Under the pieces are notes generated by a model. It saw only the letters and a list, made by a program, of their open reading frames with translations, was not told where the DNA came from and did no database searches. A stretch of DNA of 46,349 bases from Aequorivita xiaoshiensis. Lineage in GTDB: Bacteria; Bacteroidota; Bacteroidia; Flavobacteriales; Flavobacteriaceae. The position numbers were made by a program, and so were the translations under genes. The stretch spans positions 1 through 46,349 of the forward strand of contig NZ_JAIRBB010000016.1 of assembly GCF_022008395.1 (NCBI RefSeq). The letters run 5' to 3'. Below are positions 1-46,349 of the stretch, piece by piece (the first letter of the stretch is position 1; each line of letters opens with the position of its first letter).

Positions 1-42
1 TTTTTGTACAGTCTTTAGACATTCCTACATACATCCTTTCAA

Positions 43-61
43 ATTCTTTACTATAAAGAAT
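43..61. repeat. Perfect 8-bp inverted repeat
   Basis: ATTCTTTA and TAAAGAAT are separated by three bases (CTA). There is no T-run on either side, so it is not a convincing terminator. It lies beyond the broken end of the tRNA-like remnant. No function is assigned. Confidence 0.4.
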
Positions 62-91
62 ATATACATAATACATTTCTAACCATTTAAA

Positions 92-177
92 GCTCGAATC
101 CGAAATCTGATGCGCCCCGCCCGAACGTGTCTAACGACAGTTCGGCTCGGGCGGGTATTCAGTTGCGCCACGCGGCC
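92..177 (-). pseudogene. tRNA-Arg-like 5' half with an insertion in the D-loop
   Basis: Read on the minus strand, 177-171 is GGCCGCG (possible acceptor 5' strand), followed by T8 and G9. Next comes a D-stem GCGC at 168-165, a D-loop start AACTGAATA at 164-156, a 40-nt hairpin at 155-116, and the second D-stem strand GCGC at 115-112. Then follow A26, an anticodon 5' stem TCAGA (110-106) and a seven-base loop TTTCGGA (105-99), whose anticodon would be TCG (Arg). The 3' anticodon strand then fails (TTCGA where TCTGA is expected). No T-arm or acceptor 3' strand matching CGCGGCC is found down to base 1. It therefore looks like a non-functional remnant or a tRNA-derived repeat. The call comes from reading secondary structure by eye, not from a covariance model. 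Confidence 0.5.
116..155 (-). repeat. GC-rich two-tier hairpin inside the tRNA-like D-loop
   Basis: The 40 bases contain 28 G or C in an otherwise AT-rich window. The outer arms CCCGCCCGA and TCGGGCGGG pair perfectly. Inside them, TGTC and GACA pair around a GTTA tetraloop, with the short strands GCCGAAC and CGT between the two stems. An alternative pairing CCGAAC/GTTCGG is also possible. It begins and ends exactly between D-loop and D-stem of the tRNA-like sequence, which suggests an inserted REP-like element. Confidence 0.6.
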
Positions 178-189
178 AATCCAGTTTTC

Positions 190-210
190 AAAAATATCTT
201 CTTTTGAAGA
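190..210 (-). terminator. Weak terminator-like hairpin after yqeY
   Basis: On the minus strand TCTTC-AAAA-GAAGA (a 5-bp stem) is followed by TATTTTTG, 17 bases after the yqeY stop codon. The stem is short and AT-rich, so this is only a possible terminator. Confidence 0.35.
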
Positions 211-226
211 ATTAATAAAATCTAAT

Positions 227-676
227 TTAAGACAACCTCGATTTTACAACTGTCGATATGGTTTTCCCATCTGCTTTTCCAGCCAGTTTTCCACTAGCAA
301 TGCCCATAACTTTTCCCATATCCGCCATAGAAGAAGCTCCAGTTTCTGTGATAATTTCATCTACTATTTTGCTTACTTCTTCAACACTTAGCTGCTTTGG
401 CAAAAATTGCTCGATTACTTTAGCTTGAAGCAATTCTGGCTCAGCAAGATCTTCACGCCCTTGTTCCTTATAAATAGCAGCACTATCTTTTCTTTGTTTT
501 ACTTGCTTTTGAAGGATTTTAATTCCTTCTTCTTCAGATATTTCTTGTTTTGAACCTGTTTCAGTTTGCGCTAAAAGCAATGCTGATTTAACAGATCGCA
601 AAGCTTCTAATGATTGAGTATCCTTTGATTTCATTGCGGCTTTCATAGCCTCCATCACCTTATCTTGTAAACCCAT
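227..676 (-). CDS. yqeY: GatB/YqeY domain protein
   Basis: The 149-aa product has the length and composition of the stand-alone GatB/YqeY family, related to the C-terminal tRNA-binding tail of amidotransferase subunit GatB. Typical wording includes the N-terminal DKVMEAMKAAMKSKD, the charged middle EQGREDLAEPE, and the C-terminal half with MADMGKVMG and GKADGKTIS. The cellular role of free YqeY proteins is not well established. It is likely cytosolic. It lies 158 bases downstream of ftsZ, with a clear terminator between them, so it is probably transcribed separately although it points the same way. The gene is intact. Downstream is the tRNA-like island. Confidence 0.9.
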   Translation of the reverse strand: MGLQDKVMEAMKAAMKSKDTQSLEALRSVKSALLLAQTETGSKQEISEEEGIKILQKQVKQRKDSAAIYKEQGREDLAEPELLQAKVIEQFLPKQLSVEEVSKIVDEIITETGASSMADMGKVMGIASGKLAGKADGKTISTVVKSRLS

Positions 677-769
677 TATAGTGTTTTTTTGTATGCACGA
701 AGATACTTATTTAAGCTGAAATGTATCGGCTTATGGATTCACTTTTTTTAATCTTAAATATCATAAATC

Positions 770-802
770 AAAAAGGTCCGAAACCAATTAAGATTTCGAA
801 CC
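770..802 (-). terminator. Rho-independent terminator of the dcw cluster after ftsZ
   Basis: On the minus strand GGTTCGAAA and TTTCGGACC form a 9-bp stem with one G-U pair around a 10-base loop, followed by TTTTT. It begins 32 bases after the ftsZ stop codon and marks the end of the cell division transcript before yqeY. Confidence 0.8.
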
Positions 803-834
803 TCTACTTTAAGTGGGGAGAAATATTCACTTAA

Positions 835-2811
835 TTAATCTACATTATCGTGTAAAAATGAGTTGTTTCTACGCAATTCAATTCCGTCATCTTCGATGTT
901 TACCGAAGTCCTAGAAATTGTTGATTCTTCACTGGTATCATTAAGATCTATACCCATACGCTTATAAGCGGGTTGTCTTTCAATTTCATCAATACGTGAA
1001 GGACTGTTCTTAAACTTGTAATTAAACTCCTTCATTTTGCGCTTGCGCTCTTCTGTACGATCGCTTAGTATCTTTGAAATAGGAGAGTTTAACGGGTCTT
1101 CTATTTCCTTGCTTTCGCTATCATTTGGAGATTGCTCAGTTACTGTTCTTTTTACAAATTCAATTTCGTTTTCCTCAATAGCTTCAGACTTATGGCTTGA
1201 TGGTTTTGCGTTATTTAAGGTATTTTCAACCTCTTGATAGTCATCTAGACTATATCTTTTAATACCATCATCTGAAACTTCAGTTACAGGCACAACTTCT
1301 ACGTGATCTTCAACCTCTATTTCTTCGAGATTAAAAATTGTTTTTTCTTCTCTATTATTTGTTTCTGCCGGCTTTCTTTCAACAGGTTTTATAGGAAGAT
1401 CAAACATTAATATTTGATCGTCGTTGTCTTCACCTTCTGGCTTAGAATGTCTAACTTCTTCCGCAGAATTTTTTGTTGAAGCCTCAACAATAACAAATTC
1501 GTTTACATTTATTTTATCTACTTCTACTTGCTCAAACTCTTCAATTCTTTCAGCTTTTACCTCTTCGTATGATACTGGTAAATTCTTTAGAAGCTCTGAA
1601 GTATTTATATATCCTTGAAACGATGGTCTTTGTTCAATCTCATCATCGTCAAAAAGCGTGTGTTTAACCACAGGGGCTTCAGCTTTAGGCTGAGAAGTGA
1701 TAGGAGTTTCTGGCAGTCTTACAGGTCCAGAAGTAGCTTTTGGTGTAAGATTTTGCTCCGCTTTTTGATCATCTCCAAGCGTGTGGATTATTTTTTTTGT
1801 TTCGGTGTTTACAATCTCATTTTGTTGTTCAACATTAAATCCTGTGGCGATTACAGTAATAGAAATTGATCCTTCTAAGCTCTCATCTTCACCAACACCC
1901 ATAATAATATTGGCGCTGTGTCCAGCTTCATTTTGAATGTGATCACTGATTTCACCTATCTCATCGATAGTAATCTCGTCGGACCCAGAAACGATAAGCA
2001 ACAATACGTTTTTGGCACCTTTGATTTTATTATCGTTAAGTAATGGAGAATCTAATGCTCTTCCTATGCCTTCTTTTGCTCTATTTGCACCAGATGCAGT
2101 AGAACTACCCATTATAGCTGTTCCACTATTAGAAAGAACTGTCTTAGCATCTCTAAGGTCAATGTTTTGAGTGTAGTGATGTGTAATAACCTCGGCTATA
2201 CCACGAGCAGCGGTGGCCAAGACTTCATCAGCTTTAGAGAAACCAGCTTTAAAACCTAAGTTCCCATATACTTCACGAAGTTTATTATTATTAATTACCA
2301 CTAATGAATCTACATTTTGCCGTAGTTTTTCTACTCCAATTTGAGCTTGTTCATTTCTTGTTTTACCTTCAAATTGGAAAGGAATAGTAACTATACCCAC
2401 AGTAAGTATATCCATATCCTTTGCCATTTTGGCGATAATTGGAGCGGCACCTGTTCCAGTACCTCCACCCATACCAGCAGTAATAAAAATCATCTTGGTA
2501 TTTGTAGTTAGCATAGTTTTAATTTCTTCCATACTTTCTACAGCAGATTGTTCACCAACCATCGGATTTGCTCCTGCACCTAGACCTTCAGTTAAGGAAA
2601 CCCCTAATTGAATTTTAATAGGCACTGGGCTATTTTCTAATGCCTGTGCATCTGTATTACATATCACGAAATCTACTCCCTTTATGCCCTGACTGAACAT
2701 ATGGTTAATTGCATTACTACCTCCACCACCAACGCCAATAACCTTAATCACATTTGATTGGTTTTTTGGCAAGTCGAATGAAATGTTCTCAAATTCTGTG
2801 TTGCTGCTCAT
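835..2811 (-). CDS. ftsZ: Cell division GTPase FtsZ with a long C-terminal tail
   Basis: FtsZ is the tubulin-like GTPase that forms the division ring. Counted from the chosen start (658 aa), the N-terminal glycine loop is GVGGGGSN, the tubulin signature GGGTGTG is at about 115-121, and the T7 synergy loop reads NIDLRDAKTVL with both acidic residues. The globular part ends near residue 320. About 300 acidic, low-complexity residues follow, ending in ELRRNNSFLHDNVD. Typical proteobacterial FtsZ is under 400 aa, while long tails are usual in Bacteroidota. An upstream in-frame ATG at 2922 would add 37 basic residues and overlap ftsA by 65 bases. The ATG at 2811 is preferred because MSSNTEFENISFDLP is a normal FtsZ start and leaves a 46-base gap. 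Confidence 0.97.
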   Translation of the reverse strand: MSSNTEFENISFDLPKNQSNVIKVIGVGGGGSNAINHMFSQGIKGVDFVICNTDAQALENSPVPIKIQLGVSLTEGLGAGANPMVGEQSAVESMEEIKTMLTTNTKMIFITAGMGGGTGTGAAPIIAKMAKDMDILTVGIVTIPFQFEGKTRNEQAQIGVEKLRQNVDSLVVINNNKLREVYGNLGFKAGFSKADEVLATAARGIAEVITHHYTQNIDLRDAKTVLSNSGTAIMGSSTASGANRAKEGIGRALDSPLLNDNKIKGAKNVLLLIVSGSDEITIDEIGEISDHIQNEAGHSANIIMGVGEDESLEGSISITVIATGFNVEQQNEIVNTETKKIIHTLGDDQKAEQNLTPKATSGPVRLPETPITSQPKAEAPVVKHTLFDDDEIEQRPSFQGYINTSELLKNLPVSYEEVKAERIEEFEQVEVDKINVNEFVIVEASTKNSAEEVRHSKPEGEDNDDQILMFDLPIKPVERKPAETNNREEKTIFNLEEIEVEDHVEVVPVTEVSDDGIKRYSLDDYQEVENTLNNAKPSSHKSEAIEENEIEFVKRTVTEQSPNDSESKEIEDPLNSPISKILSDRTEERKRKMKEFNYKFKNSPSRIDEIERQPAYKRMGIDLNDTSEESTISRTSVNIEDDGIELRRNNSFLHDNVD

Positions 2812-2857
2812 ATTTTTGTTTTTAATTGCAATTTTTATTTTTCTTCTTTTTCCTTTA

Positions 2858-4216
2858 TTATTCTGCGTTATCGAGGAACTCTTTAAATTTTTCGGCCCAT
2901 TTGTCAAAAATACCTCGACCACGTCTAGTGCCTTTTTTTTCTTCTTCTACTTCTTCTCTTTCAGTTTCTACTTCAGGATGCTGAACGGCTTCTTGTTTGT
3001 CAGTCTCTTTAACTTCCTCTTCGGTTGGGAATGTTCTCATCAATGATGATTTCTCCTTACTTTCAAGACTATTCATAACTAACCCTACTGCTGTTGCATA
3101 CATCGGACTTGTAGTTTCAGGGTCGCTATCTCCAGCTAAATGTTCATTTGGATATCCAATTCGTGTATCCATACCTGTAGCGTACTCTACCAACTGTTTT
3201 ATATGCTGAAGCTGAGCTCCCCCACCTGTTAACACAATACCAGCAATTAATTTCTTCTTCTGCTCTTCGTGCCCGTAGTTTTTTATTTCAATATAGGCTT
3301 GCTCAATAATCTCCATAACTCGAGCGTGAATTATTTTTGAGAGATTTTTTAAGCTAATTTCTTTTGGTTCTCTTCCTCTTAATCCTGGGATTGAAACAAT
3401 TTCATTGTCTTTATTCTCTCCAGGCCAAGCAGATCCAAATTTTATTTTAAGAAGTTCAGCTTGTTTCTCGATAATCGAACAACCTTCTTTAATATCGTCT
3501 GTGATTACATTACCTCCAAAAGGAATTACTGCCGTGTGACGAATAATTCCATCTTTAAATATCGCTAAGTCAGTTGTTCCACCTCCTATATCGATTAATG
3601 CTACCCCAGCTTCTTTTTCTTCTTGACTTAATACAGCTCTTGCTGATGCTAAGGGCTCTAGAGTGATTGCTGATAGCTCTAACCCTGCACTTTTTATACA
3701 GCGTCCAACATTTCTAATTGAAGAAACCTGCCCTACAACTACGTGAAAGTTTGCTTCTAATCGCGCTCCGTACATCCCGATAGGTTCTTTAATTTCTGCT
3801 TGTCCATCAACTTTATAATCCTGTGGTAATACGTGAAGAATTTCTTCCCCAGGAAGCATTACAAGCTTATGAACTTGGTTACATAAAGCATCAATATCTT
3901 CATCTTTAATTACCTCCTCACCATCTGGTCTAGTAATGTAATCGCTATGCTGAAGGCTTCTAATATGTTGTCCTGCGATACCAACAACAACATCCTTAAT
4001 CTTCATTCCTGAAGAAGTTTCTGCATCTTGTACCGCTTGTTGAATGGATTGAATGGTTTGTGTAATGTTATTCACAACACCACGATGAACGCCAAGACTT
4101 TTTGCCTTGCCTATCCCCAACACTTCCATTTTACCATAATCATTTTTTCTACCAATCATAGCTACTATCTTGGTAGTTCCTATATCCAATCCTACAGCAA
4201 TATTATCGTTTTCCAT
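2858..4216 (-). CDS. ftsA: Cell division protein FtsA
   Basis: FtsA is an actin-fold ATPase that tethers FtsZ to the inner membrane. The 452-aa product has the phosphate-1 motif GLDIGTTKIVAMIG at the N-terminus, the phosphate-2 motif LIDIGGGTTDLAIF near residue 205 and the adenosine motif IVLTGGGAQL near 328. The 1C domain lies between the first two. The C-terminus, after a charged linker, is GIFDKWAEKFKEFLDNAE, which fits the amphipathic membrane-targeting helix. It sits 4 bases after ftsQ and 46 before ftsZ, the standard order, so co-translation with both is likely. Confidence 0.97.
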   Translation of the reverse strand: MENDNIAVGLDIGTTKIVAMIGRKNDYGKMEVLGIGKAKSLGVHRGVVNNITQTIQSIQQAVQDAETSSGMKIKDVVVGIAGQHIRSLQHSDYITRPDGEEVIKDEDIDALCNQVHKLVMLPGEEILHVLPQDYKVDGQAEIKEPIGMYGARLEANFHVVVGQVSSIRNVGRCIKSAGLELSAITLEPLASARAVLSQEEKEAGVALIDIGGGTTDLAIFKDGIIRHTAVIPFGGNVITDDIKEGCSIIEKQAELLKIKFGSAWPGENKDNEIVSIPGLRGREPKEISLKNLSKIIHARVMEIIEQAYIEIKNYGHEEQKKKLIAGIVLTGGGAQLQHIKQLVEYATGMDTRIGYPNEHLAGDSDPETTSPMYATAVGLVMNSLESKEKSSLMRTFPTEEEVKETDKQEAVQHPEVETEREEVEEEKKGTRRGRGIFDKWAEKFKEFLDNAE

Positions 4217-4220
4217 GGCC

Positions 4221-4937
4221 TTACTTTTTTGTGGCTATCACTTGACTATCAAATTTCAAGTTCACCTTGTTGTACCCGTATAGCGTACTATCTTTTTTTG
4301 TTTTTTTATAAAATGCTTTAAAGTTTTGAAACTTCTTTTCAATGTGTACTGGTTTCCCAAAAAATACATTAAAATTTACTTTTCTCAATTCCAGTTCAAT
4401 TTCTCCATCTGCCCGTTGATGCACCCCAATAACACTCCTTTTCATAAACTCATCTTCCTTTATTTTCAGCAATAAGTCGGTAAGTTCAGAGAACTCACTT
4501 TCCGAAGCACCAGTAATTATAGGCACTCTTGCTGAATACACTTCAGATAACGGCATTACCTTTCCGTCTGAATCTAAGTAATAATCTGGTGTAGCAGACA
4601 CTCTACCAATGGGTTCGCGCTGTTCTATCCTTGCGCATAACTTTCCATCAATGGTTACATACACCTGAGCATCGCGAATCATAGGATTTCCTATCAATCT
4701 ATACTCCATCTCTCTCAAAGCTAAGGCTTCTTTAGATATGTCCGAAACCTTCTCGTAACTTTGTATCAACAATTTATTAACGTTATCAAAAGTGATAAAA
4801 GGGCTGTTATTATCAACAAATACAACATCTATTTTGCTAATTTTTCTAGCTTCATTTCGCTTTTTTGTAAAGCTAAAAAGGAAGCCAATTAACCCTAGCA
4901 AAAGAATAAGTTTTATGTAAATAATACTACGCCTCAT
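4221..4937 (-). CDS. ftsQ: Cell division protein FtsQ/DivIB
   Basis: The 238-aa bitopic protein has a short cytoplasmic start (MRRSI), one membrane segment at about 7-24, and a periplasmic part. The latter opens with a POTRA-like stretch (ISKIDVVFVDNN, then ITFDNVNKLL) and continues through the FtsQ beta domain (REMEYRLIGNPMIRDAQVYV, then IEQREPIGRV). In the divisome FtsQ links early proteins to FtsL, FtsW and FtsI. Similarity is low outside the POTRA region, but position between murC and ftsA supports the call. It overlaps the murC end by 11 bases, suggesting translational coupling. Confidence 0.9.
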   Translation of the reverse strand: MRRSIIYIKLILLLGLIGFLFSFTKKRNEARKISKIDVVFVDNNSPFITFDNVNKLLIQSYEKVSDISKEALALREMEYRLIGNPMIRDAQVYVTIDGKLCARIEQREPIGRVSATPDYYLDSDGKVMPLSEVYSARVPIITGASESEFSELTDLLLKIKEDEFMKRSVIGVHQRADGEIELELRKVNFNVFFGKPVHIEKKFQNFKAFYKKTKKDSTLYGYNKVNLKFDSQVIATKK

Positions 4938-6282
4938 CTTTAAACTTTTGAGTTAACTTATTAACTTCGGCACCAATGTCACCGGCACCTACCAACAATT
5001 TCACTCTACAATCCGACTGTGACAAAACTTCAGCTAAATCTGATTTTGAAACCAAGATTTTATGCTGAGAATCAATCTGATTTAATAACCATTCTGAAGT
5101 AATTCCTTCAATTGCCTCTTCTCTAGCAGGATAGATATCCAGCAACACAACTTCATCAAATTGTGAAAGACTTCTCGCAAAACCTTCTGCAAAATCTCTT
5201 GTTCTAGTGAAAAGATGTGGCTGAAAAACAATCTGCTTACGATTATTTGGATACATTTCTTCAACAGCTTGATGTAAAGCGTCTATTTCAGTAGGATGAT
5301 GTGCATAATCATCAATTAAAACAAGTTTGTCTGTTTTAATTTTATACGAGAAACGGCGTTTTACCCCTTTAAAACTCGCAATTGCGTTTTTAAGACAAGA
5401 AACAGGTGCCCCAGCTAACAATGCCATTCCCATTGCCATAATAGCATTGGTAAGATTGTGATGTCCTGGTAAATTAAATGTAATATCTTTAATAACCTCA
5501 TTTGGTGTTTTCAATTCGAATAGATATGCTCCATCCTTTACCCTTACATTTTGGGCTTCATAATCTGCAGTTTCCTGAACCGCAACAGTCATTCCATTTA
5601 AAGGTAAGCCTATCTTTATTAGAACGTTTTCTTTCTTATCAACTAGTTCAGCAAAAGTTGTAAATGCATTTTCAATTTCTGAAGCGTCTCCATAAATATC
5701 TAAATGGTCAGCATCCATAGAAGTTACACAAGATATGTCTGGACGAAGTTGAAGGAACGATCGGTCAAATTCATCTGCTTCAACCACTGTAATTTCACTT
5801 CCTTTATAAATAAAATTGGAATTGTAATTCTCCGCGATTCCTCCCAAAAATGCTGTTACTGGCATGTTACAAGCAGCCAACAAATGTCCTAAAATTGCAG
5901 ATGTTGTAGTTTTTCCGTGTGTACCTGCTACAGCTAAACAAAGTGTATTTTTGGACACCTCTCCTAAAAGCTGAGCACGTTTTACAATTTGAAACTCTTC
6001 AGAAATAAAATAGTTTAAAATTGTATTGTTCTTAGGAATTGCAGGGGTGTAAACTATTAAAACATTATGCTTTACCTTCACCTCAGATTGAAGTTCTGAA
6101 ATTTCATCTTTAAAAGTTACTGGTATCCCTTCTGCAACCAATTCGTCTGTTAAGTCAGTTGAAGTTTTATCGTACCCAAAAACAGCTTTGCCTTGCATTT
6201 TAAAATACCGTGCAAGAGCACTCATCCCGATGCCGCCAATACCTACGAAATAAAAGGTCGTTATGTTTTTTAGGTTATTCAT
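4927..6282 (-). CDS. murC: UDP-N-acetylmuramate-L-alanine ligase MurC
   Basis: MurC adds L-alanine to UDP-MurNAc using ATP, the first amino acid step of peptidoglycan precursor synthesis in the cytosol. The 451-aa protein has the N-terminal UDP-binding motif FVGIGGIGMSALA, the ATP loop AGTHGKTTTS at about 119-128, EADEFDRSF and DDYAHHPTEI typical of MurC, and a C-terminal ligase domain. Its start codon shares one base with the murG stop, and its end overlaps ftsQ by 11 bases. Length and motifs are normal. Confidence 0.97.
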   Translation of the reverse strand: MNNLKNITTFYFVGIGGIGMSALARYFKMQGKAVFGYDKTSTDLTDELVAEGIPVTFKDEISELQSEVKVKHNVLIVYTPAIPKNNTILNYFISEEFQIVKRAQLLGEVSKNTLCLAVAGTHGKTTTSAILGHLLAACNMPVTAFLGGIAENYNSNFIYKGSEITVVEADEFDRSFLQLRPDISCVTSMDADHLDIYGDASEIENAFTTFAELVDKKENVLIKIGLPLNGMTVAVQETADYEAQNVRVKDGAYLFELKTPNEVIKDITFNLPGHHNLTNAIMAMGMALLAGAPVSCLKNAIASFKGVKRRFSYKIKTDKLVLIDDYAHHPTEIDALHQAVEEMYPNNRKQIVFQPHLFTRTRDFAEGFARSLSQFDEVVLLDIYPAREEAIEGITSEWLLNQIDSQHKILVSKSDLAEVLSQSDCRVKLLVGAGDIGAEVNKLTQKFKDEA

Positions 6283-7379
6283 TAATTGTTGTTCTTCAAT
6301 AATTTCTCAATCTCTTCAACTATTTCTATTGTGGCATTTGGTTTTGCCAACGCCAATATATTTTTTGAAAGCATTTCCTGCTTTTCTATAGAGGAAAATA
6401 AATCTGAAAATTCCTTTTCAAAATTTGTATCCAACTCATTTTCTTTAATCAAAATAGCGGCATTTTTTTCCGAAATTGCCAACGCGTTTTTTGTTTGATG
6501 GTCTTCAGCAACATTTGGCGAAGGGATAAATACAACTGGTTTTCCCACCAAGCATAATTCTGAAACCGATAGCGCTCCCGCTCTTGAAATAATAAAATCT
6601 GAAGCTGCATAAGCCAAATCCATTCTGTTTAAAAAAGTATGGACTTGTACATTTTCATTTCCTTTATTTTTATAGGTTTCTTCGTAAAATTTCCCACATT
6701 GCCAGATAACTTGTAAGTTGATTCTTTCAAAAAACGGCAATGATTTTTCAATTAATTGATTGATTCTTCTCGCACCTAAACTACCTCCTAAAACCAAAAG
6801 TGTTTTTTTGTCCCTATTCAGTTTAAAGAAAGTAAGTGCTTCTTCTCTTTTTAAAGAAATATCCAACAAATCTTGTCTTACTGGATTTCCCGTTAACTTT
6901 ACTTTATCAGAAGGAAAAAAATTCTCCATTCCTTCATAAGCCACACATATTTTCTGAACTTTACTACTTAGCCATTTATTGGTAATTCCTGCGTGACTAT
7001 TCTGCTCTTGAATTAAACAAGGTATATTTTGCTTTGCAGCCATTCGCAATAGCGGCGCACTTGCATAACCTCCAGTTCCAATTGCAGCATCAGGTTTAAA
7101 TGTTTTTAAAATAGACTTTGATTTCATTAAACTTGAAACCAGCTTTAACGGGAAAGCTAAATTTTGCAATGAAAGACTGCGTTGCAATCCAGAAATCCAA
7201 AGACCTTTTATTTTATATCCTGCTTGTGGGACTTTTTCCATCTCCATTCTGTCCTCTGCTCCCACAAATAAAAATTCAGCGTCAGGGTAACGAGTTTTCA
7301 ACTCATTAGCTATAGCAATAGCTGGATAAATATGACCCCCAGTACCGCCTCCTGATATGATGAATTTTTTGTTTTTCAA
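6282..7379 (-). CDS. murG: MurG, lipid II-forming GlcNAc transferase
   Basis: MurG transfers GlcNAc from UDP-GlcNAc to lipid I on the inner face of the cytoplasmic membrane, producing lipid II. The 365-aa GT28 protein has the N-terminal glycine loop [13 protein letters not shown] (about 8-20), [11 protein letters not shown] near residue 100, the second glycine loop [11 protein letters not shown] near 197, and the donor-binding region [12 protein letters not shown] near 263. The start follows the ftsW stop by 44 bases and the stop overlaps the murC start by one base. All expected parts are present. Confidence 0.97.
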
Positions 7380-7423
7380 TTTTTTACTTTCTTCTTTATT
7401 ACACTAACAACACTTGTTGTATT

Positions 7424-8617
7424 CTAAATGGTTTCACTTAAAACATCAAGTGGATTTTCTTCCTCTTCTTCTTTTGCTGGAACTTCTCTCTTTGCACTCA
7501 CACTCAAAATCATTCCCAACGCCAAACATGTCATCCAAATAGAGGTTCCGCCACTACTGATTAGGGGTAAGTTTTGTCCAGTTACAGGAAACAATTCGAC
7601 TGCCACAGCCATATTAATCATCGCCCTAAAAATAATGGGAAAACCTACTCCAATGACTAGTAGTTTGGTAAATACCGACGGTGCTTTATGAGCCACTACC
7701 ACTATTCGAAATAACAAAAACAGATATATAGCCATTAAGGTTAACCCTCCAATCAAACCAAATTCTTCAACTATAACCGCATAAATAAAATCTGATGATG
7801 ATTGTGGTAAGAAATTCTTCTGAACACTTTTTCCTGGACCTAATCCAGTAATACCTCCAGAGGCAATAGCAATTTTTGCTTTTTCTATTTGATAATCTGC
7901 TTCTGTATCTTCCTTATCAGCAAAATTTTCTACCCTACTTATCCAAGTATCTACGCGGTTAGGAAATATTCCAGGAAATGCCTTGGCAGTTAGGACAAAC
8001 AATGTTAAAAACAGCAACCCTGCACCAAGTATAACACCAAGATATTTTAATGGATATCCTCCTACAAAAACAAGCATAACAACCATTACAAAAAATATTG
8101 CAGTGGTAGAAAAGTTAGCGGGTAGAATTAAACCAAGAACGATAAACACTGGTCCCCAAAGCAGTAAAAGTGTTTCTTTAAAAGAAACTTCTTTATCTTT
8201 AATACGAGCCAAATACCGCGCAACATATGTCATTAACACTACCCCTGCTAAAGTTGATGTCTGAAAGCTTAGTCCAACAAATGGCAACCTAATCCATCGG
8301 CTTGCGTTTGCACCCCCTATAGTTGTACCTTGTGATAGCGTAATTACTAACAGGAATACTATAATAGGCAACCCAATTATAGAGAGCCCTCCAAAGTAAT
8401 TATAGGGTATTCTATGCACTGCATACAGCACAATAAAACCTAAAATTAAATGTGCTAAATGTCGCAATAGAAAAGGTAATGTATTTCCATCATTGTTATA
8501 CAAATATGCAAGATTGCTACTTGCACTATAAACAGGCAGGAAAGATATAAGTGCTAGAAGCCCTACTATCCCCCAGATTGCTCTATCTCCTTTTGTATAT
8601 TGGAAAATATTTATCAT
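7424..8617 (-). CDS. ftsW: Septal peptidoglycan polymerase FtsW (SEDS family)
   Basis: FtsW is the SEDS-family glycosyltransferase that polymerises lipid II at the septum together with FtsI. The 397-aa product has about ten hydrophobic segments, the large extracytoplasmic loop with GIFPNRVDTWISRVENF, and conserved wording around AKIAIASGGITGLGPGKS, DFIYAVIVEEFGLIGG and the C-terminal NLPLISSGGTSIW. It lies between murD and murG, where ftsW is expected. It is intact with a charged cytoplasmic tail. RodA is the alternative SEDS member, but the dcw position favours FtsW. Confidence 0.94.
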   Translation of the reverse strand: MINIFQYTKGDRAIWGIVGLLALISFLPVYSASSNLAYLYNNDGNTLPFLLRHLAHLILGFIVLYAVHRIPYNYFGGLSIIGLPIIVFLLVITLSQGTTIGGANASRWIRLPFVGLSFQTSTLAGVVLMTYVARYLARIKDKEVSFKETLLLLWGPVFIVLGLILPANFSTTAIFFVMVVMLVFVGGYPLKYLGVILGAGLLFLTLFVLTAKAFPGIFPNRVDTWISRVENFADKEDTEADYQIEKAKIAIASGGITGLGPGKSVQKNFLPQSSSDFIYAVIVEEFGLIGGLTLMAIYLFLLFRIVVVAHKAPSVFTKLLVIGVGFPIIFRAMINMAVAVELFPVTGQNLPLISSGGTSIWMTCLALGMILSVSAKREVPAKEEEEENPLDVLSETI

Positions 8618-8667
8618 TTACCTTTTTCCGCTATTGGTTTATGTTTTTAATTCTTTTTTATGCCTTA

Positions 8668-10005
8668 TTACAAGTTTCTTACAGCATCTTTAAACTGCCT
8701 TCCTCGGTCTTCGTAGTTTTCAAATAAATCGAAGCTTGCACATGCAGGAGAAAGTAGAACTGTATTATTTCTTTCGGCTACTTTATACGCAACTTGAACA
8801 GCCATTTGCATTGAATCTACTTCAACAATTGTATCTACTATATTTCCAAAAGCACTAATTATTTTTTGATTATCAACACCTAAGCAGATAATCGCTTTTA
8901 CCTTTTCATTAACTAATGGAAGTAATTCGTTGTAATCATTGCCTTTATCAACACCTCCAACAATCCAAACAGTTGGATTTTCCATACTATCTAAAGCAAA
9001 ATATGTAGCATTTACATTTGTTGCCTTTGAATCATTAACATACATCACATTATTGATTTTTAGCACATTTTCAAGTCTGTGTTCTACACCGTGAAACCCT
9101 TCAAGACTTTCTCTAATTGTTTGTTTACGTATTCTCAATAATGTAGCTACGGTTGATGCAGCCATTGCATTCTTTACATTGTGTTCTCCCTGTATTCCTA
9201 TTGTTGCGATTGGCATAGTGAATTCTGTATTATTTATTTTAATTATTATATCGTTATCTCTTCTAAATGCTCCTTGTTTCAATTCTTTTTTTAATGAAAA
9301 AGGAAGCGGTTGTGATTTTATGGGATTCTGTGACAGCCATTTTATGATATCCTCATCGTCGGCATCATAAATGAAAAAATCCTGCGATGTTTGATTCAAT
9401 ATTATTCTGAATTTGGACTCGATATAATTTTCATATTTATAATCGTATCTATCCAAGTGATCAGGACTCAAATTGATTAATGCTGCAATGTGAGGTGAAA
9501 ATGTTTCAATACCATCTAGCTGAAAACTACTTAGTTCTAATACGAAGTGATCGTATTTAGATTCTGAAACTTGTTCTGCAAAACTCTTTCCTATATTACC
9601 CCCAAGAGCAACATTTAACCCACCGTTTTTCAACACTTCATAAGTTAAACTAGCAGTTGTGGTCTTCCCATTACTTCCTGTAATTCCAACAATTGTCGCG
9701 CTTGTATATTTAGAGGCAAATTCAATTTCTGAAATCACCTTTACTTTATTTTCGCGCAACTTTCTCACTATTGAAGCAGTTTCAGGAATACCCGGACTTT
9801 TCATTACAACATCGGCAGAAAGAATTTTCTCTTCAGAATGACCTCCATCTTCCCATTCAATCTCATTATTTAAAAGAACTTGTTTGTACTTATCTTTTAT
9901 ATTTCCAAAGTCTGAAACAAACACTTGAAACTTCTGTTTCTTACCCAATATGGCCGTACCTACTCCACTTTCTCCTGCGCCAAGAATGACCAATTTTCTT
10001 TTCAT
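8668..10005 (-). CDS. murD: UDP-MurNAc-L-alanine-D-glutamate ligase MurD
   Basis: MurD adds D-glutamate to UDP-MurNAc-L-Ala in the cytosol. The 445-aa protein shows the short Rossmann-like N-terminus LVILGAGESGVGTAIL, the ATP loop GITGSNGKTTTASL at about 107-120, the central LSSFQLDG and LNLSPDHLDRY motifs, and the late NDSKATN and GGVDKGNDY motifs of the MurD family. It lies between mraY and ftsW with about 40-50 bases on each side. Length and motifs are typical. Confidence 0.97.
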   Translation of the reverse strand: MKRKLVILGAGESGVGTAILGKKQKFQVFVSDFGNIKDKYKQVLLNNEIEWEDGGHSEEKILSADVVMKSPGIPETASIVRKLRENKVKVISEIEFASKYTSATIVGITGSNGKTTTASLTYEVLKNGGLNVALGGNIGKSFAEQVSESKYDHFVLELSSFQLDGIETFSPHIAALINLSPDHLDRYDYKYENYIESKFRIILNQTSQDFFIYDADDEDIIKWLSQNPIKSQPLPFSLKKELKQGAFRRDNDIIIKINNTEFTMPIATIGIQGEHNVKNAMAASTVATLLRIRKQTIRESLEGFHGVEHRLENVLKINNVMYVNDSKATNVNATYFALDSMENPTVWIVGGVDKGNDYNELLPLVNEKVKAIICLGVDNQKIISAFGNIVDTIVEVDSMQMAVQVAYKVAERNNTVLLSPACASFDLFENYEDRGRQFKDAVRNL

Positions 10006-10045
10006 GTTTACTTATATTTTCGTTAAAACGTGAAACATCACATCT

Positions 10046-11278
10046 CTATCGAATTTTTAGCGTGACGATGGTTATTATCGCCAAGAATATTCCTACAATC
10101 CAAAATCGTGTTACAATTTTGCTTTCATGAAATCCTTTTATTTGATAATGGTGATGCAGTGGCGACATTCTAAAAATGCGTCGACCCTCACCATATTTTT
10201 TCTTTGTGTATTTAAACCAACCTACCTGCATTACTACAGAAAGATTTTCCATTAGAAAAATTCCGCAGAGGATTGGGATTAACAACTCCTTTCTTACTGC
10301 AATTGCTATAACTGCTATAATTCCTCCAATAGTTAAACTACCAGTATCTCCCATAAATACTTGTGCAGGATAGGTGTTATACCATAAAAACCCAATAAGA
10401 GCACCAACAAAGGCAGTGATAAATATGGTCATCTCTCCCGTATTTGGGATATACATTATATTTAGATAGTCAGAGAAAATAACGTTACCCGAAACCCAGG
10501 CAAACAATGCTAGTGTCACCCCTATTATCGCTGAAGTTCCCGCAGCAAGTCCATCTATTCCATCGGTTAAATTTGCTCCATTTGAAACTGCAGTAATTAT
10601 AAAAATCACAATCGGTATAAATATCAACCACACATAGCTTTTGTAGCCCTCTCCTGCCCAACTAATTAAAGTGGCATAATCGAATTCATTTTCTTTTACA
10701 AAAGGGATAGTAGTTAACATCGACTTATCCTTTACATAAAACTGGTCTACTGGACCTTTGGCTATAATTTCGGTTTGAGCTCCTGGTGTTGTGGTATTGT
10801 GCTGCACTACGATGTCTGGATGAAAGTACATTGTAACCCCTACAAAAAGCCCTAATCCAACCTGACCAATTACCTTGAATCTCCCTGGTAATCCTTCTTT
10901 ATCATTTTTAAACTTTTTGATATAATCGTCAATAAACCCAATTACTCCCATCCAAAGAGTGGTAACAATCAAGAGGATTACATAAATATTTTCAAGTTTT
11001 GCAAATAGTAAAACAGGAATTAATGTTGCTAGAATTATTATTATTCCACCCATTGTTGGCGTTCCTGCTTTTTCATTTTGACCTTCTAAGCCAAGATCGC
11101 GTATAGATTCCCCAACTTGTTTTTTTCTTAGGTAGTTAATGATTTTTTTTCCATAAACTGTTGCAATAAACAACGATAAAATAACCGCTAAACTAGCCCG
11201 GAATGTAATGAAGTTAAATAACCCCGCTCCTGGCAAATCGTATGTTTTGTCTAAGTATTCAAAGAGATAATAGAGCAT
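10046..11278 (-). CDS. mraY: Phospho-MurNAc-pentapeptide translocase MraY
   Basis: MraY joins phospho-MurNAc-pentapeptide to undecaprenyl phosphate in the cytoplasmic membrane, giving lipid I. The 410-aa product has about ten membrane segments and the family motifs: [11 protein letters not shown] near residue 72, [12 protein letters not shown] with the catalytic Asp pair near 116, [10 protein letters not shown] near 237, and MGDTGSL in the second half followed by the histidine motif SPLHHHYQ. A loop of roughly 70 residues after the fourth segment is longer than in Escherichia coli, as is common in Bacteroidota. Four bases separate it from the murE stop. Confidence 0.97.
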
Positions 11279-11282
11279 TAGA

Positions 11283-12746
11283 TTATTTATTTAATAGCGT
11301 TAAAACTTCTTTTACAATTTTAAAATCATCAAAATCAAAACGTTCACCATTAATTTCCTGATAGGTTTCGTGACCTTTTCCAGCAATTAAAATAATGTCG
11401 TTTTCATTAGCCATTTGGCAAGCCGCTTTTATGGCTTCTTTTCTATTTGTTATAGAGATTGTTTTTTTATAATGTTCGGCAGGTACTCCTGCTTCAACTT
11501 GTTCAATAATTCTATCTGGATTTTCAGTACGAGGATTATCACTAGTAAAAACCACTTTTGTGCTTAACGTAGCAGCTATTTTACCCATTACCGGACGTTT
11601 AGATGTATCGCGATCGCCGCCACATCCTACAACGGTTATTACTTCTTCATTTCCTGTACGAATACTATTGATTGTTTCTAATACATTCTTTAGTGCATCA
11701 GGAGTGTGCGCATAATCTACAATAGCGGTTATCTTCTTTTCTGAAATTAAATATTGAAACCTCCCATCAACACTGTCTAGAGTGCTAATTAGTTGAAGCG
11801 TTTCTAGCTCCTTCAATCCTAATAGCTGAGCAGTTCCGTAAATTGCAAGTAGGTTATACACATTGAAGCCACCTATCAGTTTCACCCACAATTCTTGATT
11901 GTCGATTTTAATAAGCTGTCCCGAAAATTGACTTTCTAAAATTTGCGCCTTAAAGTCTGCAAATGTTTTTAAGGCATAGGTTTGTTTCTTTGCTTTGGTA
12001 TTCTGAAGCATAACTGCTCCGTTCTTATCATCAGCATTAACTAAGGCAAAAGCCGCTTTTGGTAGATTGTCGAAAAACGATTTTTTTACATCGCGGTATT
12101 CAGCGAAATCTTTATGATAATCTAAATGATCGTGAGATAGGTTAGTGTAGACACCTCCTGCAAATTGTAAAGCTTCTGTTCGTTTTTGATGAATTCCGTG
12201 AGAACTCACTTCCATAAAACAGAATTCTACACCTGCATCAACCATTTTACGCAAATAATAATTTATAGTGATTGAATCTGGAGTTGTATGTGATGTTTTA
12301 TGCTCGGTATCCCCAACCATTATATTCACGGTAGAGATCAACCCAACCTCCATCCCAGCTTTTTTGAAAAGCTTGTATAACAATGTAGAAATTGTTGTTT
12401 TCCCATTGGTTCCCGTAATCCCAACTAGTTTTAAGTCTTCTGATGGATTCCCGTAGAAGTTCGCCGCCATAATTGCTAAGGCCTTATGGGTATCAACAAC
12501 CTGAACATAGGTAATTCCATTTACTATGTTGTCAGGTAATGTTTCACATATAATCGCCAAAGCTCCTTGATCTGCAGCTTTTTTTATGAATTGATGTCCA
12601 TCAGAAACAGTTCCTTTTAAAGCTACAAAAATATCGTTCAACGATACTTTTCTAGAATCAAATTCCAGATTGTTAACAGCCACGGAAGTATTTCCAACGA
12701 CACTTTCGATGGTAACTTTATATAATATGTCCTTTAAAAGAATCAC
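11283..12746 (-). CDS. murE: MurE, meso-diaminopimelate-adding ligase
   Basis: MurE adds the third amino acid to the precursor peptide. The 487-aa protein has the ATP loop [12 protein letters not shown] at about 109-120, the central [10 protein letters not shown] and [10 protein letters not shown] motifs, DYAHTPDAL near 344, and DNPR at 403-406. DNPR is the signature of meso-diaminopimelate selection, so the peptidoglycan should be of the DAP type, as expected for Bacteroidota. The start overlaps the ftsI stop by 4 bases (ATGA), a typical coupling arrangement. Confidence 0.97.
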
Positions 12747-14743
12747 GATAATTTTAAGGTTATTAATTTGCCCTTCTCTAGGGTTTCTCCTGATTTTATG
12801 GATTGGCTCGAAACCGAACCATTACCCACAACTTGCACTTTTAGTCCAAGATTTTCTAGTATAGAAACCGCATCCATCCCTGCCATTCCAGTTACATTTG
12901 GAATAGTTTTATATGACTTTTGAAGTTTAGAATAGTATTTTTCGAAGTCTTTTTCAATTTCCGGATCTGGTGCTTCTATATTTTTTACATTATCTATGTT
13001 TCTAGATTCAGTAAATATTTTTTGAGCAATTCGTTTAAAAACAGGCCCTGAAACATCAGCTCCGTAAAATCCTTTCTTAATACTAGGCTTGTGAATTATC
13101 ACTATACACGAGTACTTCGGGTTTTCAACGGGGAAAAATCCTGCGAATGATGAAATATATCGAGGATTACTATTCCAGTCTTTGTACCAATATTCCGTAC
13201 GTGCAGTTCCGGTTTTACCCGCCATTGAAAAATCTGGAGAGTACAATGATCTACCCGTTCCACGCTCGACGGTATTTTTCATAATCTCCTTAATTTCACT
13301 CAAAGTCTTATCTGAACAAATTTTAGGATTAATAATTTTTGTATCGTAGGTAGTTACTTTTTCATTCCACGCACGAACCTCCTTAATAAAACGTGGTTTA
13401 ACCATCACTCCATTATTTGCAATAGCATTATAAAAAGTTAAAGTTTGTAAAGGAGTTAATTTAAGGTTATACCCATACGCTATGGAAGGGAGGGCGTTTC
13501 TACTCCACTTTTTATGCCCTGGTTCTGGAATCATGGGCTCACCTTCCCCTTTAATAGCCACGCCTGTTTTTTCATTTAGGTGCCAGCTTTTTAAGCGGTT
13601 TATAAATTTGTTTGGGTTCTTTGAATACCCTTCATCTATTATTGTAGCCAATCCTATATTGGAAGAAACCTCTAGAGTTCTAGCAGCAGAAATTTCACCA
13701 TATCCTCCTCTTTTAGAGTCGTGAACAGGCTGGCCGTAAAATACTTTTCTACCATTTCCGGTATCAACAACAGTGCTTGTATCAACAACTTTGTCTTCCA
13801 AAGCTGCCATCAATGCCATTACTTTAAAAGTCGAGCCCGGTTCATGCGATTCGTATACAGCGTAATTACGTTTTTCGTAATATGTGCCATTAGATGCCAC
13901 ACCTAAGTTTGAGACAGCTTTAATTTCCCCAGTAGCAACTTCCATGACGATAACAGTTCCGTGCTCAGCTTGGTAGTGCTCTAGTTGTTTTAACAAGGCA
14001 TGATGTGCTATGTCTTGAATATTCACATTAATAGTAGATACTATATCGTAGCCGTCTTGTGGTTCTATTTCATTTTCGTCAAAAATTGGCTTCCACTGAC
14101 CTTTGGAAATTTTTTGCTTTAGCCTGTGCCCTTCTTTTCCCGTAAGCAAATCGTTGAATGCTCCTTCAAGACCTACAGCATAATAACCTGGGCGGTTACT
14201 AGCTTCATTTCCAACAGTACGCTGAGCTATTTTCCCAATTGGATGCTCACGAACCGTACGCTGTTCTACTATAATTCCACCTCTATATGGGCCTTTATTA
14301 AAAAGTGGTAAGCTTCTTACCTTAATATATTCAGAGTAACCAAGGTTTTTTACTACAGCTACATATCTATTTTTATTGGCTCTAGCTTTTCTAAACTTGT
14401 TTTGATAATAAGAAACTGGTTTCCCAAACATTTTACTAAGCCCTTCGGAAAGCGGCCTTAAATTTTCATTAAAATCCTTGGCTTCTGGAGCTAAAGCGTC
14501 AAAACGTATATCGTATTTGGGCACTGAAGTAGCTAACAAACTACCATCATCTGCATACACATTTCCCCTATTAGCAGGTATTATAAAATTTTTGGTAGTA
14601 TTTTGTTTAGCGAGTTCACGATACTCATCTCCATCAACAAATTGAATATTTATCAACTTGATGCTTATGGCAAGAGCAAACAACAACATACACCCTGCAA
14701 CGATGTATATTCTATTTAATATGTTTCTTTCGTCAAATGCCAT
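12743..14743 (-). CDS. ftsI: Septal transpeptidase FtsI (PBP3-type) with a PASTA domain
   Basis: This is the class B penicillin-binding protein that cross-links septal peptidoglycan. The 666-aa protein has a short cytoplasmic start, a membrane anchor at about 12-31, a pedestal domain, and the transpeptidase domain. The latter carries the nucleophile motif STFK (304-307), SSN (360-362) and KTGT (510-513). The last 55 residues form a single PASTA domain starting near TIPNVTGM. Proteobacterial FtsI lacks PASTA, while FtsI of Bacteroidota often carries one. It precedes murE with a 4-base overlap and follows the ftsL-like gene by 38 bases. Confidence 0.96.
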   Translation of the reverse strand: MAFDERNILNRIYIVAGCMLLFALAISIKLINIQFVDGDEYRELAKQNTTKNFIIPANRGNVYADDGSLLATSVPKYDIRFDALAPEAKDFNENLRPLSEGLSKMFGKPVSYYQNKFRKARANKNRYVAVVKNLGYSEYIKVRSLPLFNKGPYRGGIIVEQRTVREHPIGKIAQRTVGNEASNRPGYYAVGLEGAFNDLLTGKEGHRLKQKISKGQWKPIFDENEIEPQDGYDIVSTINVNIQDIAHHALLKQLEHYQAEHGTVIVMEVATGEIKAVSNLGVASNGTYYEKRNYAVYESHEPGSTFKVMALMAALEDKVVDTSTVVDTGNGRKVFYGQPVHDSKRGGYGEISAARTLEVSSNIGLATIIDEGYSKNPNKFINRLKSWHLNEKTGVAIKGEGEPMIPEPGHKKWSRNALPSIAYGYNLKLTPLQTLTFYNAIANNGVMVKPRFIKEVRAWNEKVTTYDTKIINPKICSDKTLSEIKEIMKNTVERGTGRSLYSPDFSMAGKTGTARTEYWYKDWNSNPRYISSFAGFFPVENPKYSCIVIIHKPSIKKGFYGADVSGPVFKRIAQKIFTESRNIDNVKNIEAPDPEIEKDFEKYYSKLQKSYKTIPNVTGMAGMDAVSILENLGLKVQVVGNGSVSSQSIKSGETLEKGKLITLKLS

Positions 14744-14781
14744 TTTTTATCTGTATTCTTTTATTATTTTTTACAGTATTC

Positions 14782-15102
14782 TTAATCTTCTTCTTTAACT
14801 ATCCTTATGCGTTTAGGAGGAGTTGTTGAAGGTTGCAAGCCTTGACCTTCCATTGCAGCGATTATTTTACTTTCCATTCTAGTTTGCATCAATTGCATGC
14901 GCACATCTACATATTCGCTTTTCAACTCTTTTACCTGTGCATTTAAACTTGATATTTCGTGCACTTTTTTATCTGCGTTATGTGAAGATGCAATCATTAT
15001 AAGAGCTAAAAGAGAAAGAAATATGATGAAGCGCCAATTCTTTAAAGCCTCGTCACTTACCAAGAATTTTCCTTTTACTATGTTATAAAAGCTTTCCTTC
15101 AA
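14782..15102 (-). CDS. FtsL-like divisome protein
   Basis: The 106-aa bitopic protein has about 22 N-terminal cytoplasmic residues, one membrane segment at about 25-40 (WRFIIFLSLLALIMIAS), and a heptad-rich periplasmic part (VHEISSLNAQVKELKSEYVDV) that should form a coiled coil. This is the build of FtsL, which pairs with a second coiled-coil protein and with FtsI. Sequence identity to known FtsL is too low to see by eye, so the call rests on topology and on its place between rsmH and ftsI. Bacteroidota homologues are usually annotated FtsL-like. Confidence 0.85.
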   Translation of the reverse strand: MKESFYNIVKGKFLVSDEALKNWRFIIFLSLLALIMIASSHNADKKVHEISSLNAQVKELKSEYVDVRMQLMQTRMESKIIAAMEGQGLQPSTTPPKRIRIVKEED

Positions 15103-15184
15103 AACTTACGATTAGAGATTTATTAATTAGCGAAATACCCGCTTCTACTTCCTTTTAATCCAACATTTATTCAACCTCGTCTTC

Positions 15185-16081
15185 TTACAACTTCTCAGCA
15201 ATACGAAGTTTTGCACTTCTAGCTCGACTGTTCATCTTTATCTCCTCCTTGGTAGGAACGATAAATTTTCCAACCGCTTTAAATGGAACTTCAAAATTTC
15301 CGAACACATCTTTTTCAGGCTCACCTTCAAACATTCCATTACGGATATACCTTTTAACCAACCTATCTTCCAAAGAGTGGTAACTTATTAAGCTAATACG
15401 CCCACCAGGCTCTAAAACCTCGTTGGTTTGCAACAAAAACTCCTTAAGAGCTTCTAATTCTTGATTAACTTCAATTCTAATAGCTTGGTAAATCTGAGCT
15501 AGAATTTTATTTTCTTTATGTGCTGGTAAAAACCTACTCAGCACTTTTTTAAGCTGCTCGCTTGTTTTAATTTTTTCTTCTTCCCTAGCCGCAACAATCA
15601 CTCTTGCCATTGCCGGTGCACTTCTTAACTCACCATAGTTTGCAAGCACATCTCGCAATTGCCCTTCCTCATATTTATTAACAACTGTATAAGCCGAGAA
15701 ATTTGTTTCGCGATTCATTCGCATATCCAAATCCGCTTCAAAACGAGTTGAAAAACCTCTTTCTGCAACATCAAATTGATGCGAAGAAACCCCAAAGTCT
15801 CCAAGTATTCCATCTACAGTTCGAAACCCGTGAAACCTTAAAAACTTCTTTAGAAAACGAAAATTCTGATTTATCAACAAAAAACGCTCATCATCAATAG
15901 CATTAACCAAAGCATCTTTATCTTGATCAAAGCCAATTAGTTTTCCCTCTGGCCCTAATCTGCTTAATATTTCACGAGAATGTCCGCCACCACCAAAAGT
16001 AACATCAACATAAACTCCGTCTGGCTTAATATTTAAACCATTCACAGTTTCCTTCAATAAGACTGGATTATGATAGTCCAT
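15185..16081 (-). CDS. rsmH: 16S rRNA m4C1402 methyltransferase RsmH
   Basis: RsmH (MraW) methylates N4 of cytidine 1402 in 16S rRNA using S-adenosylmethionine. Visible motifs are HNPVLLKETV at the N-terminus, the SAM loop DVTFGGGGHS, GILGDFGVSSHQFD, RGFSTRFEADLDMRM, and the C-terminal ISYHSLEDRLVKR. The chosen start (298 aa) is the second ATG of MKRKMDYHNPVLL because the family normally opens a few residues before H-x-PVLL. The first ATG at 16093 is possible and adds four residues. Either start overlaps the mraZ end, so coupling is likely. Confidence 0.95.
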   Translation of the reverse strand: MDYHNPVLLKETVNGLNIKPDGVYVDVTFGGGGHSREILSRLGPEGKLIGFDQDKDALVNAIDDERFLLINQNFRFLKKFLRFHGFRTVDGILGDFGVSSHQFDVAERGFSTRFEADLDMRMNRETNFSAYTVVNKYEEGQLRDVLANYGELRSAPAMARVIVAAREEEKIKTSEQLKKVLSRFLPAHKENKILAQIYQAIRIEVNQELEALKEFLLQTNEVLEPGGRISLISYHSLEDRLVKRYIRNGMFEGEPEKDVFGNFEVPFKAVGKFIVPTKEEIKMNSRARSAKLRIAEKL

Positions 16082-16541
16082 TTTCCTCTTCAAAATTTTT
16101 ACCCATTACTTCCTCGGCTAAATCAGCAAAATCTTCTGGCGAAACAGAAATAGATTCCTCGTACTTGTTTTTATCCCAAATTTCTAATTTCTCTATCGCT
16201 GAAGAAACAACCAATTCTTTATCTATTCCCGCATAAGACATTAAGTCTTTCGGTATTAACAACCTACCAGCAGCGTCGAGCTCTACTACCTTAACTCCTG
16301 CAGTAAACATTCTAATAAAATCGTTGTTTTTTCTTGTAAACCGGTTAAGCTTACCCATCTTCTTCATCATCTCCTCCCATTCTTTCATAGGATATAATTC
16401 TAAACACGGTTGAAAAACCGCTCTTTTAATCACAAACCCTTCTTGCACCACCGAAGACAACTGCTTTTTAAGCGGCGCAGGCACCATGACACGTCCTTTT
16501 GCGTCTGCCTTACATTCGTATGAGCCTATTATATTGAGCAT
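16068..16541 (-). CDS. mraZ: Transcriptional regulator MraZ
   Basis: MraZ is the first gene of dcw clusters and binds its own promoter. The 157-aa product carries two SpoVT/AbrB-type half domains, each with the D-x-x-G-R pattern: DAKGRVMVPAPLKKQL near residue 13 and DAAGRLLIPKDLMSYA near 92. Known MraZ proteins form large rings that recognise short G-rich direct repeats spaced by one DNA turn. Four GTGG boxes lie 50-96 bases upstream of this start, which fits autoregulation. The gene overlaps the start of rsmH. Confidence 0.96.
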   Translation of the reverse strand: MLNIIGSYECKADAKGRVMVPAPLKKQLSSVVQEGFVIKRAVFQPCLELYPMKEWEEMMKKMGKLNRFTRKNNDFIRMFTAGVKVVELDAAGRLLIPKDLMSYAGIDKELVVSSAIEKLEIWDKNKYEESISVSPEDFADLAEEVMGKNFEEENGLS

Positions 16542-16573
16542 TACAGAAAATTCCTGTTTGTGATTTGTAGATT

Positions 16574-16581
16574 CAAATATA
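16574..16581 (-). promoter_or_regulatory. Putative dcw promoter -7 element
   Basis: TATATTTG on the minus strand fits the Bacteroidota -7 consensus TAnnTTTG. It would start transcription about 26 bases before the mraZ ATG. The -33 region has no clear TTTG and is occupied by the GTGG boxes. Confidence 0.6.
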
Positions 16582-16590
16582 TATATATTT

Positions 16591-16637
16591 TACCACTTTT
16601 TACCACATTATACCACATTGTTAATAAATTTTACCAC
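16591..16637 (-). promoter_or_regulatory. Putative MraZ operator: four phased GTGGTA boxes
   Basis: GTGGTA occurs on the minus strand at 16591-16596, 16601-16606, 16611-16616 and 16632-16637. The spacings are 10, 10 and 21 bases, so all four lie on one face of the helix. The three proximal copies belong to 10-base units of the form TGTGGTAAAA. Known MraZ sites are short repeats (TGGG-type in Escherichia coli, AAAGTGG-type in mollicutes) with the same one-turn spacing. The boxes cover the region just upstream of the -7 element. Confidence 0.75.
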
Positions 16638-16710
16638 ATTGCAGTCATTGCTTAACCAACATTTGAAAACAAAGGCTAATTTTAAGTAGAGTGTATGAAA
16701 AATTTTTGTT

Positions 16711-16718
16711 TACTTTTG
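16711..16718 (+). promoter_or_regulatory. Putative -7 element of the hydrolase gene
   Basis: TACTTTTG fits TAnnTTTG and lies 26 bases before the ATG at 16745. It also argues against the upstream in-frame ATG at 16691, which would lie outside the transcript. Confidence 0.55.
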
Positions 16719-16744
16719 TTTCTAATAAATTGCACCAACCAAGT

Positions 16745-17509
16745 ATGACTAACAACTTAAAGAAAGAAGGAAAATTTTCATATTTAGAAATAGGTGAAGG
16801 GACGCCAATCATAATACTTCATGGCCTTATGGGTGGATTGAGCAATTTTGATGGAGTTGCAAATTTCTTTCCTCCAAAGGGTTACAAAGTTCTTATTCCT
16901 GAATTACCCATTTACAAAATGACCTTATTGCGAACAAATGTGAAAACTTTCGCCAAGTATGTTGGTGATTTTATAGACCATTTAGGTTACGGTGAAGTTA
17001 TTTTACTTGGAAACTCCTTGGGCGGGCACATAGCCTTGCTTTGCACCAAATTATATCCTGAAAAAGTTAAGGCCTTAGTTATCACTGGAAGTTCCGGTTT
17101 ATACGAAAGTGCCATGGGAGAAAGTTACCCAAAACGAGGAGATTACGAGTACATAAAGAAAAAAGCTGAAAACGTATTTTACGATCCAGCGGTAGCCACA
17201 AAAGAAATTGTTGACGATGTATTTGAAACCGTAAACGACAGAAATAAGCTAATTAGAACTCTTGCCATTGCCAAAAGTGCCATTAGACATAATATGGCAA
17301 AGGATTTGCCTAAAATGCATACTCCTACTTGCATTATTTGGGGAAGAAATGACAATGTTACACCTCCTGAGGTTGCTATTGAATTTGACGAACTTCTCCC
17401 AGATTCGGAACTTTTTTGGATAGATAAATGTGGACACGCTGCTATGATGGAACACCCTGATGAGTTTAATGATATACTTTACGCTTGGTTACAAAAACGC
17501 AAATTTTAA
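16745..17509 (+). CDS. Alpha/beta-fold hydrolase
   Basis: This 254-aa soluble protein has the complete serine hydrolase triad of the alpha/beta fold: the nucleophile elbow GNSLGG with Ser91, Asp203 in WGRNDNVTP, and His231 in CGHAAMMEHP. The oxyanion HG motif is LHGLMGG near residue 25. The substrate cannot be told from sequence; related proteins include esterases and C-C bond hydrolases. The ATG at 16745 is chosen over the in-frame ATG at 16691 because a promoter element lies between them and MTNNLKKEGKFSY is a natural N-terminus. The gene is divergent from mraZ and is followed 54 bases later by engB. Confidence 0.9.
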   Translation: MTNNLKKEGKFSYLEIGEGTPIIILHGLMGGLSNFDGVANFFPPKGYKVLIPELPIYKMTLLRTNVKTFAKYVGDFIDHLGYGEVILLGNSLGGHIALLCTKLYPEKVKALVITGSSGLYESAMGESYPKRGDYEYIKKKAENVFYDPAVATKEIVDDVFETVNDRNKLIRTLAIAKSAIRHNMAKDLPKMHTPTCIIWGRNDNVTPPEVAIEFDELLPDSELFWIDKCGHAAMMEHPDEFNDILYAWLQKRKF

Positions 17510-17563
17510 TTGTCTATAGTTTTACAAAAACTTATTTCTCTATTTAATCTTAAATAAAAATAA

Positions 17564-18175
17564 ATGCACATTAAATCGGCAGAGTTTGTAATGAGCAATA
17601 GCGATGTGGACAAATGTCCAAAAGATCGCTTGCCTGAATATGCATTTATTGGGCGAAGTAATGTTGGTAAGTCCTCTCTTATCAATATGTTGATGCTTCG
17701 TAAAAATTTAGCTAAAACTTCTGGACGACCAGGAAAGACTCAGCTTATCAATCACTTTTTAGTTAATAAAAACTGGTATTTAGTAGATTTACCTGGATAC
17801 GGATATGCGCGAGTTTCGAAAAGCAGCAAAAAAACATTTCAAAAATTTATTACCGACTATTTTTCCAAAAGAGAGCAAATGATTCTGGCATTTGTACTTG
17901 TAGACTGTCGTCACGAACCCCAACCTATCGATTTAGAGTTTATGACTTGGCTAGGCGAGAATGGTATTCCTTTCAATATTATCTTTACAAAGGCAGATAA
18001 ATTAAAGCCGATGGCATTGGAACGAAACCTAAAGATATATACAGACAAAATGTTGGAAACTTGGGTTGAAATGCCAAAGTATTTTGTAACCTCAGCTAGC
18101 AATTCAGCAGGAAGAGATGAGCTTTTACATTATATAGATGAATTAAATTCAAATATAAATCGCACTGAAATTTAA
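17564..18175 (+). CDS. engB: Ribosome biogenesis GTPase EngB (YsxC/YihA)
   Basis: EngB is a small GTPase needed for assembly of the large ribosomal subunit. The 203-aa protein shows G1 GRSNVGKSS at 30-38, G2 around [12 protein letters not shown]3 DLPGYG at 75-80, G4 TKAD at 142-145 and G5 TSA near 180. These are the standard EngB forms, including the family-typical T in G4. Length is normal. It follows the hydrolase in the same direction and may be co-transcribed with it. Confidence 0.95.
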
Positions 18176-18328
18176 TCTTCTTTACTTCCGATAAAACTGC
18201 TCGTAAAAAAGAAGCTTACAGATTATTCATCTTTTTATTGGAATACCCCCCACATCTCCATAACTTCGTTTATCTTGGAACAGATTCTTGCTTTTACCTG
18301 AATCATTACCTTAAACAAACCTAAGATT

Positions 18329-19123
18329 ATGAAGAACTTACCGAGCTTTACCTCAATTCTTTTTCTTCTATTTTCTTTACATAGCTGCGCTACATTTTCA
18401 TCGGTTGATTTTGACAATCAGCATATAATTGATGGAAATTCTGATTTAAGCCTTGGAAATAGTTCTTCGAAAAAAGTTAACCACAATACTTGGAATGAAC
18501 TTCTCAAAAAGCACGTACAAGCTAACGGATTAGTAGACTACAATGAGTTTATAAAAGATGAAGCTAAATTAAGTAACTACTTAAAAATGCTATCTCTTAA
18601 TCATCCTGATAGTACTTGGAATAGACGTGAAGTATTAGCCTATTACATCAACCTGTATAATGCTGCCACTATAAAACTTATAATTGAAAATTATCCAGTT
18701 AAGAGCATCAAAGACATAAGTCGTCCTTGGTCTAAAAACAGGATTTTAATAGGCGGTGAAATGATTTCTCTAAACACTATTGAACATGGAATTCTGCGAA
18801 AGATGAACGAGCCTAGAATTCATTTCGCGTTAAATTGTGCATCTATCTCCTGCCCTAAACTCTCAAATGAAGCTTTTACTGCACATAAAATTGAACAGCA
18901 GCTAGAACGAGTTACAAATGACTTCATCAACAGTAAGGAAAATAATATTTCAATTTCTGAAGCTAAGATTTCATCTATATTTAAATGGTACAAAAAGGAT
19001 TTCTTAGTATACGAGAAGAAAGATTTAATTGGTTTTATAAACCAATATTCGAAAGTCAAAATAAATTCAAATACGAGGATTTCATATTTGGATTATGATT
19101 GGAGTTTGAATGAAAAAATCTGA
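18329..19123 (+). CDS. DUF547 lipoprotein
   Basis: The 264-aa protein has a lipoprotein signal (lipobox LHSC, Cys20) and then the DUF547 domain. Family wording includes VDYNEF, REVLAYYINLYNAATIKLI, LNTIEHGILR, and HFALNCASISCPKLSNEAF with the Cys pair. DUF547 resembles cysteine-peptidase or transglutaminase folds, but its activity is not established. It is probably anchored in a membrane facing the periplasm. The next gene is a glycosyltransferase of a family that, with DUF547 proteins, often accompanies arsenosugar biosynthesis genes in marine bacteria. The rSAM enzyme ArsS is not in the window. Confidence 0.85.
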   Translation: MKNLPSFTSILFLLFSLHSCATFSSVDFDNQHIIDGNSDLSLGNSSSKKVNHNTWNELLKKHVQANGLVDYNEFIKDEAKLSNYLKMLSLNHPDSTWNRREVLAYYINLYNAATIKLIIENYPVKSIKDISRPWSKNRILIGGEMISLNTIEHGILRKMNEPRIHFALNCASISCPKLSNEAFTAHKIEQQLERVTNDFINSKENNISISEAKISSIFKWYKKDFLVYEKKDLIGFINQYSKVKINSNTRISYLDYDWSLNEKI

Positions 19124-19284
19124 AATAACTAATTGTCTCTTTATTCCGAGATGCTAAAATTCCTGCAAATAGTTCAGATTTACGAAGCTATTACTAGCAA
19201 TCATCAGAAAGCTATGTTAGCAGCTGTTCATCCATAATATTCGACATTTAATAATTTGTATATTCCCATAAATAAATCAGCATA

Positions 19285-20028
19285 ATGCTTTCCATTATAA
19301 TCCCAGTATTAAATGAAGATCAAATTATCGAAACGTTACTTTATTATTTAAAGGAAAGTTGTTCAGGTGAAAATGATATTGAAGTAATATTAGTTGATGG
19401 TGGAAGCATCGATAATACTAAGAACTTAATTAAAGACTTCAGCAAACAAACCACGCCCCCTAAGAAGTCTCAAAACGTAAGAAAAAGCATTTCCTTTCAG
19501 CTTTTTTCTTCAGAAAAAGGACGTGCTAAACAAATGAATTATGGAGCAAAACAAGCTTCTTCCGAAACCCTTTATTTTCTCCACGCCGATTCTTTCCCGC
19601 CAAAAAATTATGATACATTTATTTTATCTGAATTAGACAAAGGCAACATTGCTGGATGTTTTAGAATGAAGTTTGACAGTAATCATTGGTGGTTAAAACT
19701 TGCTGGATGGTTAACGAGATTTAAATGGAAGGGTTGCAGAGGCGGAGATCAAAGCCTTTTTATTTCTAAAGAGCTTTTTAATGAAATTGGTGGATTTGAT
19801 GAGAGCTATATTATTTACGAAGACAATGATTTAATTAACAAGCTATACAAAAGAAAGTCTTTTATTGTTATTCCACATTCCTTAACAACCTCTGCAAGAC
19901 GTTATAAGGAATTTGGAATTTGGCGTTTGCAATATCATTTTTGGGTAATTCACATAAAGAGATGGTTTGGTGCAAATGCAGAGGGATTATATGCATACTA
20001 TTCGAAAAATATTTCCAAGACACAATAA
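19285..20028 (+). CDS. Family 2 glycosyltransferase, TIGR04283-like
   Basis: The 247-aa GT-A enzyme opens with IIPVLNEDQIIETLL and has the nucleotide-sugar motif LVDGGSIDNT, SSEKGRAKQMNYGAKQA, and the DxD-like LHADSFPP. The latter half contains WKGCRGGDQSLFISKELFNEIGGFDE. KGRAKQMN and GDQSLF(I/V) are hallmarks of the TIGR04283 group, annotated as arsenosugar biosynthesis glycosyltransferases. The assignment to arsenosugar synthesis is inferred from family and from the DUF547 neighbour. The 161-base gap to that neighbour holds no convincing gene. There is no membrane anchor at the N-terminus. Confidence 0.85.
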   Translation: MLSIIIPVLNEDQIIETLLYYLKESCSGENDIEVILVDGGSIDNTKNLIKDFSKQTTPPKKSQNVRKSISFQLFSSEKGRAKQMNYGAKQASSETLYFLHADSFPPKNYDTFILSELDKGNIAGCFRMKFDSNHWWLKLAGWLTRFKWKGCRGGDQSLFISKELFNEIGGFDESYIIYEDNDLINKLYKRKSFIVIPHSLTTSARRYKEFGIWRLQYHFWVIHIKRWFGANAEGLYAYYSKNISKTQ

Positions 20029-20120
20029 CATACCAATAGGTAAATATCAGAAATACTGCAGTTTAATTTAAAATCGCTTTATTTTTTTCGATATTGTAGT
20101 AAATTTTAAAAATAAATTAT

Positions 20121-20555
20121 ATGAATATTTTTGAGGCAATTAGAAAGGATCACGATATACAACGCGAACTTTGTCGCTCGGTTACTTCAACCTCGGGCGA
20201 TTCGAAAGAGAGAAAGCAAAAGTGGCAAGAGTTAAAACACGAATTGCAAATTCACGCAGATGCTGAAGAACGGACATTTTACGCACCGTTAATTCACAAT
20301 GATATGATGCAAGAGCACGCACGTCATGGTATTGCAGAACACCACGAAATGGATGAACTTATTGAAAAAATTGACGATACAGATTTGGATTCACCTGCAT
20401 GGCTAGTTTACGCCAAACAACTATGTGAAAAGGTAGAACATCATTTAGAAGATGAAGAACACAGCTTCTTTCAATTAGCAGGAAAAGTGTTTACCGAATC
20501 TCAAAAAACAGAGATTGCAAAAGATTATTTAAAGCAAATGAAAGAGAACAGGTAA
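20121..20555 (+). CDS. Hemerythrin HHE domain protein
   Basis: The 144-aa protein fits the four-helix HHE cation-binding fold. Candidate di-iron ligands are His11 (KDHDIQ), His and Glu in IHADAEERTFY, His in IAEHHEMDELI, and His/Glu in VEHHLEDEEHSFF. Related proteins bind oxygen or act in iron and stress physiology; a specific role cannot be given. It appears to be a single-gene unit, closed by a strong terminator 43 bases after the stop. Confidence 0.9.
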   Translation: MNIFEAIRKDHDIQRELCRSVTSTSGDSKERKQKWQELKHELQIHADAEERTFYAPLIHNDMMQEHARHGIAEHHEMDELIEKIDDTDLDSPAWLVYAKQLCEKVEHHLEDEEHSFFQLAGKVFTESQKTEIAKDYLKQMKENR

Positions 20556-20597
20556 ATTTTGTAAACAGATGTTATGGAACTCCCGCTAACATACATC

Positions 20598-20634
20598 AAA
20601 CCTAACAGATTTTAAAAACCTGTTAGGTTTTTTC
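20598..20634 (+). terminator. Strong terminator after the hemerythrin gene
   Basis: AAACCTAACAG and CTGTTAGGTTT form an 11-bp perfect stem with an 11-base loop, followed by further T residues. It separates the convergent hemerythrin and DUF4139 genes. The T-run is better on the plus strand, but it could serve both. Confidence 0.85.
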
Positions 20635-20637
20635 GTT

Positions 20638-22239
20638 TTACATTCCAGATATCACCTTATCCTTTGGAATCTTTACAGAATAAGAAAATTTCAACTTTTT
20701 AGTTTCTCCAGCTTTTAAGTTTAAACTCCAAGTAAGCTCTCCCCTATCGGTATTCACATCTGCATTAGAAGTCTCAACAAGTTTGATTTCTATATCCCTT
20801 TCAGTTGATAGCGGAAACTGTTCTTTTACATCAATTTTTATCGCTTCACTACGTGTGTTTTTAACGGAAATCTCATATGTATAAACTCGTTTTTGGGAAT
20901 TGCCAAAGAAAGAAGTACTCCCTTCCTCATTCACTCTTTCACGCTTTGTAACAATACGTTCGTCTCTCCCTAAACTTAAGGTTAATTTTTCTTCAGTTGA
21001 ATTGGGATTAATATATGAGCTACCAGCGAAATTATTGTCGATAATCAAGTTTGCACTACCTGCCAAAAGATTAAGCTTACTCCAATCTGAAATTTTTGCA
21101 ATTAAGAAAGCTGTTTCGTCCAATCGAGGTGCAGTAAAGTAAGAGTATTCTGCAGGCAATTGATATTCCTTTAATTTTACTGCCTGTGGTTTTTGATTCG
21201 AATAAACATTATAAGGTGTATTTATTACAAATGAAGTTGACAGTTGATTCTCCTCAACTACTGCCATCTCATTTCTAGTGGCAGCATCTTCCATTACTTC
21301 CACTTGTGCTCCAGCAATTTTACCTTGTAGTCTCTGAGGGAGCGGAGCAGCAGGTTGATAAAAACCTACCCACCATGGATTTAATTGTGGCGCATTGTTA
21401 TTGCGTTTCGGATTTCCACTTGAAAAAGCCAATTTCACTTGCTTCCAATCAATTCCTGTAGTTTGTGAAACATTAGCGTTGTATACTAACTGTACAGGCT
21501 CATTTAAATTATCTACTCTTACTTCATAAAAAGGTGTCCAAGACACATTATTCGTAAAATAATGGATGTCAAAATTTGTTTTAACAGCTCTATTAGAATT
21601 TAATCGAATAACTAATTGCCCTGCATTTTGGCTATTCCCACCAGCTTCTTGTAGCTGATTATTTAACTTATTAACTATCTTTTGTTGCTCTACTTCTTTA
21701 CTTTTTAAGTCTAAAATATTTGCAGATAGGGTTTTATATTCTTCTCTGTAATATTTTATCATTGTAGCCATAGTCGTCGGGGACACTCCATTTTGTCCAC
21801 CAAACTTTCTATTTTCTTCCAACAATGCTAAAGTGCTTTCCTCTCCTTTTCTAGCATTTATTAATTCGTCTAAAGTGTTTTTAGCTTCGTCGTATTTACG
21901 CTTTAGTTCTAAATATTGAGCGCTTTGATTTTCCCCTTTTACCAAATAATCTCTTTCAAAGGATACCGAAAGAATTGTTATTTGGCTATTATCACTTGTA
22001 ATGCGAATACTATTGGGGTCAACACTTTGCGCAATCTGACTAATAACAAGTTCAGAACTTCCAAGAGGCACAGAAAATTGACTAACCGTATGATGCATAC
22101 TTGCTCCACGACCATATATTGTTACATCTTCTAAAGAAGCTCTAGTTTCTAATGTGTTTTGTGCAAACCCAATATATGATGTTAGTATAAAAACAAGTAA
22201 TACTATTGGGAGTGGAAAAAATTTGATAAGCGTTTTCAT
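20638..22239 (-). CDS. DUF4139 (MuiA-like) exported protein
   Basis: The 533-aa protein starts with a signal peptide cleaved near SYIGFAQ, followed by a DUF4140-type N-terminal domain (ASLEDVTIYGRGA), a coiled-coil stretch at about 110-200, and the DUF4139 domain (NVSWTPFYEVRVD, VQLVYNANVSQTTGIDW, and a C-terminal beta region ending LKFSYSVKIPKDK). Proteins of this type are often called mucoidy inhibitor A, but their function is unclear. An inserted segment near 21290-21340 (LQGKIAGAQVEV) resembles the plug signature of SusC receptors. The ATG at 22239 is chosen because it starts the signal peptide; the ORF extends 16 codons further upstream. Confidence 0.88.
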   Translation of the reverse strand: MKTLIKFFPLPIVLLVFILTSYIGFAQNTLETRASLEDVTIYGRGASMHHTVSQFSVPLGSSELVISQIAQSVDPNSIRITSDNSQITILSVSFERDYLVKGENQSAQYLELKRKYDEAKNTLDELINARKGEESTLALLEENRKFGGQNGVSPTTMATMIKYYREEYKTLSANILDLKSKEVEQQKIVNKLNNQLQEAGGNSQNAGQLVIRLNSNRAVKTNFDIHYFTNNVSWTPFYEVRVDNLNEPVQLVYNANVSQTTGIDWKQVKLAFSSGNPKRNNNAPQLNPWWVGFYQPAAPLPQRLQGKIAGAQVEVMEDAATRNEMAVVEENQLSTSFVINTPYNVYSNQKPQAVKLKEYQLPAEYSYFTAPRLDETAFLIAKISDWSKLNLLAGSANLIIDNNFAGSSYINPNSTEEKLTLSLGRDERIVTKRERVNEEGSTSFFGNSQKRVYTYEISVKNTRSEAIKIDVKEQFPLSTERDIEIKLVETSNADVNTDRGELTWSLNLKAGETKKLKFSYSVKIPKDKVISGM

Positions 22240-22309
22240 AAGTAATTTGTTTTTTATCGATATAACCAATATTTGTGCCGAGCTCAAATAACCTTTAAAT
22301 TATTCCTTA

Positions 22310-23356
22310 TTATTTGGAGTAGTATTTTTTCACCACAGCTTCGGCCGACTTGTTTTGAGGGGTAAATTGACTATCATTCTCACCACCTACTTTATCGTAT
22401 GCGATAAACCATTTCCATAGAAACCCTCCTGCAAACCAATTTTCATCCCAAATAGATTGGTATAGCCCTTCTAATAAATTAGATTGAGCTTGTAAATTCA
22501 CCGAATTCATAGATTTATCACTTCTCCAAGGTTCTTTTCCACTATAATCTACGCTTCGATACCCATATTCAGTGAAAAGAATTTTTTTGCCTTTTTCTTC
22601 TGAAAAGGTTTTCAGCTCAATTTGCCATTTCTCAAAACCCGATTTTATCTCACTAACAGTTGGAGTCTGACTATTAGAAACAGGAAAATAGGCATCAACT
22701 CCTATAAAGTCTAAAACATCCCAAAAAGGAACTCTTTTATACTCGTCCCAATTGGCTGCATAAGTAAGTTCTCCACTATAAACTGTGCGAACCTCTGAAA
22801 CTAATTTACGCCAGTAAGCGGGTCTGTGAATTATAAAATTTTCCAATTCGGTACCAATACAGAATATTTCAACATCTTTCCTTTCAGCTAATCGAGCATA
22901 ATCTAGTATGAAGTTTTTATAGGAGTTTTCTAAAGATAACCAATCTTCTTCGGAGTTCATCTTAATTCCACCTGTGAATTCTCCCCGCCAAACCCATATT
23001 TGGGGCTTTATCATTACCTTAAAATCATTCTTCTGAAGTGTATTTACATATTGCTCAGCCCCAATTATAGTTTCTCCAAACCATTGCCTTTCTGAATTAT
23101 ATATTAATTCTGGATGTTCAACATTCTTGATAAATCCAAAAGGCATAATTGCAGCGTAATTAGCGCCGATCCTTAATATAGGTTCGATATTTTCTTGATT
23201 TACCGAATCGTTAGAAGATACGAAGCTTACTCCATTAATTTTTAATTTAATGTCTCCATTCGACTCTTCGTGGTTGGCTAAATCGTTCTTCTGCTCACAA
23301 CTTACAAAATATGTAAAAAGCAAAATGTAAAGTAAAAAAGTGTATTTTTTTATCAT
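22310..23356 (-). CDS. GH113-like glycoside hydrolase lipoprotein
   Basis: The 348-aa protein has a lipobox (YFVSC, Cys20) and a TIM-barrel glycosidase domain. Glu170 in CIGTELENF fits the acid/base on strand 4, and Glu263 in LFTEYGYRS fits the nucleophile on strand 7. WVWRGEFTGG, NWDEYKRVPFWDVLDFIGVDAYFP and the final WFAGGFLWKW are typical of the GH113 (beta-mannanase) and related families. The substrate is inferred only from family resemblance. It is probably surface or periplasm facing. It lies 70 bases upstream of the DUF4139 gene, so they may share a transcript, and it is divergent from the redox/glycosyltransferase run. Confidence 0.8.
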   Translation of the reverse strand: MIKKYTFLLYILLFTYFVSCEQKNDLANHEESNGDIKLKINGVSFVSSNDSVNQENIEPILRIGANYAAIMPFGFIKNVEHPELIYNSERQWFGETIIGAEQYVNTLQKNDFKVMIKPQIWVWRGEFTGGIKMNSEEDWLSLENSYKNFILDYARLAERKDVEIFCIGTELENFIIHRPAYWRKLVSEVRTVYSGELTYAANWDEYKRVPFWDVLDFIGVDAYFPVSNSQTPTVSEIKSGFEKWQIELKTFSEEKGKKILFTEYGYRSVDYSGKEPWRSDKSMNSVNLQAQSNLLEGLYQSIWDENWFAGGFLWKWFIAYDKVGGENDSQFTPQNKSAEAVVKKYYSK

Positions 23357-23484
23357 TGTATCTACTGTAGCCTATGAATTTAAGTTAATAAAATAAAAAC
23401 CAAAAAATAAATCTAATCATTTAAATAGGCTCTAATTGTAATTGTGTAGTTTTATAAATAATCGAATAAGGTTATAATTAAACT

Positions 23485-24795
23485 ATGGAGCACGTTGTTA
23501 TTATAGGAAATGGAATAGCGGGAATCACTGCTGCTAGGCACATTCGAAAGCTTTCGGATAAAAAGATAACTATAATATCTGCAGAAACAGAGTATTTCTT
23601 TTCTCGCACGGCATTGATGTATGTGTATATGGGGCATATGCGATGGCAAGACATAGAACCTTACGAAAGTTGGTTTTGGGAGAAAAATCGATTGGAACTA
23701 AAAAAAGCCTATGTAAAAAAAGTGGATACAAACAACAAAACTTTATTTTTTAAAGAAGGTGGTTCTATTAATTACGACAAGTTAGTTATAGCTAGTGGAT
23801 CTGTTACAAACACCTTTGGTTGGGAGGGCTTAGATTTAAATGGTGTTCAAGGTTTAGTAAACAAGCAAGACTTAGAAACTTTAGAAAAAAATGCTCCTAA
23901 TAATAAGGTTTGTTCTCACGCAGTGATAATTGGCGGTGGATTAATTGGTGTTGAAATGGCCGAAATGCTTCGCAGTAGGGATATAAAAGTTACAATGCTA
24001 GTTCGAGAGAAAGGTTTTTGGGCAAATGTACTGCCAAAGCCTGAAGCAGAAATGATTTCACAACATATAATATCGCATGGTGTAAACCTAAAACACCGCA
24101 GCAATCTCGATAAAATTATTGGTGATGCAGATGGAAATGTTAAGGCTGTGATCACAAAGGAAGGGGAAGAAATCCTTTGTACTATTGTGGGAATAACCAC
24201 AGGAGTAAAACCAAATATATCGTTTTTAAAAAGTTCAAAAATTGAAACTGACAGAGGTATTTTAGTCAACAGAAAATTAGAAACAAACATTAAGGATGTC
24301 TATGCTATAGGAGATTGTGCTCAACAACGAGAACCTATTGGTCTGCGACCGGAAATAGAAGCAGTTTGGTATACTGGTCGAATGATGGGAGAAGCACTTG
24401 CCCAAACTATTTGCGGTAATCCTTTTGAATACACCCCTGGAAATTGGTTTAACAGTGCTAAATTCTTCGATATTGAATATCAAACTTATGGTTGGGTATT
24501 TTCAGAAGAAAGACGAAAGGATTACGAGAAACAGTTTCATTGGAAATGCAGAAGCAATTTACGAGCTGTAACTGTTTCTTACCATAAAGAAACTCGAGAA
24601 TTTTTAGGAATAAACACTTTTGGGATAAGAATGCGACACGAAGTTTTTGATAGGTGGCTAAATGAAAAACGCAATGTTGAATATGTTATAAAAAATCTTA
24701 GCCAGGCTAATTTTGATCCCGAATTTTTCAGAAGATATGAAAAAGAAATTGCGAATAAATTTTTATCAATTACCCAATTAGCTACATCTGAATAA
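23485..24795 (+). CDS. FAD-dependent NAD(P)H oxidoreductase
   Basis: This 436-aa two-dinucleotide-fold flavoprotein has the FAD loop IIGNGIAGITAARHI at the N-terminus, the NAD(P) loop IIGGGLIGVEMAEML near residue 152, and the second FAD motif VYAIGDCAQ near 272. No redox-active CxxC is seen, so it resembles the rubredoxin/ferredoxin reductase and nitrite-reductase-like branch rather than thiol reductases. The gene 4 bases downstream codes for a membrane polyferredoxin, a plausible electron partner. The substrate or acceptor is unknown. Confidence 0.88.
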   Translation: MEHVVIIGNGIAGITAARHIRKLSDKKITIISAETEYFFSRTALMYVYMGHMRWQDIEPYESWFWEKNRLELKKAYVKKVDTNNKTLFFKEGGSINYDKLVIASGSVTNTFGWEGLDLNGVQGLVNKQDLETLEKNAPNNKVCSHAVIIGGGLIGVEMAEMLRSRDIKVTMLVREKGFWANVLPKPEAEMISQHIISHGVNLKHRSNLDKIIGDADGNVKAVITKEGEEILCTIVGITTGVKPNISFLKSSKIETDRGILVNRKLETNIKDVYAIGDCAQQREPIGLRPEIEAVWYTGRMMGEALAQTICGNPFEYTPGNWFNSAKFFDIEYQTYGWVFSEERRKDYEKQFHWKCRSNLRAVTVSYHKETREFLGINTFGIRMRHEVFDRWLNEKRNVEYVIKNLSQANFDPEFFRRYEKEIANKFLSITQLATSE

Positions 24796-24799
24796 AATT

Positions 24800-26386
24800 A
24801 TGAGTACAGTTCAAAGAAATATGTCTCTTACAGGAGAACCACCAAAAACCATAAACGGTCAACAAAAAATCGCATCTGCTATTGGGTTAATTGGCTTATT
24901 GATTTTAGGATTAGCTCTTTTCAATGTAGATTTTCCCAACAAATCGGTTTGGCTAACAACTTCCCTAACAGCAATTGGAGGAGGAACTATTTGGTTTTCT
25001 ATTGCGGCCTATAGCAATAAGCAAGAAGGCATAAAAAACGACGGTATATATTTTAAGTCGTTAACCTCAAAAGGTTTTTGGGGATGGATTTTAGGGATTT
25101 CACTAACTTTATTCTATGTAATACTCTATTGGTTTCCACAATATCTAGGCTACGTGCAAGGTGGAAATAACACAGGTGTGGTTGCTCTTTTTGATCCATT
25201 AAGCAGGTTTTTAAACGGCGGACCCGCAAGCCAATGGTTTCTATATGGCACACTTTATACCTTGGCAATTTTAGCCTTCGGAATAAAATTTATTCTAAAA
25301 TACAGACATAATAAATATGAAAAACTAAGAACATACTCTGTGATGTTTTTTCAGTTAGGATTTGCCTTTATTATACCAGAATTAATGCAGCGCCTAAATA
25401 GCGAAACTTTTTCTTTACCTTATTACGACTTAAAGAATATTTGGCCTCTTAACTACTATAACTTTGAACAATACAGAATAGATGATTTTATATCTGCAGG
25501 AAATATTGGTATTGGACTTTTAATTTTTGGTATTGCCTCCATATTCATAATCACTCCTATCCTAACGTATAAATACGGAAAGCGTTGGTATTGTTCATGG
25601 GTTTGTGGTTGTGGTGGTCTTGCAGAAACCGCTGGAGATCCTTTCCGTCATTTAAGTGATAAAACGCAAGTGGCTTGGAAAGTTGAAAGATGGGTAATTC
25701 ACAGTGTATTAGTTTTTGTAGTATTAATGACAACAGCAGTAGTACACTCGTATTTAGGTGAAGATACTTCCAAATATTGGCTTACAAAAGATGTCTTCCT
25801 TATAAGTGTTGGTGTTTTTCTATCTTTAATATTTGCAGGAGTTTGGATTTTCAAAAGAGAAGAACTTCAAAAAGACGCTCGTATTGGGTCTATAGCCTAC
25901 TTTGCAATTATCATCACCTTAATAGCTTTACATTTTACAACTGGAAAAACGTTATTTCTTTTTGATGCTGAAACCTTGCGTTCAACTTATGGATTTCTTA
26001 TTGGAGCTGTTTTTAGCGGGGTAATTGGCGTTGGCTTCTACCCTATTTTTGGAAGTCGAGTGTGGTGTCGTTTTGGATGTCCTATGGCTGCGATATTAGG
26101 ATTTCAACAACGTTTATTTTCAAGATTTAGAATTACTACTAATGGAGGCCAATGCATTAGTTGCGGAAATTGTTCTACATATTGCGAAATGGGGATAGAC
26201 GTTCGCGCTTATGCCCAAAAAGGAGAAAATATTGTTCGCTCTAGTTGTGTAGGTTGTGGAATATGTTCGGCTGTTTGCCCTCGTGGTGTTTTAAAACTTG
26301 AAAACGGTCCATTAGAAAAAAGAATTAATCCTAATGAAATTCTACTAGGAAATGATTTGAACCTAATGAACTATGTAAACAAATAA
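24800..26386 (+). CDS. Membrane-bound 4Fe-4S polyferredoxin (NapH/NosR-like)
   Basis: The 528-aa protein has about eight membrane segments. Two cytoplasmic cysteine motifs of the NapH/NosR type are CSWVCGCGG (replacing the usual CxxxCP) near residue 268 and CRFGCP near 423. Two [4Fe-4S] ferredoxin clusters follow at the C-terminus: CISCGNCSTYC and CVGCGICSAVCP. Such proteins pass electrons across or along the membrane. Here the donor is probably the flavoprotein encoded 4 bases upstream. The final acceptor is not in view, and no nap, nos or cco genes are nearby. Confidence 0.88.
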   Translation: MSTVQRNMSLTGEPPKTINGQQKIASAIGLIGLLILGLALFNVDFPNKSVWLTTSLTAIGGGTIWFSIAAYSNKQEGIKNDGIYFKSLTSKGFWGWILGISLTLFYVILYWFPQYLGYVQGGNNTGVVALFDPLSRFLNGGPASQWFLYGTLYTLAILAFGIKFILKYRHNKYEKLRTYSVMFFQLGFAFIIPELMQRLNSETFSLPYYDLKNIWPLNYYNFEQYRIDDFISAGNIGIGLLIFGIASIFIITPILTYKYGKRWYCSWVCGCGGLAETAGDPFRHLSDKTQVAWKVERWVIHSVLVFVVLMTTAVVHSYLGEDTSKYWLTKDVFLISVGVFLSLIFAGVWIFKREELQKDARIGSIAYFAIIITLIALHFTTGKTLFLFDAETLRSTYGFLIGAVFSGVIGVGFYPIFGSRVWCRFGCPMAAILGFQQRLFSRFRITTNGGQCISCGNCSTYCEMGIDVRAYAQKGENIVRSSCVGCGICSAVCPRGVLKLENGPLEKRINPNEILLGNDLNLMNYVNK

Positions 26387-26411
26387 TTCATATTTAGTAT
26401 TAGGCATCTAC

Positions 26412-26419
26412 TAGGTTTG
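26412..26419 (+). promoter_or_regulatory. Possible -7 element before the glycosyltransferase pair
   Basis: TAGGTTTG fits TAnnTTTG in the 100-base gap between the polyferredoxin and the first glycosyltransferase. It would give a leader of about 60 bases. The support is the motif alone. Confidence 0.35.
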
Positions 26420-26486
26420 TATCCATATTCAAGTGTTTGTCAGATATTTTTCTGAAATTCGCGATTTTAATATTCCATAGCATTTA

Positions 26487-27188
26487 ATGTCTAAAAACAT
26501 CAAAGTAATAATTCCTGCCTTCAATGAGGAAGACGCTATTGCCAAAGTAATTTCGGAAATTCCGGAAATTGTTTCAGAAGTAGTTGTTGTAAACAATAAT
26601 TCTACAGACAATACTGCAAAAGTTGCCGAAGACGCAGGCGCTACAGTGTTACTTGAACCAAAAGCGGGATATGGTTATGCATGTTTAAAAGGAATGGAAT
26701 ATATTGCAAATCTAGATAAAGTTAAACGACCAGATATTATCGTTTTTCTAGATGGTGACTATAGCGATTACCCTTCCGAATTAACTAGAATTGTAGCACC
26801 TATTATCGAAAATGATGTAGATTTTGTTGTAGGCGCAAGAGTAAAAGAACTTATGGAAAACGGCTCTATGACCTTACCTCAACGCTTCGGAAATGCTCTT
26901 GCAACTAGACTTATGAAACTTTTTTTCAATTCAACTTTTACAGATCTAGGGCCCTTTAGAGCTATTAAATACGATAAGTTGCTAGCTTTGCAAATGAAAG
27001 ATAAAACTTATGGATGGACAGTTGAAATGCAACTTAAAGTATTGAAAAAGAAGTACACTTATGTTGAAATCCCGGTTAAATATAGAAACCGAATAGGCGT
27101 CTCAAAAGTTTCAGGAACGGTAAAAGGTGCTATATTTGCAGGCGTAAAAATTCTAACTTGGATTTTTAAATACAGTTTCAAAAAATGA
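26487..27188 (+). CDS. Family 2 glycosyltransferase, polyprenyl-phosphate type
   Basis: The 233-aa protein has the GT-A start VIIPAFNEEDAIAKVI, the nucleotide motif VVNNNSTDNT, AKAGYGYACLKGM, and the metal motif FLDGDYSDYPSE, as in dolichol/undecaprenyl-phosphate mannosyl- or glucosyltransferases. There is no C-terminal membrane domain; the tail GAIFAGVKILTWIFKYSFKK may touch the membrane. It likely makes a lipid-linked sugar donor or a short glycan; the sugar cannot be assigned. It overlaps the next glycosyltransferase gene by 4 bases, so the two are co-translated. Confidence 0.88.
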   Translation: MSKNIKVIIPAFNEEDAIAKVISEIPEIVSEVVVVNNNSTDNTAKVAEDAGATVLLEPKAGYGYACLKGMEYIANLDKVKRPDIIVFLDGDYSDYPSELTRIVAPIIENDVDFVVGARVKELMENGSMTLPQRFGNALATRLMKLFFNSTFTDLGPFRAIKYDKLLALQMKDKTYGWTVEMQLKVLKKKYTYVEIPVKYRNRIGVSKVSGTVKGAIFAGVKILTWIFKYSFKK

Positions 27189-28675
27189 TTCTTGAATCAA
27201 TAATCATTGCAATATATTCCATTGCCCTTCTCCTCATTTTCATGTACGCGTTGGCGCAACTTAACTTGCTGTTCAATTATCTAAACGCAAGAAAAAAACA
27301 TATAGAATCTCCTACGTTCAATTTTTCAAACGCCGAGGAAATCCCTTTTGTAACCATTCAGCTTCCAGTTTATAATGAGCTGTATGTTATGAAGCGCCTA
27401 CTAGACAATATTGCACTTATAGACTACCCTCACGACAAATTAGAGATTCAAGTTTTAGATGATAGTACAGATGAATCTTTTGAAACAACCGCCAAACACA
27501 TTGAAGAACTAAAAAAAACAGGTCTTGATATTCAGCATATTTCGCGCGAAAAGAGAATTGGGTTTAAAGCTGGAGCGTTGAAAGAAGGTTTAAATATTGC
27601 AAAAGGTGAGTACATAGCCATATTTGATGCGGATTTTCTTCCACAAAAAGATTGGTTAAAAAAAACAATCCCTTACTTTAAAGATCCTGAGATTGGCGTG
27701 GTACAAACTCGCTGGGGACATATAAATCGAGATTATTCTATTCTTACTCGTGTTCAGGCTTTTGCCTTAGATGCACACTTTACTCTTGAGCAGGTAGGCA
27801 GAAATAGTAAAGGTCACTTTATCAACTTTAATGGTACCGCAGGTGTTTGGCGCAAAGAATGCATTCTTGATGCGGGAAATTGGGAAGGGGATACACTTAC
27901 TGAAGATTTAGACCTTAGCTATCGCGCACAACTTAAAAAATGGAAATTTAAATATCTGGAAGATGTAGAAACACCTGCCGAGCTTCCCGTAGTAATAAGT
28001 GCTGCCCGCTCGCAACAATTTAGATGGAATAAAGGAGGAGCAGAAAACTTCCAAAAAATGGCTAAGCGAGTTTTAAGGTGTGATAACATTTCAAATAAAA
28101 CAAAAGTTCACAGTTTATTGCATTTGCTAAATAGCACTATGTTTTTAAACATTCTGATAGTTGCGATCTTAAGCATTCCGATGCTTTACATTAAGAATGA
28201 ATACGAACATCTAAAAGTATATTTCTATGTAATGAGCTTTTTTGTAATAAGCACCATTATATTTTTTGTGTGTTACTGGTTTACTTTTAAAAGCATTTAT
28301 GGCGGTGGATTTAAGAAGTTTTTCAAGTACACAGCAATGTTTTTTACTTTTTTCTCAATAGCTATGGGGTTTTCCGTGCATAATTCTATCGCTGTTTTAG
28401 AAGGTCATTTTGGTAAAAAAAGTGACTTTATTCGAACACCAAAATTCAATATCAGTAATTTGAAAGAGGGATGGAAAGGCAATAAATATATTGCTAAAAA
28501 TATATCTCCAAATGTTATTATTGAAGGTGTATTAATGATCTATTTCGCCTTTGGAATGTATAGTGCTTTTATTGTAGGAGACCAGGGTGGCGACTTCGGA
28601 CTTTTCCCTTTTCACCTAATGCTATTTCTAGGATTCGGGTTTGTATTTTTTAAATCGATAACATCGAAGGCGTAA
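27185..28675 (+). CDS. Processive-type family 2 glycosyltransferase (cellulose-synthase-like)
   Basis: The 496-aa membrane enzyme has an N-terminal membrane segment (about 3-27), a GT-A domain with LDDSTDES, FDADFLP, TEDLDLSYR and the QQFRWNKGG motif of processive synthases, and about four to five membrane segments from residue 315 on. There is no PilZ domain. The set of D, DxD, TED and Q-x-x-RW motifs predicts polymerisation or repeated transfer coupled to export. The product is unknown; glucan or mannan are possibilities, the latter favoured weakly by the nearby GH113-like gene. It is convergent with mpl. Confidence 0.88.
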   Translation: MILESIIIAIYSIALLLIFMYALAQLNLLFNYLNARKKHIESPTFNFSNAEEIPFVTIQLPVYNELYVMKRLLDNIALIDYPHDKLEIQVLDDSTDESFETTAKHIEELKKTGLDIQHISREKRIGFKAGALKEGLNIAKGEYIAIFDADFLPQKDWLKKTIPYFKDPEIGVVQTRWGHINRDYSILTRVQAFALDAHFTLEQVGRNSKGHFINFNGTAGVWRKECILDAGNWEGDTLTEDLDLSYRAQLKKWKFKYLEDVETPAELPVVISAARSQQFRWNKGGAENFQKMAKRVLRCDNISNKTKVHSLLHLLNSTMFLNILIVAILSIPMLYIKNEYEHLKVYFYVMSFFVISTIIFFVCYWFTFKSIYGGGFKKFFKYTAMFFTFFSIAMGFSVHNSIAVLEGHFGKKSDFIRTPKFNISNLKEGWKGNKYIAKNISPNVIIEGVLMIYFAFGMYSAFIVGDQGGDFGLFPFHLMLFLGFGFVFFKSITSKA

Positions 28676-28691
28676 AATATAAACGTATAAC

Positions 28692-28740
28692 GAAAAAAAA
28701 TGGACTTAAAACTTTTACAATCACGAAAAGTCCTAAGTCC
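28692..28740 (-). terminator. Terminator between mpl and the glycosyltransferase
   Basis: GGACTTA and TAAGTCC pair at the outside, with ACTTTT/AAAAGT inside. On the minus strand the hairpin is followed by ATTTTTTTT, so it mainly ends mpl transcription; the plus-strand T-run is poor. Confidence 0.75.
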
Positions 28741-28756
28741 TCCATCTTATCTTCTT

Positions 28757-30118
28757 TTAGGTTTTTTCTACATACCCCTTAACCTCCTGTAAATCCAAAC
28801 CACCATAATTCCCACTACTCATTAAGAGTAAGCTTGTGTTCTCATAATTCTGAGAGAACAGATAAGTCTTGAAATCCGCAGGATTTGTGAAAACGACTAA
28901 ATCTTTACGATCGAAAGCTTCTTCAATCTGTTCTCTTTTTATTGCCTCCAACTTTTTTATCATTACTGCGTGAGGGGAATAGAAAACTACCGCACCATCT
29001 GCTGCATCTAGCGCTCCATTATACTCCTTTAAAAACTCTGGATTAAGACTACTATAGGTGTGTAATTCTAAACAAGCAATCAATTTTCTATCTGGGTACT
29101 GATTTTTTACCGCTTGAGTTGTAGCCTTAACCTTGCTAGGGGAATGCGCATAATCTTTGTATGCAACAGCAGTCGCTGTTTCAGCTATCTTTTCTAATCG
29201 CTTGCTTGCGCCTTTAAATGTCGCAATGGCTTCGTAAAAGCCTTTTGCATCTATTCCCATTAATTGACAAACGCCTCTTGCGCCTGCTAAGTTATTTAAA
29301 TTGTGCCTTCCAAAAATTTCGACAGCCAACGAGCCTTCTGATGTATTTAGAATTGTTGTTCCGCCTATAACCTTATAATCAGGGGTTTTATAAGGATATT
29401 TTTTAATTGTATTAGTTGTCCTTTCAACTACGCGTTCTACTTCGGCATCCTCTTCATTGTAAACTATAGTGCCGTCTGCTGTGATTTCATTTAAAAATAT
29501 TTCAAACTGCTCTACATAGTTTTCATAAGTTGGAAATACATTGATGTGGTCCCAAGCAATTCCACTTAATAGTGCAATATTAGGTTTGTAAAGGTGAAAT
29601 TTTGGTCTTCGATCTATAGGAGAAGAAAGATACTCATCCCCTTCAATAACCATAAATTCGTTCTCGTGAGTGATTTTTACCATAGTATCAAACCCCTCTA
29701 ATTGAGCTCCAACCATATAATCAACCTCTTTCCCGTGATAATTCATCACGTGTAAAATCATAGAAGTTATCGTGGTTTTACCGTGAGAGCCACCAATTAC
29801 AACACGAGTTTTATTTTTGGATTGTTCGTACAAAAACTCCGGATAACTGAAGATTTTTAATCCGAGTTCCTTTGCTTTTAAAAGCTCAGGGTTATCTGCT
29901 TTAGCGTGCATTCCGAGGATTACAGCGTCTATATCTGAAGTTATCTTTTCTGGAAACCAACCTACTTTTTCTGGCAACAATCCTTTCGCTTTCAATCTAC
30001 TTTTTGAAGGTTCGAAAATTTCATCATCACTTCCAGTTACGTTTTCTCCTTTTTGATTTAATGCCAATGCTAAATTGTGCATTGCACTACCGCCAATGGC
30101 TATAAAATGTATTCTCAT
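28757..30118 (-). CDS. mpl: Murein tripeptide ligase Mpl
   Basis: Mpl reattaches the recovered tripeptide L-Ala-gamma-D-Glu-meso-DAP to UDP-MurNAc during peptidoglycan recycling. The 453-aa protein has the N-terminal FIAIGGSAMHNLA, where S-A-M-H separates Mpl from MurC (GIGMS). It also has the ATP loop IGGSHGKTTITS at about 108-119, EGDEYLSSPIDRRPKF, a motif specific to Mpl, and KDYAHSPSKV. The meso-DAP substrate agrees with the DNPR motif of MurE in this window. It stands apart from the dcw cluster and is closed by its own terminator. Confidence 0.93.
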   Translation of the reverse strand: MRIHFIAIGGSAMHNLALALNQKGENVTGSDDEIFEPSKSRLKAKGLLPEKVGWFPEKITSDIDAVILGMHAKADNPELLKAKELGLKIFSYPEFLYEQSKNKTRVVIGGSHGKTTITSMILHVMNYHGKEVDYMVGAQLEGFDTMVKITHENEFMVIEGDEYLSSPIDRRPKFHLYKPNIALLSGIAWDHINVFPTYENYVEQFEIFLNEITADGTIVYNEEDAEVERVVERTTNTIKKYPYKTPDYKVIGGTTILNTSEGSLAVEIFGRHNLNNLAGARGVCQLMGIDAKGFYEAIATFKGASKRLEKIAETATAVAYKDYAHSPSKVKATTQAVKNQYPDRKLIACLELHTYSSLNPEFLKEYNGALDAADGAVVFYSPHAVMIKKLEAIKREQIEEAFDRKDLVVFTNPADFKTYLFSQNYENTSLLLMSSGNYGGLDLQEVKGYVEKT

Positions 30119-30181
30119 ACTTAAATAGAATAATTTATGAGTTTAAAATTTAAGTGTAAAGATACTTTTTCTAATTCTGAA

Positions 30182-31156
30182 TTATAATGCGAGAATAAGT
30201 AATTTCTCTTTAAGAGCCTCTTTAAAATCTACTCGAACTAGCAATGCTTTATTTATCCAGGTAAGCGCAATTTCCTTTTCCCCTAAGTTTTTATAAATCT
30301 GCGCCAATCGATGGTAAGCCCACTTTTTTGATATATCATCTTTTATTGAATGATTAGCTAAAAATTTACTTAAAGAAGCTATTCCAATTTGAAACTCAAG
30401 ATTATACTTCGCCGAAATTTCTCCAATTCGGTAATTTAGGTGATTAATATTATGTTTCCTACTAGAAATAAGTGCAGTTTCAATAGCTTTTTGGGGTTGA
30501 TCATTTTTCTCATACAGATTTATGAGTTTTTCATAGGTATGAGGAGATCCTCCTTCTTCAATTGCCTTTTTATAATTGAATTCTGCAATCTCAATTTTTT
30601 TATAGAATTCAGCAATATGCCCCATAGCTAGGTAACTATCCACTTTTGAAATTGTTTGTAATTCATTTGCATAAGCAATGGCTTTTTTCTCACTTCCTCC
30701 AAGAAAAACTGGCAATTGTAAGTAAAATTCTATCAACGCCCAATGCGCTTCTATATGTTGCCGGTTTAATTCAATAGCGCGTTCAAGATGATGTTTTATT
30801 TCTGATATATAGGTAACCGCCCGTAGCCGACTAACGGTCATTGCTTTCATCCCTAAAGCACCGCCGTATTTAAAGTGATAATTAGCGTTAGATTCATCAT
30901 CTGCTACCAAATCTTTATAATAAGAAAGTGCTATATCCCACTCTTTACTAAATCCTGCTATATCTCCTAAGTATTCTCGCGTCTTTAAATGATTAGGATG
31001 AAGCTTTAGATATTCTTCAAATATAGGTTGTGCTTTGATGAAATTTCCTTGATTGTAATATTCTTCAGCCTGTTGGAAATTGGATTGAGCGATTATAAAA
31101 ACAGGGAAGATTATAAAAAATAGGATAGAAAGGAATAGTCTCTCTCTGTTTACCAT
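30182..31156 (-). CDS. Exported TPR repeat protein
   Basis: The 324-aa protein begins with a signal peptide (VNRERLFLSILFF, cleavage near FIIAQ) and is otherwise tetratricopeptide repeats, for example AEEYYNQGNFIKAQPIFEEY and WDIALSYYKDLVAD. The ATG at 31156 starts the signal peptide; an upstream in-frame ATG at 31210 would add 18 residues and spoil it. No catalytic motif is visible, so it is probably a periplasmic scaffold. It may share a transcript with the DUF4136 gene upstream, 92 bases away. Confidence 0.82.
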   Translation of the reverse strand: MVNRERLFLSILFFIIFPVFIIAQSNFQQAEEYYNQGNFIKAQPIFEEYLKLHPNHLKTREYLGDIAGFSKEWDIALSYYKDLVADDESNANYHFKYGGALGMKAMTVSRLRAVTYISEIKHHLERAIELNRQHIEAHWALIEFYLQLPVFLGGSEKKAIAYANELQTISKVDSYLAMGHIAEFYKKIEIAEFNYKKAIEEGGSPHTYEKLINLYEKNDQPQKAIETALISSRKHNINHLNYRIGEISAKYNLEFQIGIASLSKFLANHSIKDDISKKWAYHRLAQIYKNLGEKEIALTWINKALLVRVDFKEALKEKLLILAL

Positions 31157-31248
31157 ATCTCTCCTCACAATTGAGATTTTAAAACTTGTAGTATATTTTA
31201 GGATTGGCAATTTCTACTTTTTTCTTGGGATTTAAATTTTGGAATTTA

Positions 31249-31770
31249 TTATTTGTTAGAAGGTGGATATTTCTTCAAAATTTTCTGAATTACCGATAAG
31301 TAGTAAGCTTTCTTTTCCTCTGGCTTTGACCTCTCTTTCATTTCACCCTCCGCAACAGCTTGCCACACCAAGTTATCTTTAACAACATCAATAAAATCCA
31401 TTGTAAGTTTTTGGTTTACTACTTTTCCGCCAATAGGAATTCCACCACTTATGCCTACACCAACATTACGTCCGCTACCGCCAACGCCAATACCGATAGT
31501 ATTTCGTGAGTTCGAAATGTTTTCATGCGCATAAAAATTAATGTACAATTGAGGCGTTTCACTTTTTACAAATCCTCGTTGATGCATAAGACTATCTGTA
31601 ATCTGTATAATACGCTTATCATCCAATTCATTTAGACCCGAGTCTATAGTAGGAAAGTAATTATAGGAAGTGTATTTTGTAAAGTCTACCTGCTTATCAT
31701 AATCGACCGCTACAGAAACTCCACAAGAAGTTAAAATTATTGTGACTAAAAATATCCAGAAGTATTTCAT
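31249..31770 (-). CDS. DUF4136 lipoprotein
   Basis: The 173-aa protein has a lipobox (LTSC, Cys16) followed by the DUF4136 domain: VDFTKYTSYNYF near residue 28, a repeat-like glycine stretch (IGIGVGGSGRNVGVGISGG), and DFIDVVKDNLVWQAVAEG. The family is common in the envelopes of Bacteroidota and its function is unknown. It is expected at the outer membrane. Confidence 0.87.
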   Translation of the reverse strand: MKYFWIFLVTIILTSCGVSVAVDYDKQVDFTKYTSYNYFPTIDSGLNELDDKRIIQITDSLMHQRGFVKSETPQLYINFYAHENISNSRNTIGIGVGGSGRNVGVGISGGIPIGGKVVNQKLTMDFIDVVKDNLVWQAVAEGEMKERSKPEEKKAYYLSVIQKILKKYPPSNK

Positions 31771-31877
31771 TGCATATTCTTTTTAATAAAAATACTCAAA
31801 AACGAAGTAACCCTATTTTATGAAAGGTTAAATTTATGAAAATACAAGCGTATACCGTCTTTTACAACCTACTTCAC

Positions 31878-32990
31878 TTAATTAACGAAAGGAATTTTAA
31901 TGATTGTTTCCACCCCCAAACCATCGCTTTTATTTTGTATTTTAAAAAAGAAATTCTCGTTGTAAAGATTTTCCAATCGATCCTTAATATTAGATAACCC
32001 CATACCACTTTTAAGCAAGAGTTCATGATTTACCTTAACGAGTGCGCCATTGTTTTCAATTTTAATAATTATTGCTTGCCCTTCCGAATAAATATTAACC
32101 AAAATATCTAAATTGATATGGTTAATATCGTACCCGTGTTTAATCGAGTTTTCGATAATAGGTTGTAATAAAAGCGATGGCACTTTTTTATGGAGTAGTA
32201 AATTATCTATTTCCATGGTTATTTTTAAGTGATCGGAAAACCGAACTTTAATAATATTAAGATAGAATTCTAAAATGCGAAGTTCTTTTTCCAACGGAAT
32301 AAGATTGTTGTTATCATAAAGAATCTCTCTTAAAAAATCACTTAAATCTGCAATAGTATCTTTAGCTTTCCCAGCATCAATATCTGTTAAAACAGAAATT
32401 GAGTTCAAAGTATTAAATAGAAAATGTGGCTGCAATTGCGATGCGAGCATTTTCATCCGTTCTTTTACCAATTGCGCTTCTAATTTGCTTTGTACATTTT
32501 CAGCCTTCTTCACCTCTTTCACGTAGTAATAGGTATAAATTATAAAGACCATAGCAAAATATATAAGAAAGTTTAAGTCTATTACGTACATAAACCTGTA
32601 TATACTTCGCTCAATATCATATTGGGCAAAAGTTAAATCACCCAAAATAATAAAATAGAAATCAACTACCAATCGAATTACAATCCCTATTAACAATGAG
32701 AATAAAATATGAGTAAAGATAATTTTGGTCCACGAATAGTTTTTTCGAAGGAACCGTTTAGTACTGATAGCAATTAAGGTCATAAAACTGACCACAATGA
32801 TATAGTCAAAAAGCAAGTTGTCCAACAGGAATCGCCACCAAGAGAAATTCTCTTTAAATTCCATGCCAAATGCCTTCATATAAGCGGTTTTAGCAATCAT
32901 CACCAAATCAAACAATGCGTAAAACCCAGCTAATAAGAGAACTAATTTTAGGTCTATATATTTCTTTTTTATAATGTCACGCTTCTTCAT
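31878..32990 (-). CDS. LytS-type sensor histidine kinase
   Basis: The 370-aa membrane kinase has four predicted membrane segments (about 14-33, 57-76, 88-112, 134-155), a short coiled coil, the His_kinase domain with phosphoacceptor His189 in QLQPHFLFNTLNS, and an ATPase domain with the N-box PIIENSIKHG and the G-box GMGLSNIKDRL. It lacks a large periplasmic sensor, so it probably senses something within the membrane. Its start overlaps the LytTR regulator gene by 4 bases; the two form a two-component pair. Confidence 0.93.
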   Translation of the reverse strand: MKKRDIIKKKYIDLKLVLLLAGFYALFDLVMIAKTAYMKAFGMEFKENFSWWRFLLDNLLFDYIIVVSFMTLIAISTKRFLRKNYSWTKIIFTHILFSLLIGIVIRLVVDFYFIILGDLTFAQYDIERSIYRFMYVIDLNFLIYFAMVFIIYTYYYVKEVKKAENVQSKLEAQLVKERMKMLASQLQPHFLFNTLNSISVLTDIDAGKAKDTIADLSDFLREILYDNNNLIPLEKELRILEFYLNIIKVRFSDHLKITMEIDNLLLHKKVPSLLLQPIIENSIKHGYDINHINLDILVNIYSEGQAIIIKIENNGALVKVNHELLLKSGMGLSNIKDRLENLYNENFFFKIQNKSDGLGVETIIKIPFVN

Positions 32991-33754
32991 AGCCCTACTT
33001 TTTGCAGAAATTCTTTTTTGTATGATTTGCTAATTCGCAATAAACAGTTATTATTCATTCTAGCATCAAGTTCTGAAAATCCTGAATGTACAATTTCCCT
33101 TATATGATGTATATTTAGGATTGTTGATCTATGCACTCTAATAAATTTATCATCATCTAATAACTCACATAGATTGTTTAAAGTTTCGCGGAGTACATAT
33201 TTTCTATCTCTAACAAAAATTTCTGCATAACTACCCGACGCAGAAATGTACAATATGTCTATCGGATTAATAAGAATTGTTTTATTACCCTGCTTAACAG
33301 GCAGTTTGTCTAGTTCAGTAGTTCTACTAGATCTGTTTTCATATAAATTAAAGAGTTCTATAATGCGCTTTTCAAAATTGTGATCGGCTTCATTTGTTGA
33401 AATTTTTCTTACTTTATCAATCGTTCTAAAAAAGCGATGGTCTTTAAAAGGTTTCAATAAAAAATCAAATGCATCAACATCGAAAGCTTTTAGCGCGTAA
33501 TTGTCATATGCGGTTACAAAGATTACAATGGGTTTTGGCGAAATGGATATATTTTTCAACACCTCAAATCCATTCATATCTTTCATATTGATATCTAAAA
33601 ATATTAGATCAGGTTTTTGTTGATTTATATTTAAAATGGCACTTTTTCCGTTGGAACATTCGCCTAAAACTTCTACATCAGGCACTTCTTCTAATAGGTG
33701 AAGCACTCTTCTTCGAGCGAGTTTCTCGTCGTCTATTACAAGTGCTTTTATCAT
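32987..33754 (-). CDS. LytTR family response regulator
   Basis: The 255-aa protein has a receiver domain (acidic pair Asp8/Asp9, phosphoacceptor Asp54 in LIFLDINMKD, Lys101 in LLKPF) and a C-terminal LytTR DNA-binding domain from about residue 150, with wording such as ILYISASGSYAEIF, LRETLNNLCELL and FIRVHRSTILNI. It should be phosphorylated by the downstream LytS-type kinase. Targets are unknown; the small exported protein gene directly upstream (33928-34479) is a natural candidate. Confidence 0.94.
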   Translation of the reverse strand: MIKALVIDDEKLARRRVLHLLEEVPDVEVLGECSNGKSAILNINQQKPDLIFLDINMKDMNGFEVLKNISISPKPIVIFVTAYDNYALKAFDVDAFDFLLKPFKDHRFFRTIDKVRKISTNEADHNFEKRIIELFNLYENRSSRTTELDKLPVKQGNKTILINPIDILYISASGSYAEIFVRDRKYVLRETLNNLCELLDDDKFIRVHRSTILNIHHIREIVHSGFSELDARMNNNCLLRISKSYKKEFLQKVGL

Positions 33755-33864
33755 CCCAAAATATTTACAACCAACTATGAATTAATGTTTTATAAGATAA
33801 AGTATTTAAAAAATAAATTGTATAATTTTCTAATAAATTAATGATAAATAGGTCAAAATATTAT

Positions 33865-33900
33865 AAAAAAGACCCTCAGTACAATTATTAACTGATGGTC
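33865..33900 (-). terminator. Terminator after the small exported protein gene
   Basis: On the minus strand GACC and TCAGT pair with ACTGA and GGTC across one mismatch, followed by TTTTTTATAA. It lies 28 bases after the stop at 33928 and separates that gene from the two-component pair. Confidence 0.75.
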
Positions 33901-33927
33901 TCTTTAAAAATTACCGACTACAATATT

Positions 33928-34479
33928 TCAATTAACGGCAACTCCAATGCCACTACTTAAGGCGTCTATCTTTAGCGTTTGCTTGTTTTTTCCGTTTTCA
34001 AGTTTAATTTTATAAATGGCCTTAGTTAAAATTTCACCTTTTGTACGAGCAGAGTATTTTGCTTTCGTTACAGTATAGCCCTTATAATCATTAAATATAT
34101 TATTGCGTACGTCTGGAGGAAGAAGTACATTTTTAAACTGTTGACGGGTTTCAAGCAACCTGCCATTACTATCAAAATCCGCTTCTAAAGATCCATTTGT
34201 ACTTTTAAACGTTACCAAATAAGCGTGGTATTTACTGTCCGCGGTATGAGCAATAAAGCTTTGAATATCAAAATTTGATCTCAAGAACCCAATTGGGTCA
34301 CGAGAAAACTGGCGAGAATGACTTTCTTTAATATTGTAAATATAGCTGTCACCCTCTTGCGTAACCGATATATTTAATGGGGCATAAAACAACTTTGTTT
34401 CATCTAGTATTGTAACTTCTTGAGCATTAATTGCAACTGTGGTTAAGCTTAGCAATATGAAAATAAATAGCGTCTTCAT
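33928..34479 (-). CDS. Small exported protein of unknown function
   Basis: The 183-aa protein has a clear signal peptide (cleavage near AINAQE) and a mature part of about 160 residues rich in beta strand, without cysteines or a recognisable domain. Wording such as ITVSxxG-like turns is absent; SNGRLLETRQQFKNVLLP and GYTVTKAKYSARTKGEI look like a PepSY or BLIP-like putative beta-lactamase-inhibitor fold, but this is only an impression. It is a single-gene unit with its own terminator, directly upstream of the LytTR/LytS pair. Confidence 0.7.
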   Translation of the reverse strand: MKTLFIFILLSLTTVAINAQEVTILDETKLFYAPLNISVTQEGDSYIYNIKESHSRQFSRDPIGFLRSNFDIQSFIAHTADSKYHAYLVTFKSTNGSLEADFDSNGRLLETRQQFKNVLLPPDVRNNIFNDYKGYTVTKAKYSARTKGEILTKAIYKIKLENGKNKQTLKIDALSSGIGVAVN

Positions 34480-34742
34480 AACTTAAAATTTTTAGGATTA
34501 AAAAAATCATTTTTCTTACTGTAAACACTGATCAGGTATTTTTACAGACACTAAGTTAAAAAGAAGAATAGGCTCGAAGGGAGGAATTGAATTGAATGGA
34601 TGATTTTGGTAGTTGAAACTATAGAAATATGATGTGAAATAACTATTCCACTACATAAATCTCTTTAAATTGTGGGTTATACGAGCAGAGCTCCCCTAAA
34701 TATTGATTTGTAGAAGCAAGGACTTCGCAAGACAATCGAACA

Positions 34743-35741
34743 TTAATTAAGCATTTTCCATAATTTATCCTTCAACTCAGTAAGTCCTTGTTGGGCTACT
34801 GCTGAGATAAATAAATATGGAATATTTTTAAACTCCTTGTCTAGAATTTTCTTCATTTCAGACTTAAGTTCGTCATCTAGCATATCGCTTTTACTAATTG
34901 CCAAAAGACGTTCTTTATCTAAAAGTTGTGGATTGTATCGGCGTAATTCATCAACAAGAATATCGTACTGCTCTTTAATATCAGGCGCATCGGCTGGAAC
35001 TAAAAACAGCAAAGTAGAATTTCTTTCAATATGACGTAAAAATCTATGGCCAATACCTTTTCCTTCTGCGGCACCTTCTATAATTCCTGGAATATCAGCA
35101 ACTACAAATGTTTGAAAGTCACGATATTCAACAATACCTAGGTTTGGTTTTAGAGTTGTAAACTCGTAGTTGGCTATTTTTGGCTTAGCAGCTGTAATTA
35201 CTGAGAGTAAGGTTGATTTTCCAGCATTTGGGAAACCTACCAAACCTACATCGGCCAGAATTTTTAGCTCAATAATAATATCTACCTCTTCTCCTTCTTC
35301 ACCTGGTTGAGCGTATCTTGGAGTTTGATTTGTAGACGATTTAAAGTGGGCATTTCCCAGACCGCCTCGACCGCCTTTTGCTACAATCTTTTCTTCACCA
35401 TCTTCAAGAAGTTCGAAGAGAATTTCTTCAGTTTCTTTATCGCGAACAACTGTTCCTATCGGAACTTCAATATACACATCTGCACCATCGGCACCTGTAC
35501 TGGTTTGCTTACTACCAGCTTGCCCGTGTTCTGCTCTAAAATGTCGTTTAAATTTAAGATGATATAGCGTCCAAAGGTTTTTATTGGCTTTTACAATTAC
35601 GTGTCCACCACGACCACCATCCCCTCCATCGGGGCCTCCTTTAGGAATATACTTTTCCCGTCGCATGTGCTTACTGCCTTGTCCTCCCTTTCCGGAAGTA
35701 ACATGAACTTTAACGTAATCTACAAAATTGCCTTCAGTCAC
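34743..35741 (-). CDS. obgE: Ribosome assembly GTPase ObgE/CgtA
   Basis: Obg acts in 50S subunit maturation and stringent responses. The 332-aa protein has the glycine-rich Obg fold (about 1-158, [12 protein letters not shown]) and a G domain: G1 GFPNAGKST 169-177, G3 DIPG 216-219, and G4 SKSD 283-286, where NKxD is usual. There is no C-terminal extension, as is normal in Bacteroidota. The reading frame opens with GTG at 35741; no nearby in-frame ATG gives the conserved [10 protein letters not shown] start, so GTG is accepted. It lies 54 bases after adk in the same direction. Confidence 0.95.
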
Positions 35742-35772
35742 TTTATTTTTCTGTTTGTTGTTTGTTATTTAT

Positions 35773-35789
35773 TATTGGATAATCCAATA
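35773..35789. repeat. Perfect 17-bp palindrome between adk and obgE
   Basis: TATTGGAT and ATCCAATA flank one central A. It sits in the 54-base gap between the adk stop and the obgE start. It has no T-run, so it is more likely an operator or an RNA hairpin than a terminator. Confidence 0.5.
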
Positions 35790-35795
35790 TATAAA

Positions 35796-36368
35796 CTACA
35801 AAGTATCAATTACTTTACTTAACCTTTCAGTAATTTCTTCAATACTACCTTCACCATTCACACCGTAATACATTCCTCTCTTCTCGTAATAATCTTTTAA
35901 GATAGCAGTTTCATTGTAGTAAACCTTAATGCGATTACGGATAATGCTTTCATCAGCATCATCTACACGACCACTAGTTTTTCCTCTTTCTAAAAGACGT
36001 TGAACCAAAACCTCATCATCAACTTCTAAAGCCACCATTGCATTTATTTGTGAGTCTTTATCGTCCATTAAATGTCCTAAGGCTTCTGCCTGAGCTTCAG
36101 TTCGTGGGAAACCATCAAATATAAAACCGTTAGAACCGCAGTTTTTATCAACCTCATTACTTAACATATCAATGGTAATTTCATCTGGCACCAACTTTCC
36201 TTTAGACATGAACGACTTGGCTAAATCACCAAGTTCTGTTTTGTTTTTAATATTGTATCTAAATACATCTCCAGTTGAAATATGAACTAGATTATATTTT
36301 TCTTTTAGAAAATTAGCTTGAGTACCTTTTCCTGCTCCTGGAGGGCCAAATAAAATAATATTGGTCAT
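35796..36368 (-). CDS. adk: Adenylate kinase
   Basis: Adk interconverts ATP + AMP and 2 ADP in the cytosol. The 190-aa protein shows the P-loop LFGPPGAGKGTQ at about 6-17, the AMP-binding ISTGDVFR, the FDGFPRT motif near residue 80, and a short LID region with GRVDDADE. It is the short form without the zinc-binding LID insertion, as is normal for Bacteroidota. A -7-like element lies 35 bases upstream. It is likely transcribed together with obgE. Confidence 0.96.
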   Translation of the reverse strand: MTNIILFGPPGAGKGTQANFLKEKYNLVHISTGDVFRYNIKNKTELGDLAKSFMSKGKLVPDEITIDMLSNEVDKNCGSNGFIFDGFPRTEAQAEALGHLMDDKDSQINAMVALEVDDEVLVQRLLERGKTSGRVDDADESIIRNRIKVYYNETAILKDYYEKRGMYYGVNGEGSIEEITERLSKVIDTL

Positions 36369-36402
36369 GGGTGTTTTTTAATGGTTGTAAAAAATGAAGT
36401 TG

Positions 36403-36410
36403 CAAATTTA
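36403..36410 (-). promoter_or_regulatory. Putative adk promoter -7 element
   Basis: TAAATTTG on the minus strand fits TAnnTTTG and would give a leader of about 30 bases before the adk ATG. Confidence 0.55.
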
Positions 36411-36783
36411 CGAAATTTCAGGCAGTTGCGGTTATGACCATAAAGAAATATAATTACATCGAGTTTACATCGTAGCGGAAGAAACAATAAAAAAACATTG
36501 TAAACGCCTAATTACAAATCAATTAAACCAAATAAATATAAAAAAACTATCCTTTTGCAATTAATATTAAACGGCCTTTTTAGTGATATTTTTAGAAAAT
36601 TAAACGTAAAATTAATGCGAAATCCTCTTATTTATGAAGTCGGAAACATACTTTTTAAGCTAACACTCTGAGAATGTTGGCTGTGGTTGATGTAATTTCA
36701 TTTTTTTTGACAACCTAAAATGCTTTTTGAGAAAGTTGTTTTTTGAGCTTCTGACTATAAAAAGCCAATCGACTTCTCTAAAA
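36411..36783. other. Gene-free stretch between adk and the AraC-type gene
   Basis: This AT-rich stretch contains stop codons in all frames and no open frame with a recognisable product. On the minus strand an imperfect hairpin (GCCAACATT with AGTGTTAGC, 36661-36683) lies about 100 bases after the AraC gene stop, but it has no T-run. Nothing else is seen. Confidence 0.5.
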
Positions 36784-38196
36784 TTAGTCAGATATATTTT
36801 TAATGTATGCTGAAGGAGTGCTACCGGTAATTTCTTTAAAAGCGGTAGTAAAACTACTTTGTGATACAAATCCGCTTTCCTCTGCCAAGTAGCTTATTTT
36901 GTAAGAGCGATATTTTGCATCAGACTTAAGCTTATCTACTATATACTGAATTCTTAATGAGTTGATATATGCATTAAAACTTTTATTCTTAGACGCATTT
37001 ATTACAGAAGACAAATATCGAGTATTGGTGCCCAATTGTTTGGCTAAGCTTGCTATACGCAACTGTTTATCCAAAAAAAGTTTAGAGTTTTCAAATTTTC
37101 GAAGTTTTTCTAAAATTTCTTCCTCTGTTTTATCCGAGATTACAGTGCCTTTTGAATCGTCAATATCATCTTTTGTATCAACCCTATTCCTTCTGAAATA
37201 TCTATTTCCGAAATAGATTAATAACAATAAACCAAGTAATCCGATTACAATATATAACTGTCTATTTCTAACAAGTACTTTCTCTACATTGTCCTTTTGT
37301 TTTTTACGATACACTCCCTGTATTAAAGAAACCTTAGCATTTCGGATGCTTTGATTTTTTTCGAAAAAATAATTTTGAAGTCTTTTTTCATAAACCATTA
37401 AACTATCTTCATTTCTCTTAATACTCCAGTATTGGATCGCTTTGTTTAATAAAACAGCTTCAAGTTCAACATCAAATAAATTATCAACTACTTTTTGGTA
37501 TTCTGTACTATCTGTATGATTCAGGTTTAAATACGTTCTTGAAGCCTGACTTAAAGGCTTAACATTAAAATCACGAATTATTTTATTAAAATAGAGTCTA
37601 GACGAATCATTTTGTTGCGAATAATACAATTTTGCAATTTGAAACTGAATAAAAGGCTTTCTTTCATCCTTGTCATCCATTTTATCAAGTATCTCCTTTA
37701 AACCTGATATTTTACTTTCTGTTTGTTCGGGTTTTAAATACTTAACCTTAAGTAACGATAAATCAATCGCATATTTTTTCTTTAGGTTAAGATTGAGATT
37801 GTTGTAACTATTTAATGCTTTCTCATAAACAGTGTTACCTTCTCCCATTAAGTTAAGATCGTTATAAAGAGTGGCTAGCTCACGCCAATATTCAAATTGT
37901 AAATCTGTACTTGTGGAATTAGTGATAGTGCTTTCTATTTTTTGGGAAATTGCAACTGCTTCTTCATACTCACCAAGCAACCTATTTAGTTGTAATTTCT
38001 TGATCTCAATAGCAACAGATTCTTCCGTATTGGTGTTTTTAAGTAAGTAATCGTAGAGTTTTAGTGATTTATAGGGATCGTTAAATCGACTTTCAATTGC
38101 TTCAATAAATAACTTTTCTTCTTCCGAATTTTGTGCTTTAAGAAGCTGAGCGCCTAAAACCACAAATAATATGATAAAAAAAAGATTAAGCTTCAT
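36784..38196 (-). CDS. Membrane-anchored TPR-AraC family regulator
   Basis: The 470-aa protein starts with a signal-like segment (ending near LLKAQ), continues with about 280 residues of TPR-like helices on the outside (SRFNDPYKSLKLYDYLL, WRELATLYNDLNLMGEGNTVY), one membrane segment near 311-331, and a cytoplasmic AraC helix-turn-helix domain at about 365-470 (LRIASLAKQLGTNTRYLSSVIN, ISYLAEESGFVSQSSFTTAFKEITGSTPSAYI). The layout suggests a one-component receptor that carries an extracytoplasmic signal straight to DNA. It lies just downstream of a T9SS cargo gene. Confidence 0.88.
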   Translation of the reverse strand: MKLNLFFIILFVVLGAQLLKAQNSEEEKLFIEAIESRFNDPYKSLKLYDYLLKNTNTEESVAIEIKKLQLNRLLGEYEEAVAISQKIESTITNSTSTDLQFEYWRELATLYNDLNLMGEGNTVYEKALNSYNNLNLNLKKKYAIDLSLLKVKYLKPEQTESKISGLKEILDKMDDKDERKPFIQFQIAKLYYSQQNDSSRLYFNKIIRDFNVKPLSQASRTYLNLNHTDSTEYQKVVDNLFDVELEAVLLNKAIQYWSIKRNEDSLMVYEKRLQNYFFEKNQSIRNAKVSLIQGVYRKKQKDNVEKVLVRNRQLYIVIGLLGLLLLIYFGNRYFRRNRVDTKDDIDDSKGTVISDKTEEEILEKLRKFENSKLFLDKQLRIASLAKQLGTNTRYLSSVINASKNKSFNAYINSLRIQYIVDKLKSDAKYRSYKISYLAEESGFVSQSSFTTAFKEITGSTPSAYIKNISD

Positions 38197-38218
38197 AAAA
38201 CCTCATTGATCTGAAGTA

Positions 38219-38226
38219 CAAAACTA
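38219..38226 (-). promoter_or_regulatory. Putative promoter -7 element of the AraC-type gene
   Basis: TAGTTTTG on the minus strand fits TAnnTTTG and would give a leader of about 16 bases. A terminator for the upstream gene ends just before it, supporting a separate transcript. Confidence 0.45.
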
Positions 38227-38261
38227 CATCATTTTACTAACCTTAAAGATTCGTATTGTAA

Positions 38262-38298
38262 TAAAAAAAACTCCTCAACTATTTAATAATTGAGGAGT
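38262..38298 (-). terminator. Terminator after the T9SS cargo gene
   Basis: On the minus strand CTCCTCAA and TTGAGGAG form an 8-bp perfect stem, extendable by AT pairs, followed by eight T residues. It lies 40 bases after the stop codon at 38337. Confidence 0.9.
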
Positions 38299-38336
38299 AG
38301 GACAAACAAAAAAAAGAAATCACCAATAATCCTAAA

Positions 38337-40361
38337 TTATTTCTTTATGAACTTCAACTGCTTTAAAGTTCCATTATTCAACGTAACCTTTGCAATATAT
38401 AAACCACTAGATAAACTTGAAACATTTATGGAACCCTGAGTATCTTTCATAGATTTATTCTTTAAAAGATTCCCTGAAATATTGTAAATCTGAATAGATT
38501 CTATTGAGACTCCTGCATTAACATTTAACACTTCGGATGTTGGGTTAGGGTATAATGAAAACTGTGTTACCACATTATTTTCAACGCCCAAAATCGATTC
38601 AAATGGCAATCTGTAAAAATCAGTCTGCATTTGATTATTACCCGTTTCGTATTGAACAGTCATTTTATTAAAGACCCCGTTTCCATCGGTAAGAAAACTA
38701 GAACCAATTACGTTACCTATTCCTGTATCACCTCTAAACTCAACCAATTTATCTTCATTGCTCTTTGAAACTACTAAATTGTTGAAATTAGAACCATCTG
38801 CAGCCATTTGTTTATAGATGTACATGAAGTATAATTCACTATCATCTACAAATAAATTAGGAATAAGAGCAAACCTCGTTAATATAGGTTGGAAAAGAAC
38901 CACATCTCCAGGTAAGATAAATCTATGTCTTTTAAAAAGCGAACCATCTCTCTCATACTCATTTACAACTCCAAAAATATTTCCATTTTCTTCATCTGGT
39001 TCTCCTAATCCAACGAGATAGTTATAAGAATACCCTTTTTGAATTCTATTGAAATCAGCAGAAATTTGATCACCATTATGATTTGCATCTAAAATCAACT
39101 CAAAAGACCAGCTTTCTATATTAAAAAAACCAAGGTTAGTAGCCACACCATCTGCTCCCATCAAAAAGCCTAACTGATTATCGTGCCCATCTACACTATT
39201 AAGCTCCATAAAACTGTCGATAATGTATTCATTAAGCTCGTGAATCATTTCACCATCTTCGTTTGCAACCATATACGTATTCCACTCATTATCCGCAATC
39301 ATATCGTAATAAGTTATACCATAAACCACCTCTAACTTACTATCTGAATTAAATATATCGCTAGAAATATCATAGGTTTGATCTCTATAAAACACGCCAA
39401 ATTGGCCCATTGGAATTACAAATTGTCCTGCATCCGGATACCTTGTTTCAATGTCTAAATACATTGTTTTCACCTCTTCCAAATTCAAATCTAATAGCTT
39501 AATAACTAGATTATTATCTGGAAACACCTCTAAGGTTGCATTATCCATAAATAAATGCTTATAATGTGCCAAAGCAACATATTCTACACCGTCAATAGTT
39601 ATAAAGTTGAAAGGAGAACCCATTAAAAAGTTTATCAATTCTGAATCATAAACATAGCTATTATCTAACTCCCAAGTAGCAGCATTAAAAGCCCTGATAG
39701 TTACATCATTATCATCGGCCATATAAGTAAATACTTTATGATTCCCAGCAGCATCAATTTTAGTTTCAGCTGCATATCCGTCAAGTTGTTGCAAAATTTC
39801 ACCTTCTTCATTTACCACCCAAACTTCCCAAACTTGATCGTCTGGACCGGGATCTACACCTTCAAAATAATGAAGGAAAATCATAAATTCTTTGTTACTA
39901 TCAGCGTTAAAAAAGTTTGATGAATAATGATTTACCACTTCTATTTGATTTGCAGATTCTGGCACTTCAATGGTAAAATCATCAACGATTTCGATATCAT
40001 CGTTATAAGTTTTTACCGTGTAGTTATTCCCAATTCGTTCTGAGGAATAAAGTATCTCACCGCCGTTCTCAACTTTGTTAATCACCCCCCATCTAAGCAC
40101 ATCTATTTGTGCATAGGGTTCAAAATCTGAAGTAGTGCGATTTGAGTTATTTGTAACCGCGCCACTCGTCGAATCATCTTTAAAAGGAGAAGTTACAAGT
40201 TTTGGCCTATTAAGCTCTGTTAGGTTATAATGCTTAAAAGCTTGAATTTCTTTTTTGCGCATTTCAATAGAGTGACCATTGGAAGTTGAAGATTGTGGAG
40301 TTTGCGCAATTGCTGCTACTGAAATTAACATCAGCAATACAAGTGTGGTTTTAAATTTCAT
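38337..40361 (-). CDS. Secreted protein with T9SS type A sorting domain
   Basis: The 674-aa protein has a signal peptide (MKFKTTLVLLMLIS, cleavage near AIAQ) and a C-terminal type A sorting domain of about 80 residues (FSLYPNPTSEVLNVN, YNISGNLLKN, LSSGLYIAKV, ending KQLKFIKK). T9SS exports such proteins across the outer membrane and removes the domain. The middle part is beta-rich with repeated acidic turns (FNADSNKEFMIF, FNSDSKLEVVYG), resembling beta-propeller or FG-GAP-like repeats; no enzyme motif is recognised. The ATG at 40361 is chosen for its signal peptide over the in-frame ATG at 40406. Confidence 0.9.
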   Translation of the reverse strand: MKFKTTLVLLMLISVAAIAQTPQSSTSNGHSIEMRKKEIQAFKHYNLTELNRPKLVTSPFKDDSTSGAVTNNSNRTTSDFEPYAQIDVLRWGVINKVENGGEILYSSERIGNNYTVKTYNDDIEIVDDFTIEVPESANQIEVVNHYSSNFFNADSNKEFMIFLHYFEGVDPGPDDQVWEVWVVNEEGEILQQLDGYAAETKIDAAGNHKVFTYMADDNDVTIRAFNAATWELDNSYVYDSELINFLMGSPFNFITIDGVEYVALAHYKHLFMDNATLEVFPDNNLVIKLLDLNLEEVKTMYLDIETRYPDAGQFVIPMGQFGVFYRDQTYDISSDIFNSDSKLEVVYGITYYDMIADNEWNTYMVANEDGEMIHELNEYIIDSFMELNSVDGHDNQLGFLMGADGVATNLGFFNIESWSFELILDANHNGDQISADFNRIQKGYSYNYLVGLGEPDEENGNIFGVVNEYERDGSLFKRHRFILPGDVVLFQPILTRFALIPNLFVDDSELYFMYIYKQMAADGSNFNNLVVSKSNEDKLVEFRGDTGIGNVIGSSFLTDGNGVFNKMTVQYETGNNQMQTDFYRLPFESILGVENNVVTQFSLYPNPTSEVLNVNAGVSIESIQIYNISGNLLKNKSMKDTQGSINVSSLSSGLYIAKVTLNNGTLKQLKFIKK

Positions 40362-40628
40362 TTGAAATAATTTTGTGTGAAGTAAAATTTGAAGGGAACA
40401 AAACAACTAAAAAGATACCTCAACAAAAAATTGAAATCCACTGAATTTAGTGAAAATTACGTGAATTCATCAAAATAAAAAACAGCGCAAAACACTAATA
40501 ACCAATGTTTTACACTCAAATTGAAAAGTTTTCGTCAAATAAAGAGAATTCTTCGTAAACTGCATAAGAATACCCGAATAAAAAAGATGAAATACGATTA
40601 ATGTTTAGGGTTTTAAAGGTTAGTATCT

Positions 40629-41729
40629 TCATTTGTTTTTAACCCAAATCCACAATTGCCACACTGAAACTATCATGGCAATTACCAAAAGACCATATAG
40701 AATATAATCTAAAACCTTTAAACTTTTACCTGTATCTAGAGGCTGCTCTTCGACAAACTGAAGTACATTTTCAAACTGTCTTTCTTCGAGAATTTCAATT
40801 TCCTTAGCTGAATTACTATATTTTTTTCGATATAATTCATAATTACTCTTATCTCCTAAAGCCAAAAAGTTTTCTTTTAAAAGAAGGTATAATTCGGTTT
40901 TAGTTTTTGGGTTTTGTGTTGTATCGATAGTATTTAGAATTTGCGCTACACTATCTTTTGCAGCCACATAATTTCCTTCTTGAGAAGCTATTTTAGCAAG
41001 ACCAATATTAGCCCAATGTTTATATTCTTCTAGTTCGTTTTGTATAGCAATGCTATAAGCTTTTTTAAAATTTGTTTTAGCCTGTTTCAATTTATTAAGG
41101 TCTAACAAGCAATTTCCTTTTTCAAGAAATACTAAAGCTAAATTATTAACGGATACAGAATTTTCTGGCATTGTTTGGTAGGAAGCTATAGATAAATTGT
41201 AATTCTTAATGGCGTATTCACAGTCTATCTCATCTTTATATCCATTCCCTTTTATAGCGTATATATTACCTCTAGAAACTGCCAAAGCTTCTTTAGATAG
41301 GTCAGAACTTTCTAGGAGATTTTCGGCTCTATCCAAATATTCTCTGGAAATAGCATTTAGATGTGATAATTGGTATTGCTCTGCCAAAACCCCTAAGGCC
41401 CAAATTTTATATTGTACGTTACCGGAGCTTTTTGCCAACTCCCAAGTTTTTGAAGCAAATTGTAACGATTTTCCATTTTCATTGAGAGCGGTATAACCAT
41501 TAACCATGGTAATTAAAGCATAAATCTTTGTTTCCAACAATTCTGCTTTCTGATAAACTTCCGTACTTAACGCTACAGCTTTAGCTGCATCTTGATATAC
41601 GTTTAAGTTTGCCTCCTCAAGTTCTTTAGCAAATTCTTTCTGAGACTGAGCGATTCCAATTTGTGGTATTACGAAGCAGCAAGTAATGCATATTATAGTT
41701 AGAATAAAAAGTGATTTAGAAGAATGCAT
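40629..41729 (-). CDS. TPR protein with C-terminal membrane anchor
   Basis: The 366-aa protein has an N-terminal signal sequence (HSSKSLFILTIICITC, cleavage near GIAQS), about 300 residues of TPR helices (KLKQAKTNFKKAYSIAIQNE), and one C-terminal membrane segment (LDYILYGLLVIAMIVSVWQL) followed only by WIWVKNK. It looks like the sensing part of the TPR-AraC regulator at 36784 without the DNA-binding domain. The stop is genuine in this sequence. The ATG at 41729 is preferred: it starts the signal peptide and lies downstream of a -7-like element that overlaps the alternative ATG at 41762. Confidence 0.82.
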   Translation of the reverse strand: MHSSKSLFILTIICITCCFVIPQIGIAQSQKEFAKELEEANLNVYQDAAKAVALSTEVYQKAELLETKIYALITMVNGYTALNENGKSLQFASKTWELAKSSGNVQYKIWALGVLAEQYQLSHLNAISREYLDRAENLLESSDLSKEALAVSRGNIYAIKGNGYKDEIDCEYAIKNYNLSIASYQTMPENSVSVNNLALVFLEKGNCLLDLNKLKQAKTNFKKAYSIAIQNELEEYKHWANIGLAKIASQEGNYVAAKDSVAQILNTIDTTQNPKTKTELYLLLKENFLALGDKSNYELYRKKYSNSAKEIEILEERQFENVLQFVEEQPLDTGKSLKVLDYILYGLLVIAMIVSVWQLWIWVKNK

Positions 41730-41761
41730 GCCTATTTGCAATTTAGGGAATTGGGAAGCCA

Positions 41762-41769
41762 CAAATATA
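41762..41769 (-). promoter_or_regulatory. Putative promoter -7 element of the TPR membrane protein
   Basis: TATATTTG on the minus strand fits TAnnTTTG and gives a leader of about 26 bases to the ATG at 41729. A palindrome lies just upstream, at 41773-41788. Confidence 0.55.
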
Positions 41770-41772
41770 ATC

Positions 41773-41788
41773 TATACATTCTTGTATA
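41773..41788. promoter_or_regulatory. Palindrome upstream of the TPR gene promoter
   Basis: TATACA and TGTATA are separated by four bases and begin three bases upstream of the -7-like element. The position would suit an operator. The arms are AT-rich, so chance is possible. Confidence 0.35.
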
Positions 41789-41798
41789 ACGATTAGTA

Positions 41799-42347
41799 TC
41801 ACTTTCGATTTTGCAGCTTTTGCCACTCGGTTCTTGTCAAGGTATAGAAATTGTGAAGTACACCTTCATAGATAAATTCATTTCGTTTAATAAGTCCCGA
41901 TTTTTCCAACACGATATTTGAAGCTGTATGATTTATTTCTGCGATTCCTACAATCTCATCTAAACCTAAATTTTGAAATCCGTGATTTAATGAGGCTATA
42001 GCCGTTTCCGACGCATACCCTTGGCCCCAATACTCTTTTAGAAATCGATATCCTAAATCATAGTAATTAGTCTTGCCGTTTACCACATCGGTAATTAACC
42101 TAAATCCACTCCACCCGATAAAAGCTCCACTTTCTTTTTCAATTACTGCCCATCTGCCAATTCCGTTTTCCAGATATTGCTGTTGAATATTTTTAATTAT
42201 TTTTTTTGCCTCCTCAATGGTAGAAATCGGTTTTTTTCCTAGAAAAACATGAACATCAGGATCTGAATCCATAGCGAACATCGCCTGAACATCGGTGTCT
42301 TTTATGTCGCGCATAAGTAAGCGTTCTGTCTCTAAGTGTATTGTCAT
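41799..42347 (-). CDS. GNAT family N-acetyltransferase, RimJ/RimL-like
   Basis: The 182-aa protein starts LETERLLMRDIKDTDVQAMF, typical of the RimJ-like acetyltransferases (Acetyltransf_3), and has the acetyl-CoA-binding stretch YWGQGYASETAIASL followed by GIAEINHTASNIVLEKSGL. It should transfer acetyl from acetyl-CoA to an amine; protein N-termini, amino sugars or small molecules are all possible. It stands alone between the TPR and EamA genes on the same strand. Confidence 0.9.
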   Translation of the reverse strand: MTIHLETERLLMRDIKDTDVQAMFAMDSDPDVHVFLGKKPISTIEEAKKIIKNIQQQYLENGIGRWAVIEKESGAFIGWSGFRLITDVVNGKTNYYDLGYRFLKEYWGQGYASETAIASLNHGFQNLGLDEIVGIAEINHTASNIVLEKSGLIKRNEFIYEGVLHNFYTLTRTEWQKLQNRK

Positions 42348-42450
42348 ATTATAATTTTTAATGAAGAACTAAGATGTAACTCAATAAAAAAATTTAAATT
42401 CCTAAGTAAAAAACCATCTCAATAAACCAATCCCTAACTTTCAATTTCCA

Positions 42451-43359
42451 TTAAACCTGTTTTCCACTTTTAAAACGCAACTGTCTAAAGCTTATCTTAT
42501 CGAAAGTGAGTCCACCTACAATTAGGAAGAGCCCGATAATAGTAGGAAACCTAATAGGTTCTTCCAACACAAAATAAATTACTACTAAGGATAGAAAGGG
42601 AACTAAGTAAACAAGGTTACTCACTTTAGCTGCAGTAATAGATTTTTTAAGTGCGATAGACCAAATTACGAAAGTAATCCCCATTTCAAATAACCCCACA
42701 TATACCGCACCTCCAAATGATTTAACATCTACAAACACTATTTCCGAAGTGAGCAACAAGGCGATGAGAATATAGATAAATCCGAAGAAAAAATTGAGAA
42801 ACAATTTACTTAGTTCATCGCGTTCGTCTTTTATATTAAAAATCCAGAACAGAGCCCAGATAACTGCAGAAGCTAGTCCGAATAACACGCCTTGCCCATT
42901 AGTAAATGACAAATTAATTAAATTACCGCCAGTAGCAATAATAAGCACACCTATAAAACTTATACCAATTGCAACTAAGTTTTTTAAACCTATTTTTTGT
43001 TTGAGTAAAGGTACGGCTAATAAGCTAAGCATAATCGGCCAAGTATAATTAAGTGCTTGTGCTTCCTGGGCAGGCAATAGGTCGTATGCTTTAAATAAAA
43101 CGATATAATACAAAAACGGATTTATAGCACCGTAAAAAGCCGATCTCAAAATAGCTTTTGAAGGGAGTTTGGCGAGGTTACCAAATTTCTTGGTTACAAG
43201 CATAAGGATACTCAGGGTCAATAAAGCTGTGGCGGATGACCAAAATAGCAACTGTAGAAAACTATAACTCTGTAGCGCAATTTTCATACTAGTTGCAACC
43301 GTACTCCATAAAAGCACAGCAAGACCCGCATATATATATGCCTGTTTTTGATTTTTCAT
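42451..43359 (-). CDS. EamA/DMT superfamily transporter
   Basis: The 302-aa inner membrane protein has ten predicted membrane segments in two EamA repeats. The first begins AYIYAGLAVLLWSTVATSMKIAL and the second VLFGLASAVIWALFWIFNI. The family exports or imports small metabolites such as amino acids; the substrate cannot be read from sequence. The N-terminal helix with LLWSTV and the closing VPFLSLVVIYFVLEEP motif are typical. The C-terminus is short and basic. Confidence 0.9.
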   Translation of the reverse strand: MKNQKQAYIYAGLAVLLWSTVATSMKIALQSYSFLQLLFWSSATALLTLSILMLVTKKFGNLAKLPSKAILRSAFYGAINPFLYYIVLFKAYDLLPAQEAQALNYTWPIMLSLLAVPLLKQKIGLKNLVAIGISFIGVLIIATGGNLINLSFTNGQGVLFGLASAVIWALFWIFNIKDERDELSKLFLNFFFGFIYILIALLLTSEIVFVDVKSFGGAVYVGLFEMGITFVIWSIALKKSITAAKVSNLVYLVPFLSLVVIYFVLEEPIRFPTIIGLFLIVGGLTFDKISFRQLRFKSGKQV

Positions 43360-43646
43360 TTAAAACCTTATTTGGAAGTTTAAAAGTATGATTTTTTTAA
43401 TCGTGACCGACAAAGATTTAAAATAGCTTTGTTAAAGAACATAAGGCGCAGAACTTGTTCCAAATAAATTAATAGTTAGAACATTTTCATTTGATAGATT
43501 TTGGAAGTTTTTCAGGCATCTAAGCGAGCTATTACTCAATGAAAAAGATAAAAATCGTAGGTTTGACTGTACTATAAATTTTTTAATAAATTTCCTGACA
43601 AAATTTTTTTAAACAAATTGAAAGTTCATCTAATTAGCCATCAAGA

Positions 43647-43961
43647 TCAAAACAAAATCTTATACGGACGTTCAATTTTCTCCTGCAATTCTTGAATGCC
43701 CATCAGTCTAACTTTTCTTAAAAATTCTTTTCCTTCAAAAAACACTAATAATGTGGGAGCCGAAAAAACTCCCAACTCTCCTGAAATGCCCGGGGATTTA
43801 TCTATTTCAACGTGAATAAATTTTACTGCAGGAAAATTTTCAGAAAACAACTCTTCTACTTTTGGCCTTAGTGCATGGCATACTCCACAATGAGGTGCAG
43901 AAAAGTAAACTGCAACTGCAGCTTCAGTTTCTACCAAATTATTTAATATTTCTACATCCAT
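43647..43961 (-). CDS. Thioredoxin-like protein
   Basis: The 104-aa protein has a thioredoxin fold with active site Cys25-Gly-Val-Cys28 (APHCGVCHALRP) in place of CGPC, and the cis-proline loop FSAPTLLVFF. There is no signal peptide, so it should act in the cytosol as a thiol reductase or oxidant-defence partner. Redox preference cannot be judged from the altered dipeptide. It lies 155 bases downstream of the thioesterase gene. Confidence 0.9.
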   Translation of the reverse strand: MDVEILNNLVETEAAVAVYFSAPHCGVCHALRPKVEELFSENFPAVKFIHVEIDKSPGISGELGVFSAPTLLVFFEGKEFLRKVRLMGIQELQEKIERPYKILF

Positions 43962-44038
43962 ATGTTATGAATTTATTGTTTTCAATTAGAATTACAGACT
44001 TTAAGTGTATGTCCATCTTCAAGTCTTACTCGTTAGAT

Positions 44039-44087
44039 GGCACTCAGTCTTAAATCCTAAAGCAAAGCAATCTTATAACTGAGCGCC
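44039..44087 (-). repeat. 10-bp stem hairpin between the thioesterase and thioredoxin genes
   Basis: On the minus strand GGCGCTCAGT (44087-44078) pairs with ACTGAGTGCC (44048-44039) with one G-U pair. The loop is 29 bases and no T-run follows. It lies 30 bases after the thioesterase stop and 77 bases ahead of the thioredoxin ATG. It may be an mRNA processing or regulatory structure. Confidence 0.45.
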
Positions 44088-44116
44088 GACAGATTGTTTT
44101 TAAATTAAAACCTTAA

Positions 44117-44563
44117 TTATTTAGAATTTTCATTGTTAGTCTTATTCATTCTAACAAAATTATAAACTCCTTTTCCTTCGGCTATCAGTGTTTCATTTTG
44201 AAATGCTTTCATTCTTGCTACAAGAATTCTATTTCCAAACCGTATTATTTTACCTTCAACCATAATAGCCTCGGGTTCGGCACCTCTTAAATAATCTACC
44301 CTTAAATCGATAGTAGAAATTTTATCTTGTAGTGAAGTAAAGTGCATAGCACCAATTACGCCACCCACAGAATCCATAACGGTAGCAATAACGCCTCCGT
44401 GCCATCTGTTATTTCTAAAATCGCCTACCAATTCTTTCCTAAATGGAACGCTAATTCTCACAAAATCCTTTTCGAGCAATTCTATTTTCAATCCCAAAAA
44501 CTTATGCATTGGGATACTTTTTTCAAAGGTGGTTTTAATAAGTTCTGTATTATCGAGGAGCAT
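44117..44563 (-). CDS. PaaI-like hotdog thioesterase
   Basis: The 148-aa protein fits the hotdog fold of acyl-CoA thioesterases. RWHGGVIATVMDSVGGVIGAMHF is the central helix motif with the HGG signature, and TIDLRVDYLRGAEPEAIMVEG forms the core strands that follow. It would hydrolyse an acyl-CoA, perhaps a phenylacetyl- or other aromatic-CoA by family, but no catabolic genes are nearby to support a substrate. Cytosolic. Confidence 0.88.
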   Translation of the reverse strand: MLLDNTELIKTTFEKSIPMHKFLGLKIELLEKDFVRISVPFRKELVGDFRNNRWHGGVIATVMDSVGGVIGAMHFTSLQDKISTIDLRVDYLRGAEPEAIMVEGKIIRFGNRILVARMKAFQNETLIAEGKGVYNFVRMNKTNNENSK

Positions 44564-44789
44564 ATTTTTAAGTTCTTTTCTAAAATCAACTTTTACAAAT
44601 CTTATGATTTTATATAGGCTGATATTATATCCTTTATTCCTTCAAATGTAAAAATAAACCTGCAGAACAAATGCCAAATAATTACAAATGAATTTTATGA
44701 ATTATTAATATTGAAATAAATGAATGTAGAATCTAAATTACCAATTAGCAAATCTATAAAGCAAAGTCCAGTCAAAGTATCGAAATAAC

Positions 44790-44797
44790 TATCTTTG
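44790..44797 (+). promoter_or_regulatory. Putative purK promoter -7 element
   Basis: TATCTTTG fits TAnnTTTG and would give a leader of about 20 bases before the purK ATG. No purine-riboswitch-like structure is seen in the 260-base gap. Confidence 0.55.
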
Positions 44798-44823
44798 CAA
44801 ATTATAAAAAACCAATAATCAAT

Positions 44824-45978
44824 ATGAACTACTTCTCCACCAACTTCACGCTCGGCATTCTTGGCGGCGGACAATTGGGAAAAATGATGTTATACGAAAC
44901 CCGAAAGTGGGACATTCGCACTCACGTTCTCGACCCAAGTAATGAAGCTCCCTCCAAAATTGCGACAGATTACTTTCAACAAGGTGATTTAATGGACTTT
45001 GAAACCGTTTATAACTTCGGGAAAAAAGTAGATGTACTTACTTTTGAAATTGAAGGTGTAAATGTGGAAGCTTTGGAAAAGCTGGAAAACGAAGGTGTGA
45101 AAGTTTATCCTAGTGCCGCAACCTTGCGAAATATTCAGGATAAAGGAGTTCAGAAGCAGTTTTATAAGAAACATAAAATCCCTACTTCACCGTTTAAAGT
45201 TTACAAGGACAAAAATGATTTAAATGAAGCGATTGTTAGAAAAGAGCTGCATTTCCCATTTGTATGGAAAAGTTGTACTGGCGGTTATGATGGAAAAGGC
45301 GTAAGCGTTATTAGAAATGCTGAAGATATTATCCCGCTATCCTCTGAAGCTTGTATAGCTGAAAAACTAATTCCATTTAAAAATGAACTTGCTGTAATTG
45401 TTGCAAGAAATCCTTCAGGCGAAGTAATAACGTATCCCGTTGTTGAAATGGAGTTTCATCCAGAGGCCAATCAAGTAGAATATGTGATTTGTCCTGCGAG
45501 AATAGACGAAACCGTTGCCAATAAAGCAAGAGCTTTAGCTGAAAAAGTATCGGAATCGTTTAGACATGTCGGACTTTTGGCTGTAGAATTGTTTCAAACC
45601 GAAGACGATGAAGTTTTAGTAAACGAAGTAGCGCCAAGACCACACAATAGCGGTCATTACAGTATTGAAGCTAGCTACACCAACCAATTTGAACAACAGA
45701 TTAGAGCCATTTTAGACTTACCTTTAGGTAATACTGATAGCAAGGTAGGTGGAATTATGGTTAATTTAGTTGGTGCAGAAGGACATACGGGTCAGGTTGT
45801 CTACAAAAACATAGACAAAATACTAGCGATGGAAGGAGTAACACCTCACATTTACGGTAAAAAAGAAACGCGTCCCTTTAGAAAAATGGGCCACGTAACC
45901 ATAGTAAATAAAGATCTCGACAAGGCACGAAAAATTGCGGAGGAAGTTAAAAAGACAATTGAAGTTGTTAGTGAGTAA
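44824..45978 (+). CDS. purK: N5-carboxyaminoimidazole ribonucleotide synthase PurK
   Basis: PurK carboxylates AIR at the expense of ATP and bicarbonate to give N5-CAIR in purine synthesis. The 384-aa ATP-grasp protein has the N-terminal LGILGGGQLGKMM, the nucleotide-binding FVWKSCTGGYDGKGV near residue 146, the metal-binding NEVAPRPHNSGHYSIEAS near 279, and HIYGKKETRPFRKMGHV near the end. The partner purE does not follow here; instead come inverted repeats and a GIY-YIG gene. Confidence 0.96.
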   Translation: MNYFSTNFTLGILGGGQLGKMMLYETRKWDIRTHVLDPSNEAPSKIATDYFQQGDLMDFETVYNFGKKVDVLTFEIEGVNVEALEKLENEGVKVYPSAATLRNIQDKGVQKQFYKKHKIPTSPFKVYKDKNDLNEAIVRKELHFPFVWKSCTGGYDGKGVSVIRNAEDIIPLSSEACIAEKLIPFKNELAVIVARNPSGEVITYPVVEMEFHPEANQVEYVICPARIDETVANKARALAEKVSESFRHVGLLAVELFQTEDDEVLVNEVAPRPHNSGHYSIEASYTNQFEQQIRAILDLPLGNTDSKVGGIMVNLVGAEGHTGQVVYKNIDKILAMEGVTPHIYGKKETRPFRKMGHVTIVNKDLDKARKIAEEVKKTIEVVSE

Positions 45979-46033
45979 ATCGTAGATCGCTAATACACTT
46001 TGTAAAATAAATAATATTAATTAAAAATAACAA

Positions 46034-46115
46034 TGTCCCCTCGAGCGCAGTCGAGAGGTCGATTTTAAGCAAGATTCGTCTTAATAAGTAGGTCTCGACT
46101 GCGCTCGACCTGACA
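46034..46115. repeat. Inverted pair of palindromic repeats (REPIN-like)
   Basis: Copy A (46034-46058) reads TGTC-CCC, then the core TCGAGCGCAGTCGAGA, then GG. Copy B (46115-46091, minus strand) reads TGTC-AGG, the identical 16-base core, then CC. The flanking bases change together (CC...GG versus GG...CC), so each copy keeps its own pairing. A 30-base AT-rich spacer (46061-46090) separates them. Both are GC-rich compared with their surroundings. Very similar dispersed repeats are, to my memory, common in flavobacterial genomes. Confidence 0.85.
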
Positions 46116-46142
46116 CGTAAATGTTAATAAAACCTGTTCTAA

Positions 46143-46349
46143 ATGAAATCATATTACATTTACTTATTAGAATGTTCCGATGGTTTACTATATACGGGAC
46201 TTACGAATAACATTTCAAGGAGATTTAATGAACATCAACTTGGTAAAAATAAATCTTGTTTCACATACAAACGAAGACCTTTAAAATTAATATTTCATCA
46301 AGAGTTCAATGATATAGAACAGGCTATATATTTCGAGAAAAAAATAAAA
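46143..46349 (+). CDS. GIY-YIG nuclease domain protein, cut by the window end
   Basis: Sixty-nine residues are visible and the frame is open at the window edge. The domain has YYIYLLEC for GIY, LYTGLT for YIG, the catalytic arginine region NISRRFNEH, and the late helix AIYFEKKIK carrying the conserved Glu. It matches the small UvrC/YhbQ-like single-domain nucleases, usually about 80-100 aa, so only a short end is missing. The start ATG is 27 bases after the inverted repeat pair. The substrate is unknown; a role with the repeats is inferred from position. Confidence 0.88.
   Translation, partial: MKSYYIYLLECSDGLLYTGLTNNISRRFNEHQLGKNKSCFTYKRRPLKLIFHQEFNDIEQAIYFEKKIK

What the first reader, a model, noticed from the sequence alone, without database searches (positions are those of the whole stretch)
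46034..46349. REPIN-like inverted repeats directly ahead of a GIY-YIG nuclease: possible repeat-mobilising system
Two inverted copies of one palindromic repeat share an identical 16-base core and TGTC outer ends, and their flanks change in a compensatory way (CC...GG against GG...CC). A small GIY-YIG nuclease gene starts 27 bases later. In Proteobacteria, paired REP sequences (REPINs) are spread by RAYT transposases encoded beside them. The same layout with an unrelated nuclease would be a parallel system. Seen: repeats, pairing and gene. Known: the REPIN/RAYT model and GIY-YIG chemistry. Inferred: that the nuclease acts on or spreads the repeats.
Basis: partly seen in the sequence, partly recalled or inferred. 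Interest (0 to 1): 0.75.

Follow-up and report, generated by a model that had tools for sequence, protein, structure and literature searches.

The report
Palindromic repeats partnered with GIY-YIG nuclease
Small GIY-YIG nuclease genes in many bacteria sit between copies of a short palindromic repeat whose sequence changes together with the nuclease, which suggests a second repeat-and-nuclease partnership like REPIN/RAYT, although it has not been shown that the enzyme cuts or moves the repeats.

Summary
In detail: an inverted REP pair (46034-46115) lies 27 bases before a small GIY-YIG gene cut by the contig end. An overlapping contig shows the rest: purK-REPIN-GIY-REPIN-purE (join inferred). 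Two other small GIY genes of this genome are each flanked by a different palindrome. Of 80 named GIY loci, 61 share a word of 12 or more bases between both flanks, against 41 of 2753 control windows. The repeat follows the nuclease: between genera, GIY pairs at 70% identity or more share a flank 13-mer in 511 of 644 pairs; same-genome paralogues under 40% in 1 of 82. Y1 transposases show no link in this family. In several alpha-Proteobacteria, Neisseria and Planktothrix, GIY genes are flanked by CGTC/TGTC-tagged repeats; CGTC REPs are in print as apparently lacking a dedicated transposase (PMC3733652). A REPIN-GIY-REPIN unit in Azospirillum lipoferum is absent in four congeners examined. Partnership and covariation are well supported. 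Cleavage and mobilisation are inferred. Against: repeats persist in some genomes without a detected gene, and single window REPs fold weakly.

The parts
44824..45978 (+). purK (384 aa), the gene upstream of the unit; purE follows the unit on contig C6
   Evidence: the names PurK and PurE are from recall, no family search was run on them
46034..46059 (+). left REP: TGTC tag, imperfect palindrome with CC/GG neighbours
46041..46056 (+). 16-base core, TCGAGCGCAGTCGAGA
46060..46089 (.). 30-base spacer of the REPIN
46090..46115 (-). right REP, inverted copy with GG/CC neighbours and GACA (TGTC) end
46093..46108 (-). 16-base core, reverse complement of the left core
46034..46115 (.). whole REPIN; a second copy (83 bp, 99%) lies after the GIY gene on contig C6:47650-47732
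46143..46349 (+). 5' part (69 codons) of the small GIY-YIG nuclease gene; rest on contig C6

Best explanation
The locus is one copy of a REP-plus-nuclease unit: a small single-domain GIY-YIG nuclease gene between two complete, direct copies of its own REPIN. Each nuclease lineage has its own cognate palindrome. Most likely mechanism: the nuclease recognises the hairpin or cruciform formed by its cognate REP pair and nicks or cuts it near the TGTC/CGTC tag; host repair then copies REPs, and now and then the whole REPIN-gene-REPIN unit, to new places, with the flanking REPINs serving as homology. Shown: repeats on both sides, covariation of repeat and nuclease, dispersed copies, presence/absence of a complete unit at one site between species, conserved motif residues among intact ORFs. 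Inferred: binding, cleavage, and that cleavage causes the spread. GIY-YIG enzymes hydrolyse DNA without the covalent intermediate of HUH enzymes (recalled), so strand transfer as in TnpA-REP is not expected and repair would have to finish the job.
For: Both-sided words of 12 or more bases: 61/80 named loci against 41/2753 controls; over three sources 188 of 242 genes with long enough flanks (63/81, 111/140, 14/21). Covariation: non-coding flanks of GIY pairs from different genera share a 13-mer in 35/6556 pairs below 35% identity, 837/1572 at 60-70%, 441/573 at 70-80%, 70/71 above 80%; same-genome paralogues below 40%: 1/82; Mantel r 0.468, largest of 500 permutations 0.068; with words present on both sides of their own gene, same-genome pairs below 60% identity: 0/69, cross-genus pairs of 60% or more: 786/1637. 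The window core flanks 7/7 GIY genes at 80% or more identity to the window GIY (all at one locus of the genus), 9/18 at 65-80% (nine other genera), 2/27 at 55-65%, 1/87 at 45-55%, 0/106 below. Family counts track close GIY relatives and not Y1. purK loci: 6 of 27 hold the GIY with type-B cores, 5 hold core(s) and no GIY in the gap, including the 97% relative G157 with one REPIN. Azospirillum: complete unit in A. lipoferum, none in four congeners. Motif residues Y, Y, G, R, E, K at 1.00 (rounded) in 229-241 intact ORFs.
Against: No biochemistry. Window-type cores occur in 28 of 28 genus genomes, four of them without a GIY hit, and three family genomes with 9, 25 and 9 copies have no small GIY at 1e-8; loss of the gene would explain this but was not tested. 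19 of 80 named loci lack a both-sided word of 12 bases. Same-genome pairs at 40-45% identity share a 13-mer in 5 of 26, more than cross-genus pairs in that range (169/3213). Both-sided repeats are not unique to GIY: 7 of 30 Y1 loci have a word of 12 or more, of other kinds. Single window REPs do not fold better than shuffles. Window-type GIY keeps one context in the 7 genus genomes examined that have it. Copy number is low: 11 exact cores here. Sharing at high identity may in part be transfer of whole units, and pairs are not independent.
Confidence: 0.62

Rival explanations
1. Homing-type selfish gene: the nuclease cuts REP(IN) sites that lack the gene, and repair from a REPIN-gene-REPIN donor copies the gene into them. 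The repeats are landing sites and leftovers, not cargo.
For: Gene flanked by two complete direct REPIN copies; a one-REPIN state exists at the same site in G157; one GIY type sits in five different contexts in five genomes of the genus; duplicate GIY genes side by side in some genomes.
Against: Homing sites are normally broken by the insert (recalled); here both flanks remain complete REPINs. The A. lipoferum unit sits where the four congeners examined show no CGTC repeat. It does not explain by itself how REPs first spread.
Confidence: 0.2
2. Passenger or cis-regulatory reading: the palindromes are spread by another enzyme, and serve the GIY gene only as terminators or mRNA hairpins.
For: In two GIY genes of this genome a hairpin overlaps the 3' end; dispersed copies exist in genomes without a detected gene.
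Against: Does not predict that repeat sequence follows the nuclease across genera and differs between most diverged paralogues of one genome, nor copies on both sides.
Confidence: 0.13
3. The repeats are ordinary REPINs spread by a RAYT (HUH/Y1 transposase) and the GIY gene is a bystander.
For: This genome has two Y1 matches over the Pfam cut-off; only one of them was looked at.
Against: The one looked at has other palindromes and is named IS200 transposase by NCBIfam, 19.3 bits against a cut-off of 80 for the REP-transposase model. Of 30 Y1 loci, 1 has one GIY-type core within 400 bp. Repeat counts do not differ with Y1 presence (type A 1.95 against 2.20, p 0.65; type B 4.5 against 2.75, p 0.34); 11 of 15 genomes with 8 or more type A copies have no Y1 hit.
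Confidence: 0.03
4. Chance or assembly artefact.
For: The window ends in a contig break inside the gene.
Against: 0.01 expected matches; the same layout within single contigs of other genomes.
Confidence: 0.01

Closest known systems
REPIN/RAYT (REPtron; TnpA-REP)
   Same: Paired inverted palindromes, gene flanked by its own repeat, several repeat types per genome each with its own gene, repeat sequence covarying with the enzyme (the RAYT side is from recall and passages of PMC6006769).
   Different: The enzyme is GIY-YIG (PF01541), not HUH/Y1 (PF01797); the tag is TGTC/CGTC, not GTAG; copy number here is low.
CGTC-tagged REP superfamily (PMC3733652; abstract, section 6 and passages seen)
   Same: Tag CGTC, often TGTC or CCTC; head-to-head dimers; reported in Bacteroidetes, alpha-Proteobacteria and Neisseriae among others. 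Repeats beside GIY genes in Azospirillum, Shinella, Rhizobium, Sphingobium and Neisseria look alike.
   Different: The paper says they apparently lack a dedicated transposase, and the search listings count 0 occurrences of giy-yig in it. The window's own REP has another stem (no A-T start, no CCA tail), so it is not filed under families CGTC-1 to -4.
UPF0213/YhbQ-type small GIY-YIG proteins (1zg2, 1ywl)
   Same: Same single domain; PDB matches E 4.1e-11 and 9.5e-11.
   Different: The one E. coli yhbQ and one B. subtilis yazA locus examined have no both-sided repeat.
Free-standing GIY-YIG homing endonucleases (recalled)
   Same: Small nuclease gene inserted between genes of conserved operons (purK-purE, sufB-sufC).
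   Different: Flanks are complete repeat copies, not halves of a broken target; cleavage untested.

Membership tests
REPIN/RAYT | inverted pair of REPs | tested here: met
REPIN/RAYT | enzyme gene flanked by its repeats | tested here: met
REPIN/RAYT | enzyme is an HUH/Y1 transposase | tested here: not met
   PF01541 only; Y1 not linked
REPIN/RAYT | repeat and enzyme coevolve | tested here: met
   covariation
REPIN/RAYT | GTAG tag | tested here: not met
   TGTC/GACA ends
REPIN/RAYT | enzyme binds and cleaves its REP | not testable with these tools
   needs purified protein
CGTC-tagged REPs | terminal CGTC, TGTC or CCTC | tested here: met
   window TGTC; CGTC in Azospirillum, Shinella, Rhizobium, Sphingobium, CCTC-like in Methylobacterium
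CGTC-tagged REPs | stem of 8-9 bp beginning with A-T pairs, CCA tail | tested here: not met
   window REP does not have it; the Azospirillum repeat does by eye and folds with an 8-bp stem
CGTC-tagged REPs | no linked tyrosine transposase | tested here: met
   only for the Flavobacteriaceae repeats of types A and B; not tested in alpha-Proteobacteria
GIY-YIG nuclease | PF01541 domain with conserved motif residues | tested here: met
GIY-YIG homing endonuclease | gene sits inside its own broken target site | tested here: not met
   both flanking REPINs complete in G000 and A. lipoferum
GIY-YIG homing endonuclease | cleaves the allele without the gene | not testable with these tools
   a REPIN-only allele exists; cleavage not assayed

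The most novel reading that the evidence does not exclude
GIY-YIG nucleases are the missing dedicated enzymes of the CGTC/TGTC-tagged REP superfamily across several phyla: a second, independently evolved, non-HUH way of making and keeping repeated palindromes in bacterial genomes, with many repeat-nuclease specificities to read out.
Probability: 0.5. Interest if true: 0.9.

Novelty: new variant of a known kind. Interest (0 to 1): 0.8.

Why it matters
A large class of bacterial REPs has been in print since 2013 as apparently lacking a dedicated transposase (PMC3733652). If small GIY-YIG nucleases are the partners, that question becomes directly testable with cognate and non-cognate pairs. It would also give a role to a common group of small nucleases, and offer many natural nuclease-hairpin specificities.

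Tried and rejected
RAYT as the agent: disfavoured. Simple count test inside the genus: did not separate genomes with and without GIY; reported as evidence against. Tag enrichment near the shared words was weak against a high background (269 of 380 segments against 39% in the same flanks), so it is not used as proof. A tRNA gene at the window's left end: ARAGORN finds none. Structure prediction and fold search: not run, as Pfam and PDB sequence matches point to the GIY-YIG fold. Insertion sites of the Rhizobium and Novosphingobium units: not resolved.

Rows dropped: ORFs over 260 aa and HMM matches spanning under 56 model positions; duplicates of one gene; genes with flanks under 150 bp (242 of 245 kept for the both-sided count) or cores under 60 aa (241 used in pair counts). 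Only ORFs of 60 or more codons without a stop entered; a part of the matches listed contain stops and look decayed. The 80 named loci are the best 80 of at least 552 and contain close relatives; some are metagenome bins with uncertain labels. The both-sided words were not vetted one by one; a few are other duplications, such as the tandem array in L318, which also supplies a large part of the same-genome pairs above 80% identity. Of the plasmid records matched (55, 33, overlapping), 24 loci were fetched and tested, some near-duplicates.

Full report
1. Observation. The inverted pair at 46034-46115, its 16-base identical cores, TGTC/GACA ends, 30-base spacer, CC/GG against GG/CC neighbours and the GIY start 27 bases further on are all in the sequence. 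The core is not expected by chance (0.01 matches). The pair folds far better than shuffles as DNA (z -5.4); the single REPs do not (z -1.1 and -0.4). The ORF is a GIY-YIG domain protein (PF01541) with no NCBIfam match at E 0.001.

2. The unit is larger than the window. The window is contig C7 and ends inside the gene. Contig C6 overlaps it by 63 identical bases, ends the gene, and continues with a second, 99% identical, direct copy of the REPIN and then purE. With purK upstream, the inferred order is purK-REPIN-GIY-REPIN-purE. The exact core occurs 11 times in this 3.06 Mb genome, six of them as three close inverted pairs (two of these pairs flank this gene), and 0 times read backwards.

3. 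Other small GIY genes of the same genome. Two more (C11:283 kb and C11:681 kb) each have a different palindrome on both sides, overlapping the gene's 3' end. Of two Y1 matches over the cut-off, the one examined has unrelated palindromes; the other was not examined.

4. Generality. Of 80 named loci (best 80 of at least 552), 61 share a word of 12 or more bases between the two flanks; the same geometry moved elsewhere in those loci gives 41 of 2753. In 24 loci from the plasmid collection, 15 share 16 or more bases against 18 of 1023 controls; three share 11 to 15; six share nothing of 10 or more, among them E. coli yhbQ and B. subtilis yazA. A second pass with an HMM over the loci gives 188 of 242. 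For comparison, 7 of 30 Y1 loci have a both-sided word of 12 or more, of other kinds.

5. Repeat follows nuclease. For 241 GIY genes, sharing of a non-coding flank 13-mer between different genera rises from 35 of 6556 pairs below 35% protein identity to 511 of 644 at 70% or more. Same-genome paralogues share one in 1 of 82 pairs below 40%, 5 of 26 at 40-45%, 1 of 13 at 45-50%, 2 of 24 at 50-60%, 1 of 6 at 60-70%, 0 of 1 at 70-80% and 18 of 18 above 80% (the last in good part tandem copies). Comparing upstream of one with downstream of the other, which collinear transfer explains less easily, gives the same rise (385 of 573 at 70-80%). The Mantel correlation is 0.468, the largest of 500 permutations 0.068. 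Pairs are not independent. The window's core type is tied to window-type GIY: 7 of 7 at 80% or more (one locus of the genus), 9 of 18 at 65-80% (nine other genera), 3 of 220 below.

6. Genome-wide counts. In 149 genomes of the family, type A cores average 4.77 where a close GIY relative exists (E 1e-20 or better, 56 genomes), 0.82 with a weak one (44), 0.29 with none at 1e-8 (49). The window core gives 6.25, 1.59 and 1.37. Neither depends on Y1 presence. Against: the window core is in 28 of 28 genomes of the genus, also in 4 without a GIY hit, and of 20 family genomes with 8 or more copies, 4 have only a weak GIY and 3 none (9, 25 and 9 copies).

7. Filled and other sites. In 27 purK loci of the genus, 6 have the GIY next to purK with type-B cores, by the pattern used on both sides in 5 (G000 through contig C6) and upstream only in one (L153); one of the six genes has a stop inside (G167). 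Five have core(s) and no GIY in the gap (in one of these, G156, a GIY lies beyond purE), 16 have neither. Two loci, G000's and L158, do not reach purE. The nearest relative, G157, has a single REPIN where G000 has REPIN-GIY-REPIN. In A. lipoferum a unit with complete CGTC...GACG REPINs on both sides of GIY lies between sufB and sufC; A. oryzae, A. ramasamyi and strain B510 have 87, 91 and 129 bases there and no unit, and A. argentinense (not annotated) shows none either. Shinella PSBB067 also has a GIY between sufB and sufC, with another repeat type. In the genus, 51 of 80 cross-genome pairs of GIY genes at 70% identity or more share flanking DNA; one type of five members sits in five contexts, while the window type keeps one.

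8. Link to CGTC REPs. [quoted passage not shown] Repeats around GIY genes in Azospirillum, Shinella, Rhizobium, Sphingobium and Neisseria look of this kind. One CGTC pattern was counted on eight plasmid records: 6, 8, 7, 9, 22 and 2 copies in six, none in two, reversed control 0; on the Rhizobium and Neorhizobium records the copies lie close to the GIY gene. The window's REP shares tag and pairing but not the stem rules, so it is called similar and not a member.

9. Novelty. Full-text searches for GIY-YIG with REP terms listed no title that makes this link; only the top 15 to 25 titles of the longer lists were shown, most papers were not opened, and the library lacks most subscription papers, so this is no proof of absence. 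PMC6006769, PMC12306157 and PMC5082802 were seen as passages. REPIN/RAYT and GIY-YIG chemistry are from recall.

10. Verdict. A dedicated partnership of GIY-YIG nucleases with cognate REPs is well supported (my estimate about 0.9). That the nuclease mobilises the repeats is the best explanation but untested (0.62); homing into REPs is the main rival (0.2).

Noticed in passing
L318 1349-3400 (G152): Tandem array of five 82-aa GIY-YIG genes next to a tRNA-Val gene; between them lie tRNA-like stretches whose anticodon arm is a hairpin of CCCGAA/TTCGGG type (two are called tRNA-Gln by ARAGORN). It looks like a second, tRNA-linked kind of GIY element.
   Followed up: partly
window 8-180, minus strand: A fragment of another small GIY-YIG gene (18.4 bits, below the Pfam cut-off) at the contig's left edge, beside a stretch that looks tRNA-like to the eye with a long palindrome; ARAGORN calls no tRNA there.
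   Followed up: partly
L255 and L208, sufB-sufC: GIY units with different REP types sit between sufB and sufC in Shinella PSBB067 and A. lipoferum: possible repeated insertion into the same operon gap.
   Followed up: no
L027 1314-1658; L218 3848-4243: REPs overlap gene ends and are translated as a C-terminal tail or an annotated N-terminal extension.
   Followed up: no
L151, L155, L157-L159, L161, L162, L165, L167, L174, L175: The gap after purK in other genus members holds various other ORFs, so it may be an insertion hot spot.
   Followed up: no
L256 2998-3282: A Planktothrix GIY gene with TGTC-type repeats lies between an MmeI-type enzyme gene and DISARM drmA.
   Followed up: no
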